Of a stretch of 57,472 nt of DNA, positions 1 through 57,472 are shown piece after piece. The position numbers and the translations under genes were made by a program. Positions within the stretch are counted from its first letter, which is position 1. Every line of letters starts with the position of its first letter. The notes beneath the pieces are model-generated. The model worked only from the letters and a program-made list of their open reading frames with translations. It was not told the DNA's origin and made no database searches. Source of the stretch: a virus; IMG/VR virus record IMGVR_UViG_3300044648_000205, positions 1-57,472 of that record, one strand, 5' to 3'.

Positions 1-218
1 AGCGTGCAAGCCGTGCGTAACGCCACCACCGAACAGGTAGACGCCGTCACGCTGACACGTATATCCGGCGGCCGAGCCAGCATGTCCCGCGAAGTTGTCG
101 AGGTCTTCGCTACCGAAGGTGAGGGCCGTAAAGGCGGCGTTCGGGATGGACTGGGCGACGGTCTGCCGCATGTGCAGGTAAGGCGGGTTGGGGGCGCTCC
201 ACCAGTTGGTGCCATTCC
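1..218. repeat. Terminal direct repeat, left copy
   Basis: These 218 bases recur at 57255-57472 with a single difference (G at 91, A at 57345). The difference is synonymous (Phe TTC/TTT) in the tail gene that crosses the join. It is most simply an assembly overlap of a circular or circularly permuted molecule; a true short terminal repeat is less likely because it lies inside a gene. Confidence 0.9.
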
Positions 219-840
219 AGACCTGCAGTAGGCCGTACTGATCGGTTCGCAGGATCGGGTAGCCGTAGTAGGGCGTGCCGAGCGACGTGCGCTCGGTGTC
301 GGTGCCGACCTGCAGCAGGCCGCCCTCTGAGACAGTGCGGCTGATCATGCCCTGCAGCACCGGCGAGGTCGCACCGGCCGACACGACACCACGCGCCACC
401 GGCAGGAAGGACGGCGGCAGGGCAGGGTCGGTGGGGGCGCCCGCGCTGTTGGTCCCCTGGATAACCGCGACAGTGACCTGGTTGAACCCGGACGCATCGT
501 AGAAGTTGTCCCGCACGTAGAAGCCGATGATGTCGTTCCGGTTCAGCGTGGGGCTCGAGCCGGCCAGGGTGACCTGGGTTGCGGTGGGGTTGGCCACCGC
601 GTACTCGCCACCGCCGGACACGAAGCCGTTGGCGACGAGGCCGGCGCACGGGCCGATGGCCACGTCCATGCCGCTGACGACCGCGTACGTGGGCAGCTTC
701 GCCGGCCAGAATCCGGGCTTCGCGGAGATGGTGGACGACGGGAAGGAGCGCAGCGTGGGCGCCGTGTTCAGGTAGACGCGGTCCAGGAGCGCCGAGTAGA
801 CGCCAGCCTGCAGGTAGCCGGGCGGGCTCAGGACAGCCAC
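1..840 (-). CDS. Minor tail protein, 5' part (continues across the circular join)
   Basis: The GTG start at 840 follows a strong GAGGAG site. The frame stays open to base 1 and continues in frame at 57254, ending at 57015, which gives a 359-residue protein when the 218-bp overlap is collapsed. It has no clear enzymatic motif. The N-terminus (AVLSPPGYLQAGVYSALLDR) and the Gly/Thr-rich repetitive body look like a baseplate or fibre protein. It lies directly after the distal-tail-like gene and overlaps the start of the gp37-like tail gene, so a tail-tip role is inferred from position. Confidence 0.75.
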   Translation of the reverse strand, partial: MAVLSPPGYLQAGVYSALLDRVYLNTAPTLRSFPSSTISAKPGFWPAKLPTYAVVSGMDVAIGPCAGLVANGFVSGGGEYAVANPTATQVTLAGSSPTLNRNDIIGFYVRDNFYDASGFNQVTVAVIQGTNSAGAPTDPALPPSFLPVARGVVSAGATSPVLQGMISRTVSEGGLLQVGTDTERTSLGTPYYGYPILRTDQYGLLQVWNGTNWWSAPNPPYLHMRQTVAQSIPNAAFTALTFGSEDLDNFAGHAGSAAGYTCQRDGVYLFGGGVTHGLHA

Positions 841-850
841 GGGGTACTCC

Positions 851-1792
851 TCATGTTGATGTTGACCGCCACTCGAACCGCAGTAGCGCCTCGGGGTAGT
901 AGGCGCCGGACAGTGAGCGCCATCGTATCGTGTTGGCCCCAGGTGCCAGGGGGAATGGGCGCCCGACAAGCCGAATGGAACTCGGCGTGACCGCGCCCGT
1001 GCGCGAGTCGATCGTCACCACCTGGCCCGTCAGCAGGTGCGCGTTGATGGCGAACTCCTGGCCGGTGGTGGCGTTCGTGATGATCGGGTAGTCCACCTCA
1101 CCGGTCACGATGACCACCGGCCAGGTGGACAGGTCGCCCGCGTTGAAGCACTGCATCTCACCACCGATGCCCGACGCGGCACCGTAGGTGTAGTCATAGG
1201 TCTTGTCATAGGTGCGGCCCTGGATCAGGCCCGGGTCGAGCAGGCCCACCTCGTTCGACTCAGGGTCACCGGACTGGTACTTCCACGGCGGGTTCGCGGC
1301 CACCAGCGTGAACTGGATGACGCACGCGACACCACCCAGGGCGTATCCGGGTCGCACGGCGAACCGCAGCTTGCCCTGTGGCCGGGTCACGAGTGCCAGT
1401 CGCCGGGCGGTGCCGTGGTCGTGCTGCTCCCAGATGACCGGCTGACGCGGCCCAGGCAGCCCCTGCGGGCCGAAGATGCGCCGGATGGCCGCCAGGTGCT
1501 GGCGCAGGATCTGTGCCGTGGGCGACACGATGAGCGCTTCGCACTCCAGTTGACGGGGGGCGACCGACTGCGGTCCAGTCAGGCCGCCGTCACGGCCACC
1601 CACCTGATCAATGGGGGTGATGTAGTCGAGCGACTCCCAGCCCTCGGGTTCGGCCACAGCGGTGTATGTGCCGTCCTCGTGCTGGGTGTTCCACCAGTAG
1701 TCCACGCCGCTCTCGGTGAACAGCGGACCCATGCGGTACTGGCCTTCGATGTCCGGGACGGGGAAGGAGGCCACCGGGTTGGGCGCAGTCAT
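851..1792 (-). CDS. Distal tail (Dit)-like / minor tail protein
   Basis: 313 residues. It lies immediately after the tape measure gene (stop at 1797), where distal tail proteins sit in siphoviruses. The sequence has the beta-rich look of Dit-like proteins, with a central GVACVIQFTLVAANPPWKY stretch and a C-terminal segment resembling a carbohydrate-binding module (LAPGANTIRWRS). The ATG at 1792 is chosen; a GTG at 1807 would overlap the tape measure end, and neither start has a good ribosome-binding site. The role comes from gene order and overall style rather than from a diagnostic motif. Confidence 0.7.
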   Translation of the reverse strand: MTAPNPVASFPVPDIEGQYRMGPLFTESGVDYWWNTQHEDGTYTAVAEPEGWESLDYITPIDQVGGRDGGLTGPQSVAPRQLECEALIVSPTAQILRQHLAAIRRIFGPQGLPGPRQPVIWEQHDHGTARRLALVTRPQGKLRFAVRPGYALGGVACVIQFTLVAANPPWKYQSGDPESNEVGLLDPGLIQGRTYDKTYDYTYGAASGIGGEMQCFNAGDLSTWPVVIVTGEVDYPIITNATTGQEFAINAHLLTGQVVTIDSRTGAVTPSSIRLVGRPFPLAPGANTIRWRSLSGAYYPEALLRFEWRSTST

Positions 1793-1796
1793 GGGG

Positions 1797-4406
1797 TCAC
1801 GCCCCACTCACGCCGAAGACGGAGCCGTCGCCGGCCATGCCCCGCTGGGTGGAGCCGGGCGAGACACCAAGCGTGGAGCCTGCGCTGGCCAGGCTGCGGG
1901 CACCGTTGCGGTAGACCTCGCTCGCGAACTGCTGCACGTCGGCTCCCGGCTGCATGATGTTGGTCTGCTGAAGGATGACACCGGCGGCCAGCCCGGCGGC
2001 TGCGCCGGCGGCGGCGACAGGTCCGCCAGGGTTGCCCAGCTGCATGTCGGGAGTCAGGTCGATGCCACCGGCACCGTTGACCACGGCGGCGGCCATGCCC
2101 TCGGCGGCGGCCGTCGCCTTCGGAACCATGTCCTTCAGGCCGAGCACGAGCCCCTCGCCGGACCACACGCCGATCTGACGGAACACCTTCGAGGGGCTGC
2201 CGATGCCCAAGAAGCCCAGGACGGAGTCGACGGCGTCACCGATCAGACCCTTGAACCAGTCAATGACCGCGCCCGCCATGGATGCCAGGCCGTCGATGAG
2301 ACCCCGGATCATGTTCACGCCGGCATTGAAGAGACTCGTGGCCAGGCTGGCGATAGCGTTCAGGATCTTGCCGGGCAGCTCGCCGAAGAATCGGGCAACC
2401 GCTGAGATACCGCTCGATACGGCATTTCCGATACTCGACATGGCGCTAGAAATTGCGTTAAAAATGCCCTGCCAGGCGGACCGAATGGCGTTTCCGATGC
2501 CATTCACAATGCCGGTGATCGTGTTAAAAATTCCGGCCCACACGGTCGAGATTACGCCAGCGACGGCGTTAATGACGACCGTTATAACGCTCAGAATCGC
2601 AGAGAACGCAGCGCCGATAAACGCTACAATCTGCGCCACAACGCTGATGATCAAGTTCAGTGGAGGGATCAGGATATTCAGGATCGTGGTCGCTACGGCG
2701 ATAATCGGCGGCAGCAGCGCAGCGAGCACGCCGGCCACCGCCTGGATGATCGGCATCAGGGCCGTGATCAGGCTAATGAGGGGCGGCAGCAGCGCGGCCA
2801 CCAGCTGGATGAGCGGCGGCACGAGCGGCAGCAGCGCCGCGACCAGCTGCAGGAAGATGGGGATGAGCGGCACGGCGGCGCGCACCAGCTGGGCGACCGC
2901 CACGGCGATCTGCTCGAGCACCGGCTGGATCACCGGTAGGACGGCGGCCAGGCTGTTCTCGAGGACACTGGCCACCTCCTGCAGGACCGGGGCGAGCGCT
3001 TCGAACACGGCGCCGAGCGCGCCGCCCACGATGCCGGCGATCTGCCCGAGGATGGGCAGCAGCGGGGCGGCGGCCTGCAGGAAAGTGGCGACGCCAGCGG
3101 CCAGAGCGGCGATACCGGGAGCAGCGGCCTGGAAGGCCGCGCCGATGCCCTGCACGATGGGCAGCAGGGCCGGGCCGATGGTGCTGGCCAGGTTCGCCAG
3201 GATGGGCGCCAGGGTGGCACCGATGACGCTGGCCACCTCGGCGAACACGGGCATAATCGCGGTGATGATCTCCCGCATGGAGGAGAAGAACCCCACCAGG
3301 GCGTCCTGGCCCTTGGCGCTGGTGGTGAACTCGCGGAACGCGGTAGCGATGTTCTGCAGGTTGACCAGGAATCCACCACCGGCGGTCTGCGCGGCCTGGA
3401 AAATGCCAGCGAACCCGGCACCAAAGTCGGCCAGCGCACTGAACAGCTGCTTGACCGTTTCGATGGCCTGCTTAAAGAAGTCCTGCAGCTTGCCCGAGTC
3501 GGCCGCCTGGCGGATGAACTCACCGAACCGGGTGGATACGGCGGTGATCTGCTCGGCCATGGCGGGCAGGAACGACGAGCCGGTGTTGGTGATATCAAGC
3601 AGGGCGGATAGGGCGGGCTTGAACGCTGGCGCCAGGCTCGCCACGGTGCTCTGCAGGTTGCCGAACAGGCTATCGACGCGACCCACCGTGTCACCCGACT
3701 GAGCGAAGGCCACTGCCTCCTGGGCGGCCCCGTTAAGCGATCCGGCGATGCTCTCGAACATGCGGCTGGCGAGCGGCAGATACGTATCCGCCAGCCCCTG
3801 CACGCTGCCCGACAGGCCCTCGAAGAGGCGCTGCTGTACCCCCAGCTTCATGTCGTTGAAGGCGGGGGCGACCTCCCGCAGGGCGCGCATGAACGCCTGC
3901 GCGTTGGGCGCCAACTTCTCGATGGAGGCGTTGAAGGTCGCGGTGTCTTCGCCGAGCGCGCCCATGGCGTCGGAGACCCCGGACAGACCGATCTTCAGAG
4001 TTGCGGATATGGCTGCGCCAGCGGCCAGGGCGGCAGGGAGCAGACCGGCCACCCCGGCGGCCTGCCCGAGGACGCCGACCAGCCCCACCATGCCGGTGAA
4101 CAAGGCGGACACGCCAGCCAGCGCGACCCCGGCGGCGGTGCCAATCAGCGCCAGGCGCAGCCCGGAAGTGACCATCGAGGCGAAACCACGCGCCGCGCCG
4201 CCCACCACCGACTGCAGCTGACCGAGGACGCGACGCACGTGCTTCGAGGTGTTGTCGGCGTCGTCGCGCACAGCCCGCGTGGGCTCAGCGCTGATGCTGC
4301 GGGTGGCCTCCCGCAGGGCAGCGGTCAGGGTGCCGGTGATCTCGGCGGCGAGCCCACGCGCGTCGGTGCGCAGCCGGATGGCCGCCGTCCCGATCACCTT
4401 CGCCAT
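1797..4406 (-). CDS. Tail tape measure protein
   Basis: 869 residues, the longest tail gene, placed directly after the tail assembly chaperones. It has an Ala-rich coiled-coil N-terminus, then long hydrophobic stretches (residues about 120-160 and 440-700) with repeated LLPLVPPLIQLVAAL-like segments, and an amphipathic C-terminus. By the usual proportion of tape measure length to tail length, a tail of roughly 130 nm is expected (inference). Bases about 2400-2680 are clearly AT-richer than their surroundings, suggesting a recently acquired segment inside the gene. Confidence 0.93.
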   Translation of the reverse strand: MAKVIGTAAIRLRTDARGLAAEITGTLTAALREATRSISAEPTRAVRDDADNTSKHVRRVLGQLQSVVGGAARGFASMVTSGLRLALIGTAAGVALAGVSALFTGMVGLVGVLGQAAGVAGLLPAALAAGAAISATLKIGLSGVSDAMGALGEDTATFNASIEKLAPNAQAFMRALREVAPAFNDMKLGVQQRLFEGLSGSVQGLADTYLPLASRMFESIAGSLNGAAQEAVAFAQSGDTVGRVDSLFGNLQSTVASLAPAFKPALSALLDITNTGSSFLPAMAEQITAVSTRFGEFIRQAADSGKLQDFFKQAIETVKQLFSALADFGAGFAGIFQAAQTAGGGFLVNLQNIATAFREFTTSAKGQDALVGFFSSMREIITAIMPVFAEVASVIGATLAPILANLASTIGPALLPIVQGIGAAFQAAAPGIAALAAGVATFLQAAAPLLPILGQIAGIVGGALGAVFEALAPVLQEVASVLENSLAAVLPVIQPVLEQIAVAVAQLVRAAVPLIPIFLQLVAALLPLVPPLIQLVAALLPPLISLITALMPIIQAVAGVLAALLPPIIAVATTILNILIPPLNLIISVVAQIVAFIGAAFSAILSVITVVINAVAGVISTVWAGIFNTITGIVNGIGNAIRSAWQGIFNAISSAMSSIGNAVSSGISAVARFFGELPGKILNAIASLATSLFNAGVNMIRGLIDGLASMAGAVIDWFKGLIGDAVDSVLGFLGIGSPSKVFRQIGVWSGEGLVLGLKDMVPKATAAAEGMAAAVVNGAGGIDLTPDMQLGNPGGPVAAAGAAAGLAAGVILQQTNIMQPGADVQQFASEVYRNGARSLASAGSTLGVSPGSTQRGMAGDGSVFGVSGA

Positions 4407-4412
4407 GCGCCC

Positions 4413-4817
4413 CTACTTCCGCAACCGTCGCCCCTGGGTGGCCACCCAACGGTCGATCTCCGTCTGGCTGGACGACGCCGGCCCGACCGTGGGCGCCGCG
4501 CCCTGCGCGCCCTTGCCGAGCTTCCCGGCCATCGCCTGATGTTCCGGTCGAAGACCCCACGTCTCGCGGGCCTCTTCCGGTCGCAGGCGGGCGATCTGCC
4601 GGACCATCGTCGCCTGAGCCTTCTCGAGCATCTCGTGCGGCGCGTCGATCCACACCGCGTACACAGCATCAAGCCAGACGCCCAGGTCGGCGGACAAGTC
4701 GAGGCCCGCAAGTGCGAGCTTTCCGCGCACATAGGCGCCAGCGGATGGAGACTCCGTCACCCCGAAGATCAGGACGACGGCGGCGTAGGGCGCCCCGCAG
4801 CCAGACCCACCAACCAC
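4413..4817 (-). CDS. Tail assembly chaperone, frameshifted C-terminal part (GT)
   Basis: This reading frame sits between the first chaperone and the tape measure and overlaps the end of the former in the -1 frame, the arrangement of the lambda G/GT pair. It would be made as a C-terminal extension of the upstream protein by -1 frameshifting inside the overlap (about 4769-4830). No perfect XXXYYYZ heptamer is visible; a GCG-GGG-C stretch near 4790-4800 would let a P-site GGG tRNA re-pair after slipping. A separate GTG start at 4817 is possible but lacks a ribosome-binding site. Confidence 0.75.
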   Translation of the reverse strand: MVGGSGCGAPYAAVVLIFGVTESPSAGAYVRGKLALAGLDLSADLGVWLDAVYAVWIDAPHEMLEKAQATMVRQIARLRPEEARETWGLRPEHQAMAGKLGKGAQGAAPTVGPASSSQTEIDRWVATQGRRLRK

Positions 4818-5359
4818 TCGAAGAGCTTGCCGAGCGCTTCGCCGTCCACCTCGGCGTCGTCGTCTTCCTCCATGAGTGCGCGCCAGCGACGGCGACTCGA
4901 TCCGGCCTCGGGCTTCAGGAACCGCTCGGCCTCGGCGAGCGGGTACAGCTGGCCGTCCGGCCCCCGGAACTTGCGGATGATCTCGCCGTTCTCGTCGCGC
5001 TCGAGCGAGTCATCAAGTTCGTCGGCCTCGAGCGCGGCCAACTCGTCGGCGTCGATCGGGTCCATCTCGTCCAGCTCGGCCTGGCGCTCCGCCGGAAGGG
5101 GAAGCACCTTCGGCTCCCAGTCGCTCGGGGTGCCGTCCTTGTTGTCGAGCATCTTGCCGATCAGCCGCAGCATCCCCGTCAGCGCCCGCTCGGGGTGCTT
5201 CTGGGTAGAGCTGAGCGTGTAGGCCAGGCTCGCCGTGTCGGTGACCGCGCGGGCCTGGAAGCGGTGAACCTCGGGCGCTTCGTTGCGCATCACGGTGAAC
5301 TCGAAGGGGATGCGTTCGATGGGCTTGGAGCGACTTCGGGGGGCGAACGACTTCATCAT
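4769..5359 (-). CDS. Tail assembly chaperone (G)
   Basis: 196 residues, placed between the head-tail joining genes and the tape measure. It begins with a beta-type domain (IPFEFTVMRNEAPEVHRFQA) typical of actinophage chaperones, followed by an acidic stretch (residues about 95-130). An AGGAG site precedes ATGs at 5359 and 5356; the second has the better spacing. It binds the tape measure during tail assembly in characterised phages and is not part of the virion. Confidence 0.85.
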   Translation of the reverse strand: MMKSFAPRSRSKPIERIPFEFTVMRNEAPEVHRFQARAVTDTASLAYTLSSTQKHPERALTGMLRLIGKMLDNKDGTPSDWEPKVLPLPAERQAELDEMDPIDADELAALEADELDDSLERDENGEIIRKFRGPDGQLYPLAEAERFLKPEAGSSRRRWRALMEEDDDAEVDGEALGKLFEWLVGLAAGRPTPPSS

Positions 5360-5386
5360 GATCTCCTGTGGTCCGATCGGGATGGG

Positions 5387-5803
5387 TTACTTCGATGCGT
5401 AGGGCAGTGCTCGGGTGAGGAACTCGGTGCCCTGGGTGCCGGGATGCCAGACGGACCGGCGGAACACGACTCGCCCACCGACGACGAACCGCAGGGACTT
5501 GCGGCGGCGAGCGGTGATCCGGTGAGCCGGTGAGCCGTCGTGTTCGATCATGGTGTAGCGCAACCGGTTCTGGCCGGCGAGCACGTCCACGTAGGCGAAG
5601 CTCTTGCGGAAGCCCACCTTCTTCCGGATGGTCGACAGCAGCGTGCCGGTACGCACGCGGACACGCCGGCGTGCCTCCCACTGGACGCGGGTCATGCGCC
5701 GCTCGAGGTCGCGCACGACCGGGCCGTTCGGGTCGGTCACGTACAGGTCCGGCTCCCCGGGGTACAGGGTGACCTTCACCTTCGTGGCATCGAATCGGAA
5801 CAC
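5387..5803 (-). CDS. HK97 gp10-like neck / head-tail joining protein
   Basis: 138 residues, basic, ending in the family pattern HPGTQG-TEFLTRALPY (compare HPGT..--FL--AL in gp10-like proteins), with an RVRTGTLLSTI segment in the middle. The GTG start at 5803 follows a GGAG site. It stands between the likely tail terminator and the chaperones, so a neck or tail-completion role fits. Confidence 0.75.
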   Translation of the reverse strand: MFRFDATKVKVTLYPGEPDLYVTDPNGPVVRDLERRMTRVQWEARRRVRVRTGTLLSTIRKKVGFRKSFAYVDVLAGQNRLRYTMIEHDGSPAHRITARRRKSLRFVVGGRVVFRRSVWHPGTQGTEFLTRALPYASK

Positions 5804-5805
5804 GA

Positions 5806-6336
5806 CTACTCCAGGTGTCCGACCGTGATGGACAGGACCGCTTCGAGTCCGTGGTGGGTGGCGTTCGGCCCGATGGGTTCAACGATGCCGGCTTCGATGC
5901 TGGCCACCCGGTTCAGGCGCTGCTCGGCCTTCGAGACGTAGGTGACGATGGCCTGAGACAGCAGTCCGGCGTCCCGCATGAACAGGCGGCCGGCGGCGTC
6001 CAGCTCGGCGGCGTCGGGCGGGTCGCCCTCCTCGTCGGGCGTCGGAGTGCAGCGCACGAGAGTGACGGCCAGCACCACGTGGCGCACGCTCATGGTGCTG
6101 GCCGGCGAGCCGGTGCGCGGGGAGTTGGCGGCGGCGCTGGTGGCCGGACCCCAGCCGATGCCCTGCAGGGAGACGGTGAGCTGCTCGCAGTCCCACGCGA
6201 ACGAGCGGGGATCGCCGGCCACCACGCACTGCCGCTCGGGAAGCTCCCGGCCAGCAGCCGCGAAATGGTCGGTGACCGCGTCGAGCAGGAACACGGCCTC
6301 GTCGGTGATGGCGAGGCCCTTGCCCAGGCTGGTCAC
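5806..6336 (-). CDS. Probable tail terminator protein
   Basis: 176 residues. The GTG start at 6336 overlaps the stop of the upstream gene (GTGA). The protein matches actinophage tail-terminator style: an N-terminal helix followed by a beta sheet with a VRHVVLAVTLVRCTP strand and a C-terminal GLEAVLSITVGHLE strand. It sits next to the gp10-like gene, the normal place. Family assignment is by pattern and position. Confidence 0.65.
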   Translation of the reverse strand: MTSLGKGLAITDEAVFLLDAVTDHFAAAGRELPERQCVVAGDPRSFAWDCEQLTVSLQGIGWGPATSAAANSPRTGSPASTMSVRHVVLAVTLVRCTPTPDEEGDPPDAAELDAAGRLFMRDAGLLSQAIVTYVSKAEQRLNRVASIEAGIVEPIGPNATHHGLEAVLSITVGHLE

Positions 6337-6920
6337 TTGCTGCCCTTCACCGCGTCCAGGGCGGCCAGGGCGGCATCCATGTCGTCCTCGGTCTCGGACT
6401 GGTCCTCCGTGTCGTCCTTGGCGGCGTCAGCCTCCCGTAGGCGGGCGACCAGCTCGGCCTTCACCCCGGAGTGCGGCAGCTCGCGACCCTTCAGGATCTC
6501 GGTCAGCTCGGCCACGGTGCGGCTCTCGTAGTCATCGGCCGAGTCGGCGGTGACCTCTTCGCCGGCCACGTTCTCGAGGTCCACCGGCTCCCAGCTGGCC
6601 TGAGTGCCGTCCTCGGACACCTGCAGCTGGTGGGCGACGCTGTGCCAGTCGAGGATGATCGGCGCGGCCACATCCGGGTTGGAGGCGCGGTCGGTCAGGT
6701 AGTCCACGAGGATGTCGCGCCGGAACCCCAGGTGATCCAGCTGGACATCCTCGGGCGGGACCTCGTCGTGCTCGCGCTCGCTCCTCGTCATGTGGGTGGC
6801 GCGCAACTCTTCCCACTCCTCGGCGGTCGGCTGCCACGTCGCGTCGGGGGTCTCATCCTGGCTGGCCACGTTGGACGGGTGGAACGGCGAGTCGCCGGGG
6901 GCCTTCGGGTCTACGTGCAT
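6333..6920 (-). CDS. SAP-domain protein in the head-tail module
   Basis: 195 residues, acidic. Residues about 132-164 (YESRTVAELTEILKGRELP followed by SGVKAELVARL) match a SAP motif, a two-helix nucleic-acid-binding fold. The C-terminus is an acidic tail (DDTEDQSETEDD). It lies in the structural operon just downstream of the head-to-tail adaptor, so it may be a minor virion protein or connector with a DNA contact; the role is not established. Confidence 0.7.
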   Translation of the reverse strand: MHVDPKAPGDSPFHPSNVASQDETPDATWQPTAEEWEELRATHMTRSEREHDEVPPEDVQLDHLGFRRDILVDYLTDRASNPDVAAPIILDWHSVAHQLQVSEDGTQASWEPVDLENVAGEEVTADSADDYESRTVAELTEILKGRELPHSGVKAELVARLREADAAKDDTEDQSETEDDMDAALAALDAVKGSK

Positions 6921-6926
6921 CGTTGC

Positions 6927-8537
6927 TCACATCCTGATCGTGGTGGGCAGGTCAGGTGACCATACCCCGGCGGCCTGTGGGGAACGGTCAGGATTGACCG
7001 AGCGCAGCCACATGTCCACCAGGAGCAGGCCAGTACCCCCGTTGTCGAGGAACTCCATGGGATCGATGATCTCCATCGACAGGCCCTGACGGGTGATCGA
7101 CGTGGTGCGCGACGGCAGGCGGCAGCCCTTCAGCTTCCGCCGGTGCTTCAACAGCTCGATGCCCAGTTCCACGGCGGCGTCGCGGCCACCAGCCGGGGGC
7201 GGGGCACCGAAGGTGTAGGTGATCTCGGTGGCGCCGTCGCAGACCTGCCACGGGCGGCCGTCGGTGCGCTCGATCCACCCGGAGGTGAGCAGGCGCCACG
7301 CGGCGAACGGCTCGCCCCCGACCTCGACCGACTCGACGGTGACCACCGGGGAGCGCGGCAGCTTCACGGCGAAGGGGGCGGTCACGTGGTGGCCCGGGTA
7401 GGCGAGGCCAGGGAACAGGCGGCCGTCGATCCGGGTGCCGTAGGACCAACACCGGCAGTTGCGCCAGGAGTCGTGATACGGCCACGTGCCGGTGCCGGGG
7501 GCGGGCGGGGAGGAGCGCAGCGTGGCGACCTCTTCGCATCCGGCCCCGTACCACACGCGACCGGACAGAGCCCACAGCAGTTCGCTGGCGCGCAGCAGCG
7601 CGGCCTCGATCTCGGCGTCGGTAACCGGCGGTACGTGCGCGGCCAGTTCGTCCCGAGTCGCCTGGGGGACATCGCCAAGATCCGCCCATGAAGAGCAGAG
7701 CACATCCGATACGGGTGCCACGGTCGAGCCTCCAGGTCCGGGCGCACCTTCGGCGGTAGCACCCAAGTTCAGCGGGGCCACTTCCCCGGTGGAGGTCGCG
7801 ACCTTGAGGCCGTCAACGGCCGACCCCAGGGTAAGTGCCGATGTCCCCGTGCCGCCGTGAGTTGCGGACCCCGTCGCGCTGGCCCCGAGTGAAAGGCTGG
7901 CCGTGCCGCTGGACAGGGGAGGCCCGCTGTCGGTGCTGGTGGCCGTCGTGCCGGCCGTCAGGTGTAGGCCGTTGCCGGACACGTCGGCCAGGTCGCCACC
8001 GAACATCAGCGGCCAAGCGCCCGCCGATGCGTGGAGCGGAACCGGAGAATCCCACTCCGCCTCGAACTCGGCATCCGTGAGAACAGCCGAGAACAGGCGT
8101 AGGTGTGCGATGTCCAGCGGGTAGGACTCGTCCGGGTCGGCCGGGGATCGCCCCCCTACGGTCAGCATGGTGGGCACAGCGCCGGACGCCGGGCCGGATG
8201 CCTGGCTGATCACCCCGCCCGGGAAGGAGCCGAGCGCCGTGCCGGTGCCGCCGGTGGCGCGCAACCCCACGCGGGACCACTGGCCGGGCACGAGAGTGTG
8301 GCCCGAAGCGATCACCCCGCCCGGCGAGATGTAGGCCAGGGAGGTTCCGGTTGCGGTTGTGCCCAGCGATGCGCTTGTGGATGCTCCCCCGCTGGCGGAC
8401 AGGCGGACCATGGTCCAGAAGTCGTTCGGGTCTACGAGTGGTCGTATCCAGGCGGTCAGGGAGAATCCGACGGCAGGGTCGGGTAGGGCACCGGTCACCG
8501 ATGCCCTGTCGCTCGCGGGATCGAACCGGGCCGACAT
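6927..8537 (-). CDS. LamG-like domain fused to head-to-tail adaptor
   Basis: 536 residues in two parts. Residues 1-200 form a concanavalin/LamG-like beta sandwich (FSLTAWIRPL, WSRVGLRATG, DIAHLRLFSAVLTDAEFEAE, ADVSGNGLHLT). After a low-complexity linker, residues about 276-536 resemble the actinophage head-to-tail adaptor (LCSSWADLGDVP; ASELLWALSGRVWYGAGC; a long ELLKHRRKLKGCRLPSR helix). The adaptor would sit under the portal, with the lectin-like domain perhaps displayed outside. The fusion has no internal start or stop signal. Confidence 0.75.
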   Translation of the reverse strand: MSARFDPASDRASVTGALPDPAVGFSLTAWIRPLVDPNDFWTMVRLSASGGASTSASLGTTATGTSLAYISPGGVIASGHTLVPGQWSRVGLRATGGTGTALGSFPGGVISQASGPASGAVPTMLTVGGRSPADPDESYPLDIAHLRLFSAVLTDAEFEAEWDSPVPLHASAGAWPLMFGGDLADVSGNGLHLTAGTTATSTDSGPPLSSGTASLSLGASATGSATHGGTGTSALTLGSAVDGLKVATSTGEVAPLNLGATAEGAPGPGGSTVAPVSDVLCSSWADLGDVPQATRDELAAHVPPVTDAEIEAALLRASELLWALSGRVWYGAGCEEVATLRSSPPAPGTGTWPYHDSWRNCRCWSYGTRIDGRLFPGLAYPGHHVTAPFAVKLPRSPVVTVESVEVGGEPFAAWRLLTSGWIERTDGRPWQVCDGATEITYTFGAPPPAGGRDAAVELGIELLKHRRKLKGCRLPSRTTSITRQGLSMEIIDPMEFLDNGGTGLLLVDMWLRSVNPDRSPQAAGVWSPDLPTTIRM

Positions 8538-8541
8538 GTGG

Positions 8542-8892
8542 TCAGGCCGTCAGGGTTGGAGTGAGCGTGTAAATGCCGGGGGCGCCGTAGGACTCTGGCG
8601 CGTCCAGCGCGCCACCAGTGATGTACGACCCGCCTCCGACGGCTGGACCAGTGGTGTACAGGCCCCAGTGGGTGTAGGGGCCGCCAGCGGGTACTCCGAT
8701 GTCGACGGCACTGCCGGTCATGCTGTCGCCGTCCGGTACCCCCCAGGTGGTTTGGGCTCGTGCCGCACCGGTGCCGGCCATCTCGCTGGCGCCGGTGGTG
8801 CCGGGGTCGGCGGAGTGCAGGGTGAGCCATCGGGCAGCGGTCGTGAACGCGCCAAGTGCCAGGTTCTTACCGTCGGGCGAATAGCCAGCCAT
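8542..8892 (-). CDS. Small structural protein (TADPGTTG family)
   Basis: 116 residues. A strong GAGGAG site lies 6 bases before the ATG. The sequence follows a short phage structural family: AARWLTLHSADPGTTGASE, then WG--DGDSMTGSAVDIGVPAGG-THWGLY. Such proteins are found near tail or decoration genes in actinophages; the exact position in the virion is unknown. It is the first gene after the terminator at 8913-8947. Confidence 0.6.
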   Translation of the reverse strand: MAGYSPDGKNLALGAFTTAARWLTLHSADPGTTGASEMAGTGAARAQTTWGVPDGDSMTGSAVDIGVPAGGPYTHWGLYTTGPAVGGGSYITGGALDAPESYGAPGIYTLTPTLTA

Positions 8893-8912
8893 CGAAATCT
8901 CCTCGTGTGAGA

Positions 8913-8947
8913 GGCCGCTCCCCGCACAGGCGTAGCGGGGAGCGGCC
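8913..8947 (-). terminator. Hairpin terminator after the major tail gene
   Basis: A perfect 13-bp stem (8913-8925 with 8935-8947) with a 9-base loop lies between the major tail gene stop (8988) and the next ribosome-binding site. There is no long T run, as is common in GC-rich phages. Partial termination here would raise major tail protein output over the downstream genes. Confidence 0.75.
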
Positions 8948-8987
8948 CACCCATCCACCCGGACCACGGGCGGCCTTGGGTTCCCGG

Positions 8988-9953
8988 TTACGCGACGGCC
9001 ACGAAACCCTGCGACAGGTCCGGGATCGACGGCACCCGGGCGAACTGCCAGACGCGGTCGCTGGCGTAGGGCCAGTCATCCGCCGGGCCGCTGCCCCAGT
9101 TGCTGTTCTGCGTGCAGTAGCCTTCGAAGCCGGGCAGCAGCGGGTCTTCACCCGACAGTGTCCAGGCGTCCGATGGGCGGACGTAGGCGCGCGGCACCAC
9201 CCAGTGGAAGTAGGGCAGGTTCGACGCGAAGGCGCCGTCGTCCACTGCCCGGCTCCACAGCTCGATCGAGATGCCGTTGGGGTTGGGCTCGACACCCACC
9301 TGGGGCGCCCGGTAACCCAGGTCCGTCAGGTTGTCGCCGGGCGTGGGGGTGGTGACGGTAACGGCCGGATCGACACCACCGGTCAGGTTGTCGCCGTTGC
9401 CGGTCATCTGCGGCACGTTGCCCTCGGCGGCCGTGAAGGTGGCCGTGTACGGGCCACCTGCCGCGCCGGTGACGGTCACGTCGCCGGGCTCGACGCCGGC
9501 CAGGGCCTCGAGCGCAGCCTGCACGTCGGCGCTGGCGGCGTCGAAGTCGATGGCCGCCGTGGTCTCGCCGTCGTAGGTGAGCGTGAATGTACCGCCGGTG
9601 GGCGTGCCGGTGATGGTGACGGTCTGGACTTCGGCCGTGCCGCTGCCGCCGGTGCCGATCACGTCGCCACCGATCAGGAACTGCAGCACGTTGGGGTCCG
9701 GCGAGCAGATGGACAGATCGGAGATCGAGCCCCGAGTGAGGCTGTCCGGCGCGCGGTAACTCAGGCAGATGCGCCCGGAGCCAGCACGCTGGATGATCTC
9801 GTCGCCGTCCTCATACTCGAGACCGAGTCCGGCGGTCACCAGCGCTTCGGTCGTGTAGGAGCTGGCCAGACCCACCAGGGGAGCCCCGGTGTCGTCCAGC
9901 TTGGTCAGTCGCATGCCAAGAGCAAAGAGGCTCCCAGCGCCATCGTAGGCCAC
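8988..9953 (-). CDS. Major tail protein with inserted beta domain
   Basis: 321 residues. The N-terminal 100 residues (KLDDTGAPLVGLASSYTTEA, DEIIQRAGSGRICLSYRAPD, SICSPDPNVLQFLIGGDVI) match actinophage major tail proteins. Residues about 107-203 are a Gly/Thr-rich domain (VTITGTPTGGTFTLTYDGET, DVQAALEALAGV) that also occurs as a repeat unit in other secreted or virion proteins and is probably surface exposed. The C-terminal third resumes the tail-tube pattern. The GTG start has a GAGGAGG site. It is followed by a terminator, as expected for an abundant virion protein. Confidence 0.75.
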   Translation of the reverse strand: MAYDGAGSLFALGMRLTKLDDTGAPLVGLASSYTTEALVTAGLGLEYEDGDEIIQRAGSGRICLSYRAPDSLTRGSISDLSICSPDPNVLQFLIGGDVIGTGGSGTAEVQTVTITGTPTGGTFTLTYDGETTAAIDFDAASADVQAALEALAGVEPGDVTVTGAAGGPYTATFTAAEGNVPQMTGNGDNLTGGVDPAVTVTTPTPGDNLTDLGYRAPQVGVEPNPNGISIELWSRAVDDGAFASNLPYFHWVVPRAYVRPSDAWTLSGEDPLLPGFEGYCTQNSNWGSGPADDWPYASDRVWQFARVPSIPDLSQGFVAVA

Positions 9954-9972
9954 TTCTTCGTGCCTCCTCGTT

Positions 9973-10809
9973 CTAGGCGGACGCCGGTACAGCGAGTACC
10001 AGCGCGTGGACGTTGCAGGGATCGAAGGTGGCGGCGAAGAGCCGGTCAGCTGTCCACGTGACCTCGTTCGTCAGGTGGTCCACTACCCGGTATGTGCTCA
10101 CGTCGGAGAGCCGGACCTGCACCGGCCCGGTGGCGTACGCCCACACTCCGCCAACGGCAGGGTTGCCGTCCGGCCCGAGGTTGCTGTACCCGGCATCGGC
10201 CACCACCAGGGCGCCGGTCTTGGTGCGCAGCAGCTGACCTTCCCGCGTCAGCGCGGCATCGATCAGCGGCATGACCGAGATCGGAACGTGGATGAACACG
10301 TCCATGCCCAGGGAGTCCTGACGCGCCAGCTCCTCGAGCACACCCAGACCGTGCAGCGGGTCAAACGTGCCGATCTCCACCTGCGTATCGGGTGCGGCCA
10401 ATCGAGCGTTCACCTGGTCCGCGACGCCAGCGGATTCCGGCGTCTCGTAGGGGTTGGCGTCGGACATGGCGCCGGTGAGCAGCTCGCGGGCCACCATGAA
10501 CGAGGTGACCGCCAGGGCCTGCCGACGGACTCGGGCGTCGTCGCCGTCGAGTCGCCGGGTCGAGCACACGTCCTCCACCCTCAACGCGGTGGGGCGGTAG
10601 TAGGCGAGACCGGTGGAGCCGGCACCCACTGCCGGGTCTTCGAAGTCCTCCCCGCAGGGATCGAAACCACGGGCCGTCGGACAGCGCTCGGGGCGCCACG
10701 CGAAGCCCTGTTCCCAGCGCTCGCCGGGGTTGTTGACCACCTGTGCCGAGCGGATCAGACCGCCCGTGCTGGGTGGACTGGCAGGGACCGGCTGTACGGG
10801 CTCGAACAT
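9973..10809 (-). CDS. Head protein downstream of the major capsid, unknown role
   Basis: 278 residues, encoded just after the major capsid terminator. It contains several cysteines (CPTARGFDPCGEDFEDP, CSTRR) and a hydrophobic C-terminus (DPCNVHALVLAVPASA). Proteins of this type follow the capsid gene in a number of actinophages, but no function was recognised here. Possible roles are a minor capsid or head-completion protein. Confidence 0.6.
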   Translation of the reverse strand: MFEPVQPVPASPPSTGGLIRSAQVVNNPGERWEQGFAWRPERCPTARGFDPCGEDFEDPAVGAGSTGLAYYRPTALRVEDVCSTRRLDGDDARVRRQALAVTSFMVARELLTGAMSDANPYETPESAGVADQVNARLAAPDTQVEIGTFDPLHGLGVLEELARQDSLGMDVFIHVPISVMPLIDAALTREGQLLRTKTGALVVADAGYSNLGPDGNPAVGGVWAYATGPVQVRLSDVSTYRVVDHLTNEVTWTADRLFAATFDPCNVHALVLAVPASA

Positions 10810-10842
10810 CAGCCCTTCCTCTCCTCCTTGTCGGAATGGAGC

Positions 10843-10879
10843 CCCGATCCGCCCTCGCAGCTACCGAGGGCGGATCGGG
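10843..10879 (-). terminator. Hairpin terminator after major capsid gene
   Basis: A perfect 15-bp stem (10843-10857 with 10865-10879) and a 7-base loop lie 7 bases after the major capsid stop at 10886. Confidence 0.8.
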
Positions 10880-10885
10880 TGCCGG

Positions 10886-12709
10886 TCACGCTGCGGCAGC
10901 CGAAACGGTAACCGTCGCGGCGCTGGCGCCGGTCGGCTCGGCCGGGATGACCACGTGCAGCGACTCGATGCCCCGGAACGCCGGGAACTCGAAGGACTCG
11001 CTGAACGTCTGGAAGCGGTTCTGCCCGTTGAGCGTCGAGTCCCGAACCACGCCCAGGTCGAGCGTGCCGCCGTCCAGGTGCAGCCAATCGCCCTCGGCGA
11101 ACAGCAGGGTCGACAGGGCGTTGGGGAACGGCGGCACCGGGGCGCCGTCGGTGAGCAGCGTGTAGAACTGCGCCGGCACGACCACGTCCGGCTCGGGCAC
11201 GGTCAGGTCGGCCGGGTCGATGCCGTCCAGGTGCCACGTCGGGTTGACGTTGCGCTCGCGGAACCACGAGTCGATCGCGGCGTCCGTGGTGGCCAGCGAC
11301 TGCAGGCCGTCGCCCACCATCTGGCGGGTGATGTCCGCGCGCATCAGGTAGCGCGCCCACATCGGGGCGATCCACCGCAGCGGCGTCTCGTTCGCCAGGC
11401 GGTGCACGTTCCGGTAGTAGGCGATGACCTTGTCCATCACCACGAGGATGTCGCGGGTGGCGCCCAACAGCTGCGTGCTGAAGATGTCCTTCGACGCCTC
11501 GGTGAGGAGAGTCAGCAGTCGGTTCTCGGCGATGCGCGCGTGCGCGATGGCCTGCGCGCGGATGACCGAGTCCATGAACTCCGGGTCGAACCGGGTGGAC
11601 ATGTTCGAGAACGTGAGGCACTGGTAGATGGCCTCCACCTCGGCGGTGAGCACGCCGGGGCAGTCGATCTCAACGCACGTCTTCGGGACGATCGGGTCGG
11701 CCTCGTCGTCCTCGTTGTCCCAGAAGCCGATACCGCCGGTCTGGGTGACGCCGTCGAGCGCCGGGCGGAACTGGATGCCGCCACGGTCGGCGGCGAACCG
11801 GACGAGCGCGTCCCGAACTGGGCGGTCGGTGTCGCCGATCGTGCGAATGTCGTACAGGTTCTCGAGCGGCGCGCAGAAGCCTGCGGCCGTGAGAGCCGCG
11901 CCGGCCTCGTCGAAGCCGTTCCGGGTGGCGTGCACCGAGCGGGCCTCATCCACCACGGCCTCGACGAGACGCATGTTGGTCTCGGCGTCGGCACTGGCGG
12001 TGAGCTGGCGGGCCTCCGGGTACTCGCCGCGCACGGTGGCGACGGTGTACCGCTCGTAGCCGTTCTGCCGGACGGCACCGACTGCGCGGAGCTTCTCGGC
12101 GAAGGCGTCCCACAGCTGGCTGCGGGTGAGCTTCGCGCCGGGGGAGAACTTGCTCAGGCCCGCGCTGGCGGTCGCGTTGAACGCCACCTGGGGGAGCTTG
12201 CGGCCGGCGCCCTGCGGCTTCTGAACGCCACCCAGCTTGCGGCGGCCAGCGGATGCGGTCACGGCGTCCTTGCCTTCCTGGCCGTCGGCGTCGCCGTCGC
12301 CCTCGTTCTCGTCGCCGTCGTCGGTGGCGTCGTCGTCGCCCTCGTCCTCGGGCTTCTGGTTGGCGAGCGCCTCGGCGTCGCCGGTGCCGTGCTGGGCCTC
12401 GACGGCTTCCTGAACGGCGGTGGCGTCGCTCTCGGTGGCGCCGGTCTCGTCGCCCTCGCTGAAGATGGCGTCCAGCTCGCTGACCGAGGAGCTGAAGTCA
12501 GCACCCACGGCGGCGAGCTTGTCCTGCTGACCCTTGATGGCCACGGCGGCGTCGCGCAGCGCGGTGATGGCGTCGCGGGACTCCTGGGTGGCGGGCTGGT
12601 CGCGGACGGCGCTGAAGTCCTCGCGGATGGCGGCGAGTGCATTCGCCAGCTCATCGGCAGTGGCCTCGGCGAGCCGGCCCAGGATGCCCGCGTCAAACTT
12701 CGCGGTCAT
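10886..12709 (-). CDS. Major capsid protein with N-terminal scaffold-like region
   Basis: 607 residues. The ATG at 12709 follows GAGAGGGAACGAGC. Residues 1-110 are predicted coiled coil, residues 119-148 are a strongly acidic run (DEGDDDATDDGDENEGDGD begins at about 122), and from about 170 the HK97-fold capsid region follows (GGIGFWDNEDDEADPIVPKT; ENRLLTLLTEASKDIF; TPLRWIAPMWARYLMRADI). The N-terminal part probably acts as the delta/scaffold domain removed by the capsid protease. Terminators stand on both sides, so the gene is a separate high-level transcript; its promoter in 12710-12833 is not of the phage's common type. Confidence 0.88.
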   Translation of the reverse strand: MTAKFDAGILGRLAEATADELANALAAIREDFSAVRDQPATQESRDAITALRDAAVAIKGQQDKLAAVGADFSSSVSELDAIFSEGDETGATESDATAVQEAVEAQHGTGDAEALANQKPEDEGDDDATDDGDENEGDGDADGQEGKDAVTASAGRRKLGGVQKPQGAGRKLPQVAFNATASAGLSKFSPGAKLTRSQLWDAFAEKLRAVGAVRQNGYERYTVATVRGEYPEARQLTASADAETNMRLVEAVVDEARSVHATRNGFDEAGAALTAAGFCAPLENLYDIRTIGDTDRPVRDALVRFAADRGGIQFRPALDGVTQTGGIGFWDNEDDEADPIVPKTCVEIDCPGVLTAEVEAIYQCLTFSNMSTRFDPEFMDSVIRAQAIAHARIAENRLLTLLTEASKDIFSTQLLGATRDILVVMDKVIAYYRNVHRLANETPLRWIAPMWARYLMRADITRQMVGDGLQSLATTDAAIDSWFRERNVNPTWHLDGIDPADLTVPEPDVVVPAQFYTLLTDGAPVPPFPNALSTLLFAEGDWLHLDGGTLDLGVVRDSTLNGQNRFQTFSESFEFPAFRGIESLHVVIPAEPTGASAATVTVSAAAA

Positions 12710-12833
12710 GCTCGTTCCCTCTCTCGTTTCGGTCGGAGGGGGCGCGGCTGGGCCGTTCCTGCCGGGCATGCTCGGCTGGGCCGGCGTCCGGTGTCTCTCC
12801 GTTGCGGCGAGCTTAAGAGGCCGGACACGTGGA

Positions 12834-12872
12834 CAGCCCCCGACTTGCGCACCTGGTGCAAGTCGGGGGCTG
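12834..12872 (-). terminator. Hairpin terminator before the capsid gene
   Basis: A perfect 15-bp stem (12834-12848 with 12858-12872) and a 9-base loop lie 12 bases downstream of the stop of the 31-residue membrane peptide. It closes the accessory operon that starts at 14471. Confidence 0.8.
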
Positions 12873-12884
12873 CGGGTAGCGAGT

Positions 12885-12980
12885 CTACGGAGTGGCGATT
12901 CCCTGCGCCCAGCCGTAGCCGATGGCGAGGAAGGTGGCGGTAGCGAGAACGAGCGCGATGGCTCGAACGAGCAGCTTCAA
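12885..12980 (-). CDS. Small membrane peptide (31 aa)
   Basis: Starting at TTG 12980 with a GAGGT site 7 bases upstream, the frame encodes KLLVRAIALVLATATFLAIG followed by YGWAQGIATP: a single hydrophobic segment with an N-terminal positive charge. It is the last gene of the small accessory operon and is followed at once by a terminator, which supports it being real. The function is unknown. Confidence 0.55.
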   Translation of the reverse strand: MKLLVRAIALVLATATFLAIGYGWAQGIATP

Positions 12981-12990
12981 AACGGATACC

Positions 12991-13230
12991 TCAGCGGAGC
13001 AGTGTGGTAATCAGGCTGTTCAGTCGGCGCAGCTCTCGCGCATACGAGGGGGCCGCGTCGCTGATCAACTGGGAGACGGTACGACGGTACTGCACCGACA
13101 GGGAGCGCTCGGCGGCGAGCTTCACCACCAGTGCCTGCGTGACGATGTCCTCACGGCCCAATGGACTGAGGCTTCGTAGCTGCGCGCGAGCACGCTGCCG
13201 CAGTTCGTCTCGCTCGGCGTCGGTGATCAT
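12991..13230 (-). CDS. Hypothetical helical protein (79 aa)
   Basis: An all-helical, Arg-rich small protein (ERDELRQRARAQLRSLS; SYARELRRLNSLITTLLR). It overlaps the upstream gene by 4 bases. It is the fifth gene of the 14471-12885 operon and no family was recognised. Confidence 0.6.
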   Translation of the reverse strand: MITDAERDELRQRARAQLRSLSPLGREDIVTQALVVKLAAERSLSVQYRRTVSQLISDAAPSYARELRRLNSLITTLLR

Positions 13231-13565
13231 CCCTGCTGCCTCTGGCGTCCACGGTGCGTGCGGGCGAACCGCTCGCGGTCGGGGCACGTCTGCATGTGAC
13301 TGGCGTGCGTCTCGACGCCGGCAGCCTTCATGCCGGCGAGCTGGCCACGCCTCGGCACGGCGGCCAGCCAAGCGCCCTTGTCGAGGCTGATCACCACGTT
13401 GCCATCGGGGGTGGGTGTTGGGTCGACCGGCATCCACTTCGGCTCGCGGGTGGCCCTTCCCGTAGCCGGGTCGCGGTCGCGCTTGGTCACGTAGCCGGTG
13501 ATCGCGAACAGGATGGGCGCCTGGCATGCCTCGCAGGGCTTACAGGCGTTCGATGGGATCTTCAT
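13227..13565 (-). CDS. Hypothetical Cys-rich protein (112 aa)
   Basis: The N-terminus has paired cysteines (NACKPCEACQAP, residues 7-16) that could bind zinc. A second Cys/His region lies near the end (ETHASHMQTCPDRERFARTH). The gene overlaps both neighbours, which implies translational coupling. No function was recognised. Confidence 0.6.
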   Translation of the reverse strand: MKIPSNACKPCEACQAPILFAITGYVTKRDRDPATGRATREPKWMPVDPTPTPDGNVVISLDKGAWLAAVPRRGQLAGMKAAGVETHASHMQTCPDRERFARTHRGRQRQQG

Positions 13566-14080
13566 TCGGCGGGCTCCTCGGTCCGGGTGACGGTGATGAT
13601 CCGGCTGATGTCCCCGTGCACGACGCTCGCGTAGTCGATCTTCGCGCCCTCGTAGGGGAAGTAGCAGTGAAGGAGATCCAGCACATGCGGCAGCGGCGCG
13701 GACCACTTCGGCACGAACACGTGCACGACCTTCGCCGGCTGGTTGTCCGAATCGGTACTGGTGCACCAGGCACCATCGAGCACCTGGGATTCGAGGATCA
13801 TCGACACCTGATAGCGCAGGGCTCGAGTGGTGCGTGGCCAGGGCCGCCGGGAGATGACGCCCACGCGCGGCGGCAGCAGGTCCGCGACATCGAAGGCGGC
13901 GTGAGCGTCGTTCGTGAACGAGATGGTTCCGAGGCCCGCCTGGCCGTGGGTGGTCACGTCCACTCGATCCGCGTGGACGCCCACGACCACGCGGTGAACG
14001 TGCCTGTCCAGGAGGCCGGACGGAACCACCTGACTGATCTGCTGGCCGACACGGAAGAGGCGGCCCAGTTCGAGGGTCAT
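13562..14080 (-). CDS. Hypothetical protein (172 aa)
   Basis: Starts at ATG 14080 (MTLELGRLFRVGQQISQVV) and overlaps the upstream and downstream genes. Mixed alpha/beta composition with a CYFPYEGAKIDYASVVHGDI segment. No family was recognised; it is part of the accessory insert in the head module. Confidence 0.6.
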   Translation of the reverse strand: MTLELGRLFRVGQQISQVVPSGLLDRHVHRVVVGVHADRVDVTTHGQAGLGTISFTNDAHAAFDVADLLPPRVGVISRRPWPRTTRALRYQVSMILESQVLDGAWCTSTDSDNQPAKVVHVFVPKWSAPLPHVLDLLHCYFPYEGAKIDYASVVHGDISRIITVTRTEEPAE

Positions 14081-14238
14081 CGGGTGCTCGCATTCTCGCA
14101 GGGGATGCCGACGTATTGGCATGGACGGTTGGGGTCGTTCTCCTGGGCGATGTACGACGTGACCACCGCGCCCAGGGTCAGGAATCCGAAGAGCACGATG
14201 CGGCCGAACAGGTGCCAGCCGAGATCCCGCCAGCTCAC
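14077..14238 (-). CDS. Small membrane protein (53 aa)
   Basis: GTG start at 14238 overlapping the upstream stop. One transmembrane segment (LFGRIVLFGFLTLGAVVTSY, residues about 9-28) is followed by a tail with two cysteines (CQYVGIPC). No function was recognised. Confidence 0.6.
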   Translation of the reverse strand: MSWRDLGWHLFGRIVLFGFLTLGAVVTSYIAQENDPNRPCQYVGIPCENASTR

Positions 14239-14471
14239 AGCGGGACCGCCTTTGCGGCGCGCAGCGTGGTGCGAACGCTGGCGACGGTGGCGCACTCGGT
14301 CTGGTAGCTGCGATTGCCGTGCTCGAAGCGGCCGATCAGCTCGGAGATGCGCTCTTCGACGAGAGTCTTGGTGATCTCGGTGCGGCCATGCTCCCGAGCC
14401 CAGACGCGTACCTCAACACCCATCGCCTCGGCGGCTTCGCTCTTGCTGGGCTTGAATGCTCGGTAGATCAT
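14235..14471 (-). CDS. Hypothetical protein (78 aa), first gene of accessory operon
   Basis: The first gene behind promoter 14509-14538, with a GAAGGACC ribosome-binding region. Helical (SKSEAAEAMGVEVRVWARE; LVEERISELIGRFEHG). A small DNA-binding protein is conceivable, but no motif is diagnostic. Confidence 0.6.
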   Translation of the reverse strand: MIYRAFKPSKSEAAEAMGVEVRVWAREHGRTEITKTLVEERISELIGRFEHGNRSYQTECATVASVRTTLRAAKAVPL

Positions 14472-14508
14472 CGCGGGTCCTTCGCTCTCGTTGTTCCCTG
14501 TGAGGACG

Positions 14509-14538
14509 ACTGTACCCCCTACGACGTGGGGGTGTCAA
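14509..14538 (-). promoter_or_regulatory. Phage-type promoter for the 14471-12885 operon
   Basis: TTGACA (14533-14538), 18-base spacer with terminal C5 and G5 runs, TACAGT (14509-14514). The leader carries a GGAACAAC box and GAAGGACC before the ATG. Confidence 0.8.
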
Positions 14539-14743
14539 CCGGACGGAGGCAGCGGCAGAAGTAGCCGTGGTGATACTCGCCATCGGCGCAGTATCGGTAG
14601 GCGTGGCGGGGGCCGGGCTCATCCCCGTGATCAGGCGGCAGTGGGGCGTGCGGGTAGATGTCCTTCGGCATGCCGCCACCGACGGTCGGGGAGATGGTGA
14701 CGACCTGCCCGGCCAGCGGTCCACCGTGGAGAGTCTTCGTCAT
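14519..14743 (-). CDS. Hypothetical Cys/His-rich protein (74 aa), probably leaderless
   Basis: It starts at ATG 14743, only 6 bases after a -10 box, so its mRNA probably has no 5' leader. The N-terminus (TLHGGPLAGQVVTISPTVGG) resembles a short phage family; the C-terminus holds YCADGEYHHGYFCRC. Its end overlaps the promoter of the next operon. Function unknown. Confidence 0.65.
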   Translation of the reverse strand: MTKTLHGGPLAGQVVTISPTVGGGMPKDIYPHAPLPPDHGDEPGPRHAYRYCADGEYHHGYFCRCLRPVDTPTS

Positions 14744-14749
14744 GGGGTC

Positions 14750-14778
14750 ACCGTACCCCCTTGCTTGATGGGTGCCAA
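14750..14778 (-). promoter_or_regulatory. Leaderless phage-type promoter
   Basis: TTGGCA (14773-14778), 17-base spacer ending in G5, TACGGT (14750-14755). The ATG of the downstream gene lies at 14743-14741. It interleaves with the plus-strand promoter 14761-14790. Confidence 0.7.
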
Positions 14779-14790
14779 GGGCAGTAGGAT
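14761..14790 (+). promoter_or_regulatory. Plus-strand promoter for 14826-15166
   Basis: TTGCTT (14761-14766), 18-base spacer, TAGGAT (14785-14790), followed by a GGAACAAC box and GAAGGACC. It overlaps the divergent promoter 14750-14778, so the two should exclude each other. Confidence 0.6.
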
Positions 14791-14825
14791 GATACTCGGA
14801 ACAACCACCGACGGAAGGACCCCGG

Positions 14826-15008
14826 ATGCCCCCGAAGGCGCGAAAACTGCGCTACCACGCGGTTCCCGACCCCCGACGGCCCGGCCACTTCCGCGTGAAG
14901 GACAGCCGCAGCACCCACCTGGTCGGGGTCTCCTTCCCCAACGAGCGACTGGCGGCCAGGGCCGCGACCCGACGGAACAACCGGCGAGACGACGAAGGCG
15001 GCCGATGA
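14826..15008 (+). CDS. Small basic protein (60 aa) on the opposite strand of the head module
   Basis: Basic, with RYHAVPDPRRPGHFRVKDSR and a C-terminal Arg/Asn-rich tail. The HFRV...VSFPNERLAARAATRRN pattern resembles short dsRBD-like phage proteins. It has its own promoter and a standard leader. Function unknown. Confidence 0.6.
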   Translation: MPPKARKLRYHAVPDPRRPGHFRVKDSRSTHLVGVSFPNERLAARAATRRNNRRDDEGGR

Positions 15009-15166
15009 GCGGGTCACTGCACTGCTCGAGGAACTCCTGGTGCAAGAGGTTCGCGGACCACCCGGGCGCCTGCAGGCGGAAGGCCAGCCGGAAGGACATG
15101 GAGCGCATGTTCGGCGATCTCACCCCCGCCGAGCTGGAGCTGCGGCGGCGACTCGGCGGGGGGTGA
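15005..15166 (+). CDS. Small Cys-containing protein (53 aa)
   Basis: Overlaps the stop of the preceding gene (ATGA). It contains LHCSRNSWCKRFADHPGACR, a possible metal-binding C/H pattern, and a helical C-terminus (TPAELELRRRLGGG). It ends 3 bases before the convergent capsid protease stop, with no terminator between them. Confidence 0.55.
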   Translation: MSGSLHCSRNSWCKRFADHPGACRRKASRKDMERMFGDLTPAELELRRRLGGG

Positions 15167-15168
15167 GA

Positions 15169-17856
15169 TCAGCGTGCGCCGGGGCGATCCTTCGTCCACT
15201 GGGCCACGGCGGCGCACGCCTGCGCGCGGCTACCGGGGTTCACGTCCTGATCGCCCGGGAAGTTCAGGTCACCGGTGGCGCACATCTTCTTGGCAGCGTT
15301 CACCGCGCTGGCGATGGCGTGCGACTGGCTCATCCCCTTCTTCTTCAGGTGGTTGGCGATGCGCTTGATGTACGACGGCAGGTGTAGCACCTTGCGCCCG
15401 GCGGCCGTGATGGTCAGCTTGTCGCCCAGGTGATCGGCGTCGTGCTCGGCAGCATCCTCGTCGTCGCACAGATCCACGTCCTCGGCGAGCCACGGGTGAT
15501 CGGCCTCGAGGAGGTACGCCAGCTCGGCCTCGGCCAGCTCGGTGGCCGTCGGGCCGTCGCCCAGCAGCTCGCCCAGATCGGTGATGGCGGCCTGCTGCTC
15601 GCCAGTGAGGCGCTGCGCATTGATCCACGCGATGACCGTGCGGAACTCCTCTTCGCTCACTCCGAGGGCCTGCGTGCCCGTGAGCGGGCCGTCAGCGGGT
15701 GCTTCCGAGTCGGGTGCGTGGATGACCCCGGCGGCCACGATGGACAGCGGCTGGCCGGATGCGACGCGCGCACGGGGAACGGGGAAGCCAGGGGTGTTGA
15801 CCCCGAGGGCGGCCAGCATCTCCAGCTGCCCCCGAACGGTGCGCCAGTCGCCCGAGAACACCGTGCCCCGTGCGCGGTGCTCGGCCACCTCGTCCAGGCC
15901 GGGCATGAGTCGGCCGGCGAACCAGATGCCGTGTTCGTCCTCACCCACGGCGATCTCGAAGGCGGCCGTGCCGGTGTTGTCGTAGTGCTCGGCGGCGGCC
16001 ATCGCGCCGGCCCGGATGTCGGCGTGCCCGGTGCCGATGGTGCCGTAGCCCACCGGCAACGTGATGGCCTGGCCGCTCTCGTCGCGCGCCCGCACCGAGT
16101 GCACCATGAAGTAGGCGTAGCCACTGGCCGAGTGCGGGGGCGTGACGCACTGGCCGGCGAAACCGACATGGCAGGTGTTCCACTCGGCGAGGTGGCCGAA
16201 CACGCGGCCGTCGTCGGTGACGGTGAGCGGCGTGGGCTCGGTCAGCTTCGGGTCGGTGAACCACTCGGCGGGCGGGAGGGTCGCGGCCGACGCCACCAGG
16301 GCAGGCTGGCCGCCACCCAGCGGGTAGTCGGTGACGTTGTCGCCGATGGCCACGCGCAGGCGGTCGAACTCGATGGGGCCGGTGTAGGTGAGCTGCTCAG
16401 TCGGCACGCCGTAGCCAGCGGTGACGTGCGGGATGAACGGCGAGTGCTGCTCGGGGAAGTTGACCTGACCGAGCGCGTTGCGCAGCTCGCTGGCGAGATT
16501 GCCCTGCTGGTATTCGATGTCCATCCGGTCGCCCTGGCCGTCGAACAGGTAGACGGTGGCCGGGTCGCGGCCGTTGTCGCCGTTGGGGTTGAACACGGCG
16601 TGCGAGAAGACGGTGGCAGTGACCGGACCCTTCTGGAAGGGCGCGCGGTAGCTGTCCGACTGCGGGATGGCCGAGCCGTCCTCGGCGGCCTCGGCGGCGA
16701 GCCGGGCGTACTGCGCTTCGGCGTCGGTGAACTCGCGGGCGATCCTGTGCACGGCGGCCAGCATGTCCGCGTCCCACTGGTCCACCTCGTCCCCCAGGTA
16801 GGCCAGGGTCATGTGCAGCTCGTCGGCAGGGTCACCACCGGGGACGGTGAGGATGTTCGGGTTGGCCGGCACGAGGGCGACCATCCCGGACGTGGAGTAG
16901 TCCTGTGCGCCGGGCGTCTCGTCGGCGTCGAACAGGTCCCCGTCGGCCAGGGCGTTGAGGCGCTCGGCGTCGATGGCCGCCAGGATGGCGGTCTGGCCGG
17001 TGACGCACGGCGAGCAGGTGTCGCCGATGTCGGCGGAGCGCCACGCGGGCACCCGTGCGCCGGCGGTCAGAGCCTCGGCGGCCTCGGCCACGGGCATGCC
17101 GTCGAGCGCCACGTAGGCGTCCTGGAAGGCGGGCTGACCGACCAGCGTGGTGGCCGCCACCACGGCGGCGTGCACCACGATGCGGTCCGGGTGGTCACCG
17201 GGCTGCGCGTCCTCGGCGTACTCGAACTCGGCCTCCATGGCGGACAGGTCCACGCTGTTGCCGCGCAGCGCGCCGTCCTTCACCAGCTGGTAGGCGGACT
17301 TCTGCGGCGCGGCCGGCACGTCGTCGTACATCCAGCCCTTGGCGGACCACACGTAGGTGCCCTCGGGAAACGGCTTGCCGGTCGACAGCTGGGTGACTTC
17401 GGGGCCGTCGTGCCGGGTGGCCTCGGTGATGGCACCGACCAGCCACGTGGCGGCGTCACCCTCGGCCCCGTGGGTCGAGCGGGTCTGCGCGTACAGGCCC
17501 AGCGGGAGTGCCCGCGTGGACAGGGCGCCCGGGTTGATGAACCGGCCGTCGCTGGTCTCGAGGCCCTCCACCACCATGACGGGCAGCGTGATGGGGTGCG
17601 CGCCCTCGGGCATCTCGACCGGGGGTGCCTCGGCGGTCTCGACTGCAGCGGTCACGGTCTCCTCCTGGGTGCGCATCGCGCTGGGAACGGGCACGCCCGG
17701 GGCGGCCTCGACATGGACGGCATCAGACAGGCCGGACCCGCACACGCAGTTGCCGGCACCGGAGTGGATGTCTCGGGCGTACACGTGCGGCTCGCTGTAC
17801 TGACCGGAGAATGGCCCCACGCTTCCCTCGTAGCCGGGAACCTCGGTGGTGGTCAT
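15169..17856 (-). CDS. Capsid maturation protease with embedded 2H phosphoesterase domain
   Basis: 895 residues. Residues about 85-255 follow the actinophage prohead protease pattern (LPVMVVEGLETSDGRFINPG; ALRGNSVDLS; VVAATTLVGQPAFQDAYVAL). Residues about 323-513 hold two HxT motifs, H348-M-T350 in ELHMTLAYLGD and H477-V-T479 in FIPHVTAGYG, the signature of the 2H (LigT/2'-5' RNA ligase) family. Residues about 550-705 are the domain common in these head proteins (VFGHLAEWNTCHVGFAGQC; GTGHADIRAGAM; VFSGDWRTVRG). The C-terminus has IANHLKKKGMSQSHAIASAVN. It lies directly after the portal. The protease role is secure by context; the job of the 2H domain is unknown. Confidence 0.88.
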   Translation of the reverse strand: MTTTEVPGYEGSVGPFSGQYSEPHVYARDIHSGAGNCVCGSGLSDAVHVEAAPGVPVPSAMRTQEETVTAAVETAEAPPVEMPEGAHPITLPVMVVEGLETSDGRFINPGALSTRALPLGLYAQTRSTHGAEGDAATWLVGAITEATRHDGPEVTQLSTGKPFPEGTYVWSAKGWMYDDVPAAPQKSAYQLVKDGALRGNSVDLSAMEAEFEYAEDAQPGDHPDRIVVHAAVVAATTLVGQPAFQDAYVALDGMPVAEAAEALTAGARVPAWRSADIGDTCSPCVTGQTAILAAIDAERLNALADGDLFDADETPGAQDYSTSGMVALVPANPNILTVPGGDPADELHMTLAYLGDEVDQWDADMLAAVHRIAREFTDAEAQYARLAAEAAEDGSAIPQSDSYRAPFQKGPVTATVFSHAVFNPNGDNGRDPATVYLFDGQGDRMDIEYQQGNLASELRNALGQVNFPEQHSPFIPHVTAGYGVPTEQLTYTGPIEFDRLRVAIGDNVTDYPLGGGQPALVASAATLPPAEWFTDPKLTEPTPLTVTDDGRVFGHLAEWNTCHVGFAGQCVTPPHSASGYAYFMVHSVRARDESGQAITLPVGYGTIGTGHADIRAGAMAAAEHYDNTGTAAFEIAVGEDEHGIWFAGRLMPGLDEVAEHRARGTVFSGDWRTVRGQLEMLAALGVNTPGFPVPRARVASGQPLSIVAAGVIHAPDSEAPADGPLTGTQALGVSEEEFRTVIAWINAQRLTGEQQAAITDLGELLGDGPTATELAEAELAYLLEADHPWLAEDVDLCDDEDAAEHDADHLGDKLTITAAGRKVLHLPSYIKRIANHLKKKGMSQSHAIASAVNAAKKMCATGDLNFPGDQDVNPGSRAQACAAVAQWTKDRPGAR

Positions 17857-17859
17857 CGG

Positions 17860-20652
17860 TCAGCCCTCCTTCAGGAAGCGGGACTGCAGGGCCTGGATGG
17901 TGCGCCACTGGTCGCGCACCTCCTGCGCGGTGGTGCCGGTGCGTCCGGCGGCGTCGTCCATGTCGGCCAGGTCGAGGATGTCCTGGGTCGGTCGGGTCGG
18001 GACGGCCAGGCGCTCGCGGACCTGCTCGCCGTACTCGGGCACGGCGTAGCCCTCGACGAAGTCACACATGCAGCCCCGGTGATCCCCCGGCCGGTGGAAC
18101 GGCCCGACCCACTGGTAGGCGGGCGACGGCTGCAGCTTCGGGTCCGACCAGTTGGTGAACCGCTCGCCCTCGAGGTCGCGGTGCGGTTCGAACTGCCGCT
18201 TCATCGGCGTGATGCCGTACACCCACAGGTAGCCAACGGTGATGACGCCGGCCTCTTCGAGCACGTCCGCGACGGCCGAGCCGTTGTGCAGGCCGTTGAT
18301 CGCTTCGCCGGTGACCGGGCGGCCGAACTCGTCGAGCCCACCGGACGCTTCGGGGAGTCCTCCGATCTCGGCGAGCGCGGTGCGGATCAGGTAGGGCGGA
18401 ATCTGAACGTCGGGCATCTCGCCCTGGCCGTCGTCCAGCAGCCCGTCCACGTCCTGGTACAGGGCGGCGTCCGCCAGCTCCTCGAGCCGGACCTGCAGGT
18501 GCGACCACGCGGAGTCGATGCGGCTGGCCATTTCGGCGTGCATGCGCTCGCCTGCGGCCCTGCCCTCCCGACTGTCCGGGTTGTAGCCCACCAGCTTCAG
18601 CACGCCGGGCACGATGCGCTCGATGGCGGCCAGCACCCAGCGGGCGAACTTCTCGGACAGCTCCTCCCACGCCTCGGCGAGCAGGAACGGTGTGTCGGCG
18701 CCGAGCTGCAGTGCCTGCGTGCGCCCGACCTTCGCCGGCCACTCCTGCACGGGCATGCCGCGCAGGGACGCGGCGATGGACGGCACGCGGGTGGCCTTGG
18801 CCCGCAGGCGGGAACCGGCTCGTTCGCGCGCCCGGGTGAGAGCGGAGTCGGCGGCCTGCAGAATGGCGTCCCGCAGTGCGCGGTCCACCTGCATGAGCGC
18901 CCGGCTGGCCTCGGTGTCGAGTCGATAGCCGGCGTCCGGCGGTGCCTGCGCCAGGAAGCTGTCGAGGTCGGCCACCAGGTTGGCGGCCTTCTGCGCGTTC
19001 TCCTTCGCTACGTAGCGGGCCAACGCGTCCATATCGATCATCGAGCCACCGGCGGCCACGGCGGGCGGCGCGGTGCTCGGCGTGCCGGTACCACCGGTGC
19101 CAGCCGGGTCGGACTCGGCCTCCGGTACCTGCGTTCGGGTGGCCGGCAGCTGAGCGGGGGCGGGCATCGGAGGCAGTTCGGCGCCGGACTGCTCGGCGGC
19201 CCACTGCAGGATCGCCAGGGCGGCCGACTGGTCGATGCCCTGCTTGGCGGCGATCAACTGCAGGATCTCCTCGGGGGAGGGCGCGTCCTGGTCGCTGAAG
19301 CCGAGACCCTCTCGACCGGCGGACGGCCCGATGAGCGCGCGGTCCAGGGCGTCGAGGGTGTCCTGGCGACGGTTGGGGTTCTCGGTGAGCTGCCCGGCCG
19401 TGTACCAGATGCGGACACGGGCCACCTGGTCCGGGGGGAATCCCTGGGCGGCGAGCGCGGCACGCAGCATGGCGGCCGTCAGGGAGTCCACCATCATCCG
19501 AATGGACGGCTCGAGGAACTGGCGGAACGTGGAGTTGTCGATCTGCCAGGCGGTCCAGTGGTTGACCTGGGCCATGCCGGTGAGGATCTCGGGCGGGATG
19601 TCGAGGGAGGACGCCAGGCGCCCCAGGGCCTTCTCGAGCTTGGCCAGCAGGGTGGGGGAGTCCTCGCGCTCGAACTTGACGTGCCGGAACTCCTTCAGGT
19701 CGTCGCGCTGGCCGGTGAGCACCATGGGCACGACGGCGCCCGCGTCGCCCTCGTTCGAGATGGGGGCGAGCATGGCGCCGGTGAAGTCGGTCATGAACCG
19801 GCTGGCCTGGTCTTCGGGCTTGTCGCTCTCGTTCTTCGTGTTGCGGACCCGGACCATGCCGTCGGGGATCAGCACGACGCCGTTGGTCATGATGCGGGAG
19901 CGGGCGGCGGCGCGCAGTTCCCGGCCGATCAGGCTGATGTCCTCGAGTACGTCCATCAGGGCGTTGAGCGCCGAGTCGGCCAGGTGACTGCGCCGGGGGT
20001 GCGGCACCCACAGGCGGTACAGCTCTTCCTGGTCGAGGTCGACGCGTCGCGGCTGGCCCAGCTCATCCTTCACGGTCATGGTGCGGCCCGAGATGTCCAC
20101 GTCGTCCACGCTGCGGATCTTCCACACCTCGTTGCCGGTGTAGCGATCGGTGTACCCGTGCAGGTAGCACTCGCCGGCCACGTCGAAGTTTTCCGACCAC
20201 ACCCCGAGGAAGCCGTAGCCGTCCGCGAGCGGCAGGCGTGCCAGCTCGGCCTCGGCCGCTTCGATCAGGTCCGGCGGCAGGGTGATGCGCGCGGCCTTCT
20301 CCGGGTCCTCGTCGTTGCGCAGGTCAACGGCGATCGGCTCGTCTTCGGGGTCGTTGGGGTCCACCTGGGCGATGTAGAACTTGACCTTCGAGATGGCCTT
20401 GGCGCGGAACTGCAGGGCGAACCGAAGTTCACCGATCATGTCCCGGTAGCCCCAGGCGAGGGTCTGCCACTGCTGGCGGTTGCCGGCCATGGCGCGCAGG
20501 CGCTCGGCGGTGGTGGGCTCGATGCGCGCACCGGCGGCGCGCAGTACCGACGGCATGGCGCGTGCGCTCCACGCCACGCGCTCGGACTCCACGGCGCGGA
20601 CGCGCTCCATGACGCGCCGGTTGGCGTACGTCTCGCGCTTGCTCTGGGGCAC
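17860..20652 (-). CDS. Portal protein fused to MuF-like head morphogenesis domain
   Basis: 930 residues, about twice a normal portal. Residues 1-460 are portal-like (MIGELRFALQFRAKAISKVK; PTLLAKLEKALGRLASSLDI; ILTGMAQVNHWTAWQID). After a Pro/Thr-rich linker (about 510-545) the C-terminal part is helical and ends in a MuF-type zinc-like motif at about 852-866 (FHRPGDHRGCMCDF). GTG start at 20652 with GAGGGAG. The protein forms the DNA entry channel, and the MuF part is normally a separate minor head protein injected or bound inside the capsid. Confidence 0.9.
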   Translation of the reverse strand: MPQSKRETYANRRVMERVRAVESERVAWSARAMPSVLRAAGARIEPTTAERLRAMAGNRQQWQTLAWGYRDMIGELRFALQFRAKAISKVKFYIAQVDPNDPEDEPIAVDLRNDEDPEKAARITLPPDLIEAAEAELARLPLADGYGFLGVWSENFDVAGECYLHGYTDRYTGNEVWKIRSVDDVDISGRTMTVKDELGQPRRVDLDQEELYRLWVPHPRRSHLADSALNALMDVLEDISLIGRELRAAARSRIMTNGVVLIPDGMVRVRNTKNESDKPEDQASRFMTDFTGAMLAPISNEGDAGAVVPMVLTGQRDDLKEFRHVKFEREDSPTLLAKLEKALGRLASSLDIPPEILTGMAQVNHWTAWQIDNSTFRQFLEPSIRMMVDSLTAAMLRAALAAQGFPPDQVARVRIWYTAGQLTENPNRRQDTLDALDRALIGPSAGREGLGFSDQDAPSPEEILQLIAAKQGIDQSAALAILQWAAEQSGAELPPMPAPAQLPATRTQVPEAESDPAGTGGTGTPSTAPPAVAAGGSMIDMDALARYVAKENAQKAANLVADLDSFLAQAPPDAGYRLDTEASRALMQVDRALRDAILQAADSALTRARERAGSRLRAKATRVPSIAASLRGMPVQEWPAKVGRTQALQLGADTPFLLAEAWEELSEKFARWVLAAIERIVPGVLKLVGYNPDSREGRAAGERMHAEMASRIDSAWSHLQVRLEELADAALYQDVDGLLDDGQGEMPDVQIPPYLIRTALAEIGGLPEASGGLDEFGRPVTGEAINGLHNGSAVADVLEEAGVITVGYLWVYGITPMKRQFEPHRDLEGERFTNWSDPKLQPSPAYQWVGPFHRPGDHRGCMCDFVEGYAVPEYGEQVRERLAVPTRPTQDILDLADMDDAAGRTGTTAQEVRDQWRTIQALQSRFLKEG

Positions 20653-20664
20653 GTACGGCTCCCT

Positions 20665-21048
20665 CTACTCGGTGGCCTGGTGCAGGAGGCCCACCACGGC
20701 ACTGAAGGCCAGCGGGACGACCAGGAACGACCAGACGGTGGTCGGGATGAGGGATGCGGCGAGGAACACGGCGAGCGAGATCCAGTAGCCCGAGCACCAC
20801 GCGCAGGTCACCAGGTAGGCCAGCGGCGGCGTGCCGCCGTACACGATCCACTTCCGCGCCTTCTCAGGGTCGGCCGAGTCCGGCTCGATGCCCTTCACAT
20901 CCCAGTTGCGGTGCGCAGTGTTTTGGATCAGGTCCCGCAGGCCGGGCATGGGCGGCAGCATGTCGGCCACCCACAGGCGCGTCAGGCGGTAGGCGGCCAG
21001 CACGTTGATGATCAGCCACAGGGGGCTGGTGACCCACTCCAGGGTCAC
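20665..21048 (-). CDS. DUF1360-like membrane protein (127 aa)
   Basis: GTG start at 21048 overlapping the upstream stop. The pattern NVLAAYRLTRLWVADMLPP, then PPLAYLVTCAWCSGYWISLA and a final hydrophobic segment, matches DUF1360-type phage membrane proteins with a C-WC motif. About three membrane segments are predicted. It sits just upstream of the portal gene; the role in phages is not known. Confidence 0.75.
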   Translation of the reverse strand: MTLEWVTSPLWLIINVLAAYRLTRLWVADMLPPMPGLRDLIQNTAHRNWDVKGIEPDSADPEKARKWIVYGGTPPLAYLVTCAWCSGYWISLAVFLAASLIPTTVWSFLVVPLAFSAVVGLLHQATE

Positions 21049-21221
21049 GGTCCAGCCGCCAGCAGGAGTGCCAGGATGACCAGCACGGCGCCGAGCGCAG
21101 CGGCCAGCATGCCGAACACCCCTCGAGCGCGCACGCCCAGGGAGTTGACGGCGCCCAGGCCGGCGGCCGTGATGCCCAGGCCGGCGAGCAGCACCAGCAC
21201 CCAACCAGCAACAGTGATCAT
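21045..21221 (-). CDS. Small membrane protein (58 aa), two segments
   Basis: ATG at 21221 within an ATGA overlap. Two hydrophobic segments (ITVAGWVLVLLAGLGITAAG and GMLAAALGAVLVILALLLAA) are joined by a short positive turn (VRARG), a layout shared with class II holins. It stands beside the DUF1360 gene. Confidence 0.65.
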   Translation of the reverse strand: MITVAGWVLVLLAGLGITAAGLGAVNSLGVRARGVFGMLAAALGAVLVILALLLAAGP

Positions 21222-21742
21222 CGCGTGCTCTCCCATGCCTCGTTCCGGGTGGCCCACGTGGGGCGCCAAGCCTTCAGTGCGCCAGCACTGCAGCCGCAGC
21301 CGCCAAGGGGCTGTACTACGACGGTGCCCGCGTCCGTGACCACGTGGAACCCCTTCTGGCGGGCAGCGTATCCACCGGCCGGTCGCGGCGTCTTGTCGTA
21401 GTGGATGGGTGAGAACCACTCCGGGTGGGCGCCGGTGAGTCGGTCCGACTGCGCGGGCGGGCGGATGTAGACATAGAGGCCCTCGCGGGTGGCGAACACC
21501 TTGGCCAGGCGCAGCGGCTGATCGCGGTCGGGGAGCTTCACTGACGCCGGGAACCACTCGCCTCGGAACGACACCGGGATGGGAACCGGCGACGCGGCGA
21601 GCTTCTCGGCTACCCCGGCCATGCCGATCGACACGGCGGCGGCTGGCGTGATGAGCGTCGGGCCACCATCCGCACGCGGCGGCTGGGCAAGAGCCTGTCG
21701 GACCGTGCGCGCTCGCGGGCTGCGCCTGCGTGGTGTGGCCAC
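21218..21742 (-). CDS. Hypothetical protein (174 aa)
   Basis: GTG at 21742 follows AGGAGGAGCAC. An Arg-rich N-terminus is followed by a beta-rich region (VSFRGEWFPASVKLPDRDQ; GLYVYIRPPAQ) and GGCGCSAGALKAW near the end. First gene of the operon that leads into the portal, directly after a terminator. Function not recognised. Confidence 0.65.
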   Translation of the reverse strand: MATPRRRSPRARTVRQALAQPPRADGGPTLITPAAAVSIGMAGVAEKLAASPVPIPVSFRGEWFPASVKLPDRDQPLRLAKVFATREGLYVYIRPPAQSDRLTGAHPEWFSPIHYDKTPRPAGGYAARQKGFHVVTDAGTVVVQPLGGCGCSAGALKAWRPTWATRNEAWESTR

Positions 21743-21777
21743 GTGCTCCTCCTGATGATCGGGTCTGCCCATGGTAA

Positions 21778-21822
21778 CGCGCACATCCCCCGCACCTGGT
21801 GGGGTTGCGGGGGATGTGCGCG
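21778..21822 (-). terminator. Hairpin terminator before the portal operon
   Basis: A perfect 17-bp stem (21778-21794 with 21806-21822) and an 11-base loop, 10 bases after the stop of the 67-residue membrane protein. It separates the accessory region from the head module. Confidence 0.8.
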
Positions 21823-21831
21823 TCGCGCTGG

Positions 21832-22035
21832 CTACCGCTTCTTGTCGACCACCATTCCGATGATGGCGATGGCCACGAGGAGGGCGGTCCAACTGCCCAC
21901 CGAGATGCCGGCCAGCGCCCACGAGCCCAGCGCCAGGGCGGCGCCGAGTCCGAGCATGGCGAGCACGGTGCCAACGAGCAGCGCGGCGAGGGCCTCGTTG
22001 CTGCTGGAGAACTTCCGCTCGGTCGGGTCGCTCAT
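21832..22035 (-). CDS. Membrane protein (67 aa)
   Basis: A charged N-terminus (MSDPTERKFSSSNE) is followed by two hydrophobic segments (residues about 15-38 and 42-63) and a KKR tail. Start overlaps the upstream stop (ATGA). A holin-like layout, but no direct evidence. Confidence 0.65.
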   Translation of the reverse strand: MSDPTERKFSSSNEALAALLVGTVLAMLGLGAALALGSWALAGISVGSWTALLVAIAIIGMVVDKKR

Positions 22036-22418
22036 GCGCTCGTGGCCTGCTTCATGGTCGGGAAGTTGTTGACCGGACGCCAGTCGCGGCCGTGTCCGAC
22101 GCCATCGTGCAGCTTCACCCAGCGGAACGCGTTGCAGCGGATCACCACCATCTCGACGCCGTATCGGTAGACGTACACGCTGCCGGTGTCGTAGGCGTAG
22201 GTCCACGGCGTCTCGGTGCTGTCGGCGTAGTTGTGCGGCCACTCCTTGCTGGTGACCATGGCGCGCACGATGCGACCGAAGTCCACGGCGGTGTACTCGA
22301 CATCGGTCACGCTCTGGAAGAGCTGCGGGTGGATGGCCTCGACCAGGTGCGTCGAGGTCCCCAGGTAGACGGCGGCGTCGCCCCTGCCGGTGTAGAAGTC
22401 GGCCTGCGTGGTGGTCAT
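22032..22418 (-). CDS. Hypothetical protein (128 aa)
   Basis: Aromatic-rich soluble protein (WTYAYDTGSVYVYRYGVEMV; NAFRWVKLHDGVGHG). It is coupled to the next membrane gene and follows the ParB-like gene by 9 bases, so all three share promoter 23314-23342. No family was recognised. Confidence 0.6.
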   Translation of the reverse strand: MTTTQADFYTGRGDAAVYLGTSTHLVEAIHPQLFQSVTDVEYTAVDFGRIVRAMVTSKEWPHNYADSTETPWTYAYDTGSVYVYRYGVEMVVIRCNAFRWVKLHDGVGHGRDWRPVNNFPTMKQATSA

Positions 22419-22427
22419 GGCGGCCTC

Positions 22428-23276
22428 TCAGTTCATCGTGAGGTGCTTGGGGGTGATGACGCCGTTGGCCGGCTGCTGCAGCTTCCCGTAGCGCTCGCCC
22501 TTGCGGTAGGCGTTCCACGTGCGCACGAGGTCGTAGAGCTGGGCGGCCTCGGGCTGCTTGATGCGCTCCCGGCGGTAGCGGGTGGCGCGGTCCCGCAGGA
22601 CCATAACCGGGTGATCGGCCGGCATGTTGGCGCCGGTCTCGAGGAGCTGGAAGAATTCGGCGACCTGCTCGACCGTCAGGCGCTCGGGCTCGCTGGCGGC
22701 CAGACCGTAGGCGGTGAAGGCGAGCGCGCCAACCAGCGCCCGGTTCAGCTCGATGCGTCGGCAGACGCGCATGGCGTGCTCGGTGGCCACCTCGAGCCGG
22801 GTGGGCCAGGTGCCGGCAAAGATGGCGATCTCCTGGATGGTCGGGCGGTAGGCGGTGAGCATCGAGCCGGTGTTCCACCGGAGCAGCACGCGAGCGATGG
22901 CGGCCACGGTGCTGCCGTTCTTCCAGCCGGCGATGTGCAGCTGCTGACCGGCTCGGCGAGCCATCCCGGAGTCCATGATGTTCTGGTCCTCGGGGTCGGC
23001 ACCCTCGACCACCACGAACACCTGCTTGGTGTTCGACTTCACGACGGCGGAGAGTCGGTGCTGACCGTTGAGGAGCTTCCCGTCGGTGTCGAAGGTGATG
23101 GCGTCGTTGCTGAGCACCCACGCGCCGGCCATCATGGCTCGGGCGTGCTCGTCGACACGGCGAGGGTTGATCGTGCGGTTTCGGGTGTTGACGGTGTCGA
23201 GCCAGGTCTGGGCGAGCTTCGGGTTGACGGTGAGCAGGCGCACCGTGCGCCCGTTGTAGTGAAGAGGGTTACTCAT
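22428..23276 (-). CDS. ParB/sulfiredoxin-like nuclease-domain protein
   Basis: 282 residues. The segment NPRRVDEHARAMMAGAWVLS, then ITFDTDGKLLNGQHRLSAVV, with the GQHR core, is the ParB-like NTPase/nuclease fold as found in many phages. The C-terminal half is helical (PERLTVEQVAEFFQLLETGA). Phage members are variously proposed to be nucleases, kinases or DNA-modifying; no partner ParA is present. It has a standard promoter and GAAGGACC leader. Confidence 0.8.
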   Translation of the reverse strand: MSNPLHYNGRTVRLLTVNPKLAQTWLDTVNTRNRTINPRRVDEHARAMMAGAWVLSNDAITFDTDGKLLNGQHRLSAVVKSNTKQVFVVVEGADPEDQNIMDSGMARRAGQQLHIAGWKNGSTVAAIARVLLRWNTGSMLTAYRPTIQEIAIFAGTWPTRLEVATEHAMRVCRRIELNRALVGALAFTAYGLAASEPERLTVEQVAEFFQLLETGANMPADHPVMVLRDRATRYRRERIKQPEAAQLYDLVRTWNAYRKGERYGKLQQPANGVITPKHLTMN

Positions 23277-23313
23277 CGGGGGTCCTTCCTGGGTTGTTCC
23301 CGGTGTTGAGGTC

Positions 23314-23342
23314 ACAGTACCCCATGTCTAACGGGGTGTCTA
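23314..23342 (-). promoter_or_regulatory. Phage-type promoter for the ParB-like operon
   Basis: TAGACA (23337-23342), 17-base spacer, TACTGT (23314-23319), then a GGGAACAAC box and GGAAGGACC leader. Confidence 0.75.
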
Positions 23343-24137
23343 CCTGCGGTCGTGGATCTTCTGAGACATCAGATAAGAGCGGGGGAGGTCGCGGGAGATT
23401 CGACCTGCGACCTGCGGCGTGCGCGCTCGCGCCTCGGCCTGCACAGCGCGGGCCTGCCGCTCCAGCTCGGCCAGCATCTGCTGGCGCGGCGTCGGGCCGA
23501 CCGGCTCGGAACGGGTGAGGCACACACTGCCGCTGAAGTTCCGCAGGGCGTACTCCTCCACGTCCTGCTCGAAGCCAGCCTGCTCGGCGGCGGCCTCCTC
23601 GAGCATCTTGCAGGCGGCGATCCACAGCGCGCTGTTCGCGCGGGGCTGCTGCTCGTGGTTCTCCCGCAGGCGGATGACGCCCTTCAGGTCTCGGCCGCTG
23701 TTGACAATCTGGTGGGCTTTGCGCTGCACCTCGGCCGGATCGACACCGGCAGCGTCTCGGCGCCGGTGAGCCGAGCTGACACCGCTGGGCGAGCTGGGTC
23801 CATGCGTAGGCTCTTTGAGCGGATCGACGGCCACCGGCACACCCCAGTAGGTGAGCAGCTCGACGGCCGCCTGGCGCTCCGAGACGCTGTCGGACTCGAG
23901 GTGACTACGCCACCAGTCGATGTCCGCGCCCCGGCCCAGCGTGGCCTGGCGGTCTTCCTGGTCGCGCACGTGTCGGCGGTAGCTGTGTGCGGCCAAGGCG
24001 CCCACGACGGCGGCTAAGGCGAGGTTGATCCAGTCGCCGTGACCGATGAACACGGCGGTCAGATTCAGGACGGCCGCGAACGCCCACGCGACGGCGCATC
24101 GCAGGTCATTGGTCCACTGGCGAAGTCGAGCAATCAT
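23340..24137 (-). CDS. Membrane protein with long cytoplasmic helical tail (265 aa)
   Basis: Two hydrophobic segments at residues about 13-34 and 36-52 (AVAWAFAAVLNLTAVFIGHG; INLALAAVVGALAAH) precede a long charged helical region. Its stop overlaps the -35 box of the next promoter. No family was recognised; a host-membrane accessory role is possible. Confidence 0.65.
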   Translation of the reverse strand: MIARLRQWTNDLRCAVAWAFAAVLNLTAVFIGHGDWINLALAAVVGALAAHSYRRHVRDQEDRQATLGRGADIDWWRSHLESDSVSERQAAVELLTYWGVPVAVDPLKEPTHGPSSPSGVSSAHRRRDAAGVDPAEVQRKAHQIVNSGRDLKGVIRLRENHEQQPRANSALWIAACKMLEEAAAEQAGFEQDVEEYALRNFSGSVCLTRSEPVGPTPRQQMLAELERQARAVQAEARARTPQVAGRISRDLPRSYLMSQKIHDRR

Positions 24138-24176
24138 GTCGGGTCCTTCCGGGGTCGTTCCCTGCTGACATGAGGG

Positions 24177-24205
24177 ACTGTACCCCCTACGACAATGGGT
24201 GTCAA
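24177..24205 (-). promoter_or_regulatory. Phage-type promoter for 24137 gene
   Basis: TTGACA (24200-24205), 17-base spacer, TACAGT (24177-24182). Leader with GGGAACGAC and GGAAGGACC. Confidence 0.85.
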
Positions 24206-24243
24206 ACGACGAATGCCCCGCCGGTGAGGGCGAGGCATTCGGT

Positions 24244-24534
24244 TCAGGCGGAGGTCCAGCTGGGGAACTGGGCGAGCGCGGCGTCTACAACCTGCTCGGT
24301 GGTCTGTCCGGCGTTCAGCATCTCCCACACCTTCGCACCGTTCAGGACCGTGGTCGGCACCTGGTTGAGGTACCGGGCTGGCATGCCGTGGCAAATCATC
24401 ATGCCCACGTTGATCAGCATCCGGCCGGCGTCGTCGCCGTACTCGAAGTAGCCGAAGCTGATCGGCTGCTGGACCTTCCGGTACACGTCCAGGAGGGCGA
24501 CGAGGTTGGTGCGCGCAGTCTGGATGTCCTGCAT
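24244..24534 (-). CDS. Hypothetical protein (96 aa)
   Basis: Helical protein (DIQTARTNLVALLDVYRKVQ; GRMLINVGMMICHGM). A single-gene unit with its own promoter. The ribosome-binding region is AGAAGGACC. No function was recognised. Confidence 0.65.
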   Translation of the reverse strand: MQDIQTARTNLVALLDVYRKVQQPISFGYFEYGDDAGRMLINVGMMICHGMPARYLNQVPTTVLNGAKVWEMLNAGQTTEQVVDAALAQFPSWTSA

Positions 24535-24575
24535 GGGGTCCTTCTCTCTGTGGAGTTGTTCCTGCTATGTGAAGT

Positions 24576-24605
24576 ACTGTACCCCCTACAGTCTCAGGCT
24601 GTCAA
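24576..24605 (-). promoter_or_regulatory. Phage-type promoter inside the HNH gene end
   Basis: TTGACA (24600-24605), 18-base spacer, TACAGT (24576-24581). The stop codon of the HNH gene (24594-24596) lies in the spacer. Confidence 0.8.
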
Positions 24606-24899
24606 CAGCCGGTTCGCGGTGCGGCGGGCGGCGCCGATCTCGCCACCCTGCTTAGACTGGCAGGGACCACACGCGGGCTGGATGTTGCCGCGCCGGTAGC
24701 TGCCGCCGTCCGCGCCGAGCACCAACCGGTCCGCGCTCACCGTGTCCACGTCCAGCACCAGCAGGCAGTACAGCGAGCGCTGGATGAAGCAGGCGACGTG
24801 CTCGCCGTCGCCGAACTCCTCGACGAGCCATTCCCTGCGGCGCCTGCGCGTGTAGCTCGACCCCCTCGAGTTGCGGTTGGTGGTGCCGCGTTTGCACAT
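24594..24899 (-). CDS. HNH-like endonuclease (101 aa)
   Basis: The core GGSYRRGNIQPACGPCQSKQ at residues about 66-85 is the usual HNH pattern of actinophages with C-x2-C, preceded by LLVLDVDTVSADRLVLG. The N-terminus is very basic. Free-standing HNH proteins act as homing or packaging nucleases; this one is in the accessory region far from the terminase, so a selfish or defensive role is as likely. Confidence 0.8.
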   Translation of the reverse strand: MCKRGTTNRNSRGSSYTRRRRREWLVEEFGDGEHVACFIQRSLYCLLVLDVDTVSADRLVLGADGGSYRRGNIQPACGPCQSKQGGEIGAARRTANRLLTA

Positions 24900-24903
24900 G
24901 CGA

Positions 24904-25026
24904 TCACCCCAGGAGGGTGGCCAACAGCAGCGGCAGCGCGAAGGCCGCCACTGCGATCAGGCCCACCAGGATCACGGCGAGCACGCCGACCGCCACGAAC
25001 TTCGCGACGGTCGCCAGCATCTTCAC
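24904..25026 (-). CDS. Small membrane peptide (40 aa)
   Basis: GTG at 25026 overlaps the upstream stop (GTGA). It encodes KMLATVAKFVAVGVLAVILV and a second hydrophobic run, ending 4 bases before the HNH start. Probably one long membrane helix. Function unknown. Confidence 0.55.
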   Translation of the reverse strand: MKMLATVAKFVAVGVLAVILVGLIAVAAFALPLLLATLLG

Positions 25027-25238
25027 GCCTTCCTCCCGTTCTGCACGTGTGCGGCCAGCAGGGCGCGGCCCACAAGCGCGAGCCGGTCGGCCGGGATCGT
25101 AACGTCGCCGTCATCGCCCTGGATGACCACGTCGCGGTCCACCTGCCAGGCGAACACGCCGGGGGCGCACTCCCACGCCTGGGCGGCGTCGGACTGGCAC
25201 AGCGGGTGCAGAGCGCCGTAGGCGCGCTCATCGCTCAT
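25023..25238 (-). CDS. Hypothetical protein (71 aa)
   Basis: Small acidic protein with a beta-type middle (VFAWQVDRDVVIQGDDGDVT) and a helical end (RLALVGRALLAAHVQNG). Overlaps its upstream neighbour by 4 bases. No function was recognised. Confidence 0.6.
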   Translation of the reverse strand: MSDERAYGALHPLCQSDAAQAWECAPGVFAWQVDRDVVIQGDDGDVTIPADRLALVGRALLAAHVQNGRKA

Positions 25239-25438
25239 CGGTGGGACCTCTCGTATTGCTGAAGCGCCAGACGGAGGTTTCGTACGCCGTCGAGGTCGAG
25301 GGCCACGGCCAGCTCGGTCTCGGTGTCATCCACCATGACTTCCAGCCGGGGCTCTCGACTCTCGGGGTCAACGGTCTCGTTCAGGCGGATGAGCCGTCCA
25401 TAGTCGGCGCACCACACGCGGGTCTCATCGGTGGGCAC
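25235..25438 (-). CDS. Hypothetical protein (67 aa)
   Basis: GTG at 25438 follows GAGGAG with good spacing and lies within the upstream gene end. Contains RLEVMVDDTETELAVALDLD and NLRLALQQYERSHR. Part of the 26060-24594 run of coupled genes. No family recognised. Confidence 0.6.
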   Translation of the reverse strand: MPTDETRVWCADYGRLIRLNETVDPESREPRLEVMVDDTETELAVALDLDGVRNLRLALQQYERSHR

Positions 25439-25709
25439 GGTCGTACTCCTCGCCATGGATGTCGCACAGGACGGCTCGACCGGAGGACACGCACTCCAGG
25501 TCGTCGCACACGACTTCCATCTTTTCCAGGCCGTCGAGCAGTGCCACGACGGAGAAAATACCGACCTCGACGACACGCGCCAGATCGGCGTATCGGCCGC
25601 CCAGCTGACTAAGAGAGTGGGTCAGCTGGGCCAGGCTCGGGCCTTCGTAGCCGCGCGCCGGTGGAGACCAGTCGAAGGGCCAGGGCTCGGGCTCCGGGGT
25701 GTCAGCCAC
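25425..25709 (-). CDS. Hypothetical protein (94 aa)
   Basis: GTG at 25709 overlaps the upstream stop. An acidic/Pro-rich N-terminus precedes a helical core (LAQLTHSLSQLGGRYADLAR; VALLDGLEKMEVVCDDLECV) and a CDIHGEEYDRAHR end. No function was recognised. Confidence 0.6.
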   Translation of the reverse strand: MADTPEPEPWPFDWSPPARGYEGPSLAQLTHSLSQLGGRYADLARVVEVGIFSVVALLDGLEKMEVVCDDLECVSSGRAVLCDIHGEEYDRAHR

Positions 25710-25842
25710 GACCGTTGACCCACTTCCAGTACTCGAGGGTGACCCACGCGTTCTCGAAGATGTCCCACACATGGATCTCTCCGTTGATCAGCTTCTCACC
25801 CGCCCCGGGCTCGGCGGGTCGGGTGGCGGTGTCGGCAGACAT
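25702..25842 (-). CDS. Hypothetical protein (46 aa)
   Basis: ATG at 25842 follows GAGAGGCACACCCG. Short protein with HVWDIFENAWVTLEYWKWVN, rich in Trp. Coupled to its downstream neighbour. No function was recognised. Confidence 0.55.
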   Translation of the reverse strand: MSADTATRPAEPGAGEKLINGEIHVWDIFENAWVTLEYWKWVNGRG

Positions 25843-25859
25843 CGGGTGTGCCTCTCTGG

Positions 25860-26060
25860 TCAGTGGAACTTCACTTCGTGTTTGGTCCAGCCGTGTGTGC
25901 CGTAGGCGTGCTGCACGCAGGCACTCAGGGCCTTCTCGCTCTTCACATCGTCGAACTGCTTGCCACAGGGCTTCGGGCACTTGGCCCGGAACTGATCACC
26001 GACCTTGCGGACGGTGATCACGGGTCGGTTGTCGCGGGGCTTGCCCTTCTTGCGGATCAT
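25860..26060 (-). CDS. Small zinc-finger-like protein (66 aa)
   Basis: ATG at 26060. It has KCPKPCGKQFDDVKSEKALS with two cysteines and later histidines (QHAYGTHGWTKHEVKFH). The C-terminal GTHGWTKHEVKF is also seen, as GHGWTSLKFKR, in the protein at 30339-30542, so the two look like distant paralogues. Confidence 0.6.
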   Translation of the reverse strand: MIRKKGKPRDNRPVITVRKVGDQFRAKCPKPCGKQFDDVKSEKALSACVQHAYGTHGWTKHEVKFH

Positions 26061-26124
26061 GGGGTGCAGGGTTCCGTATCGGGTCGAGGGCCGTCCCACC
26101 ACCTCGGCGGGACGGCCCGGTTGG

Positions 26125-26334
26125 TCAGAGCCAGTAGGTCAGGTAGCCGATCCGGGCACCTTCGGCCGTGTGGACGTTGACGAGGATCGACTGCTTGTCG
26201 GTGCAGACGTAGCCGGTGGCGGCGGTGATGATCCGGCGCTGACGCTCGCACCGCTCGACCAGCTCAGCACGCTCTTCGGCGGTGAGCTGAGCGGCCTGGG
26301 CGGTGAGCATGTCGCGGGCGGTGATGGTGATCAT
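26125..26334 (-). CDS. Hypothetical protein (69 aa)
   Basis: Helical start (ARDMLTAQAAQLTAEERAEL) and a strand-rich end (VCTDKQSILVNVHTAEGARI). Single gene behind promoter 26376-26404 with a GAAGGACC site. No family was recognised. Confidence 0.65.
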   Translation of the reverse strand: MITITARDMLTAQAAQLTAEERAELVERCERQRRIITAATGYVCTDKQSILVNVHTAEGARIGYLTYWL

Positions 26335-26375
26335 CTGGGGGTCCTTCCCGGAGGTCGTTCCTGCTGATATGAAGA

Positions 26376-26404
26376 ACTGTACCCCCCACGCCATGGGGTG
26401 TCAA
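26376..26404 (-). promoter_or_regulatory. Phage-type promoter for 26334 gene
   Basis: TTGACA (26399-26404), 17-base spacer, TACAGT (26376-26381). Leader with GGAACGAC and GGGAAGGACC. The upstream gene's stop (26401-26403) lies in the -35 box. Confidence 0.85.
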
Positions 26405-26700
26405 GCCAGAAGTTCGGCGGGATTCGCCAACACCTCGAACGCCCTGGCCATGGAGACGTTCACGTCGCGCCGCTCCACCCACGGCACCCGGTCCACGGAC
26501 AAGACGACCGTACTGCCGATCAGCGTCAGGAACACGTGCGCGTCGAACGTGGGTGCCGGCCACTGCCGAGAGGTCACCCAGTCGGGCGTGGGACGGCCGC
26601 TGAGCGACCAGCGGATGGTGGACGGTCCTACGGCGGTCCACTCGCCTGCGGTGACCGCCTCGCGCATCTGAGAGGCGAGACGGTCCCTCTTGGCTTCCAT
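26401..26700 (-). CDS. Hypothetical protein (99 aa)
   Basis: ATG at 26700 overlaps the upstream TGA by one base. Mixed alpha/beta (DRLASQMREAVTAGEWTAVG; AHVFLTLIGSTVVLSVDRV). No function was recognised. Confidence 0.6.
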   Translation of the reverse strand: MEAKRDRLASQMREAVTAGEWTAVGPSTIRWSLSGRPTPDWVTSRQWPAPTFDAHVFLTLIGSTVVLSVDRVPWVERRDVNVSMARAFEVLANPAELLA

Positions 26701-27038
26701 CAACCCTGGCGCTTCGGGCACTCGGGGCAGTCCATCGACATGCGACCGGGGGCGCTGGCGTGCCACGGGTTGGGGCAGCCCTTCTGGGCGGCCAGCTGGG
26801 CCAGGGCGGAGCGCTCGCACTTCAGGCACACACCTTTGCCACCGCCGTGCACGCGGGCCGACTCGAGGACCACGGCCAGCGTCGCGGAGCTGCGGCCGTT
26901 GCACCAGAAGTTGGACTTCGAGAGGGCGGCGCAGGCCGACTTCGCGTAGTTGAGCGAGTCGGGGCCGGTGGTGACGACCTCGTCCAGTCCGGCGATGTGG
27001 TTCTTGCCCTTGGCGTACTTGACGGTGAAATCGGTCAT
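26700..27038 (-). CDS. Small Cys-rich protein (112 aa)
   Basis: N-terminal KYAKGKNHIAGLDEVV, then pairs of cysteines (CLKCERSALAQLAAQKGC; CPECPKRQG), likely one zinc site. It has its own promoter and leader (27081-27109). No function was recognised. Confidence 0.65.
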   Translation of the reverse strand: MTDFTVKYAKGKNHIAGLDEVVTTGPDSLNYAKSACAALSKSNFWCNGRSSATLAVVLESARVHGGGKGVCLKCERSALAQLAAQKGCPNPWHASAPGRMSMDCPECPKRQG

Positions 27039-27080
27039 TTTGGGTCCTTCCCTCGGGGGGTTGTTCCTGCTGATGTCACT

Positions 27081-27109
27081 ACTGTACCCCCTGCGACTGG
27101 TGGTGTCAA
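27081..27109 (-). promoter_or_regulatory. Phage-type promoter for 27038 operon
   Basis: TTGACA (27104-27109), 17-base spacer, TACAGT (27081-27086), GGAACAAC box and GGGAAGGACC leader. Confidence 0.85.
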
Positions 27110-27120
27110 CCCCGGGACAC

Positions 27121-27157
27121 ACCGAAGCCCCCCGGGGGGATTCCGGGGGGCTTCGGT
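27121..27157 (-). terminator. Hairpin terminator
   Basis: A perfect 15-bp stem (27121-27135 with 27143-27157) and a 7-base loop, between the 59-residue gene and the next promoter. Confidence 0.8.
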
Positions 27158-27172
27158 GGGCTTCGGTGGTGG

Positions 27173-27352
27173 TCAGCCGTTCAGCTTCGCTGCCTTCTTG
27201 TCGGCGTCGGCCTTCGTCTTGTAGTTCTTGCCGACTCCCTGGCCAGTCTTGGTGTCGAACACCTGGTGGGTGGTCTGTCCGCCCTGGCTGCGGGTCATCA
27301 CGATGTAGCGGGCGCGGATGCTGTCGTCGCCGTAGCTGATCATCGGTCGCAT
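27173..27352 (-). CDS. Small dsRBD-like protein (59 aa)
   Basis: Beta-beta-alpha pattern: RARYIVMTRSQGGQTTHQVF, then DTKTGQGVGKNYKTKADADK and a helix. Short phage proteins of this type are of unknown use; a nucleic-acid-binding role is a guess from the fold pattern. The promoter and leader at 27355-27403 are identical over 49 bases to those of the plus-strand gene at 52413. Confidence 0.65.
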   Translation of the reverse strand: MRPMISYGDDSIRARYIVMTRSQGGQTTHQVFDTKTGQGVGKNYKTKADADKKAAKLNG

Positions 27353-27354
27353 TC

Positions 27355-27403
27355 GGTTCTCCTCTGTTGAGTTGTTCCTGCTGTGAGAACTACTGTACCC
27401 CCT
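27355..27403 (-). repeat. 49-base leader repeat, minus-strand copy
   Basis: Exact inverted copy of 52360-52408; it covers the -10, leader and ribosome-binding site of the 27352 gene. Confidence 0.9.
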
Positions 27404-27420
27404 GCCGACGTGGGTGTCAA
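27392..27420 (-). promoter_or_regulatory. Phage-type promoter for 27352 gene
   Basis: TTGACA (27415-27420), 17-base spacer, TACAGT (27392-27397). A 12-bp inverted repeat (27393-27404 with 27420-27431) surrounds it. Confidence 0.85.
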
Positions 27421-27440
27421 CAGGGGGTACAGGGTGAGTT

Positions 27441-27602
27441 TCAGTCGTCGTCTTCGTCCTGCTCGTACACGACGCCAGGCCGGGTGTCCCGGTCGTCGTC
27501 ATCGTCGTCATCGTCGCTGGCGCCCAGGGCAATGAACCCTGCCGCCAGCACGCCGGCCACCCATCCGGCGATCTTGCGCTTGCTCCTGGAACTCAAGGGC
27601 AT
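27441..27602 (-). CDS. Small membrane protein with acidic tail (53 aa)
   Basis: ATG at 27602. A basic N-terminus (SSRSKRKI) precedes a membrane segment (AGWVAGVLAAGFIALGA) and a run of eight Asp, ending EQDEDDD. The strong charge asymmetry suggests an oriented membrane peptide. Function unknown. Confidence 0.5.
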   Translation of the reverse strand: MPLSSRSKRKIAGWVAGVLAAGFIALGASDDDDDDDDRDTRPGVVYEQDEDDD

Positions 27603-27630
27603 TCGGATGTCCTCTCAGGTTAGTGGGTAT

Positions 27631-27816
27631 CTACCGGGCGGTGCCGTCCACTGGCTTGCGACCTCCACCCGGGCAGGGCACCCGGCCACCCTGCGGCGGC
27701 TTCCACGTGTGCGGACCCATATACGGGTGTGGCGAGTTGCGGTTCAGCAGCGCCTTCCTCTTGCGGCAGTTGGGGCACTGGCCCACGCGGGGGGCCTTGG
27801 GCTTCTTCTCGGCCAC
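27631..27816 (-). CDS. Small zinc-ribbon-like protein (61 aa)
   Basis: GTG at 27816 with GAGAGG. Contains QCPNCRKRKALLNRN and a third Cys (VPCPGGGRK). Basic. No function was recognised. Confidence 0.55.
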   Translation of the reverse strand: MAEKKPKAPRVGQCPNCRKRKALLNRNSPHPYMGPHTWKPPQGGRVPCPGGGRKPVDGTAR

Positions 27817-27839
27817 GTAATCCTCTCGATCGTCGGGAC

Positions 27840-28205
27840 TCAGGACAGCTCGACCCGGTAGCCACGACCCAAGTCGACCACGGTCCAGGCGGAGCCGAGC
27901 AGTTCGCGCGCCAGATCGCTGGCCACGACGCTCGGGCGGACCTCCACGGCCTTCCCGTCCGGGTAGGTGATGAAGCGGCGACCGGTGCGACGGCTGGCGA
28001 CGGCGGTGGACTGGGCGGCCATGAACTCGGCCCAGTCGGTGCCGGCGAGCTGCTCGCCGGTGGGCGGCTGCGCGATGACCGTGTGGGGCGTGTACGTCAA
28101 GGTGAGGGTCCAGCCGTCGGAGGTCTTCTCGGCCTTGACGGTGTGGTAGCCCCGGCCGGTGGTGGTGCGGGCGTACTCGGTGAAGCGGGGGGCGGTGACG
28201 TTCAT
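27840..28205 (-). CDS. Hypothetical protein (121 aa)
   Basis: First gene behind promoter 28249-28277. A beta-rich start (RFTEYARTTTGRGYHTVKAE; WTLTLTYTPHTV) and a helical end (VVASDLARELLGSAWTVVDL). No family was recognised. Confidence 0.65.
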   Translation of the reverse strand: MNVTAPRFTEYARTTTGRGYHTVKAEKTSDGWTLTLTYTPHTVIAQPPTGEQLAGTDWAEFMAAQSTAVASRRTGRRFITYPDGKAVEVRPSVVASDLARELLGSAWTVVDLGRGYRVELS

Positions 28206-28562
28206 GGTGTCGGGTCCTTCTGGAAGTCGTTCCCTGCTGACAAGAAGAACACTACACCCCCGTCGCTCTGGGGTCAAGTGGAAGTTTGAGGAGCGCATCC
28301 AACCGCCCCGGTTCGGACCTCTGGACCCGACCTACCCAGCTGGGCGGGGAGTGTGATGCCTCTCGGCGTACACGGCCCCGGCTGGGCGGTTTCGGCGTGC
28401 CCTGGATGCGAGCCCACGCGAGTGGTCTCGGCCGGATCGTGCCTTGCGCTACATGATCGCCGATGCGACCCGGTGGCCAAACCAGGCCGATCGACGGCAT
28501 GCCGCCTTCGACTACCGACTTCCCCTCGCTCGGCGTCCCGAGGTCTTGGGGGCGAAGCTGGG
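28206..28562 (-). other. Stretch with no recognised gene
   Basis: Apart from promoter 28249-28277 and the leader of the 28205 gene, no convincing reading frame or RNA gene was seen. Open frames here are Arg/Pro-rich without ribosome-binding sites. It is the downstream end of the RNA island. Confidence 0.5.
28249..28277 (-). promoter_or_regulatory. Phage-type promoter for 28205 gene
   Basis: TTGACC (28272-28277), 17-base spacer, TAGTGT (28249-28254). Leader with AGCAGGGAACGAC and AGAAGGACC. Confidence 0.7.
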
Positions 28563-28597
28563 GCCGCCCTCGGCACGGCCAGGCATCCGAGGGCGGC
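28563..28597 (-). terminator. Strong hairpin, possible terminator of the RNA island
   Basis: A perfect 11-bp stem (28587-28597 with 28563-28573) and a 13-base loop. It is the last strong structure downstream of the tRNA-like elements. Confidence 0.5.
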
Positions 28598-28620
28598 GTG
28601 CAGGCTTCCACCCTGCGGGT

Positions 28621-28634
28621 CCGGCCGAAGCCGG
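28621..28634 (-). other. UUCG tetraloop hairpin after the permuted tRNA 5' half
   Basis: A 5-bp CCGGC/GCCGG stem closed by a TTCG tetraloop, 10 bases after the anticodon stem 5' strand of the permuted element. A stable 3' end or processing landmark is possible. Confidence 0.5.
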
Positions 28635-28644
28635 GGAAGTAGGC

Positions 28645-28723
28645 GGGGAAGTGCTGCCGTTACACCATCCCGGCAGACCCTGGTGAGTCCCACCGGGGAG
28701 GGATTCGAACCCCCACCTTCCCC
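28645..28723 (-). tRNA. Candidate circularly permuted tRNA (3' half before 5' half)
   Basis: In transcription order the stretch holds: anticodon-stem 3' strand GGGGA (28723-28719), variable loop AGGT, T arm GGGGG-TTCGAAT-CCCTC (28714-28698), acceptor 3' strand CCCGGTG (28697-28691), G73, a 14-base spacer, then acceptor 5' strand TGCCGGG (28675-28669), AT, D arm GGTG-TAACGGCAG-CAC, T and anticodon-stem 5' strand TCCCC (28649-28645). Acceptor strands pair 7/7 with two GU pairs; the anticodon stem pairs 5/5 and extends to 7. Arms total 65 nt, which with a 7-base loop makes a normal 72-nt tRNA. Loop bases lie outside the halves; upstream GTGCCTA would give anticodon GCC (Gly), which is uncertain. 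Confidence 0.5.
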
Positions 28724-28727
28724 TAGG

Positions 28728-28796
28728 CACACGGGACCGGATTCGAACCGGCATGCCACCCCGTCAGGGGCTCGCTCACCCTTGGCGTACCCGCAT
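28728..28796 (-). tRNA. tRNA-like cloverleaf with 4-base anticodon loop
   Basis: Acceptor ATGCGGG/CCCGTGT (7 pairs, two GU), TA, D arm CGC-CAAGGGTGA-GCG, anticodon stem GCCCC/GGGGT, variable loop GGCAT, T arm GCCGG-TTCGAAT-CCGGT. Everything is tRNA-like except that the anticodon stem closes on TGAC instead of a 7-base loop, so it should not decode normally. It lies 4 bases upstream of the permuted element. It may be a decayed tRNA or a decoy. Confidence 0.45.
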
Positions 28797-28824
28797 TGAC
28801 CACGTGCCCACCTGTGCGGGCGGT

Positions 28825-28854
28825 CTTCCGGCGTGTCCGCACCGACGCCGGAAG
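28825..28854 (-). other. Perfect hairpin in the RNA island
   Basis: A 10-bp perfect stem (28845-28854 with 28825-28834) and a 10-base loop, between the zinc-peptide gene and the tRNA-like elements. It could be a terminator or a processing structure. Confidence 0.5.
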
Positions 28855-28917
28855 TTGGAGCGTGGCCTGCCCCTGTCGTTTGTCGATCACCCCGCCCCGA
28901 CAGGTAGGGCGGGAGAG

Positions 28918-29070
28918 TCACTTCCACTTGTGGCCGCAGGGGCAGGAGTGCTTCCCCTTGTGGCCCTTGGGTCTGATCGTGCAGTGATGGTCGCCGTGGT
29001 TGAGGCGACAGCTCAACGGGGTCCGCGTGCTGGCCGGGCACGGCAGAAAGCTGTCTACCGAACTTCTCAT
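28918..29070 (-). CDS. Small zinc-binding peptide (50 aa) inside the RNA island
   Basis: ATG at 29070 after GGAAGCGAGGCC. The C-terminal half has a dense Cys/His set: CRLNHGDHHCTIRPKGHKGK followed by HSCPCGHKWK, fitting one or two zinc sites. The pattern C-x4-HGDHHC...GHKGKH-C-CG-W recurs in small phage proteins. It is the only gene in this region that looks truly coding. Confidence 0.6.
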   Translation of the reverse strand: MRSSVDSFLPCPASTRTPLSCRLNHGDHHCTIRPKGHKGKHSCPCGHKWK

Positions 29071-29100
29071 GGCCTCGCTTCCGGCAGTTGTTTGACAGGC

Positions 29101-29156
29101 GGGCACGGACGGCGCCGAGATGCCAGGCGTGACCCTGGCGCCGCCGGTCCGTGCCC
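29101..29156 (-). ncRNA. Large nested hairpin downstream of tRNA-Glu
   Basis: An outer perfect 10-bp stem (29147-29156 with 29101-29110) encloses a second stem (GGCGCC pairs and a GCCAGG/CCTGGC alternative). It begins 5 bases after the tRNA 3' end. Terminator or structured RNA are both possible. Confidence 0.5.
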
Positions 29157-29160
29157 GGCG

Positions 29161-29232
29161 TAGTGCGTACGGGGGTTGCACCCGTGTCTCCGCCTTGAGA
29201 GGGCGGAATCCGTGCTACTGGACCAACGCACC
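29161..29232 (-). tRNA. Probable tRNA-Glu (anticodon CTC)
   Basis: Acceptor GGTGCGT/ACGCACT, D arm GTCC-AGTAGCAC-GGAT, anticodon arm CCGCC-CTCTCAA-GGCGG (T33, anticodon CTC), T arm ACGGG-TGCAACC-CCCGT, discriminator A at 29161. No CCA is encoded. The T loop has TGC instead of TTC and the D loop lacks GG, so the tertiary contacts are unusual; all stems are intact. Confidence 0.7.
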
Positions 29233-29237
29233 ATGTG

Positions 29238-29275
29238 GCCCCCAGGTGGTTCTTTCCGCTGCTCCACCTGGGGGC
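29238..29275 (-). other. Perfect 12-bp hairpin before tRNA-Glu
   Basis: Stem 29264-29275 with 29238-29249 and a 14-base loop, ending 5 bases before the tRNA 5' end. It may shield or guide processing. Confidence 0.5.
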
Positions 29276-29328
29276 GCTTTGTGTGCCACGGCGGCTACAG
29301 CGGTGCCGATGCGCAATCCGTGGGACAT

Positions 29329-29436
29329 CTAGGTGCCCGGCTGCTGCCCACGGATGTGCCGCAGGACATCGGCCGGCCGGGCCTCGACCGTCACTCGGTC
29401 ACCCGAAGTTTGACCCTCGGGCGCTTGTGAGGGCAT
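29329..29436 (-). CDS. Possible small protein (35 aa)
   Basis: ATG at 29436 (PSQAPEGQTSGDRVTVEARP, then ADVLRHIRGQQPGT). The composition is more protein-like than its surroundings, but there is no clear ribosome-binding site. Weak call. Confidence 0.25.
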   Translation of the reverse strand: MPSQAPEGQTSGDRVTVEARPADVLRHIRGQQPGT

Positions 29437-30278
29437 TTGATTACCCAGCGCCCTACTGGGCCAGCTGAGTCCGCTGGCGACTCGGAGTCCCTTTGCCCGG
29501 CGGGATATCCGACTCGGCCCTGACAGGCTTCCTGGGACGCCTCGGGCTGGCCGAGCTAGGCGGGTGGTGGTATCGCAGACACCCACTGCGCCGCACTCAC
29601 GCCGCTGGCCACGGCCCCGCTGTCGGTTGGGGCGTCCGTCCGCGCCCGACCACCCGATACGCCGAGGCGTTCGATGGTCTGCCGGAACTTTAGGTCGGGG
29701 CGAGCCGATCGCTACTCGGCTACCTCCTGCCTGGTCACCAGGGTTGCGAAGCCTGGCTACTGAGGCCGGGGTGCGCGCATACACTGCGCCCCTCGGCGGT
29801 GAGGGCAGGTTCGCGGCCCGTCTCTCCCGCCGTGCTAGCAGCGTTGATAACCCAGTCGCAGCCCTGGGGCCGGTAACGAGCCGGCATTGATCCCCCGTAC
29901 AGGTGCACCGCTTCGCGCGCTCGCTCTGGGTGGCAGGCCGAAACCGATGTGCCACTGCTCCGTTGCGATTGCGGCCAGTCTGTCCACACCCCGTAGGGAT
30001 TCTGTGCACGACGTGGCGCCTGGTAGCCGCGAGCACCTGCCACCTGTCCGTCCTCTTTCCCGGCTCACGTACGCCTCGCTTTATGGTCCCTGGACTGTGA
30101 TCTCCGAGGGGGTGAGGTCGTCACGTCGTGCGCTGGCCGACTCCCGGTGGTCACAGGTCGAGCTGGGGAGCGCGTCCGGTCCAGTCTGGGGAGCCGGCCA
30201 GCAGTTCATGGAGTTGTCAAGATCCGGTGCCGTGACCCTCGCTTCCGGCTTCCCGGTGCGCCTGGCCTGACACGAAGA
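29437..30278 (-). other. 840-base untranslated-looking leader of the RNA island
   Basis: It lies between promoter 30279-30307 and the tRNA-like genes. Reading frames are Arg/Ser/Pro-rich, without ribosome-binding sites or family patterns, and many short inverted repeats are present (for example CCTGGT/ACCAGG near 29730 and GGGCGC/GCGCCC near 29420-29450). No rRNA, tmRNA, group I intron core or further tRNA could be identified by eye. Confidence 0.5.
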
Positions 30279-30307
30279 ACATTACCCACGTCCCTAGGGG
30301 GTGTCAA
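30279..30307 (-). promoter_or_regulatory. Phage-type promoter for the RNA island
   Basis: TTGACA (30302-30307), 17-base spacer, TAATGT (30279-30284). No GGAACAAC box follows, unlike the protein-coding units, which fits an RNA transcript. The -35 and spacer lie inside the terminator hairpin 30286-30323. Confidence 0.8.
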
Positions 30308-30323
30308 CCCCCTAGGGACGTGG
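30286..30323 (-). terminator. Terminator overlapping a promoter
   Basis: A perfect 17-bp stem (30286-30302 with 30307-30323) with a 4-base loop, just after the stop at 30339. It ends the 35089-30339 operon while its left arm is the spacer of the next promoter. Confidence 0.8.
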
Positions 30324-30338
30324 TTCGCTGACGCAAAT

Positions 30339-30542
30339 CTACTTCGAGCGTGCCGCGCCCGGGTAGCGCTTGAACTTGAGGCTGGTCCAGCCGTGGCCGG
30401 CACGCGGACCGTGCGCGGTCAGGACCTTCTTCAGCTGCCGCTCGGTGGACTCGCGGACGACCAGCGGGCAGTCGGGGCACTCGGCGGCGACGCCTGCACC
30501 CTGCGAGTTGTCGAAGATCCCGATCAGGCGTGCCTTACTCAT
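30339..30542 (-). CDS. Small zinc-finger-like protein (67 aa)
   Basis: ATG at 30542 overlapping the upstream stop. Contains AAECPDCPLVVRESTERQLK and HGPRAGHGWTSLKFKRYPG. The C-x2-C followed by a late H...H and the GHGWTSLKF end match the protein at 25860-26060, so they are likely paralogues. Confidence 0.6.
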   Translation of the reverse strand: MSKARLIGIFDNSQGAGVAAECPDCPLVVRESTERQLKKVLTAHGPRAGHGWTSLKFKRYPGAARSK

Positions 30543-31486
30543 GGGCTGCATTCCCCTTCGTGGTTGATCACGTCCGCGCACTGTTCGGGCGGGGACTCGG
30601 CGTGGCTGTATACCGGGTTGGGGCACTGCTCGCGGGCAGGCTCGTTCTCGTACAGCGTGCGCCAGCGCTTCAGGTCGGCGCGGTAGTTCTCGGCGTCGCG
30701 GGCGGACTGGTCGCTGCGCAGGAAGTCGGCCAGACCCGGAGTGTTGTCGTCGAGGTCGCCGGCCTTCAGGACGACGCCCGGTGCGATCTTCGGCGTGTCG
30801 AGCGCGCTGCCGCTGCTGGCGTACTGGATTCCACCTCGGTCGGTGTGGATGTCCACCTGCTTGAATGCCTCGACGGCGGCGTCGTGGGCGCTTGCGTGAG
30901 GCTCTTCCTCGGCCATCCAGGACCGCACCGGCTCAGGCAGGTCGTCGGTCTTCATGGTCAACGTGGCGGTGGTCGCCATGCTCTTCACGTCGAGGGCCTG
31001 GGCGCGTCCGGTGACGGCCCAGGAGTCGCCGATGGGCTTGCCCTCGGCGTCCAGCGGGGTGATGCGGAGGTTGGTGGCGTAGCCGATCATCTTCCCGTCG
31101 TCGGTGTACACCTCGGCGGCACCCTTGGGGATGCGCTGCACGCGGATGACGCCGTTGGCCTTGGCCTCGTTCAGGGCGGCCGTGAAGCGCTGCAGGGGCG
31201 TAGAGGCGCTGGGCCGGTACTTCCACCACACCACGAAGTTGATGGCCGCTACGGGGATCATGAGGCCCTGTGCCCAGCGGAAGCCGCCCAGCGCGCTGAT
31301 GATGCCGAACGCCAGGAACGTGCACTGGGTGAGGAACAGGACGGCCCAGGCGGTGCCCTGCGCGGGCTCGATCAGGTGGCGACGGCCGTGGTTGCCGAGC
31401 CACCGGGCGAGCGCCGGCCCGTGGAGGGTGGCGGCGATCGGGTTGCCGAAGCCGATGATCCAGGCCAGCAGTTCGAGGGTGGTCAT
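30539..31486 (-). CDS. Membrane protein with large soluble domain (315 aa)
   Basis: Three hydrophobic segments in the first 90 residues (LLAWIIGFGNPIAATLHG; WAVLFLTQCTFLAFGIISAL; GLMIPVAAINFVVWW), then about 225 soluble residues with a C-terminal Cys region (EQCPNPVYSHAESPPEQC). No family was recognised; N-terminal topology suggests an inner-membrane accessory protein. Confidence 0.65.
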   Translation of the reverse strand: MTTLELLAWIIGFGNPIAATLHGPALARWLGNHGRRHLIEPAQGTAWAVLFLTQCTFLAFGIISALGGFRWAQGLMIPVAAINFVVWWKYRPSASTPLQRFTAALNEAKANGVIRVQRIPKGAAEVYTDDGKMIGYATNLRITPLDAEGKPIGDSWAVTGRAQALDVKSMATTATLTMKTDDLPEPVRSWMAEEEPHASAHDAAVEAFKQVDIHTDRGGIQYASSGSALDTPKIAPGVVLKAGDLDDNTPGLADFLRSDQSARDAENYRADLKRWRTLYENEPAREQCPNPVYSHAESPPEQCADVINHEGECSP

Positions 31487-31737
31487 CGGTCGGCGTCCTC
31501 ACAGCTGATGTTGTTCATGTTGCGGTCCAGGTACGGGTCGTAGCCCAGGGTGCCTTCGCGGTGCGGGCCGGGTCCGGCTGCCGCCGTGGCTGCCTCGCAG
31601 TTGGCGTAGCGGCCGATCTCCGGAACGCTGGTGCTCGTGCCAGGCTCAGGGCGGATGGGTGTGTCGTTCTCGAAGATGATGCCGAGCAGGCCAATGGCGG
31701 ACACCACGACCGCAATCCAGAGGATGGCGCGGATCAC
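31483..31737 (-). CDS. Excalibur-domain protein (84 aa)
   Basis: GTG at 31737. An N-terminal membrane or signal segment (IRAILWIAVVVSAIGLLGII) precedes a C-terminal Excalibur-type calcium motif: YANCEAATAAAGPGPHREGT, GYDPYLDRNMNNISCED. Excalibur domains are extracellular and tied to the cell envelope in Gram-positive bacteria; a role at the host surface is inferred. Confidence 0.75.
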   Translation of the reverse strand: MIRAILWIAVVVSAIGLLGIIFENDTPIRPEPGTSTSVPEIGRYANCEAATAAAGPGPHREGTLGYDPYLDRNMNNISCEDADR

Positions 31738-32162
31738 AGGGCACCAGCCAGGGTCAGGAGGGCTCGGGCCGTGTAGTAGTCGACCTGCATGGGCGCACCG
31801 GTCTGCGGGTGCCGGCCGACGCCAACCCAGAGCGGGCGAGTTGCCCCGTGGATGGCCCGGTAGTCGGCGGCCCACTGGTCCAGGATGCTGACGGTCAGGC
31901 CGGGTGCCGAGCCGTGCAGCTGGGCGGCCGGCTGGTCGGGGTCGACGATGCGCATGGACATCTGTTCGGCCATCTCGGGGCCGATGGCGGCGGCCAGGCC
32001 GGTGACGACGCGGGCGAGGGCGGCGGCCACCTGACCGGGCGTGGCGCCGATGTGATTGCCGTCCGGCTGCTGGATGGCGGCGTAGACGGACAGCTCTCCG
32101 CGCCCCTCTTCGTCGTACTCGGTGTGGATGTCCACGGGTGGAATGTCCGTTTTCGAGGGCAT
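31734..32162 (-). CDS. Hypothetical protein (142 aa)
   Basis: ATG at 32162 after GGAGAGTAAGAA. Acidic N-terminus, then AAALARVVTGLAAAIGPEMA and a region with VGVGRHPQTGAPMQVDYYTA. No family recognised. Confidence 0.6.
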   Translation of the reverse strand: MPSKTDIPPVDIHTEYDEEGRGELSVYAAIQQPDGNHIGATPGQVAAALARVVTGLAAAIGPEMAEQMSMRIVDPDQPAAQLHGSAPGLTVSILDQWAADYRAIHGATRPLWVGVGRHPQTGAPMQVDYYTARALLTLAGAL

Positions 32163-32182
32163 TTCTTACTCTCCGTTAGTTT

Positions 32183-32212
32183 TGCCGGTCTCCCGCCGGT
32201 GGGAGACCGGCA
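32183..32212 (-). terminator. Hairpin between 32230 and 32162 genes
   Basis: A perfect 12-bp stem (32183-32194 with 32201-32212) and a 6-base loop. A CTTTTCT run follows on the plus strand, so it would also act on antisense transcripts. Confidence 0.65.
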
Positions 32213-32229
32213 CTTTTCTATACGCAGAG

Positions 32230-32457
32230 TTACTTCTTGTTCTTCCGCGCCAGGCGCTTCAGCCGCGCCGCCTCCTTCTTCGCCTGCTTCACCTTCTTGG
32301 TGATGGCCTTCTGCAGGGCCTTGGCCTCGGCGGCGCGCTTCTTCTTGGCCTTGGCCTGCGCCTTCCGCTCGGCGACGGCCTCCCCGATCATCTCGTCGTA
32401 GCGCATGCGGGAGCCCTTGGCCACCTTGCGCTGGAACTCGCGGTCCTTCTTGCTCAT
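32230..32457 (-). CDS. Lys/Ala-rich helical protein (75 aa)
   Basis: ATG at 32457 after AAGGGG. Almost entirely Lys, Ala, Arg and Glu in a predicted continuous helix (AVAERKAQAKAKKKRAAEAK, then KKVKQAKKEAARLKRLARK). Probably binds nucleic acid; no specific family. Confidence 0.65.
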   Translation of the reverse strand: MSKKDREFQRKVAKGSRMRYDEMIGEAVAERKAQAKAKKKRAAEAKALQKAITKKVKQAKKEAARLKRLARKNKK

Positions 32458-32511
32458 CGGGTGTAACCCCTTCATCGGGTGTTGCCGGTTAGTTCGGGCT
32501 GTACGGGGTGG

Positions 32512-32901
32512 TCACATGTTGTCGACGGCCTGGAGAGCCATGCCCGCGCCGTCGATGAGGGCGCCGTGGACGCGCTGCCACTCTCCCGGGGTGGCGCTGT
32601 CGATGGGGCGAGCAAGCTGCGTGTTGATGGCGTCGGCCAGGGTCGCGATGATGCTCGCGAGCTGGTCGTTCTGTCGGGCGTCGTCGGCGGGGTCGGTGCG
32701 GGCGTCACTCATTTCGATGTGGTCCCAGGTGCCGGCGTCCCAGGTGGCCACGATGTCGGCGCCTTCGTAGATGCTGAGGGCGTCGTTGCTGGCGCCTTTC
32801 CAGCCGTTGGCCTGCGGGTAGGTGACGGGGGCTGCGGATCCGTCGAGCTTGGCTCGAGGCCAGAGGGTGACGCCAGCGGCTTCGGGGCGGTGGGCGTTCA
32901 C
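32512..32901 (-). CDS. Hypothetical protein (129 aa)
   Basis: GTG at 32901 with an AAGGGGACC site. Helical C-terminal half (QLASIIATLADAINTQLARP; WQRVHGALIDGAGMALQAV). No family recognised. Confidence 0.6.
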   Translation of the reverse strand: MNAHRPEAAGVTLWPRAKLDGSAAPVTYPQANGWKGASNDALSIYEGADIVATWDAGTWDHIEMSDARTDPADDARQNDQLASIIATLADAINTQLARPIDSATPGEWQRVHGALIDGAGMALQAVDNM

Positions 32902-32963
32902 GTGGTCCCCTTGGGGGTGGTGCGTCCCCGGTCGGTGGCCGGGGACGCACGCTGGGTCGATCA

Positions 32964-33209
32964 TCAGCTGGTGGTGATCTTGTCTTCGGGGCGGCGCTGG
33001 CAGCCGTACACGTCGCCCACCTCCCACTTGTCGGTCTGGGGGATGTCGATGTCGATGTCTTCGCCCTCGCAGTACACGGTCAGTTCGGTGGTGTCGAACT
33101 CCTGCTCCACCTCCCTGACTTCGCCCTCCTGGGGGAACAGACTGCAGCCGGTGACGAGCAGGGTAAGGGTGAGCAGGATGGCGCTGGCGGCGCCTCGGGT
33201 GGTGTTCAC
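32964..33209 (-). CDS. Lipoprotein (81 aa)
   Basis: GTG at 33209. A typical lipoprotein signal (ASAILLTLTLLVTGCS, lipobox V-T-G-C at residues 19-22) is followed by an acidic mature part (DDIDIDIPQ-like) and a second Cys. Phage lipoproteins expressed early can block superinfection at the receptor or the injection step (known for phage T5 Llp and streptococcal Ltp); this role is inferred only. Confidence 0.75.
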   Translation of the reverse strand: MNTTRGAASAILLTLTLLVTGCSLFPQEGEVREVEQEFDTTELTVYCEGEDIDIDIPQTDKWEVGDVYGCQRRPEDKITTS

Positions 33210-33697
33210 GGGTGATCCTCTCGGGGTTCCTGAATGGTGTTCAGCAGGTCGTCGTGGGCGGTGCCGTCGGTGTGCTCATAGGTGCTGGGGGCGTTCGCGC
33301 GGGCGGTCATGGCCCGGAGGGGCTGGCCGTCGATGGGGCAGATGCTGGCCCGGAGCGGGTAGTGCTTGCCCGGGTCGGTGAGGTCTTCGTACGGGTCACG
33401 GATGAGTAGGTGCGGGGGCAGGTCAAGGGCGGCGGCGATCTTGTGCAGCAGGCCGCGCCGGGCGGCGGAGGCGCGCTCCTCCGGGGTGCCACGTCGCGGG
33501 TGGACGGTGGCCAGGTTGCAAATCTCGTCGCTGAGCCGGTCGAGCATGACCGGCAGGTACTGCTCGAGGTCTGCCTGGTCGCCGAACCGGGCCACGTTGG
33601 TCTTCCCTCGGTTGACCGCCTCGGCGACCTGATGGCCGTGGTCGTCGATCTCCTCGACCAGAAGGTCGACGGACAGGCGCACTCGGAGCGCGGTCAC
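33206..33697 (-). CDS. Hypothetical protein (163 aa)
   Basis: GTG at 33697 overlapping the upstream stop. Helical N-terminal half (LRVRLSVDLLVEEIDDHGHQ; LPVMLDRLSDEICNLATVH), middle HKIAAALDLPPHLLIRD. No family recognised. Confidence 0.6.
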   Translation of the reverse strand: MTALRVRLSVDLLVEEIDDHGHQVAEAVNRGKTNVARFGDQADLEQYLPVMLDRLSDEICNLATVHPRRGTPEERASAARRGLLHKIAAALDLPPHLLIRDPYEDLTDPGKHYPLRASICPIDGQPLRAMTARANAPSTYEHTDGTAHDDLLNTIQEPREDHP

Positions 33698-33927
33698 TTC
33701 CCCTCCTTGAGGCGCTTGGCGGCCTTCTTCTCGTCGGCCTTGTTTTGGGACTTCACGGCGGCCTTGAGGGCTCGGCGGGCGTTGACCTGGGCCTGGCCTT
33801 TCTTGGCGTGTCGACCCTCGGTGGAGATGACCGCGCCGTAGGCGGTGCGGGTGGTCAAGGTGATGATCCAGTCGCCGTCGCTGGCCTGCTGCTCGGTGGC
33901 GTCGACACTGGGCCACTTGGCGGTCAC
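33694..33927 (-). CDS. Small basic protein of a tandem family (77 aa)
   Basis: Shares a layout with 33924-34184, 34671-34880 and 34877-35089: a K/R-WP start (KWPSVDATE), a strand pair around GDWIITLTTRTAYGAVIS, then a basic helix (ARRALKAAVKSQNKADEKK). Beta-beta-alpha with a basic face suggests nucleic-acid binding. Confidence 0.65.
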   Translation of the reverse strand: MTAKWPSVDATEQQASDGDWIITLTTRTAYGAVISTEGRHAKKGQAQVNARRALKAAVKSQNKADEKKAAKRLKEGK

Positions 33928-34184
33928 CTCCGCCCCCGCTTCTTGGCCCTGGCACGTGCCGCGTTCCGGGCCTTCGTGATGGCCTTCTCATCGGCGCGCA
34001 GTGCCTTGCCGTGGGCCTTGGTGAGCTTCGTGTGCGCCCTCTCAAGTGCCTGTTTCGTGGTGGAGCCGGTGGCACTGGCCTGGGCCTTGGTGCCGTACTT
34101 GGTCTCGGTGGACAGGGTGGCCTTCCAGCCCTTGCCGGACTCGTCCAGGTGGGAGTGGACGTTCGGCCAAAACGGGTACCGCAT
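33924..34184 (-). CDS. Small basic protein of a tandem family (86 aa)
   Basis: Starts RYPFWPNVHSHLDESGKGW, then KATLSTETKYGTKAQASATG and a long basic helix (AITKARNAARARAKKRGRR). Same layout as its neighbours; overlaps the next gene by 4 bases. Confidence 0.65.
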   Translation of the reverse strand: MRYPFWPNVHSHLDESGKGWKATLSTETKYGTKAQASATGSTTKQALERAHTKLTKAHGKALRADEKAITKARNAARARAKKRGRR

Positions 34185-34196
34185 GGGTGTCGCCTC

Positions 34197-34667
34197 TCAG
34201 GTCTGGTGGTGCCGGTCGATGATGGAGCGGGGTACTGGCTTGCCCTGCCGGTCGTACACCACGCCGTTGATGTTCTGGCCGTCCTTCACGTTCGGGATGC
34301 CCTTGGTGAGCAGCCCTGGCGTCTTGCGCACGGGGGTGGACTCCGCCACCTTCTTCTCGGCCTCCGCCTTGCGCTCCTTGGCTGCGGCGGCACGCGCGTC
34401 GCGCTTGGCCTTGGCCTCCTGGGTGGCGATCTTCTTGGCGTCGCGCTTCGCCTTCACGGCGGCCTTGCGCTCGGCCTTAGCCGCCTTCTTGGCGGCGGCG
34501 GCGGCCTTGCGCTCGGGGGCATGAACGCTGCGGTCGTGCTTGACACCTTCGGCACGTGCCCGGGTCTTTGACTTGTCCCGGAACGTCCAAGGGCATTTCT
34601 TTTCGTTGCAGGTGGCCTGCCACTCGACGATGCCGAGTCGGTTGGTGGACTTGACGCTGAATGACAC
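34197..34667 (-). CDS. Basic protein with Cys motif, family member with long Lys/Ala helix (156 aa)
   Basis: GTG at 34667. N-terminus GIVEWQATCNEKKCPWTFRD has the W and two cysteines; residues about 52-110 are an unbroken Lys/Ala/Glu helix (KAERKAAVKAKRDAKKIATQ). The C-terminus (GQNINGVVYDRQGKPVPRSI) is different. Perhaps an elongated relative of its neighbours. Confidence 0.6.
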   Translation of the reverse strand: MSFSVKSTNRLGIVEWQATCNEKKCPWTFRDKSKTRARAEGVKHDRSVHAPERKAAAAAKKAAKAERKAAVKAKRDAKKIATQEAKAKRDARAAAAKERKAEAEKKVAESTPVRKTPGLLTKGIPNVKDGQNINGVVYDRQGKPVPRSIIDRHHQT

Positions 34668-34670
34668 GGT

Positions 34671-34880
34671 CTACTTCCTCTTCCAGTGGTGTCCGTGGCT
34701 GCGAACCTTGCCGGGCAGGGCGGCCTTTGCGGCGGCGGTAGCCTTGGCCTTGTCGCGGTCCTTGCGCTTCGTCGAAACGAGGTGCTTGCAGGGCAGTTCG
34801 GTGATGGCGGTAACGCTCCACTCATCCTTGCTCGCCGAGTAGTTGGCGAGCGTTTCGCTAGCCGGCCAACGGGCGGTCAC
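34671..34880 (-). CDS. Small basic protein of a tandem family (69 aa)
   Basis: GTG at 34880. TARWPASETLANYSASKDEW, SVTAITELPCKHLVSTKRKD and a basic helix; ends in GHHWKRK. Same layout as 33694, 33924 and 34877. Confidence 0.65.
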   Translation of the reverse strand: MTARWPASETLANYSASKDEWSVTAITELPCKHLVSTKRKDRDKAKATAAAKAALPGKVRSHGHHWKRK

Positions 34881-35089
34881 TTCTTCGCCTTGTGGTTTCG
34901 GTGGCCGCGCACCTTCCGCGCGAGGCTGTCCAGCGCGTCGCGCCGGGCCTTGTCGCGGTTCTCGTGGCGGCCCTTGCCCATGACAACGTGCTCGCAGCCG
35001 GGGGCGCGCGTCAGGACGTTCACCTGCCACTTGCCCTTCCGGGTGCTGTTCAGGATGAGCGTGTCGGGCCACAGGGGGACGTTCGGCAT
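34877..35089 (-). CDS. Small basic protein of a tandem family (70 aa), first of operon
   Basis: VPLWPDTLILNSTRKGKWQV, NVLTRAPGCEHVVMGKGRHE, then the helix DKARRDALDSLARKVRGHRN. First gene behind the strong promoter 35129-35158. Confidence 0.65.
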   Translation of the reverse strand: MPNVPLWPDTLILNSTRKGKWQVNVLTRAPGCEHVVMGKGRHENRDKARRDALDSLARKVRGHRNHKAKK

Positions 35090-35128
35090 GCGCTGGTCCT
35101 TCCGCTTCCGGTTGTTCCGTGAGATCCC

Positions 35129-35158
35129 ATAATAGCACCCCCGAGTCTACGGGGTCAA
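35129..35158 (-). promoter_or_regulatory. Strong phage-type promoter for the 35089-30339 operon
   Basis: TTGACC (35153-35158), 18-base spacer, TATTAT (35129-35134), the best -10 in the window. Leader with GGAACAAC and GGAAGGACC. Confidence 0.85.
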
Positions 35159-35167
35159 GGGGGTCAG

Positions 35168-35323
35168 TCAGGTCTTCTCGCCGTCTGCCTCACGCTGGCG
35201 CTGTAGTCGCTTCTGCGCCTGCCGGATGAGCCGGACGCGTTCGCGTGCCGCCTCGCGCTCGGCAATCAGCCTGCGGGCCTCCTGGCGGATCTGCTCGGGC
35301 GTCTTGTCGTCGTCCACGCCCAT
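35168..35323 (-). CDS. Helical Arg/Gln-rich protein (51 aa)
   Basis: ATG at 35323. A single predicted coiled helix (TPEQIRQEARRLIAEREAAR; LIRQAQKRLQRQREADGEK). It ends just before promoter 35129-35158. Function unknown. Confidence 0.5.
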   Translation of the reverse strand: MGVDDDKTPEQIRQEARRLIAEREAARERVRLIRQAQKRLQRQREADGEKT

Positions 35324-35325
35324 GG

Positions 35326-35451
35326 CTACCCCTGCAGCCCCATGATGGCGGCCACGGCGATGGAGACGGCGACCACGGCCCGGCGGGTGCGCGCGTACGG
35401 CTGGCGCCGATGCCGGCCGTAGGTCTCTGGGCGTCGCCGGTGCGCGGCCAT
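35326..35451 (-). CDS. Small basic membrane peptide (41 aa)
   Basis: ATG at 35451 overlapping the upstream stop. An Arg/His-rich start (AAHRRRPETYGRHRRQ) is followed by a short hydrophobic segment (AVVAVSIAVAAIMGL). Function unknown. Confidence 0.5.
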   Translation of the reverse strand: MAAHRRRPETYGRHRRQPYARTRRAVVAVSIAVAAIMGLQG

Positions 35452-35879
35452 CAGTCGTCAGCCTTCCGCACCTCGGGCAGGGCGGCGTACCGGCCGAACT
35501 GGTCGCGGCGCAGCTGTTCGTCCCGCAAGCGCCGCACGGCCAGCTCGGCGAGCGACAGGGCCATGGACACGTCCCGGTCGCTCAGGTGCTCCCACGCACC
35601 TCGGGCACCGGTCACCGAGTACACGTCCGAGGACAGTTGGATGACCACGTCGCGGGACACGTACACCATCTCGGGCATGCTCTCCGGGTCCACGTAGACG
35701 CGCCCCAGGGGCATGCTGTCGACGTGCCGAACCTCCCAGTGAGCCGGGCTGATGTTCGGCAGGGCGAGCTGGTCGGCCACCGGAACCGTGACCGTCGCGC
35801 CGGAATTCTGGTAGACCTCCACTCTGCGGCCATGACCGACGGCGGTCCACGTGCAGTTGGGGACAGTCTGCATGCTCAT
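35451..35879 (-). CDS. Hypothetical protein (142 aa)
   Basis: ATG at 35879. Beta-rich first half (RRVEVYQNSGATVTVPVADQ; MPEMVYVSRDVVIQLSSDVY) and a helical end (MALSLAELAVRRLRDEQLRR). Overlaps both neighbours. No family recognised. Confidence 0.6.
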   Translation of the reverse strand: MSMQTVPNCTWTAVGHGRRVEVYQNSGATVTVPVADQLALPNISPAHWEVRHVDSMPLGRVYVDPESMPEMVYVSRDVVIQLSSDVYSVTGARGAWEHLSDRDVSMALSLAELAVRRLRDEQLRRDQFGRYAALPEVRKADD

Positions 35880-36166
35880 GCGGACTCCTCGGGCTCGTGA
35901 ACGGTCCAGTCCATGTCCTGGACGTTGGGGTACTCCACGTTCAGGCCCAGCTCGATCTCGCCAGGCACGCTGGTTCCAGCCAGGAACCACTCGTTCAGGT
36001 GGCCAGCGGTCCAGTAGTAGCAACCGGCGTCGCACTCGACCGGCTCTCGCTTCTCGCAGACCAGGCGGTGAGTCTCGTACGCCAGTCGGTCGCCGAGCGC
36101 CGCCGGCTCCAGGTCGGCGTCGGCCAGCGGCCACGCCTGCGGGTCCAGGGTCGCAGCGTCCATCAC
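35876..36166 (-). CDS. Hypothetical protein (96 aa)
   Basis: GTG 36166 or ATG 36163. Acidic, with VCEKREPVECDAGCYYW giving three cysteines. Overlaps both neighbours. No function recognised. Confidence 0.6.
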   Translation of the reverse strand: MMDAATLDPQAWPLADADLEPAALGDRLAYETHRLVCEKREPVECDAGCYYWTAGHLNEWFLAGTSVPGEIELGLNVEYPNVQDMDWTVHEPEESA

Positions 36167-36714
36167 GGCACCTGGAAGTTGCCGGCCGTGTCGTACGGGA
36201 TGGCCAGACCGGCGTCGATCCGCTCGGCCAGGGCGAGCAGGGCGCGCAGCTGCGGGAGGGTGACCTGTGCGGTGGTCGAGTTGCCCTTGCCGTCCACGTC
36301 CTCGGCCTCGACGGTGAGCAGCATGGGCGTGGGGTCATCCTGGCGCGCGGACTGCCCGAGGCTGACGCGGGCGTCGCCGTTGCCGCCGTCGGTGGTCGCG
36401 ACAGCCCACTTGGGCCACGGGCTGGGCGTGTACTCCTCGCGGGTCAGGCGGTCGATCGGCCACCGGTAGTCCTTCGCGGCCTCGGCCGCCTCGCGGTACG
36501 CCTGGTCGGCGAGCTGGCCCGCCATGTGGACGTTCGCCTGCGCCAGCTCACGGGCGGCCAGCAGGCGCGTGCAGGCCGCCTCATACCGGGCGACCGCGCC
36601 GGGCAGGTCGTTCTTCCGCAGGGAGTCGCGGGCGGCGTCGCCCATGGCGAGCGCCTGGGCGTACAGGTTGTCCTCGACGCGTGAGTAGCGGCCGAGTGTG
36701 TCGGGGCTGGTCAT
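36163..36714 (-). CDS. Hypothetical protein (183 aa)
   Basis: First gene behind promoter 36748-36776. A helical N-terminal half of about 85 residues (TPR-like: LYAQALAMGDAARDSLRKND; AVARYEAACTRLLAARELAQ) and a beta/helical C-terminal half ending TLPQLRALLALAERIDAGLA. No family recognised. Confidence 0.65.
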   Translation of the reverse strand: MTSPDTLGRYSRVEDNLYAQALAMGDAARDSLRKNDLPGAVARYEAACTRLLAARELAQANVHMAGQLADQAYREAAEAAKDYRWPIDRLTREEYTPSPWPKWAVATTDGGNGDARVSLGQSARQDDPTPMLLTVEAEDVDGKGNSTTAQVTLPQLRALLALAERIDAGLAIPYDTAGNFQVP

Positions 36715-36747
36715 CGGGTGTTCCTTCCGGGTGGGGTTGCAGGAGTG

Positions 36748-36776
36748 ACCTTACCCCCTACTGAGTGGGGTGTCAA
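36748..36776 (-). promoter_or_regulatory. Phage-type promoter for 36714 operon
   Basis: TTGACA (36771-36776), 17-base spacer, TAAGGT (36748-36753). The HicA-like gene's stop lies in the -35 box. No GGAAC box, but GGAAGGAACACCCG precedes the ATG. Confidence 0.8.
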
Positions 36777-36973
36777 ACCTGGCCGCCGTGTCGGCGCAGC
36801 ATGGCCTTCGCATTATCGATGGAGCGGATGTCACTTGGCGTGGAGGGTAGGAATATCAGCTGGCCGTCCGGTGCTTTCACGCGGTAGTGACCGTTCCGGA
36901 ATGTCACCTCCCAGCCTTGTCGTTTGACCGCTTTTATCAGACCGCTCATCTTCTTGCGGTTGTCTTGCGCCAT
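36773..36973 (-). CDS. HicA-like dsRBD-fold protein (66 aa)
   Basis: ATG at 36973 after AGGAGGAAACA. The pattern LIKAVKRQGWEVTFRNGHYR, APDGQLIFLPSTPSDIRSID and LRRHG matches HicA-type proteins, including the GHY/GHxK active-site histidine and the TPSD-R loop. HicA enzymes are mRNA interferases; no HicB antitoxin is adjacent, so it may be a lone phage version used against host mRNA or another toxin-antitoxin pair. Confidence 0.75.
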   Translation of the reverse strand: MAQDNRKKMSGLIKAVKRQGWEVTFRNGHYRVKAPDGQLIFLPSTPSDIRSIDNAKAMLRRHGGQV

Positions 36974-36996
36974 TGTTTCCTCCTGATAAAATGGAA

Positions 36997-37036
36997 CACC
37001 CGGGCGCGCTACGGTTGGCATTCGCGCGCCCGGGTG
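36997..37036 (-). terminator. Hairpin terminator
   Basis: A perfect 12-bp stem (36997-37008 with 37025-37036) just after the stop at 37040, followed on the minus strand by a T-rich TTCCATTTTATC. Confidence 0.75.
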
Positions 37037-37039
37037 GCT

Positions 37040-37177
37040 CTACTTCTTCTTGCGGTGCTTTCCGGCCTTCTTCTTGGGCTTCTTGTCGATGGGCGGCGCC
37101 TTTTCGATCATTCGAAGAGCGAACGTCAGGTGCGGGTATCGGCGCGTCCGGTCGTTGTCGATGCGGCGCTTGGGCAT
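37040..37177 (-). CDS. Small basic protein (45 aa)
   Basis: ATG at 37177. RRIDNDRTRRYPHLTFALRM, then a Lys-rich tail (KKPKKKAGKHRKKK). Last gene before a terminator. Function unknown. Confidence 0.55.
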   Translation of the reverse strand: MPKRRIDNDRTRRYPHLTFALRMIEKAPPIDKKPKKKAGKHRKKK

Positions 37178-37179
37178 GC

Positions 37180-37518
37180 TCAGTCCCCTAGGTTGACGGC
37201 AAGGCCGCCGACGGTACGGAGGAACGACAGCACCTCGGCGACCACCTCCTTCTCGCCGGCCAGCGGCACGGACCACGGCCGGTACTTCATGACCTGCTCG
37301 CCCCGGAATGCCAGCCACGCGCTGACATGGTCCCGGCCGGCTTCGTGGCGCACCTGGATGGAGTACACCCCACTGTGGCGCTCGTAGACCTTCAGGCCCT
37401 CGACAGGCTCCCGCTCGACGAAGCCGGCGTGGATGAGCCGGACGCCCAGCGAGTACGTGCGCAGGTGCTGCGGCCCGACGTGCCCGAGCTGTTCGGCGAT
37501 CACTCGGGCGGTGCTCAT
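37180..37518 (-). CDS. Hypothetical protein (112 aa)
   Basis: N-terminal winged-helix-like start (STARVIAEQLGHVGPQHLRT; SLGVRLIHAGFVEREP) then beta strands (LKVYERHSGVYSIQVRH). A DNA-binding role is possible. Overlaps the upstream stop. Confidence 0.6.
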   Translation of the reverse strand: MSTARVIAEQLGHVGPQHLRTYSLGVRLIHAGFVEREPVEGLKVYERHSGVYSIQVRHEAGRDHVSAWLAFRGEQVMKYRPWSVPLAGEKEVVAEVLSFLRTVGGLAVNLGD

Positions 37519-37997
37519 GCCGGGTTGCTGCCGGGTGCGGTTCCGCGCAGCTCGGCCAGGATGAACCCGGCCTCCTGCGACCAGGCTTCGGCCGCTTCAG
37601 GGGTGTCGTGCCACGCCTGGAAGATGACCGTCGTGGCGTTGTTGTTGTGCTGGCTGACGCGGTAGCTGTAGGCGTGGACCCGCTTCATGGCCATGCCTGC
37701 CCAGGAGTTCAGTAGCTGATCGCGGTCGCGGTCCGAGGGGGCGCCGCTCCAGGTGGTCTTCAGTCCGATGGTGGCGCGGCCGACGTGCTTACCGATCCGC
37801 TCGAGGCCGGGGGCGACCCACGCGGGAATGCCGTCCACTGACCCGGTGATCGCTGTGGACATCAGCTCCATGAACGCTTCCGGGTCCATGGAGACTTCCA
37901 GCATGGTGATGCCGCTGGCCACTTCTCTAATAACCAGGCGCTTGCTCGTGCTGTCGCCGGTGAGTTGGAGCTGCACGTGGATGTTGGGGGCTGGCAT
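37515..37997 (-). CDS. Hypothetical protein (160 aa)
   Basis: ATG at 37997 behind promoter 38031-38059. N-terminal beta domain (NIHVQLQLTGDSTSKRLVIR; GITMLEVSMDPEAFMELMST) and a C-terminal strand with SYRVSQHNNNATTVIFQAWH. No family recognised. Confidence 0.65.
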   Translation of the reverse strand: MPAPNIHVQLQLTGDSTSKRLVIREVASGITMLEVSMDPEAFMELMSTAITGSVDGIPAWVAPGLERIGKHVGRATIGLKTTWSGAPSDRDRDQLLNSWAGMAMKRVHAYSYRVSQHNNNATTVIFQAWHDTPEAAEAWSQEAGFILAELRGTAPGSNPA

Positions 37998-38030
37998 GTG
38001 CGGTCCTTCCGGTTCGGGTGTTCCGGCACC

Positions 38031-38059
38031 ACTGTACCCCCTACAGCATGGGGAGTCAA
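38031..38059 (-). promoter_or_regulatory. Phage-type promoter downstream of the terminase
   Basis: TTGACT (38054-38059), 17-base spacer, TACAGT (38031-38036), followed by CCGGAACACCC and GGAAGGACC. It starts the accessory region and abuts the stop at 38060. Confidence 0.85.
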
Positions 38060-38521
38060 TCATGTGGGCAGGCCCTTTTCCTCCCGCCTCTTGATCACGT
38101 TCTGCACGGCTTTGGTGTCCGGGCGATACACCCTGCCAGCCGGTGAACGCCACTTCCCGTCCTCGAACTTGGTCCACGCCTCGGGCGGGTGCGACTTGAT
38201 CCGCGTCGTCCGGCCGGTGCGGACGCGGCGCTGCTGGCTGGCTGCCAGCGGGTCGCCGGCCACGTGAGTGGTCATCGAGTCCAGGTCGTAGGCGGCGCCC
38301 CGGGCGAGCGCGTAGGAGGCACAGGAGACCTCCACAAACGCCTCCTGGACAGCGCGGGCGAACTGGTGGGGTGTCGCCACCACGGCGGCCCAGCCACGCG
38401 CGTGCGGCGTGCTCAGGCGCAGCCGGCCACCGTCCAGCGATTCGACCTGCAGCGCGATGGCGCGCACCCGCTGGCCGGTCGGCCGGGGCGGCAGGGGCTG
38501 ACTGCTGCTGTTGATGTGCAC
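38060..38521 (-). CDS. Hypothetical protein (153 aa) after terminase
   Basis: N-terminal segment IALQVESLDGGRLRLSTPHA, middle ARAVQEAFVEVSCASYALA, and a basic C-terminal half ending KAVQNVIKRREEKGL. Directly follows the large terminase and likely shares its transcript. No family recognised. Confidence 0.65.
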   Translation of the reverse strand: MHINSSSQPLPPRPTGQRVRAIALQVESLDGGRLRLSTPHARGWAAVVATPHQFARAVQEAFVEVSCASYALARGAAYDLDSMTTHVAGDPLAASQQRRVRTGRTTRIKSHPPEAWTKFEDGKWRSPAGRVYRPDTKAVQNVIKRREEKGLPT

Positions 38522-38523
38522 GG

Positions 38524-40137
38524 CTACCTCACACTCGTGGTGGGCATCTGCATGCGGGCCGGGCCGCCTTGATGCCGGGAGATGGTGGCGTGGGCCGAGA
38601 GGATCTCAGTGCCGCTGCCCTGGTCGTCGAGGTAGAGCACGGCGTACACGAGCGCGTCGAGCCGGTCGGGGCTCTCGGGCTTGCTCGCCTCCCACACGCA
38701 CAACTGGTCTTCGAGGATCTTGTGCTCACCGACGTGGTGAACGTTGCGCTTCTCGTAGAGGGCCGACGCGGGCTCGGCACGCACCCGCTTGGCCTTCTTC
38801 GCGCGGACCGTGTCGGTGGCGATCGAGCCGGGCCGGCGGCCGGCGATCTCCAGCTGGGCGTCGAGCATGCCGGGGATGTAGTCACCACCGTTGTTGACTT
38901 CGACGATGACCGAGTTGGCGCCCCACCGGTCGTAGGTCTCGATGACCGTATCCATGACAGTGGCCGGCGACTCTCGCAGGGAGGCGTCTTCGAGGACGTA
39001 CATCTGCCCGTCGGTGGCCAGGCCCACCACGATCAGGCCGGTTTCGTCGGCGTCTTCGCCGGACGTGACGGCGGGGTCAATGCCGATCACGATCTTGACC
39101 AGCTGGATGCCGTGAATGGCGAGCGCCAGGTAGACGCGGGCGGTGTGCCGGATGCGGTCGGCCTCGTCCGGGTCGGCGCCGTCCGGGATCTCCACCGGGA
39201 TCTCGAGGGCTTCGGGCAACGGGACGCGCTCGAGGTCGAGCCAGGACCGCTTCCACAGGGCGCCGGGGATGTCGTCGAGGAGGTCTCCGCCGAGTTCCTG
39301 GCGGCCGAGCCGGGTGCCGTCGTACTTCTTGTGCAGTGCCCGCAGGGTGACAGTGGGCAGGTTGGCCGCGTTGTCGTCGGTAGTGCCCCGGCTGGTGATG
39401 CACCGGGGGTCGACAAGGAGTTCCTTGATCAGGTGCAGCGGGAGGGGCGTGGTGGTGGCCACGCACTGCGGGTGCCGGCCGAGGCGCAGGCCGAACTTCA
39501 TCATGTCCCACGCGTCGGGGGCGTCGCGGGCAACCTGTGCGAGTTCCTCGACCCACGCGAAGTGGTGCTGCGGGCCACGCAGGCGGGCGGGCTTCTCGGC
39601 GCTGAACAGCTTGGCACGCGAACCGGTCGAGTGGATCTTGATCTCACCCAGCGAGCGGTTCCACGTGTAGTCACCCCCGGAGCGCTTCGGCCCCTCGACC
39701 CAACCCCACCGGTCGAACACGGCCAGCAGGCCGGACTCGCCCTCCACGCAAGTATCGCGGGCGTCGGCGTAGGTGGGCGCCAGGATGCACACTCGCCAGC
39801 GGGATTCGGTGGCGAGCTTCTCGGCCGCGAGTTCGGCGGCGGAGCGGGTCTTGCCGCAGCCACGGCCGGCGAGGAACAGCCAGTCGTCCCAGTCGCCGTA
39901 GGGCTCGCGCTGCTCGGGCCGGCACGCCGAGCACGAGTGACAGCGGTGGCAGTCCTCCCCGTGGATGTGGCACGCACGGTCGGGGCCACGCCAGTTGGGC
40001 GCCAGGCCGGGGGTCGGGAACTTGGCGGGGTCGCGACAGTCGGACTCGCGCCAGTCGGTGATCAGCGCCAGGAACGCGGGCCGGATGCGCTGGCGGCTCC
40101 GGTCCAGGATGCGATCGGCGAGGGCGGCGAGCGGCAC
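38524..40137 (-). CDS. Terminase large subunit
   Basis: 537 residues. ATPase: Walker A-like GRGCGKTRS (residues 91-99) and Walker B HHFAWVEELA. RNase H-like nuclease: VIGIDPAVTSGEDADETG, SVIVEVNNGGDY and DALVYAVLYL with acidic residues in the usual places. Unusually, residues 56-72 carry a dense Cys/His cluster (CHIHGEDCHRCHSCSAC) before the ATPase, which could bind zinc. It packages DNA into the procapsid through the portal. Confidence 0.95.
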   Translation of the reverse strand: MPLAALADRILDRSRQRIRPAFLALITDWRESDCRDPAKFPTPGLAPNWRGPDRACHIHGEDCHRCHSCSACRPEQREPYGDWDDWLFLAGRGCGKTRSAAELAAEKLATESRWRVCILAPTYADARDTCVEGESGLLAVFDRWGWVEGPKRSGGDYTWNRSLGEIKIHSTGSRAKLFSAEKPARLRGPQHHFAWVEELAQVARDAPDAWDMMKFGLRLGRHPQCVATTTPLPLHLIKELLVDPRCITSRGTTDDNAANLPTVTLRALHKKYDGTRLGRQELGGDLLDDIPGALWKRSWLDLERVPLPEALEIPVEIPDGADPDEADRIRHTARVYLALAIHGIQLVKIVIGIDPAVTSGEDADETGLIVVGLATDGQMYVLEDASLRESPATVMDTVIETYDRWGANSVIVEVNNGGDYIPGMLDAQLEIAGRRPGSIATDTVRAKKAKRVRAEPASALYEKRNVHHVGEHKILEDQLCVWEASKPESPDRLDALVYAVLYLDDQGSGTEILSAHATISRHQGGPARMQMPTTSVR

Positions 40138-40141
40138 GCGG

Positions 40142-40723
40142 TCAGCCCACGAGCGACAGGTGGCGGCTGAAGCTGCGGGCGATGCGCTCCTTGGTGTCGG
40201 CGTCCTTCATGGTGAGTCCGGCCTCTTCGAACGCGGCGAACAGGCCCTCTTCGATCATCTTGGCCTGACGCTCTTCGATGGCGGCCAGCCGCTCGTCGAT
40301 GTTCAGCTTGGCGATCACGCCGAGGGTGGCGACGCACCGGTCCAGGGCGCGCTCGTAGAGGACGAGTTCGGCGCGCAGCTGCTCGGTACCGATGTCGCTC
40401 TGATACCGGTGGGTGCCCTTCAGCTCGGCGACCTTCTCGTACAGGAAGTCCTTCCACGCTACGGCTTCGCCGGCCAGCTGACTCAACGCGGTGAGCGGGT
40501 CGCCCACGGGGACGATGTTGAGCTTGGCCACGGCGTTGCGGGCCTTCTCTTCCAGCTCGCGCTCGGCGGCCTTGTTCTTGGCCGCCGGTGACGCGCCGCC
40601 GTGCAGCCGGCAGACGGTGAAGTTGCGCGGAGGGGTGTTCTGGCAACGGGTGCCGGTGCTCCGCTTCTTCGCGGTGCAGGTCGGTCGGCCGTCCCGGGGA
40701 GGGTTCTTCCTCGTGTCCGTCAT
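40142..40723 (-). CDS. Terminase small subunit-like protein
   Basis: 193 residues. N-terminal motif with CTAKKRSTGTRCQNTPP and FTVCRLHGGASPAAKN, seen in many actinophage genes placed before the large terminase; three Cys and a His could bind zinc. The rest is helical. It starts behind promoter 40767-40794 with GGAGGAG and ends 5 bases before the large subunit, so a DNA-recognition role in packaging is likely. Confidence 0.8.
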   Translation of the reverse strand: MTDTRKNPPRDGRPTCTAKKRSTGTRCQNTPPRNFTVCRLHGGASPAAKNKAAERELEEKARNAVAKLNIVPVGDPLTALSQLAGEAVAWKDFLYEKVAELKGTHRYQSDIGTEQLRAELVLYERALDRCVATLGVIAKLNIDERLAAIEERQAKMIEEGLFAAFEEAGLTMKDADTKERIARSFSRHLSLVG

Positions 40724-40766
40724 GCCGCTACTCCTCCCGTGGTGACCGTGTCAACCTGACTTGATC

Positions 40767-40794
40767 AGATTACCCCACGGTCAGCCGGGGTCAG
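40767..40794 (-). promoter_or_regulatory. Promoter for the terminase genes
   Basis: CTGACC (40789-40794), 16-base spacer, TAATCT (40767-40772). A looser version of the phage promoter, overlapping the resolvase stop. Confidence 0.55.
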
Positions 40795-41255
40795 AGGCGC
40801 GACGCGGCGGTGAGTGTGGCACAGGGTGACGGCTCGGGGTGCGGCAGCAGGAAATCGCTGGCGTCGTAGAGGGACAGGACAACGCGGGGGCGGCCACCCA
40901 CGAACGGGTCGAGATCCTTGGGGATGCACCGTTGAGCCGTTAACCGAACGTGATGGCCCGAGTCGTTTTCCAGAACCCCGGCAAGTTGCAACCCGTCTAG
41001 GCAGCGCTTCAGCGTGGGTGCGATGTTGTCGGAGTCGATAGCCCGCCGGGTGCGGTGGTACCAGGAAAGCACCGCGACGACCGGCACGGCGATCGGCGGG
41101 AGCTTCAGCTGCCGGGCGATCATGGCCGTGTCGTCGCGTACCGACGCCTTCGTGCGCATCTGGCCGCGCAGGCTGCTGCTGTCGTTGGCCATCAACAGGG
41201 GACGCTCCCAGGGCAGCGTCAGGTGCCAGATGGGCCGGTGTTCCCAGCTGGTCAC
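40791..41255 (-). CDS. RusA-like Holliday junction resolvase
   Basis: 154 residues. The core RRAIDSDNIAPTLKRCLDGL, followed by GVLENDSGHHVRL, contains the conserved D-DN...K...D-L and late D of the RusA family. It resolves branched DNA before or during packaging, which fits its place before the terminase. Confidence 0.88.
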   Translation of the reverse strand: MTSWEHRPIWHLTLPWERPLLMANDSSSLRGQMRTKASVRDDTAMIARQLKLPPIAVPVVAVLSWYHRTRRAIDSDNIAPTLKRCLDGLQLAGVLENDSGHHVRLTAQRCIPKDLDPFVGGRPRVVLSLYDASDFLLPHPEPSPCATLTAASRL

Positions 41256-42082
41256 TGGGCCTTCAGGTAGGCGGGCGCCTCCTGCTCAGCGTTGGGCCAC
41301 GGGATGGAGTCGATGGCCGCCTGGGAGATCACCACCGGAATGCCGAGCATGCCGACGAGCACGTGGTAGAGGTTGCCCCACGGGACGTAGCTGCGGGTCA
41401 CCGTGCCTTCCATGGTGGGATCGGCCTTGACGAGGAACACGTGGTCGCCGTAGGCCAACCCCTGCGGGCGAGCGTTCGTCTCCGAGCCAGGCACAACCAC
41501 GCGGCTGTCGCCACGCATCAGCTTGATCATGTTCTCCTCCATCGGGTCGGGCTCGGCGGGTGGCGTGGGCTGCTTGATGCCCATCGCGTCGGCGAGTGCG
41601 AGAGCGACCCGGTCGGGGCCGTCGGGTGCGTGCAGCAGGGCGCGGTCGTCGAGACTGGTGAGGAACCCGGCCTCGAGGATGAACGCAGCCCGATTGCCTT
41701 CGGAGCGCGCGATCCTGGTGCCGTAGTAGCCGGCCAGGGCCGACGTGTAGTTGTCGGTGCGGAAGCTGGGCCAGCCGCGCCGCGAGTAGGCGGCCTTCCA
41801 TGCGTGGCCGAACGCCTGGCCCTCGGGCGTGGCGTAGCCGATGCTGGCTCCGCGTGCGCCGGGATGGATGGAGCCGTCACAGTGGACAGCGGCGAACGCG
41901 TCCCCTCGGTACTGGGCGGCGGGCGCGTCGGCCAGGATGCGGCGCACCGCCCAGCCGTTGCGGCCGTCGATGTACCGGTAGGCGGCGTCACCCACGGCCG
42001 TGGCGAACTGCTGCTCACCTGTGGTGCCGGTGGCGCCGGTGGTGCGGTAGCAGTGCCCCTGCTGGAGGACAAGGAGGGACAC
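41252..42082 (-). CDS. Endolysin, N-acetylmuramoyl-L-alanine amidase (Amidase_3)
   Basis: 276 residues. Zinc ligands H10 (LQQGHCYRTTGATG), E23 and H67 (FAAVHCDGSIHPGARG), and catalytic E137 (AAFILEAGFLTS) fit Amidase_3. The last about 90 residues form a separate domain (VVVPGSETNARPQGLAYGDH; NLYHVLVGMLGIPVV), probably for wall binding or assembly. No signal peptide, so release needs a holin. It cuts the amide bond between muramic acid and the stem peptide. GTG start overlapping the upstream stop. Confidence 0.88.
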   Translation of the reverse strand: MSLLVLQQGHCYRTTGATGTTGEQQFATAVGDAAYRYIDGRNGWAVRRILADAPAAQYRGDAFAAVHCDGSIHPGARGASIGYATPEGQAFGHAWKAAYSRRGWPSFRTDNYTSALAGYYGTRIARSEGNRAAFILEAGFLTSLDDRALLHAPDGPDRVALALADAMGIKQPTPPAEPDPMEENMIKLMRGDSRVVVPGSETNARPQGLAYGDHVFLVKADPTMEGTVTRSYVPWGNLYHVLVGMLGIPVVISQAAIDSIPWPNAEQEAPAYLKAQ

Positions 42083-42303
42083 TACAGCTCCCCCCGATCG
42101 ACGGACTCGCGCACGCTCTCGTCGAGCTGGAGGATCTCCTCGGACGTGAACGGATCGCCGTCGGTGTCGAGGTCGGCCAGCAGGGGCGGCGCGTTCGTGC
42201 GCCCCGGGTCGGCGAAGGTGGCGATACTGCGCGCGTCCGGCAGCCGGTGGTCGCCCTCGGGTCCGTGGCTGTGCTCGCTGTTCGCGAGGTGCTCGTGGGT
42301 CAC
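42082..42303 (-). CDS. Hypothetical acidic protein (73 aa)
   Basis: GTG at 42303 overlapping the upstream stop (GTGA). Acidic, with PLLADLDTDGDPFTSEEILQ and a helical end. Lies between the membrane gene and the endolysin. Function unknown. Confidence 0.6.
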   Translation of the reverse strand: MTHEHLANSEHSHGPEGDHRLPDARSIATFADPGRTNAPPLLADLDTDGDPFTSEEILQLDESVRESVDRGEL

Positions 42304-42728
42304 GTCAGCTCCTCCACCATCGATCGAACGGACGGACCCGATTCCTGCCAGCCGCTCGGGCCGTAGATGAACCGGTGCTCGCGTCCCTCGGAGCATCGCA
42401 CGTTGGCGATGCGGGGGGCGCCGGTGGCCTGGGTGGACAGGAGGCGCTCGGTGTACTCGCGGTCGCGGCCCAGCTGCAACAGCCAGCGCAGCAGGGCGCC
42501 GAAGAACAGAGCCTCGACGGCCAGCAGCGCCCAGTCCCACGGCGATTTGGTGACGGCCGTGGTGACGGCGGTGGCTGCGAACAGCAGCAGGAATGCGCCG
42601 AGCAGGACCACCTCTGACCACCAGGCGCGACGCCACGCGCCGGCGGTCTCGTCGCGCAGGTGGCCGGCGTAGGCGCGAGCCCAGTAGTAGGCATCCTTGA
42701 TCATGGAGGGCTTGGCGTGATCGGGCAT
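42300..42728 (-). CDS. Membrane protein (142 aa), possible holin
   Basis: ATG at 42728. Two membrane segments (VVLLGAFLLLFAATAVTTAV at about 40-59 and WALLAVEALFFGALLRWLL at 66-84) with positive flanks, then a soluble tail. Being one small gene upstream of the endolysin, it is the best positional holin candidate here; the gene at 53273-53602 is another. Confidence 0.65.
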   Translation of the reverse strand: MPDHAKPSMIKDAYYWARAYAGHLRDETAGAWRRAWWSEVVLLGAFLLLFAATAVTTAVTKSPWDWALLAVEALFFGALLRWLLQLGRDREYTERLLSTQATGAPRIANVRCSEGREHRFIYGPSGWQESGPSVRSMVEELT

Positions 42729-42742
42729 CGGGTGTGCCTTCC

Positions 42743-43492
42743 TCAGAACGGCATCGGGCGGAGCGAGCCGCCAGACAGGGTGATGAGCGTCGAGCCGGCG
42801 AACAGTCGTTCCACGATCCGGTCGTTGTAGCGCTCGCGGATCTCGGGGCCGGTCATGTTGCTGGTGACGATCGTGGGGCGGTTGTTGTGGTTGCGCTCGT
42901 TCGCGAGGCGCCACAACTGCTCTTCGCCCCAAGCAGACAGCGGGCCTTCGGCGCCCAGGTCGTCCAGCACGAGCAGCGGCGCGAGGGCATACTGCATCAT
43001 GTCCGGGTCGACGCCGGGCGTACGGCTGGACGGCCGTAGGGCCTCCAGGAAGTCCGGCACGGCGATGAACGTCACGGGCACCGTGTCTTCGGTGAGCAGC
43101 AGCCGCGCCAGTGCGGCGGCCACCCAGGTCTTTCCGGTGCCGGTGGGGCCGAGGAGAACGAGCCCACCACGCTGGCCGCTGCGGTAGCCCTTCAGCCACT
43201 CCATGGCCTCGAGGCCGAAGGCAGTGCGCGGCATCACGGCGCGCTGGTACTGGATGGGCAGGCGACTGACCAGGATCTCGGCCTGGCGCTCGATGCGCTC
43301 CCGGTGGATCTCCTGCTCCTTCGCGGCCATCTCGGCGTCCGTGGCCGGACGAAGGTTGGTCGGGTCGACACCGTGCTTGGCGGCGATGCGCAGCACGAGG
43401 TCAGTCACGTTGTCGGCCTGGGGCTGGGGGCGCGCGGCGTCCCTCTCGGCACGGCGCGCAACCTCGGCACGGAGGCGCTCGCTGTTGTCCAT
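42743..43492 (-). CDS. DnaC-like helicase loader ATPase
   Basis: 249 residues from ATG 43492. Walker A GPTGTGKT (115-122), Walker B LLVLDDLGAEG (about 173-183), sensor region RPTIVTSNMTG and the arginine finger region EIRERYNDRIV. It loads the replicative helicase at the phage origin. A phage-type promoter places this ATG 6 bases after the -10, suggesting a leaderless mRNA. An in-frame ATG at 43540 overlaps the upstream stop and could serve a readthrough transcript (265 residues). Confidence 0.9.
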   Translation of the reverse strand: MDNSERLRAEVARRAERDAARPQPQADNVTDLVLRIAAKHGVDPTNLRPATDAEMAAKEQEIHRERIERQAEILVSRLPIQYQRAVMPRTAFGLEAMEWLKGYRSGQRGGLVLLGPTGTGKTWVAAALARLLLTEDTVPVTFIAVPDFLEALRPSSRTPGVDPDMMQYALAPLLVLDDLGAEGPLSAWGEEQLWRLANERNHNNRPTIVTSNMTGPEIRERYNDRIVERLFAGSTLITLSGGSLRPMPF

Positions 43493-43497
43493 GGTCC

Positions 43498-43527
43498 AAT
43501 CCTCCCCCTTGCTGTCGGGGGTGTCAA
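43498..43527 (-). promoter_or_regulatory. Leaderless phage-type promoter for the helicase loader
   Basis: TTGACA (43522-43527), 18-base spacer with C5/G5 runs, AGGATT (43498-43503), ATG at 43492. Confidence 0.6.
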
Positions 43528-43536
43528 CCGTGACGG

Positions 43537-44487
43537 TCATGCGGAGACCGCCTCACCGGCGAGCCAGGCGGCGACGGCCGGGTCTTGGGCAGCCCGAAGA
43601 GCGGCCCGACGCTCGATCTCGGCGGCCCCCTCCTCCCACACATCGGCGCCGTGTCGCTGCTGCTTGTGCATCTGGGCCACCGGGTGGCGGGTCTTCTTCA
43701 ACTGGACAGCGATGTTCGCGAACGGCGTCTTGCCCATGGCGGTGGCCGCCTGCAGCAACTGCTCCTCGGTGCTCGGGTTGCCGATGAGGCGCTTCACGTC
43801 GCGGGCAACGCGGCCGATCTCCGAGCGGGTCGGGTCGACGCCGTGCTGCTGACGGTGGCTGTCGACGAACGCGGCGACGACGCGCTGCGTGGCGCTCTTC
43901 CCTCCCTGCCGCCCGTGACTATCGAGCACCTCACTGTCGGCCGGCAGATCGAACAGGGCTGGCTCGGAGTCCGCCGTGGTCCTGGGCATGGGTTCCTCCT
44001 GGGCTTCGGGCGAACCGGGCGGAGCCTGGTCCCCCGGAGGGTTGGTCTTCTTGTCCTTCATGGTCTCCCTTACGGGAGTGGTCTTCTTAGGTGGCACAGA
44101 TCCTGTGTGCGCAGATTCCGAACACTCGGATTCTGCGCCTGGTGGACAGAGCAGCGCCAGCTCCTCATCGGTGAACGGGACATCACTCACCGCGTAGGCG
44201 GTGCCGACCCACTGGCCGCGCTCGCGGATGCGGCGGCTGACCAGGTGCCGGTCGCGGCGGAGATCCTCGAGGGCGGCCCGCACGGTGGTGACGGAGAGGC
44301 CGACCGCGCGGGCGATCTGGGCCTGAGTCTGGATGAAGCCATCGGCGTGCGAGAGGACGTAGGCCCCGACGCGGAAGGCCCGCAGGCTGACACGGGCGTC
44401 GCGAACGAAGTCGTTCCGCAGGGCGGTGAATGCCTCGGCGGGTCGGTGATACCGGGCGATGCCGACGACCGACAGGGGTGTTATCAT
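43537..44487 (-). CDS. Helix-turn-helix replication initiation protein
   Basis: 316 residues. The N-terminal winged helix (FRVGAYVLSHADGFIQTQAQ; IARAVGLSVTTVRAALEDLR; RHLVSRRIRERGQWVGTAY) resembles phage replication initiators, followed by a disordered middle and a C-terminal DnaD-like helical part (EQLLQAATAMGKTPFANIAV). It is coupled to the helicase loader, which supports a role in origin binding. Confidence 0.8.
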   Translation of the reverse strand: MITPLSVVGIARYHRPAEAFTALRNDFVRDARVSLRAFRVGAYVLSHADGFIQTQAQIARAVGLSVTTVRAALEDLRRDRHLVSRRIRERGQWVGTAYAVSDVPFTDEELALLCPPGAESECSESAHTGSVPPKKTTPVRETMKDKKTNPPGDQAPPGSPEAQEEPMPRTTADSEPALFDLPADSEVLDSHGRQGGKSATQRVVAAFVDSHRQQHGVDPTRSEIGRVARDVKRLIGNPSTEEQLLQAATAMGKTPFANIAVQLKKTRHPVAQMHKQQRHGADVWEEGAAEIERRAALRAAQDPAVAAWLAGEAVSA

Positions 44488-44568
44488 GTTGCCACCTTGT
44501 CGTTGACACCCTCCGGGATATGGGCCTGCCAGCCCCCCGGGGGGTGTTTTCGTTTGTTGATCAGGATG
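44488..44568 (-). other. Intergenic hairpin region
   Basis: Holds a CCCCCCGGGGGG palindrome near 44535-44546 with a plus-strand T-rich run after it. It would act best on plus-strand transcripts. Confidence 0.4.
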
Positions 44569-44943
44569 CTAGCACCTTGCAGGCACGTGCCCGCCGGGCA
44601 ACGGATGGTACTGGCCGTCTGCGCCGAGCAGTACCCAGTAGCGCTCCCGCAGGAACACCGGGTGCATGCCCGGATGGGTCACGCTGGTGGACAGCAGGTA
44701 GCCGCGCGGGCGTGACCACGGCGAGTCCTGGTGGACGGAGTGCGCCGCGCCGTTGTGGATGATCGGGTCCAGCGCCAGCAGGTTCTCCACCGAGTCCCGG
44801 TCGAGACGGCTCGTGCCGCCCATGCCCTTGTTCCTGCGGTGATGGGCATCGAACGTCTCGTAGTCGAGCGCCACGCCGGTGATCTCGCACAGTCCGCCGC
44901 AGCGTTCCCAGATGACAGCACGGGCCTTGCTCATGGTCGACAT
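44569..44943 (-). CDS. HNH endonuclease (124 aa)
   Basis: CGGLCEITGVALDYETFDAH, HHRRNKGMGGTSRLDRDS and ENLLALDPIIHNGAAHSVH give the C..C and the HH...N...H core of HNH nucleases. In cos-type actinophages an HNH protein aids terminase cutting and lies close to it; here it is 4 kb upstream, at the head of the same strand. Starts at GTG 44946, ATG 44943 or ATG 44934 are possible. Confidence 0.8.
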   Translation of the reverse strand: MSTMSKARAVIWERCGGLCEITGVALDYETFDAHHRRNKGMGGTSRLDRDSVENLLALDPIIHNGAAHSVHQDSPWSRPRGYLLSTSVTHPGMHPVFLRERYWVLLGADGQYHPLPGGHVPARC

Positions 44944-44958
44944 CACTACCCCCTACGC

Positions 44959-44988
44959 TTGCGGACCCCTGACGGACATGGGTAGAGT
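44959..44988 (+). promoter_or_regulatory. Plus-strand promoter for the recombination block
   Basis: TTGCGG (44959-44964), 18-base spacer, TAGAGT (44983-44988), then AAAGGAGGTG before the GTG at 45011. No GGAACAAC box. It overlaps the minus-strand HNH start. Confidence 0.6.
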
Positions 44989-45010
44989 GTAGACCAAAGG
45001 AGGTGAACCC

Positions 45011-45472
45011 GTGACCACCCAGACCAAAATCAAGACCGTGGACATGGAAGTGTTGGCGGCCGTCTACAACGCGGCACACCAGCGGCTCAAGCACGTCCGC
45101 AAGGCCGAAGCTCGCGAGTGGGGTGTGGCCCGCACCAACATGACCGACATCGGCCGGGCCGCGCTCATCGAATGGCAGCCCACACCGGCGGCCATCAAGG
45201 GCGCCGCACCGCGACGGCCCGACACCATCACCATGATCCGCAGGGAGGACGGCAGCACGCTCGCCCGGTGCGAGCTGTGCCCCGAGACGTTCGAGAACCC
45301 GGACCGTCCCACGCTGCGCAAGCACGCGGCCGAACACATGAAGACGTTCCGCTTCAGCATGTCCCGCACGCACTACGACAAGATCCGCGACGCCATCCAC
45401 TCGGCCGGCGGTTCTGTCAGTGCCGTGGTCCAGGATGGCCTGGAGAAGTTCGCCCGAACCGGCAAGTTCTGA
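45011..45472 (+). CDS. C2H2 zinc-finger regulatory protein (153 aa)
   Basis: GTG start with a perfect AAAGGAGGTG. Residues 87-109 (CELCPETFENPDRPTLRKHA, then AEH) form C-x2-C-x14-H-x3-H. The C-terminus (SRTHYDKIRDAIHSAGGSVS; VVQDGLEKFAR) looks like a ribbon-helix-helix segment. Being first in the divergent plus-strand block, it is the best candidate here for a phage transcription regulator. Confidence 0.65.
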   Translation: MTTQTKIKTVDMEVLAAVYNAAHQRLKHVRKAEAREWGVARTNMTDIGRAALIEWQPTPAAIKGAAPRRPDTITMIRREDGSTLARCELCPETFENPDRPTLRKHAAEHMKTFRFSMSRTHYDKIRDAIHSAGGSVSAVVQDGLEKFARTGKF

Positions 45473-45486
45473 GAGAGGAACACCCG

Positions 45487-47007
45487 ATGCCCGCCACCCC
45501 CGACGAGGCCCAGCAGGCCGACCAGCCCTCGGCCACCCAGCCGCGCCGCACCGCCATGCAGGTTGCCGAAGGCGCCGTAGTGACGGCGACCGATGCGATG
45601 GCACTCGCTGTCGCCGTCGACCAAGAGCAGCAGCGACAGGCAGAGGTGCTTACCGAGCTGGACCAGCGGACGCGCGGTGGCGATGTCGCCGAGGACGAGA
45701 TCGCCGAGATTCGCCGCACGCACCCCGACCGCGACCAGGTGGATGCCCGGATCGCTGAGGCGCTCGAGGACGTGCACCACAACCACCAGGCGTTCCGCGA
45801 GGAGATGGGCGGCTACCAGGGCGCCGTCAACCGACGCCTCGACGAGCACCGCACGCGCATCACGGAGCTGGAGAAGCGCTACGAGGGCGACCCGGCCGGC
45901 GAGACCATGGCCGAGGACGCCCAGCACGACCTGGTGGCCGACATGGTGAAGGGCCAGCTGTCGCAGCTGATGGCCCGCCTGGAGGCCGCCGAGCAGAAGG
46001 CGGCGAAGGCCGAGGCTGCCTTGGCGCAGGGGATGAAGCTCGCCAACCCGGTGGCCGGTGTCGACCCGCAGGTCGTGGTGGACCTGGGCGACCGAGTCAC
46101 CGAGCTGGAGGCGCACAAGGAGAAGGAGACCTCGTTCACGGCACAGCTCCAGGAGCGCGTCGAGGAGCTGGAAGCGGTTTGGGAGCGGGCATCTCTGCCC
46201 GGCCCGCGCCCGGTGCTCGAGCACACCTTGGTCGCCAACGTGGGTGGCGTCCACCAGAAGGTGCTCGACCTGATGCGCCTGGTCGACTCGATCGGTAAGG
46301 ATCGCAAGACCGACAGTGGTCCGCGCTACTCCTACCGCAGCATCGATGACGCCATGGACGCTATCGGCCACGCCATGCGCGAGGTCGGCCTGGTCTACAC
46401 CACCGAGATCACTGCCCGCGAGGTGCACCGCGACGAGGCCCGGAACAAGGAGGGGAACACGCTCCTGTGGACCACGGTCCTGCTGACGGTGCGCTACACG
46501 TTCATCGACCCAGCGGATGGCTCGAAGCAGCACTTCGAGATGGCGGGCGAGGGGCGCGCGTCCGACGACAAGGCCACGAGCAAGGCGGCGGCCATGGCAT
46601 TGAAGTACGGCCTGTTGCACGCCCTCCTGATCCCGGTGTCCGGTGCCGTGCCGGATGCCGACGCCGAGCAGCCGCAGGTCACTCGAGCGCCTGCGCAGGC
46701 GACTAACGCTCGTCGCCCGGCAGCACCGGAGCGTGACGCCGAGATCCCGTCCGAGGAACGGCAGACCGCCCCCGCGCAGGCGCCGCGCAAGCCGATGACG
46801 GAGCGCGCCAGGGACGCGGTCACCGCGCTGCAGAACCTGCACCGGCATCCCGTCGAGCGGCGCTCCGAGGTGCTGGCTGCGATCGTGGCGCAGGCCCAGC
46901 AGGAGGGCCTCCTGGACATTCCGGTGGACACCGGCGACGGACCGGCCCCGGTGAAGGCGTACGCCGAGTCGGCTCGCGCCACCCTGGCCGCCGGGTCGAG
47001 CTTCTAA
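45487..47007 (+). CDS. ERF-family ssDNA-annealing recombinase with coiled-coil N-terminus
   Basis: 506 residues. Residues about 1-230 are mostly coiled coil (DELTELDQRT-like; LMARLEAAEQKAAKAEAALA). The ERF domain spans about 245-375 (VHQKVLDLMRLVDSIGKDRK; YSYRSIDDAMDAIGHAMREV; MAGEGRASDDKATSKAAAMA; KYGLLHALLIPVSG). It anneals complementary single strands in phage recombination and pairs with the SSB and resolvase encoded nearby. The ERF domain normally starts near the N-terminus, so this long extension is unusual. Confidence 0.88.
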   Translation: MPATPDEAQQADQPSATQPRRTAMQVAEGAVVTATDAMALAVAVDQEQQRQAEVLTELDQRTRGGDVAEDEIAEIRRTHPDRDQVDARIAEALEDVHHNHQAFREEMGGYQGAVNRRLDEHRTRITELEKRYEGDPAGETMAEDAQHDLVADMVKGQLSQLMARLEAAEQKAAKAEAALAQGMKLANPVAGVDPQVVVDLGDRVTELEAHKEKETSFTAQLQERVEELEAVWERASLPGPRPVLEHTLVANVGGVHQKVLDLMRLVDSIGKDRKTDSGPRYSYRSIDDAMDAIGHAMREVGLVYTTEITAREVHRDEARNKEGNTLLWTTVLLTVRYTFIDPADGSKQHFEMAGEGRASDDKATSKAAAMALKYGLLHALLIPVSGAVPDADAEQPQVTRAPAQATNARRPAAPERDAEIPSEERQTAPAQAPRKPMTERARDAVTALQNLHRHPVERRSEVLAAIVAQAQQEGLLDIPVDTGDGPAPVKAYAESARATLAAGSSF

Positions 47008-47648
47008 TGGACGCCGAGAGCTACGCCGAGCAGCTCAAGGCCCGATGCTTCCTGGTGCTGCAGGAGATCGGCCACCTTCCGTGCCAGTGGTCCGACCGCG
47101 CCCGGTACGAGCCGGACTCGGGTGCGGTGGTGTGCGGCTGCGGCGAGTTCGCCGAGATGCCGGACGGCCTGCAGGAGGCGGTCCACGGCCAGGCGGTCGG
47201 TACGCCGATCACGTCGAAGGGCGGCACGCTCACCTACGAGGCGCGCGACCCGATCGATTCGACCCTGGCCCTGATCGATCCGAGCGAGGTGTACTCGCCG
47301 GTGGATGTGGAGCGGCACATCCTCGACGTGCTGGCCCGGCTGGAGACCGGAGCCCTGTTCGAGCGCGAGACGGTGCGCGGCGAGTACGACGCGAAGACCG
47401 CGTTCGAGCGGGCCTACTGGCGGGCGCTGAACGCGAGCACCGAGGGGTCAGCCGACCGCCGGAAGGCCGACGCCATGGTGCAGTGCGAGCAGCTGCACGA
47501 GGCGCTCATCCAGGCCGAGTTCCTGGCGAAGGCGGCGAAGGCCACCATGCACAACCTCCGTGCCGTGTTGAGCGGTTACCAGTCCACCGCGCGCTCGGTG
47601 GGCGCCGCCTACCAGGCGGGCGGCTCACAGGGCGGCGTGCCCCGATAG
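47007..47648 (+). CDS. Hypothetical protein (213 aa)
   Basis: Starts at ATG 47007 overlapping the ERF stop. N-terminal Cys-rich part (CFLVLQEIGHLPCQWSD; VVCGCGEFAEM) and a C-terminal helical part (HEALIQAEFLAKAAKATMHN). Position suggests a recombination partner. No family recognised. Confidence 0.65.
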   Translation: MDAESYAEQLKARCFLVLQEIGHLPCQWSDRARYEPDSGAVVCGCGEFAEMPDGLQEAVHGQAVGTPITSKGGTLTYEARDPIDSTLALIDPSEVYSPVDVERHILDVLARLETGALFERETVRGEYDAKTAFERAYWRALNASTEGSADRRKADAMVQCEQLHEALIQAEFLAKAAKATMHNLRAVLSGYQSTARSVGAAYQAGGSQGGVPR

Positions 47649-47683
47649 ATCATCATCTACACCCGATATCCGAGAGGAACACC

Positions 47684-47938
47684 ATGCAGGAGATCACCAA
47701 GGTTCAGCGGTTCACCCAGGGCGTCCAGTTGACGGCGGCGCTGATGATCGCCATGCGCGCCGGCCTGCGCCTGCGGGCCGAGATCGAGCGCACCGTGCGC
47801 GCGGTGGCCGAGGATCACGAGACGGCCGAGGGCGTGCCGTTCGGCATGGACAACCTGGCCGCCGTCGTCAAGCGCATGCAGGACAGCCTCTCCGAGAACC
47901 TGCGGAAGGCGACCCGCGAGGCTGAGGGGCGCGACTGA
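47684..47938 (+). CDS. Hypothetical helical protein (84 aa)
   Basis: ATG at 47684 after GAGAGGAACACC. Helical (LTAALMIAMRAGLRLRAEIE; AVVKRMQDSLSENLRKATRE). Coupled to the next gene (TGATG). No family recognised. Confidence 0.6.
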   Translation: MQEITKVQRFTQGVQLTAALMIAMRAGLRLRAEIERTVRAVAEDHETAEGVPFGMDNLAAVVKRMQDSLSENLRKATREAEGRD

Positions 47939-48297
47939 TGGGCTGGTGCAGCGCTACCGAGATCATGGACGCCGCGACCGGGGCGGCCGACAAGCTGATG
48001 CACGAGATGCACGAGCACTGGGGAATGGACCCCGACCGCATCCCCGTTGAGGAGGCTCGCGCCGAGGCGGACGAGTTCATGCGCCCCTTCGTCCGAGTCA
48101 TCGCCGACAAGCTGCGGGCCGAGGACTGGGATTGCGTCGAGGAGGCGGACGCTTTCGACCGGTTCCGCCAGGAGATGCTCGGCTACGACGACCAGCGGAT
48201 GATCGACTGGTACCGCACGCAGCTCGAGGAGCAGGACGACCCCGCCAGGCTGCGCGAGTACGCGGAGGCCCTGGCCAAGCTGATGGAGGCGAACTGA
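47938..48297 (+). CDS. Hypothetical acidic helical protein (119 aa)
   Basis: Acidic and helical ([35 protein letters not shown]). Overlaps the SSB start, so it is translated with it. No family recognised. Confidence 0.6.
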
Positions 48298-48797
48298 TGG
48301 CCGGCGAGACCATGCTGACCGTGGTCGGCAACCTGACCGGCGACCCGGAGCTGCGGTTCACCCAGTCCGGCGCGGCTGTCGTCAACTTCACCGTGGCCTC
48401 CACGCCCCGCGTGTTCGACAAGCACAGCGGGGAGTGGAAGGACGGAGACGCGTTGTTCCTGCGCTGCAATCAGTGGCGCCAGCCGGCCGAGAACGTCGCC
48501 GAGTCGCTCACCAAGGGCGCCCGGGTGATCGTGACCGGTCGACTGAAGCAGCGCAGCTTCGAGACCCGGGAGGGCGAGAAGCGCACGGTCATGGAGCTGG
48601 AGGTGGACGAGGTCGGTCCGTCCCTGCGGTACGCCACGGCCAAGGTCAACAAGGTGTCGCGCTCCGGCGGCGCCCAGGCGTCCGGTACCGGCTGGACCGA
48701 CGGTCAGGGCGCACCGGCGAACGACCCGTGGGGCTCGGCGCCCCCTCCCTACTCCGGTGGCGGCTCCGGCGGGTTCTCCGATGAGCCGCCGTTCTAG
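48297..48797 (+). CDS. ssb: Single-stranded DNA-binding protein
   Basis: 166 residues. OB-fold pattern [76 protein letters not shown], then a Gly/Ser/Pro-rich tail ending DEPPF, the acidic tip that binds partner proteins. It protects ssDNA and works with the ERF protein. Confidence 0.95.
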
Positions 48798-49380
48798 GCC
48801 CGGCACGGTGACGATGGACGGTGGCCACCCGATCAAGGTGGCCACCGTCCCGCCCACCGAGCCGGCCGGACAACCGAGCGCGCCGACGACGATGACCTTC
48901 ATGCCCCACGTAGAGGTCACCCGGTGGAGCGTTGGATGGAACAACGCAGGCGAACGCTGGACTGCGCCGGTGCGCGGCGTCTACGACGTGTCCACCTGGC
49001 CGCCCCGACTGATCAAGGAGATTCCCATGGCAGACCCGATCGAGGCCGCCGAGCACTTCACGCAGGAGGCGGTGGACCGGGCGGTGCGGATCGCCACCGA
49101 GGCGAAGAAGCGCATGCGCGCCGAGCAGCTGGAGCGCGTGCGCCAGCGCTTCAGCCATCACCCGCCCACACACCCTGTGGTGGTCGAGGCGCACGAGCGT
49201 GCACGAGCCCTGGGCGAGATGTTCTCCATCTGGCTGTTGGACCTGCCGGAGTGCCCGGAGAAGGACCAGGCGCTGTTTTCGGTCGACAGCGCCACGATGT
49301 GGGCCAACGCGGCGATCGCCCGGACGCAGTTGGGGATCACGCCGGAGAACGCCCCCGACGTTGACACCCCCGAGAAGTAG
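48781..49380 (+). CDS. Hypothetical protein (199 aa), possibly two products
   Basis: The frame opens at ATG 48781 inside the SSB end. An internal ATG at 49027 has a much stronger AAGGAG site and would give a 117-residue helical protein ([39 protein letters not shown]). The upstream part ([18 protein letters not shown]) is plausible protein. Both products may be made. Confidence 0.55.
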
Positions 49381-49390
49381 GGGGTAAGGT
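49361..49390 (+). promoter_or_regulatory. Phage-type promoter, plus strand
   Basis: TTGACA (49361-49366), 18-base spacer, TAAGGT (49385-49390), GGGAACGAC box, AAGGAGGACCC before the GTG at 49427. It overlaps the end of the preceding gene. Confidence 0.85.
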
Positions 49391-49426
49391 GGTGGGCACA
49401 ACGGGAACGACACCAAGGAGGACCCA

Positions 49427-49738
49427 GTGCCTGCCACGATCAAGGTCGACGCAAGTAACGCGGTTGAACAGCTGCTCATGGCAGCCGCTATGGCCGCCGG
49501 AGCGTCCAGCGTCCTCGCGCGCCAGATCCGCCACACGTGGGTGACGATGCTGGACAACGACGGCCTACCCTGCCTGCACTGCTCCGGCTCGGAGAAGGTG
49601 ACCAATGCGCAGGCGTACTACCGGACCCACGACGGCGAAGACGTGCTGATCGATGGTGACGTGTCGTGCCTGCTGCGCCTGGTCGCGCGAGACGCCGACT
49701 CCGACTACCGAGTCATGATCGAGACGGTTGCGCCATGA
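49427..49738 (+). CDS. Hypothetical protein (103 aa)
   Basis: First gene behind promoter 49361-49390. N-terminal helix (NAVEQLLMAAAMAAGASSVL), two close cysteines (PCLHCSGSEK). No family recognised. Confidence 0.65.
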   Translation: MPATIKVDASNAVEQLLMAAAMAAGASSVLARQIRHTWVTMLDNDGLPCLHCSGSEKVTNAQAYYRTHDGEDVLIDGDVSCLLRLVARDADSDYRVMIETVAP

Positions 49739-49959
49739 GCACCATCGACCACGATCACCCCCGGTGCCGCGACGGCGAGCGCGCGGCGCACGTCCTGCTC
49801 GACCTCGGCGTGCTGGACGCCGGCCAGGTGCGTCAGCTCCTGGCGAACCTGGAGCTGACGACGGCACTCGCGTTCCACTCAGGCGCCGAGGATCGGTTCC
49901 TGAAGGCGACCGGCATGCGCGTCACCCTGGATGAGTACCTGCAAGAGCTGGGGTGCTGA
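49735..49959 (+). CDS. Hypothetical protein (74 aa)
   Basis: ATGA overlap with the upstream gene. Helical (GERAAHVLLDLGVLDAGQVR; QLLANLELTTALAFH). No family recognised. Confidence 0.6.
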   Translation: MSTIDHDHPRCRDGERAAHVLLDLGVLDAGQVRQLLANLELTTALAFHSGAEDRFLKATGMRVTLDEYLQELGC

Positions 49960-49961
49960 CC

Positions 49962-50063
49962 ATGTTCCTCGTGAACCTGCACCTTGACCTACTGCTGTGG
50001 GGACTCGCCGGCCTGGCCATCGGGCTGCCGATCGGCTACCTGAAGGGACGGTTCCGTCAATGA
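49962..50063 (+). CDS. Small membrane peptide (33 aa)
   Basis: ATG at 49962. A single membrane segment (LLLWGLAGLAIGLPIGYL) with a basic C-terminus (KGRFRQ). It fits tightly between coupled genes, which supports it. Function unknown. Confidence 0.55.
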   Translation: MFLVNLHLDLLLWGLAGLAIGLPIGYLKGRFRQ

Positions 50064-50269
50064 CCATCCGGGTGGCGCTGCACGTCACCGAGTCGCGGAA
50101 GCGCGGCGTCCGGTGGACGTGCAGCGACCACCCCGCAGCCCGAGGCTTCCACCCGTTCACCTGCTGGACTGATCACATTCGACCTGGCCGGCGGCCCAGC
50201 GCATGGATGCGCGCCCATAACAGCGCACGTCTGCATCACCACGTCTACCACCAGGAGCGCAGCCCGTGA
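50060..50269 (+). CDS. Hypothetical basic protein (69 aa)
   Basis: ATG overlapping the upstream stop. RVALHVTESRKRGVRWTCSD, then His-rich end (RLHHHVYHQERSP). Two Cys and several His. No family recognised. Confidence 0.55.
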   Translation: MTIRVALHVTESRKRGVRWTCSDHPAARGFHPFTCWTDHIRPGRRPSAWMRAHNSARLHHHVYHQERSP

Positions 50270-50520
50270 CCGAGTACATCGTGGCACCCGCCCTGGTGCC
50301 TGGCTGGACGGCGGCCTTGGTGGCGATCGACGCCGAGAGCGACCCGGGCGAGTGGCAGAACTACATCCGCATCGTCACGGTCGCACTGGCGGCGGCCACC
50401 CCGCACATCAAAGCCGAGGTCATGGCCGACCTGGCGGACGAGTTCGCCGATGACTTCCCCGAGTTCGCGGCCGTGCTGGACATGGCTAGCCATGGAATAC
50501 GAGAGGCGCTCACCCGATGA
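50266..50520 (+). CDS. Hypothetical protein (84 aa)
   Basis: GTG overlapping the upstream stop. IRIVTVALAAATPHIKAEVM and DLADEFADDFPEFAAVLDMA; acidic and helical. No family recognised. Confidence 0.6.
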   Translation: MTEYIVAPALVPGWTAALVAIDAESDPGEWQNYIRIVTVALAAATPHIKAEVMADLADEFADDFPEFAAVLDMASHGIREALTR

Positions 50521-51257
50521 CCGAGAACGTTCCCGTCAAGATCGAAGAAGCCGGATTCCGCATCATCGATAAGGACGCCCAGGAGGTGCTCTCGGCGGCC
50601 GACCCGGTCCGGGTGGCTGCTGCGGTGCGCGCCGAGGTGGAGCGCACCGTGGCCGAGATGCGCGCCGCCCTCGAAGCGGCCGGCGGGGTGCTCTCGCCGG
50701 CGGACACGTTCCGCGTGCAGCGCTACCTCCAGGAGGTCTCGGAGAAGCTGGCCGAATATGAGCGCGTGTTCAAGGGCGTGCGCGGCCACATCAAGCTGCT
50801 GGTGGCCGAGGTGCTCGCGGACGCGGTGGGCGAGCAGGACGGCATCCCGGCCGAGGGTCTGACGGTGCCGGACCGGGACGGCGACATCCGCATCTCCCTG
50901 GACACCACGCGGGAGCACACGATCAGCGAGGAGATGCTGCTGCCCGCGTTCGCCTCCATGTTCGCCGAGCAGCACGCGGAGGCCATCATGCGCGCGTATG
51001 ACCAGGTGGCCACCAGGACCACCAACGGACCGGAGGACGAGCGCGCCCGCGTGGGGGTCGCAGTGGCCGAGGCGATCGTGGACGCCCTGAGCAACGTGGG
51101 ACAGCTGGGCAAGTTCGAGCCCCAGGTAACCAAGGTCCGCGCCTACGCTAAGGATCTCGCGCGCAACGGCGAGGACCGCGCCGCGTCGATCGTCGCGGCG
51201 GCCATCACCACGAAGACCACCTACAACGGTGTGAAGGTCGAGAGGAAGGCCAATTGA
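50517..51257 (+). CDS. Hypothetical protein (246 aa)
   Basis: Mostly helical (VRVAAAVRAEVERTVAEMRA; SEKLAEYERVFKGVRGHIKL) with a beta-type middle (GDIRISLDTTREH). Overlaps both neighbours by 1-4 bases. A recombination or DNA-metabolism role is suggested by position only. Confidence 0.6.
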   Translation: MTENVPVKIEEAGFRIIDKDAQEVLSAADPVRVAAAVRAEVERTVAEMRAALEAAGGVLSPADTFRVQRYLQEVSEKLAEYERVFKGVRGHIKLLVAEVLADAVGEQDGIPAEGLTVPDRDGDIRISLDTTREHTISEEMLLPAFASMFAEQHAEAIMRAYDQVATRTTNGPEDERARVGVAVAEAIVDALSNVGQLGKFEPQVTKVRAYAKDLARNGEDRAASIVAAAITTKTTYNGVKVERKAN

Positions 51258-51787
51258 TGACCACCGCCACCCCGGAGGAGCACTCCGGGCTGCCCGAGAA
51301 CTACGACCCGGACGCGCCGGTGTTCACGCCGCACGCGGACCCGGCGACGGAAAACAAGGCCGACATGGCACGGTTCACCGAGGGCGGCACCACCGACCCG
51401 GCCCAGCTGCCCCTCGAGGGCGAGGCCCGCGAGAAGCTCCTGGCGCTGACGCCCGACAACCTGGACGCTGACGGGAACGCGCACTTCCTGCTCGTGTCCG
51501 AGCGGCACGCCGGCCGGTGCGGGCACGACGGTGAGGTGTGGCCCTGCCGCACCTTCCAGAGCCTGGAGGCCGAGCAGCGCAAGCTCACCGGCCAGGCCCC
51601 CGACGCGGCCACGCCCGAGCTGGTCAACCTGGACGACGTGGCGGCAGCGCTCGGCATGAACCGCGAGCAGCTGGAGGCCAGCATGCGCAGCCAGGAGAAG
51701 ACCATGGCCGGCGAGCTGGACGGGCCTCCTGCTGGCATGTCCAACGACGAGTGGGCGCTGAATGGCTTCCCGGACACGGGGCGGTGA
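51257..51787 (+). CDS. Hypothetical protein (176 aa)
   Basis: ATG at 51257 (TGATG overlap). A central HAGRCGHDGEVWPCRTFQSL holds a Cys/His pair, followed by a helical DDVAAALGMNREQLEASMRS. No family recognised. Confidence 0.6.
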   Translation: MTTATPEEHSGLPENYDPDAPVFTPHADPATENKADMARFTEGGTTDPAQLPLEGEAREKLLALTPDNLDADGNAHFLLVSERHAGRCGHDGEVWPCRTFQSLEAEQRKLTGQAPDAATPELVNLDDVAAALGMNREQLEASMRSQEKTMAGELDGPPAGMSNDEWALNGFPDTGR

Positions 51788-52338
51788 TCGGTATGCCCGA
51801 TACCATCACCCTCGCGCAGAAGGCCGCCGAACGGGCTACGGAGCTTCTCGGCGTGCTCAACCGTGAGCACAGCACCGACGACCTGTACCGGGCCGTCCGG
51901 GCAGTGCGCCACGAGGTCGAGACCGTCCAGGATCTCCTCTCCGCCTTTGGGCAGGACATCACCAACCCGAGGGAGGGTCTGACCCGGAAGGGGGCGCCTG
52001 AGACCAGCCAGGCGGCGGCACGGGCCATCAAGACCCGCTCAGGCTCCCAGCGCCACGAGCTTCTCCGCTACCTGCACCGTGTGCCCGAGCTGGCCGACTT
52101 CGAGCTTCAGCGTGACCTGTGGATCGGGGCAAACTCCCAGCGCCCCCGCCGGGTGGAGTTGCTGCGGGCCGGCTACATCGAGCCTGCCCGCGACGGCGAG
52201 GGCAAGCCGCTGACCACGAAGCACCCGACCTCCGGTCTCCAGTGTCAGCGCTGGCGGGTGACGGAGCGCGGGCGGGTGGCCCTAGGTGTACTGGAGGCTG
52301 GCCAGATGGTGATCGGATTCCCCGGCGACGGCGAATGA
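51784..52338 (+). CDS. Winged-helix DNA-binding protein (184 aa)
   Basis: GTG at 51784 (GTGA overlap; ATG 51793 also possible). The C-terminal half is a winged helix: SQRHELLRYLHRVPELADFE, RPRRVELLRAGYIEPA and CQRWRVTERGRVALGV. A regulator or DNA-metabolism accessory is likely. Confidence 0.65.
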   Translation: MIGMPDTITLAQKAAERATELLGVLNREHSTDDLYRAVRAVRHEVETVQDLLSAFGQDITNPREGLTRKGAPETSQAAARAIKTRSGSQRHELLRYLHRVPELADFELQRDLWIGANSQRPRRVELLRAGYIEPARDGEGKPLTTKHPTSGLQCQRWRVTERGRVALGVLEAGQMVIGFPGDGE

Positions 52339-52341
52339 GAG

Positions 52342-52371
52342 TTGACGAGCGGCAGCCGTAGGGGGTACAGT
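52342..52371 (+). promoter_or_regulatory. Phage-type promoter, plus strand
   Basis: TTGACG (52342-52347), 18-base spacer, TACAGT (52366-52371). Bases 52360-52408 match 27355-27403 (opposite strand) exactly. Confidence 0.85.
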
Positions 52372-52408
52372 AGTTCTCACAGCAGGAACAACTCAACAGA
52401 GGAGAACC
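52360..52408 (+). repeat. 49-base leader repeat, plus-strand copy
   Basis: From the end of the spacer through the -10, GGAACAAC box and GAGGAGAACC, all 49 bases are identical (inverted) to 27355-27403, although the genes downstream are unrelated. Confidence 0.9.
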
Positions 52409-52412
52409 CCCG

Positions 52413-52772
52413 ATGCTGCTCACCAACACGCCCCTCGTGCACGACGGCTACCACGGCCAGGACTGCACGCACCTCTCGGTCACCGAGATCGAGCTGTGCC
52501 AGGAGTACCAGGACGCCGAGTGGATCGCGCAAATCCAGGCCGAGCAAGCGGCCGAGATGGGCTACGAGCGCCACCTGGAGAACGCCGGCTACTGGGATGC
52601 CCGCGAGCAGGAGGACGTGGAAGCCAGCCGAGGCGTCACCCAGTTCGAGGACGCCTACGCCCACGCCTTGGGTTACGCGGACGCCGAGGCTCGAGAAGAG
52701 GCAGAGGTCATCAACGCCCAGCACCGGGTCGAGATGGACGCCCAGTACCGCTACGCCGAGCGCAACCACTGA
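52413..52772 (+). CDS. Hypothetical acidic protein (119 aa)
   Basis: Glu/Ala-rich and helical (QIQAEQAAEMGYERHLENAG; AHALGYADAEAREEAEVINA). Single gene behind its own promoter. No family recognised. Confidence 0.65.
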   Translation: MLLTNTPLVHDGYHGQDCTHLSVTEIELCQEYQDAEWIAQIQAEQAAEMGYERHLENAGYWDAREQEDVEASRGVTQFEDAYAHALGYADAEAREEAEVINAQHRVEMDAQYRYAERNH

Positions 52773-52776
52773 GACC

Positions 52777-52819
52777 CTGTACCCCCCGAGTTGACAGCAC
52801 GTCAGCCTGGGGGGTACAG
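52777..52819 (+). promoter_or_regulatory. Inverted repeat around a promoter
   Basis: CTGTACCCCCC (52777-52787) pairs with GGGGGGTACAG (52809-52819), 11/11. It spans promoter 52791-52820 and lies 5 bases after a stop, so it may be both terminator and operator. Confidence 0.55.
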
Positions 52820-52820
52820 T
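52791..52820 (+). promoter_or_regulatory. Phage-type promoter, plus strand
   Basis: TTGACA (52791-52796), 18-base spacer, TACAGT (52815-52820), GGAACAAC box and GGGAAGGACC leader. Confidence 0.85.
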
Positions 52821-52861
52821 AGTTTTCAGACCAGGAACAACCCACCAGGGAAGGACCCGAA

Positions 52862-53194
52862 ATGACCGAGTTCACTTTCACGGCCGACGAGCAGCGCGCC
52901 ATCCTCAATGAGGCGATGGCAATCGACGGTCAGCTGATCGCCATCCAGCAACACATGGCCACCACCGGCACCGTAATCCCCATGCGCACGCTCGGTTTCT
53001 GGGAGCACATGCGCCTCGATCAGCGCGACCTCGTCCTGGAGGAGCTGGCCGCAGCGCGGAAGGTCGCCACCACCTGGGACATCGAGCGCATGTATGACAT
53101 CTGCGAGCACGGCCAGGATGCCGAGCGACACGGGTGCGGCGGCTACGAGGGTCCGGTCACCTGCGGGCCGGACGCGCCTCGCGTGGGCGAGTAG
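52862..53194 (+). CDS. Hypothetical protein (110 aa), last plus-strand gene
   Basis: Helical (TADEQRAILNEAMAIDGQLI; RDLVLEELAAARKVATTWDI) with a C-terminal Cys/His part (MYDICEHGQDAERHGCGGYE). No family recognised. Confidence 0.65.
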   Translation: MTEFTFTADEQRAILNEAMAIDGQLIAIQQHMATTGTVIPMRTLGFWEHMRLDQRDLVLEELAAARKVATTWDIERMYDICEHGQDAERHGCGGYEGPVTCGPDAPRVGE

Positions 53195-53205
53195 GCGCCA
53201 GCAGA

Positions 53206-53244
53206 GAACGACCCCCCTCGCAGCCCTAGCGAGGGGGGTCGTTC
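53206..53244. terminator. Bidirectional terminator at the convergence of the two strands
   Basis: A perfect 16-bp stem (53206-53221 with 53229-53244) and a 7-base loop between the plus-strand stop at 53194 and the minus-strand stop at 53273. Confidence 0.9.
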
Positions 53245-53272
53245 GAGGTACACCCGATACCCGAAGCCGATC

Positions 53273-53602
53273 CTACCTGGCTTCCGGCTGGCGGGGAATC
53301 GTCGGCGTCGTCGTGCTCGATACCACGGAGCCCTCCACGTAGGTGGGCGTCTTGTTCGAGCCCAGCACGAACGCGGTCAGCCACGCCGGCAGCCGGGGCT
53401 CCAGCCACCGGAACAGCGTGTACCAGGCGGCCACCACGGCACCGGTGACGGCCATCGTGACGGCCGGGTTGACGAGCGCCTGGTGCAGCTCGGGCACGCG
53501 CGACAGCAGGAACGCCACCACGGCGCCCCAGGCGACCGGCACGACGGTGCGAATCCAGCTCACGCCCCAGTCGCGCACGGGGGACGGGTTGGTGTGGGTC
53601 AT
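53273..53602 (-). CDS. Holin-like membrane protein (109 aa)
   Basis: ATG at 53602 after AAGGAGAGGAACC. Membrane segments at about 17-35 (IRTVVPVAWGAVVAFLLSRV) and 46-63 (PAVTMAVTGAVVAAWYTLF) with a soluble tail, as in actinophage holins. It ends the tail operon, a common place for holins, but the endolysin is elsewhere. Confidence 0.7.
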   Translation of the reverse strand: MTHTNPSPVRDWGVSWIRTVVPVAWGAVVAFLLSRVPELHQALVNPAVTMAVTGAVVAAWYTLFRWLEPRLPAWLTAFVLGSNKTPTYVEGSVVSSTTTPTIPRQPEAR

Positions 53603-54438
53603 TCGGGTTCCTCTCCTTCGGTGGGTGCTGGCGTCGGCTCGACGCAAGCCCAGATGTTACGGGTACTGGACCCCGGCAGGGTCGGGTCATCGTCGATCAC
53701 CACGTTCTCGAGCTTCACCCACTGGCCGCCGTCCCGGACACAGATCAAGTCTGGGTTGTCGCGCAGCTCAACGAACACGGCTTCCCTGATCGCAGCCGGA
53801 TCGGGTGGCGGACCCTGCGGGCCAGGCTCGCCGGTGGGTCCAGTGGCGCCGGCAACACCCTCGGGGCCACGCTCGCCGGTGGGACCAGGCGGCGGTGGGT
53901 TGGCCCGCAGGTGGGCGGCGACCGCCTGCACGATCTGGTCAACGCTCGGGCCAGGGGCCGGATTGGACACCATGTACGTAGCGACTGCCAGGCCCAGTTC
54001 CTGGTCGGTGGGCGCCCGCACGTGCTCGGGCAGCGCGGCGAGCGTGCCAGCCACGGCCGCCGGGATGAACGTGTCCAGGTCGTCGCCCCGGCCATCCGGC
54101 TCGGGCACCGGAACTACGGGCTGTCCGCGCCGCTTCAGCTCCTCGTTGGCGGCCACGGCCGCCTCGTAGGCGGCGTCCGCGCGCTCTCGATTCTCGAGCT
54201 GCTGACTGGCGATCGTGTCGGCCACGGCGGCCTGCTTGGCACCCTGGATGGCGCCCGGCACGGCCACGGCGATCGAGACGGCGGAGGAGATCAGGGCGGC
54301 CACGGTGGCGGCGAGCCACACTGTGGAGCGGTTGGCCTTCTTGTCCAGGTCGCGGCCGACCACCTTGGCGGCGACCGTCCCCGCCTCGAGCGTGCGCGCG
54401 ATGTCCGATCGCTGGATGTCAGGCCGCTCCTCACTCAT
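53599..54438 (-). CDS. Membrane-anchored protein with short collagen-like segment (279 aa)
   Basis: One membrane segment (TVWLAATVAALISSAVSIAV, about 37-57), then a charged helical part and a collagen-like Gly-X-Y run of about 10 triplets (GPTGERGPEGVAGATGPTGE...) at about 190-220. The C-terminus (ICVRDGGQWVKLENVVIDDD) is a small beta unit. It could be a tail-tip or lysis-associated protein. Confidence 0.65.
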   Translation of the reverse strand: MSEERPDIQRSDIARTLEAGTVAAKVVGRDLDKKANRSTVWLAATVAALISSAVSIAVAVPGAIQGAKQAAVADTIASQQLENRERADAAYEAAVAANEELKRRGQPVVPVPEPDGRGDDLDTFIPAAVAGTLAALPEHVRAPTDQELGLAVATYMVSNPAPGPSVDQIVQAVAAHLRANPPPPGPTGERGPEGVAGATGPTGEPGPQGPPPDPAAIREAVFVELRDNPDLICVRDGGQWVKLENVVIDDDPTLPGSSTRNIWACVEPTPAPTEGEEPE

Positions 54439-54844
54439 GGTGACCCCTTCGGAACGCCTGCTCGCTGAGCGCTTCGGCGCGCGCCTCGCATCGGGCGAGC
54501 GCCGCAGTCCTCTCGGCAATCTGCGCCTGCAGTCGCACCACCTCGCGCAGCTGCTCTTCCAGGCGTGTCCGCAACTCTGCCGCCTCCTTTCGGGCTTCCT
54601 CGCTCTCTGCCGCTTCACGGTCTGCCACGCGGGCCAGGTGGTCGAGGGCCGCCTGCATGACCAACACTGTGGGGTTGTCAGACCCCGAGGGTAGTGTGGC
54701 CTGTTCGGTCTCGTCCTGGGTGGCGGACTTGCGTCGCGCTCCCAGGTAGGCCAGGAAGGCGACACCGAGCGTGGCCGCCACCACGAGGACCATGACCACG
54801 ATCACTACCCACGCGGGCTGTCCGGTGATATCCGGTACAGGCAC
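54431..54844 (-). CDS. Membrane protein with coiled coil (137 aa), spanin-like
   Basis: GTG at 54844 follows GGGAGGAGG, much better than an ATG at 54904. An N-terminal membrane segment (WVVIVVMVLVVAATLGVAFL) precedes a coiled coil (about 70-130: EEARKEAAELRTRLEEQLRE; RLQAQIAERTAALARCEAR). The layout resembles i-spanins or other envelope lysis proteins, but the family is not certain. Confidence 0.65.
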   Translation of the reverse strand: MPVPDITGQPAWVVIVVMVLVVAATLGVAFLAYLGARRKSATQDETEQATLPSGSDNPTVLVMQAALDHLARVADREAAESEEARKEAAELRTRLEEQLREVVRLQAQIAERTAALARCEARAEALSEQAFRRGHHE

Positions 54845-54928
54845 CCTGAAGCCTCCTCCCTGGCTGCGTTTTTCCACTGCATTCCGGGAGTTTCGCACGT
54901 CCATAGGCCGCCGAGTTGCGGCCAGTGC

Positions 54929-55708
54929 TCAGCTGTAGCAGCGCAGGCTGATGATCACAGAACGCGCCTTGCCGACGCCGTTGTTCACCTGGGCTTCCCA
55001 GTAGATGGGCACCGTCAGGCCGCGCGCTTCGGACACGTCGACTTCCCCGTCTACCACCCCGTTGGCGTTCACGCCGAGGTTGTGTACGGGGCTCGTCACA
55101 TCCGCGCCACCGGCTCCCGCACCCTCCACCCGAAGGCGGAAGCTACCGGTCGCGCCACCAGTGGTGGCGTCCCACACCCGGTACGCCACCTTGTTTCCAA
55201 CGATGCTCACGCGTCCCTCGTGAATGGAAGAGAACGCCGCACCCGTATTGCCAGGCCACAAAGAGAGATCCGAATCCCGACCGTACATCGGGATTCCCTC
55301 CTGCGGGAACGACCAGCCACCATCTCGGGATTCCGTGAAAAGTTGTTCGCCGTCCCCGCTGGAAATCTGTAGACGTTGCTTCAGTCCATCCCCGCTCTGG
55401 GCGCTGGGATCGTACAGGCTGATGGCCGAGCGACCCCCACGGGAATCGTCACGCACCAGGCTAAATCCTCGCTGCGGCGGAGAGCCTGGGAGATTCGCAT
55501 CGGCAGGCTGGAATTCGCCGATCCACAGGAAGTTGATATTACTTCCGCCGTCGTCGAGGTAGTTTCCAACCCACCTCATGAGCCCCTGGTCAACAGTGGC
55601 ATTGTGCAAAGGGTTGTTCCTCAGCATCGCGTCTACCACGCGCTGCGTATACGAGACCGTGTCAATTACCGAAGGGCTTTTTGGGGTGTAGTAACTGGGG
55701 CTAGTCAC
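54929..55708 (-). CDS. Minor tail / fibre protein (259 aa)
   Basis: Starts within the gp37-like stop. Beta-rich C-terminus (FRLRVEGAGAGGADVTSPVH; SEARGLTVPIYWEAQVNNGV). The DNA is visibly less GC-rich than its neighbours, as often in host-range proteins. Probably a tail fibre or tip component. Confidence 0.65.
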   Translation of the reverse strand: MTSPSYYTPKSPSVIDTVSYTQRVVDAMLRNNPLHNATVDQGLMRWVGNYLDDGGSNINFLWIGEFQPADANLPGSPPQRGFSLVRDDSRGGRSAISLYDPSAQSGDGLKQRLQISSGDGEQLFTESRDGGWSFPQEGIPMYGRDSDLSLWPGNTGAAFSSIHEGRVSIVGNKVAYRVWDATTGGATGSFRLRVEGAGAGGADVTSPVHNLGVNANGVVDGEVDVSEARGLTVPIYWEAQVNNGVGKARSVIISLRCYS

Positions 55709-57018
55709 GACAGCGCCCCCGCTCCAAGTACGATTTGAATGTGTTCGGACTGCTCACCCTGGGGTGGAGTGACTACCCAGCCGAATGCGCGCAACAAGAT
55801 CTCCACATATCCGGAATCCCCGTACAGATCGGTGCGCCACGTCGCGTCGTTGGTTTCCAGGATGAACTGATCCCCGAGAGAGTAGGTGCCGAAGTAGGGG
55901 GGCATGTCTCCGCGAATGGTGAGCGACGGGATAAACTGCTCAGATCCCAGCTTCTCCCACATAGCCTTACGCGCGTAGTCGGTGAGCGTAGACACCAGGC
56001 TTACGTCGGGGTCGGAGAACTTGGCTTCGGTCTGCAGGAAGCCGTATTCCCATTCCTCCTGGCCGAGCTGGTCCACGTTGGTGACGAGCGCCTTCACCTG
56101 CAGCTGGTCGTACCCCTTGCCTCGCGCCCACATGATGTTGGGGACTTCCGAGCCGTCGTGGTTCATGCTGAACGACAGAACGTTGCCCGATCCGTAGGTG
56201 TCGAAGCGCATCCGCTTCGGGGGATCGATACCGCCAACCCCCTGCCCAAGGTAGGGGAAGCCCATCTGGTATTCGAGGCGGAACGTGCTGGCCGACTCGG
56301 CATCATCACCTACGAGGACACGCGGGCGGGTGGTCCACTCATAGGAGTTGGTGGCCAGCTGTGATCGATTCTGGTGCGCCTCGAGGAGGTTCGTCTCCTG
56401 GCCTTCGGCGTAGGAGAACGTGCGGGCCACGCCGGTGACGAGCACCGGCGGGTCGACATTGATCCAGCCCGTCCACATTCCGGACCCGAGAGGGATCTGT
56501 GAGAACTGGTTGGGGTCGAGGAGGTCGGCGGCGATCAGGGTCTGGTCCTGGCCGCTCCAGCTCATGGCCTTGGTAATGAGTCGGCGAGCCCAGAGGCCCT
56601 CCACGGTGGTGCCGTAGATGCTCATGCGACCGGTGTGCGGGTCACGCGGGGCGGCCCAGATGACGTAGTGCTGCACCGGCTCGGACTCCCACGAGGAGGA
56701 GGCGTTGTTGAATACCGAGCGCACGACGACGATGCCGGACTTACGCGGCATGATCTTGTCCCAGGGGTAGATCGCGCGTACCTCATCCTCGGTGAGCTGC
56801 AGACTGGCCCGGAATTCACCCACTCCCCGGATGGCCTGTGAGAACTGCACGCCAGATAGCGGGAGGGAGACGTTGGAGATCACCGTGGGGTCGCCGAACT
56901 GGTAGGCGACCGGCCAGTACGTGTAGCGCACCTCCTGTTCGAGCAGGGTGGCCGGGTCGTCCGGCGGCGGGTACGGGAGGTCAAGTTCGGCGAGCGCGCC
57001 GATCAGGGGACCGGTCAC
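55705..57018 (-). CDS. Minor tail protein, ReqiPepy6 gp37-like
   Basis: 437 residues. N-terminal segment with LPLSGVQFSQAIRGVGEFRA and PRKSGIVVVRSVFNNASSSW, middle YVIWAAPRDPHTGRMSIYG and SYEWTTRPRVLVGDD, C-terminal GTYSLGDQFILETNDATWR, in the order seen in the Gp37-like/ORF68 tail family of actinophages. Starts by overlap with the upstream tail gene. Probably a tail-tip hub protein. Confidence 0.8.
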   Translation of the reverse strand: MTGPLIGALAELDLPYPPPDDPATLLEQEVRYTYWPVAYQFGDPTVISNVSLPLSGVQFSQAIRGVGEFRASLQLTEDEVRAIYPWDKIMPRKSGIVVVRSVFNNASSSWESEPVQHYVIWAAPRDPHTGRMSIYGTTVEGLWARRLITKAMSWSGQDQTLIAADLLDPNQFSQIPLGSGMWTGWINVDPPVLVTGVARTFSYAEGQETNLLEAHQNRSQLATNSYEWTTRPRVLVGDDAESASTFRLEYQMGFPYLGQGVGGIDPPKRMRFDTYGSGNVLSFSMNHDGSEVPNIMWARGKGYDQLQVKALVTNVDQLGQEEWEYGFLQTEAKFSDPDVSLVSTLTDYARKAMWEKLGSEQFIPSLTIRGDMPPYFGTYSLGDQFILETNDATWRTDLYGDSGYVEILLRAFGWVVTPPQGEQSEHIQIVLGAGALS

Positions 57019-57472
57019 GGTGCGATCCAGTGAGCCGACATGGACGACTGAAGTTCGCCGGTGACCAGAGTGGACAGCGCTCCGCCTGAATTCTGGTAGG
57101 TCTCCAGCGTGATGACGTTGCCGACCACGAGGCGAATCACGAGCGGGCGGGCGGCCAGCGACGAGCCGATGCCGGTTCCAAGTGTGGCCATCGAGGTAGC
57201 CGTGCCGGCGATGGCCACGCCACCGAGCGCCCAGCGGGCGATGCGCTGACCGGTAGCGTGCAAGCCGTGCGTAACGCCACCACCGAACAGGTAGACGCCG
57301 TCACGCTGACACGTATATCCGGCGGCCGAGCCAGCATGTCCCGCAAAGTTGTCGAGGTCTTCGCTACCGAAGGTGAGGGCCGTAAAGGCGGCGTTCGGGA
57401 TGGACTGGGCGACGGTCTGCCGCATGTGCAGGTAAGGCGGGTTGGGGGCGCTCCACCAGTTGGTGCCATTCC
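57015..57472 (-). CDS. Minor tail protein, 3' part (continues from 1-840)
   Basis: The 3' part of the 359-residue tail gene that begins at 840; bases 57255-57472 duplicate 1-218. The C-terminus is PLVIRLVVGNVITLETYQNS...MSAHWIAP. It overlaps the start of the gp37-like gene at 57018. Confidence 0.75.
   Translation of the reverse strand, partial: NGTNWWSAPNPPYLHMRQTVAQSIPNAAFTALTFGSEDLDNFAGHAGSAAGYTCQRDGVYLFGGGVTHGLHATGQRIARWALGGVAIAGTATSMATLGTGIGSSLAARPLVIRLVVGNVITLETYQNSGGALSTLVTGELQSSMSAHWIAP
57255..57472. repeat. Terminal direct repeat, right copy
   Basis: Copy of bases 1-218 with one substitution at 57345. See the left copy. Confidence 0.9.

Follow-up and report, generated by a model that had tools for sequence, protein, structure and literature searches.

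The minus strand of the window analyzed here (the entire 57,472 bases of an IMG/VR virus record, with head and tail genes and with distant relatives among actinobacterial phages) carries at 28645..28723 a tRNA-like sequence whose 3' half precedes its 5' half. This locus raises the question of whether a phage may possess a permuted tRNA gene, an arrangement established in some algae and archaea, or whether the scrambled order reflects an RNA of a different kind. No permuted tRNA gene in a phage is described in the literature that we searched.

Structure of the element

The arrangement reported in the preliminary description, a T arm and acceptor 3' strand ahead of an acceptor 5' strand and D arm, was indeed found on the minus strand (28723..28645 in the 5' to 3' direction). 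The 5' strand of a closing stem, GGGGAAG (28717..28723, from sequence and fold), corresponds in tRNA terms to the 3' strand of the anticodon stem; the model pairs GGGGA (28723-28719) and the pairing is extendable to seven, AGGT occupying 28718-28715. It is followed by the T arm GGGGG-TTCGAAT-CCCTC (28698..28714, detected by both covariance models R1 and R2, see below) and by an acceptor-like hairpin (28669..28697, pattern scan and fold) composed of the acceptor 3' strand CCCGGTG (28697-28691), a linker of 15 nt (28690-28676) and the acceptor 5' strand TGCCGGG (28675-28669). In the predicted fold this hairpin grows to 12 pairs with an ACCA loop. Two nucleotides, AT (28668-28667), lead to the D arm GGTG-TAACGGCAG-CACT (28650..28666, pattern scan and R2), and the module ends with the 3' strand of the closing stem, CTTCCCC (28645..28651, sequence and fold), of which the model pairs TCCCC (28649-28645); with seven pairs the closing stem overlaps the end of the D arm.

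This part-by-part layout corrects two figures given earlier, namely a linker of 14 bases and arms summing to 65 nt: with the 15-nt linker the arms sum to 64 nt. The irregularity suspected at U8 is genuine, position 8 being an A. Both the T and the D loop contain their elbow nucleotides, and the element has neither an anticodon loop nor a free acceptor end. The minimum-energy fold predicted for the native-order sequence is a closed four-way junction, its folding energy being only mildly unusual (z -1.9). With the native-order RNA closing in cis in this way, ligation would not be needed to obtain a tRNA-like body.

Statistical support, conservation and genomic context

A covariance-model comparison of the permuted with the native order had been proposed as a check. 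In the native order neither ARAGORN nor RF00005 gives a match at 28645-28723. For the permuted order we built models from ordinary phage tRNAs rearranged in silico (3' half, spacer, 5' half), R1 from 45 tRNAs without the anticodon stem and R2 from 12 tRNAs opened within the anticodon loop and with the anticodon stem retained. The element is the sole R1 match in the window (36.4 bits, E 6e-9) and ranks first with R2 in 460 kb (49.3 bits, E 1.2e-15), followed by a site in the related contig G004 (43.7 bits); at E 0.01 R2 found nothing in 0.94 Mb of other portal relatives. A mechanical scan for the arrangement returned 21 of 21 pairs at the element, a site without equal in 1.3 Mb of shuffled sequence. 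The real confounder, however, is a tandem of ordinary tRNAs, where the T half of one lies beside the D half of the next, and such tandems reach up to 37.9 bits with R2 in related phages. Since R1 alone cannot separate permuted modules from these tandems, we used R2 together with a cross-pair control, in which the 3' half of each tRNA was combined with the 5' half of each other tRNA. The fit of the two halves noted originally (acceptor 7/7, anticodon stem 5/5) was confirmed and was equaled by none of the 6006 cross pairs, which shows that both halves belong to one structure.

The relatives used for comparison are viral contigs of 55-60 kb found via the portal gene (portal identities of 46-59%). 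One of them, G004, supplies the related phage with the same arrangement that had been called for: it carries the permuted order on its minus strand (6556..6461), and the two aligned blocks are identical to those of the window at 27/28 and 34/38 positions (61/66, or 92%). The linkers, 15 nt in the window and 31 nt in G004 by the same reckoning, do not align, nor do the outer flanks, and the break point within the anticodon loop is identical in both. The scrambled tRNA-like element is thus real and conserved, the conservation resting on two members (the window and G004) from contigs of uncertain completeness. It is present in two of the eight relatives examined closely, the window included; R2 detected no counterpart in G003, G007, G009, G011 and G012, all of which have tRNAs or tRNA-like RNAs, its G009 match (37.9 bits) corresponding to two other RNAs in tandem. 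Public phages, searched at the DNA level for close relatives, revealed no similar element, and the portal profile matched nothing when used to look for a host or prophage.

These comparisons bear on the possibility that the element is a functionless relic, i.e. a Y RNA (see below) or a tandem tRNA pair stripped of its outer parts. Its occurrence in just two of the eight relatives would be consistent with decay, as would the decayed G004 acceptor and the altered D and T loops of the tRNA-Glu in the window. On the other hand, the blocks are 92% identical, as compared to 82% for tRNA-Glu and ~71% for alignable DNA genome-wide, and the anticodon-loop break point is the same in both phages. In view of this conservation of blocks and break point we regard a mere relic as unlikely. 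The remnant of two tandem tRNAs, offered earlier as an alternative, may well describe the origin of the element but leaves the conserved halves and break point in two divergent phages unexplained.

The element belongs to a cluster of non-coding RNAs (~30.3 to 28.6 kb, minus strand; all features of the cluster given here are on this strand). A conserved block upstream (30201..30307, TTGACA...TAATGT), which aligns with G004, G003, G007, G009 and G011, is from its sequence a possible promoter of the cluster, although a consensus promoter scan made no call there. Downstream of the element, a strong hairpin with paired arms (CCGCCCTCGG...CCGAGGGCGG, 28564..28596) may mark the transcript end; it has no T run. 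Immediately before the element lies a tRNA-like RNA (28726..28796; fold, and 24 bits with RF00005, below the cut-off) whose anticodon loop is reduced to four nucleotides, UGAC, leaving no anticodon. Loops of four nucleotides also occur in G012 (GAGA) and probably in G011 (ACCC). Overall, well-armed tRNA-like genes with shortened anticodon loops of 4 nt (UGAC; GAGA; probably ACCC) or 5 nt (CUCAA) were seen at 28726-28796 (-) of the window, at 1501-1571 and 1195-1264 (+) of locus L084 and at 1501-1568 (-) of L085. In G004 and G009, as we read the alignment (the unconstrained G004 fold differs), about 28 nt with conserved ends seem to replace the anticodon loop of a tRNA-like RNA whose D arm is of the Ser/Leu type, whose T arm is perfect and whose acceptor stem has 9-10 bp (L081 ~1985-2110, minus strand; L082 ~1353-1490, plus strand).

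The cluster also contains tRNA-Glu(ctc) (29160..29232; ARAGORN, and 51.7 bits with RF00005), which departs from the ordinary G004 copy by coincident elbow changes (GG to AG in the D loop, TTC to TGC in the T loop) and by compensatory changes in the anticodon stem. A possible cloverleaf-shaped RNA at ~29690-29795 is closed by GGGGCG/CGCCCC and shows neither a T nor a D loop consensus; G009 has a 93% identical version of its 3' part, GCCGAGTAGCGATCGGCTCGCCCCGACC. Further upstream, a 31-nt block (29970-30000, ATCCCTACGGGGTGTGGACAGACTGGCCGCA) is conserved at 97% identity in G004 and at almost the same level in G011.

Permuted tRNA genes, tmRNA and bacterial Y RNAs

The precursor from a true permuted tRNA gene would be cut at both acceptor ends and its two pieces joined within the anticodon loop, the product being an ordinary charged tRNA. 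As in the algal and archaeal genes of this kind, the 3' half of the element precedes the 5' half and the halves pair as one cloverleaf, with complete acceptor (7/7) and anticodon (5/5) stems in the window; the T and D loops are conserved, and the linker, which would be discarded, differs between the window and G004. Unlike in those genes, joining the flanks (GTGCCTA and GCCTACT in the window, GAGCTA and GCCTGCT in G004) yields no functional anticodon loop with U33 and a purine at position 37, and no bulge-helix-bulge junction was seen. Two of the seven acceptor positions are mismatched in G004, a protein scan covering a subset of the ORFs yielded neither a splicing endonuclease nor a tRNA ligase, and the native-order RNA is predicted to close on itself, so that an RNA closed in cis would suffice. 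In addition, most cousins of the same topology are Y RNAs linked to the Ro protein rather than tRNA genes. The missing U33/purine-37 loop, the G004 mismatches and the Ro-linked cousins make a permuted tRNA gene highly improbable. Of the original proposal, the permuted order and the matching halves therefore stand; the gene whose ends have to be joined does not, given the closed native fold and the lack of an acceptable anticodon loop.

A PHROG "RNA ligase" match in a head protein was considered and rejected as evidence of tRNA ligation, as Pfam gave only a weak 2H phosphoesterase match. The protein in question is an 895-aa head-maturation-protease-like product (15169-17856, minus strand), and its residues 343-488 match the LigT / 2'-5' RNA ligase-like family PF13563 (E 1.9e-4). 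A permuted (two-piece) tmRNA, in which the T arm and acceptor 3' strand likewise precede the acceptor 5' strand and D region, was dropped as well: the third acceptor pair of the element is C-G, not the G3-U70 pair of tmRNA, and neither ARAGORN nor Rfam detects a tmRNA.

A closer counterpart is provided by the bacterial Y RNAs. According to PMC11472068, a bacterial Y RNA (6CU1) can be superposed on tRNA, of which it represents a circular permutation. Passages in two further papers, with reference to other work, state that phages contain Y RNAs or YrlA modules (PMC12282133, PMC7765460). The Rfam consensus of YrlA (RF02553) consists of outer stems, a 4-bp stem, 4 nt, a T arm, an acceptor hairpin, UA and a D arm, and the element has the same succession of a short stem, 4 nt, T arm, acceptor-like hairpin, 2 nt, D arm and stem. 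R1, R2, the native fold and the YrlA consensus all agree in identifying a circularly permuted tRNA-like module of the Y-RNA type, located, like phage Y RNAs, in a phage tRNA array. The acceptor linkers of the element and of its G004 counterpart (15 and 31 nt) are longer than that of YrlA. The best YrlA match in the window falls on the element (28743..28625) and is not significant (12.0 bits, E 0.66, against a gathering cut-off of 69), a cut-off that is also missed by Ro-linked phage Y RNAs (best 45.7).

To place the element among its cousins, two pattern scans of viral contigs were combined with earlier loci, giving 167 sites at which a D arm comes after a T arm. The acceptor strands pair at 6-7 of 7 positions in 38 of the 43 sites that do not overlap an intact tRNA, versus 13 of the 124 that do. 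Similar elements, mostly unannotated, exist in the isolated phages Atuin, Trina, ScoobyDoobyDoo and Blueeyedbeauty, each within ~2 kb of a gene annotated as a Ro-like RNA-binding protein; these elements are Y RNAs. More generally, Ro (by TROVE, annotation or the wider profile A5) is encoded in 22 of the 27 module-bearing contigs and genomes of 55 kb or more, the window and G004 being included in the count. Two outer motifs recur, GTTAC/TACTTC and CAGCAA with AACCTGTTA, the group with the latter encoding a divergent Ro that is missed by Pfam TROVE and detected by the wider profile. A division into Ro-linked and Ro-less modules by Pfam TROVE alone (7/7 vs 0/7) was therefore rejected, since most of the supposedly Ro-less contigs turned out, with the wider profile, to encode a divergent Ro. 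Still without Ro are the window, G004, G020 and G046, plus the weak or fragmentary G025-G027 and G036; G046 (L313, 63.8 bits) and G020 (L121, 49.5 bits) may represent further Ro-less cases, their contigs perhaps being incomplete. A large Y-RNA-like group of phage loci (L259, L262, L265, L267, L272, L288, L291, L292, L303, L312, L320, L327, L328 and L330) shares the flanks CAGCAAT...AATCTTTCT and AGAACCTGTTA, often with the acceptor loop TTGGTC; the members that were scanned matched no Rfam family.

Unlike YrlA and the phage Y RNAs beside Ro genes, the element is accompanied by neither a Ro-binding stem or motif nor a phage Ro gene. PF05731, phage Ro HMMs and profile A5 detected no Ro in the phage contigs searched (window, G004 and relatives), and the window and G004 have no flank of the GTTAC/TACTTC or CAGCAA type and no shared outer stem. 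The distance from the G004 module to the mature tRNA-Glu(ttc) is just four bases, which leaves no space there for a Ro-binding stem. For lack of Ro, of a Ro motif and of a shared outer stem we have not classified the element as a Y RNA, even though it contains a module of the Y-RNA type. It could conceivably be a genuine Y RNA that utilizes a host Ro through an unrecognized Ro-binding stem: the module is the same as in Ro-linked Y RNAs, the outer motifs vary by phage group (GTTAC/TACTTC in some, CAGCAA in others), and Ro is encoded by some bacteria. Nevertheless, with no outer stem common to the flanks of the window and G004, and with the G004 module only four bases from a tRNA, we consider this quite improbable.

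A Ro-less tRNA mimic as the favored interpretation

The interpretation that we favor, with modest confidence, is that the element is a stand-alone, Ro-less tRNA mimic of the Y-RNA type, probably acting on tRNA-binding enzymes as a decoy or competitor. It is better supported than a permuted tRNA gene. Counted against it are the G004 acceptor-like stem, which pairs at 5 of 7 positions, the unconstrained G004 fold, which differs from the four-way junction, and the insignificant YrlA score.

According to this interpretation, a small structured RNA would imitate tRNA at the elbow and the acceptor while itself not being a tRNA. Folding in cis in its native order, with the closing stem in place of the anticodon stem, the T arm, the acceptor-like hairpin and the D arm, it would amount to the circularly permuted tRNA-like module of YrlA minus the Ro-binding stem, in a phage that has no Ro. 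Release from the cluster transcript may be accomplished by adjacent tRNA-processing cleavages, the G004 module being positioned four bases before tRNA-Glu. The free RNA would then occupy tRNA-binding proteins, such as modification or processing enzymes or tRNA-cleaving defense nucleases. Because it has no free acceptor end and no anticodon loop, such a mimic presumably would be neither charged nor cut in that loop.

The other RNAs of the cluster that have lost their anticodons, with 4-nt loops or a 28-nt replacement, would fit the idea of a tRNA body without an anticodon. As a tentative extension, this phage family might make a set of Ro-independent tRNA mimics, acting as decoys against tRNA-cleaving defenses or as competitors for tRNA-processing or modification enzymes. 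In such a set the anticodon would be removed in different ways, by permutation and closure, by cutting the loop to 4 nt or by the 28-nt replacement; we hold both parts of this proposal as possible rather than probable.

Overall, what appeared to be the first permuted tRNA gene in a phage gives way to a better-supported interpretation. Phage tRNA arrays commonly contain permuted tRNA-like modules, which tRNA finders, and for the most part Rfam, overlook. The present element is unusual among them, as its virus is devoid of both a Ro protein and a Ro-binding stem, the usual companions of such RNAs. It indicates that Ro need not accompany the tRNA-like module of Y RNAs, and it makes testable the question of whether this module alone acts on tRNA-binding proteins.
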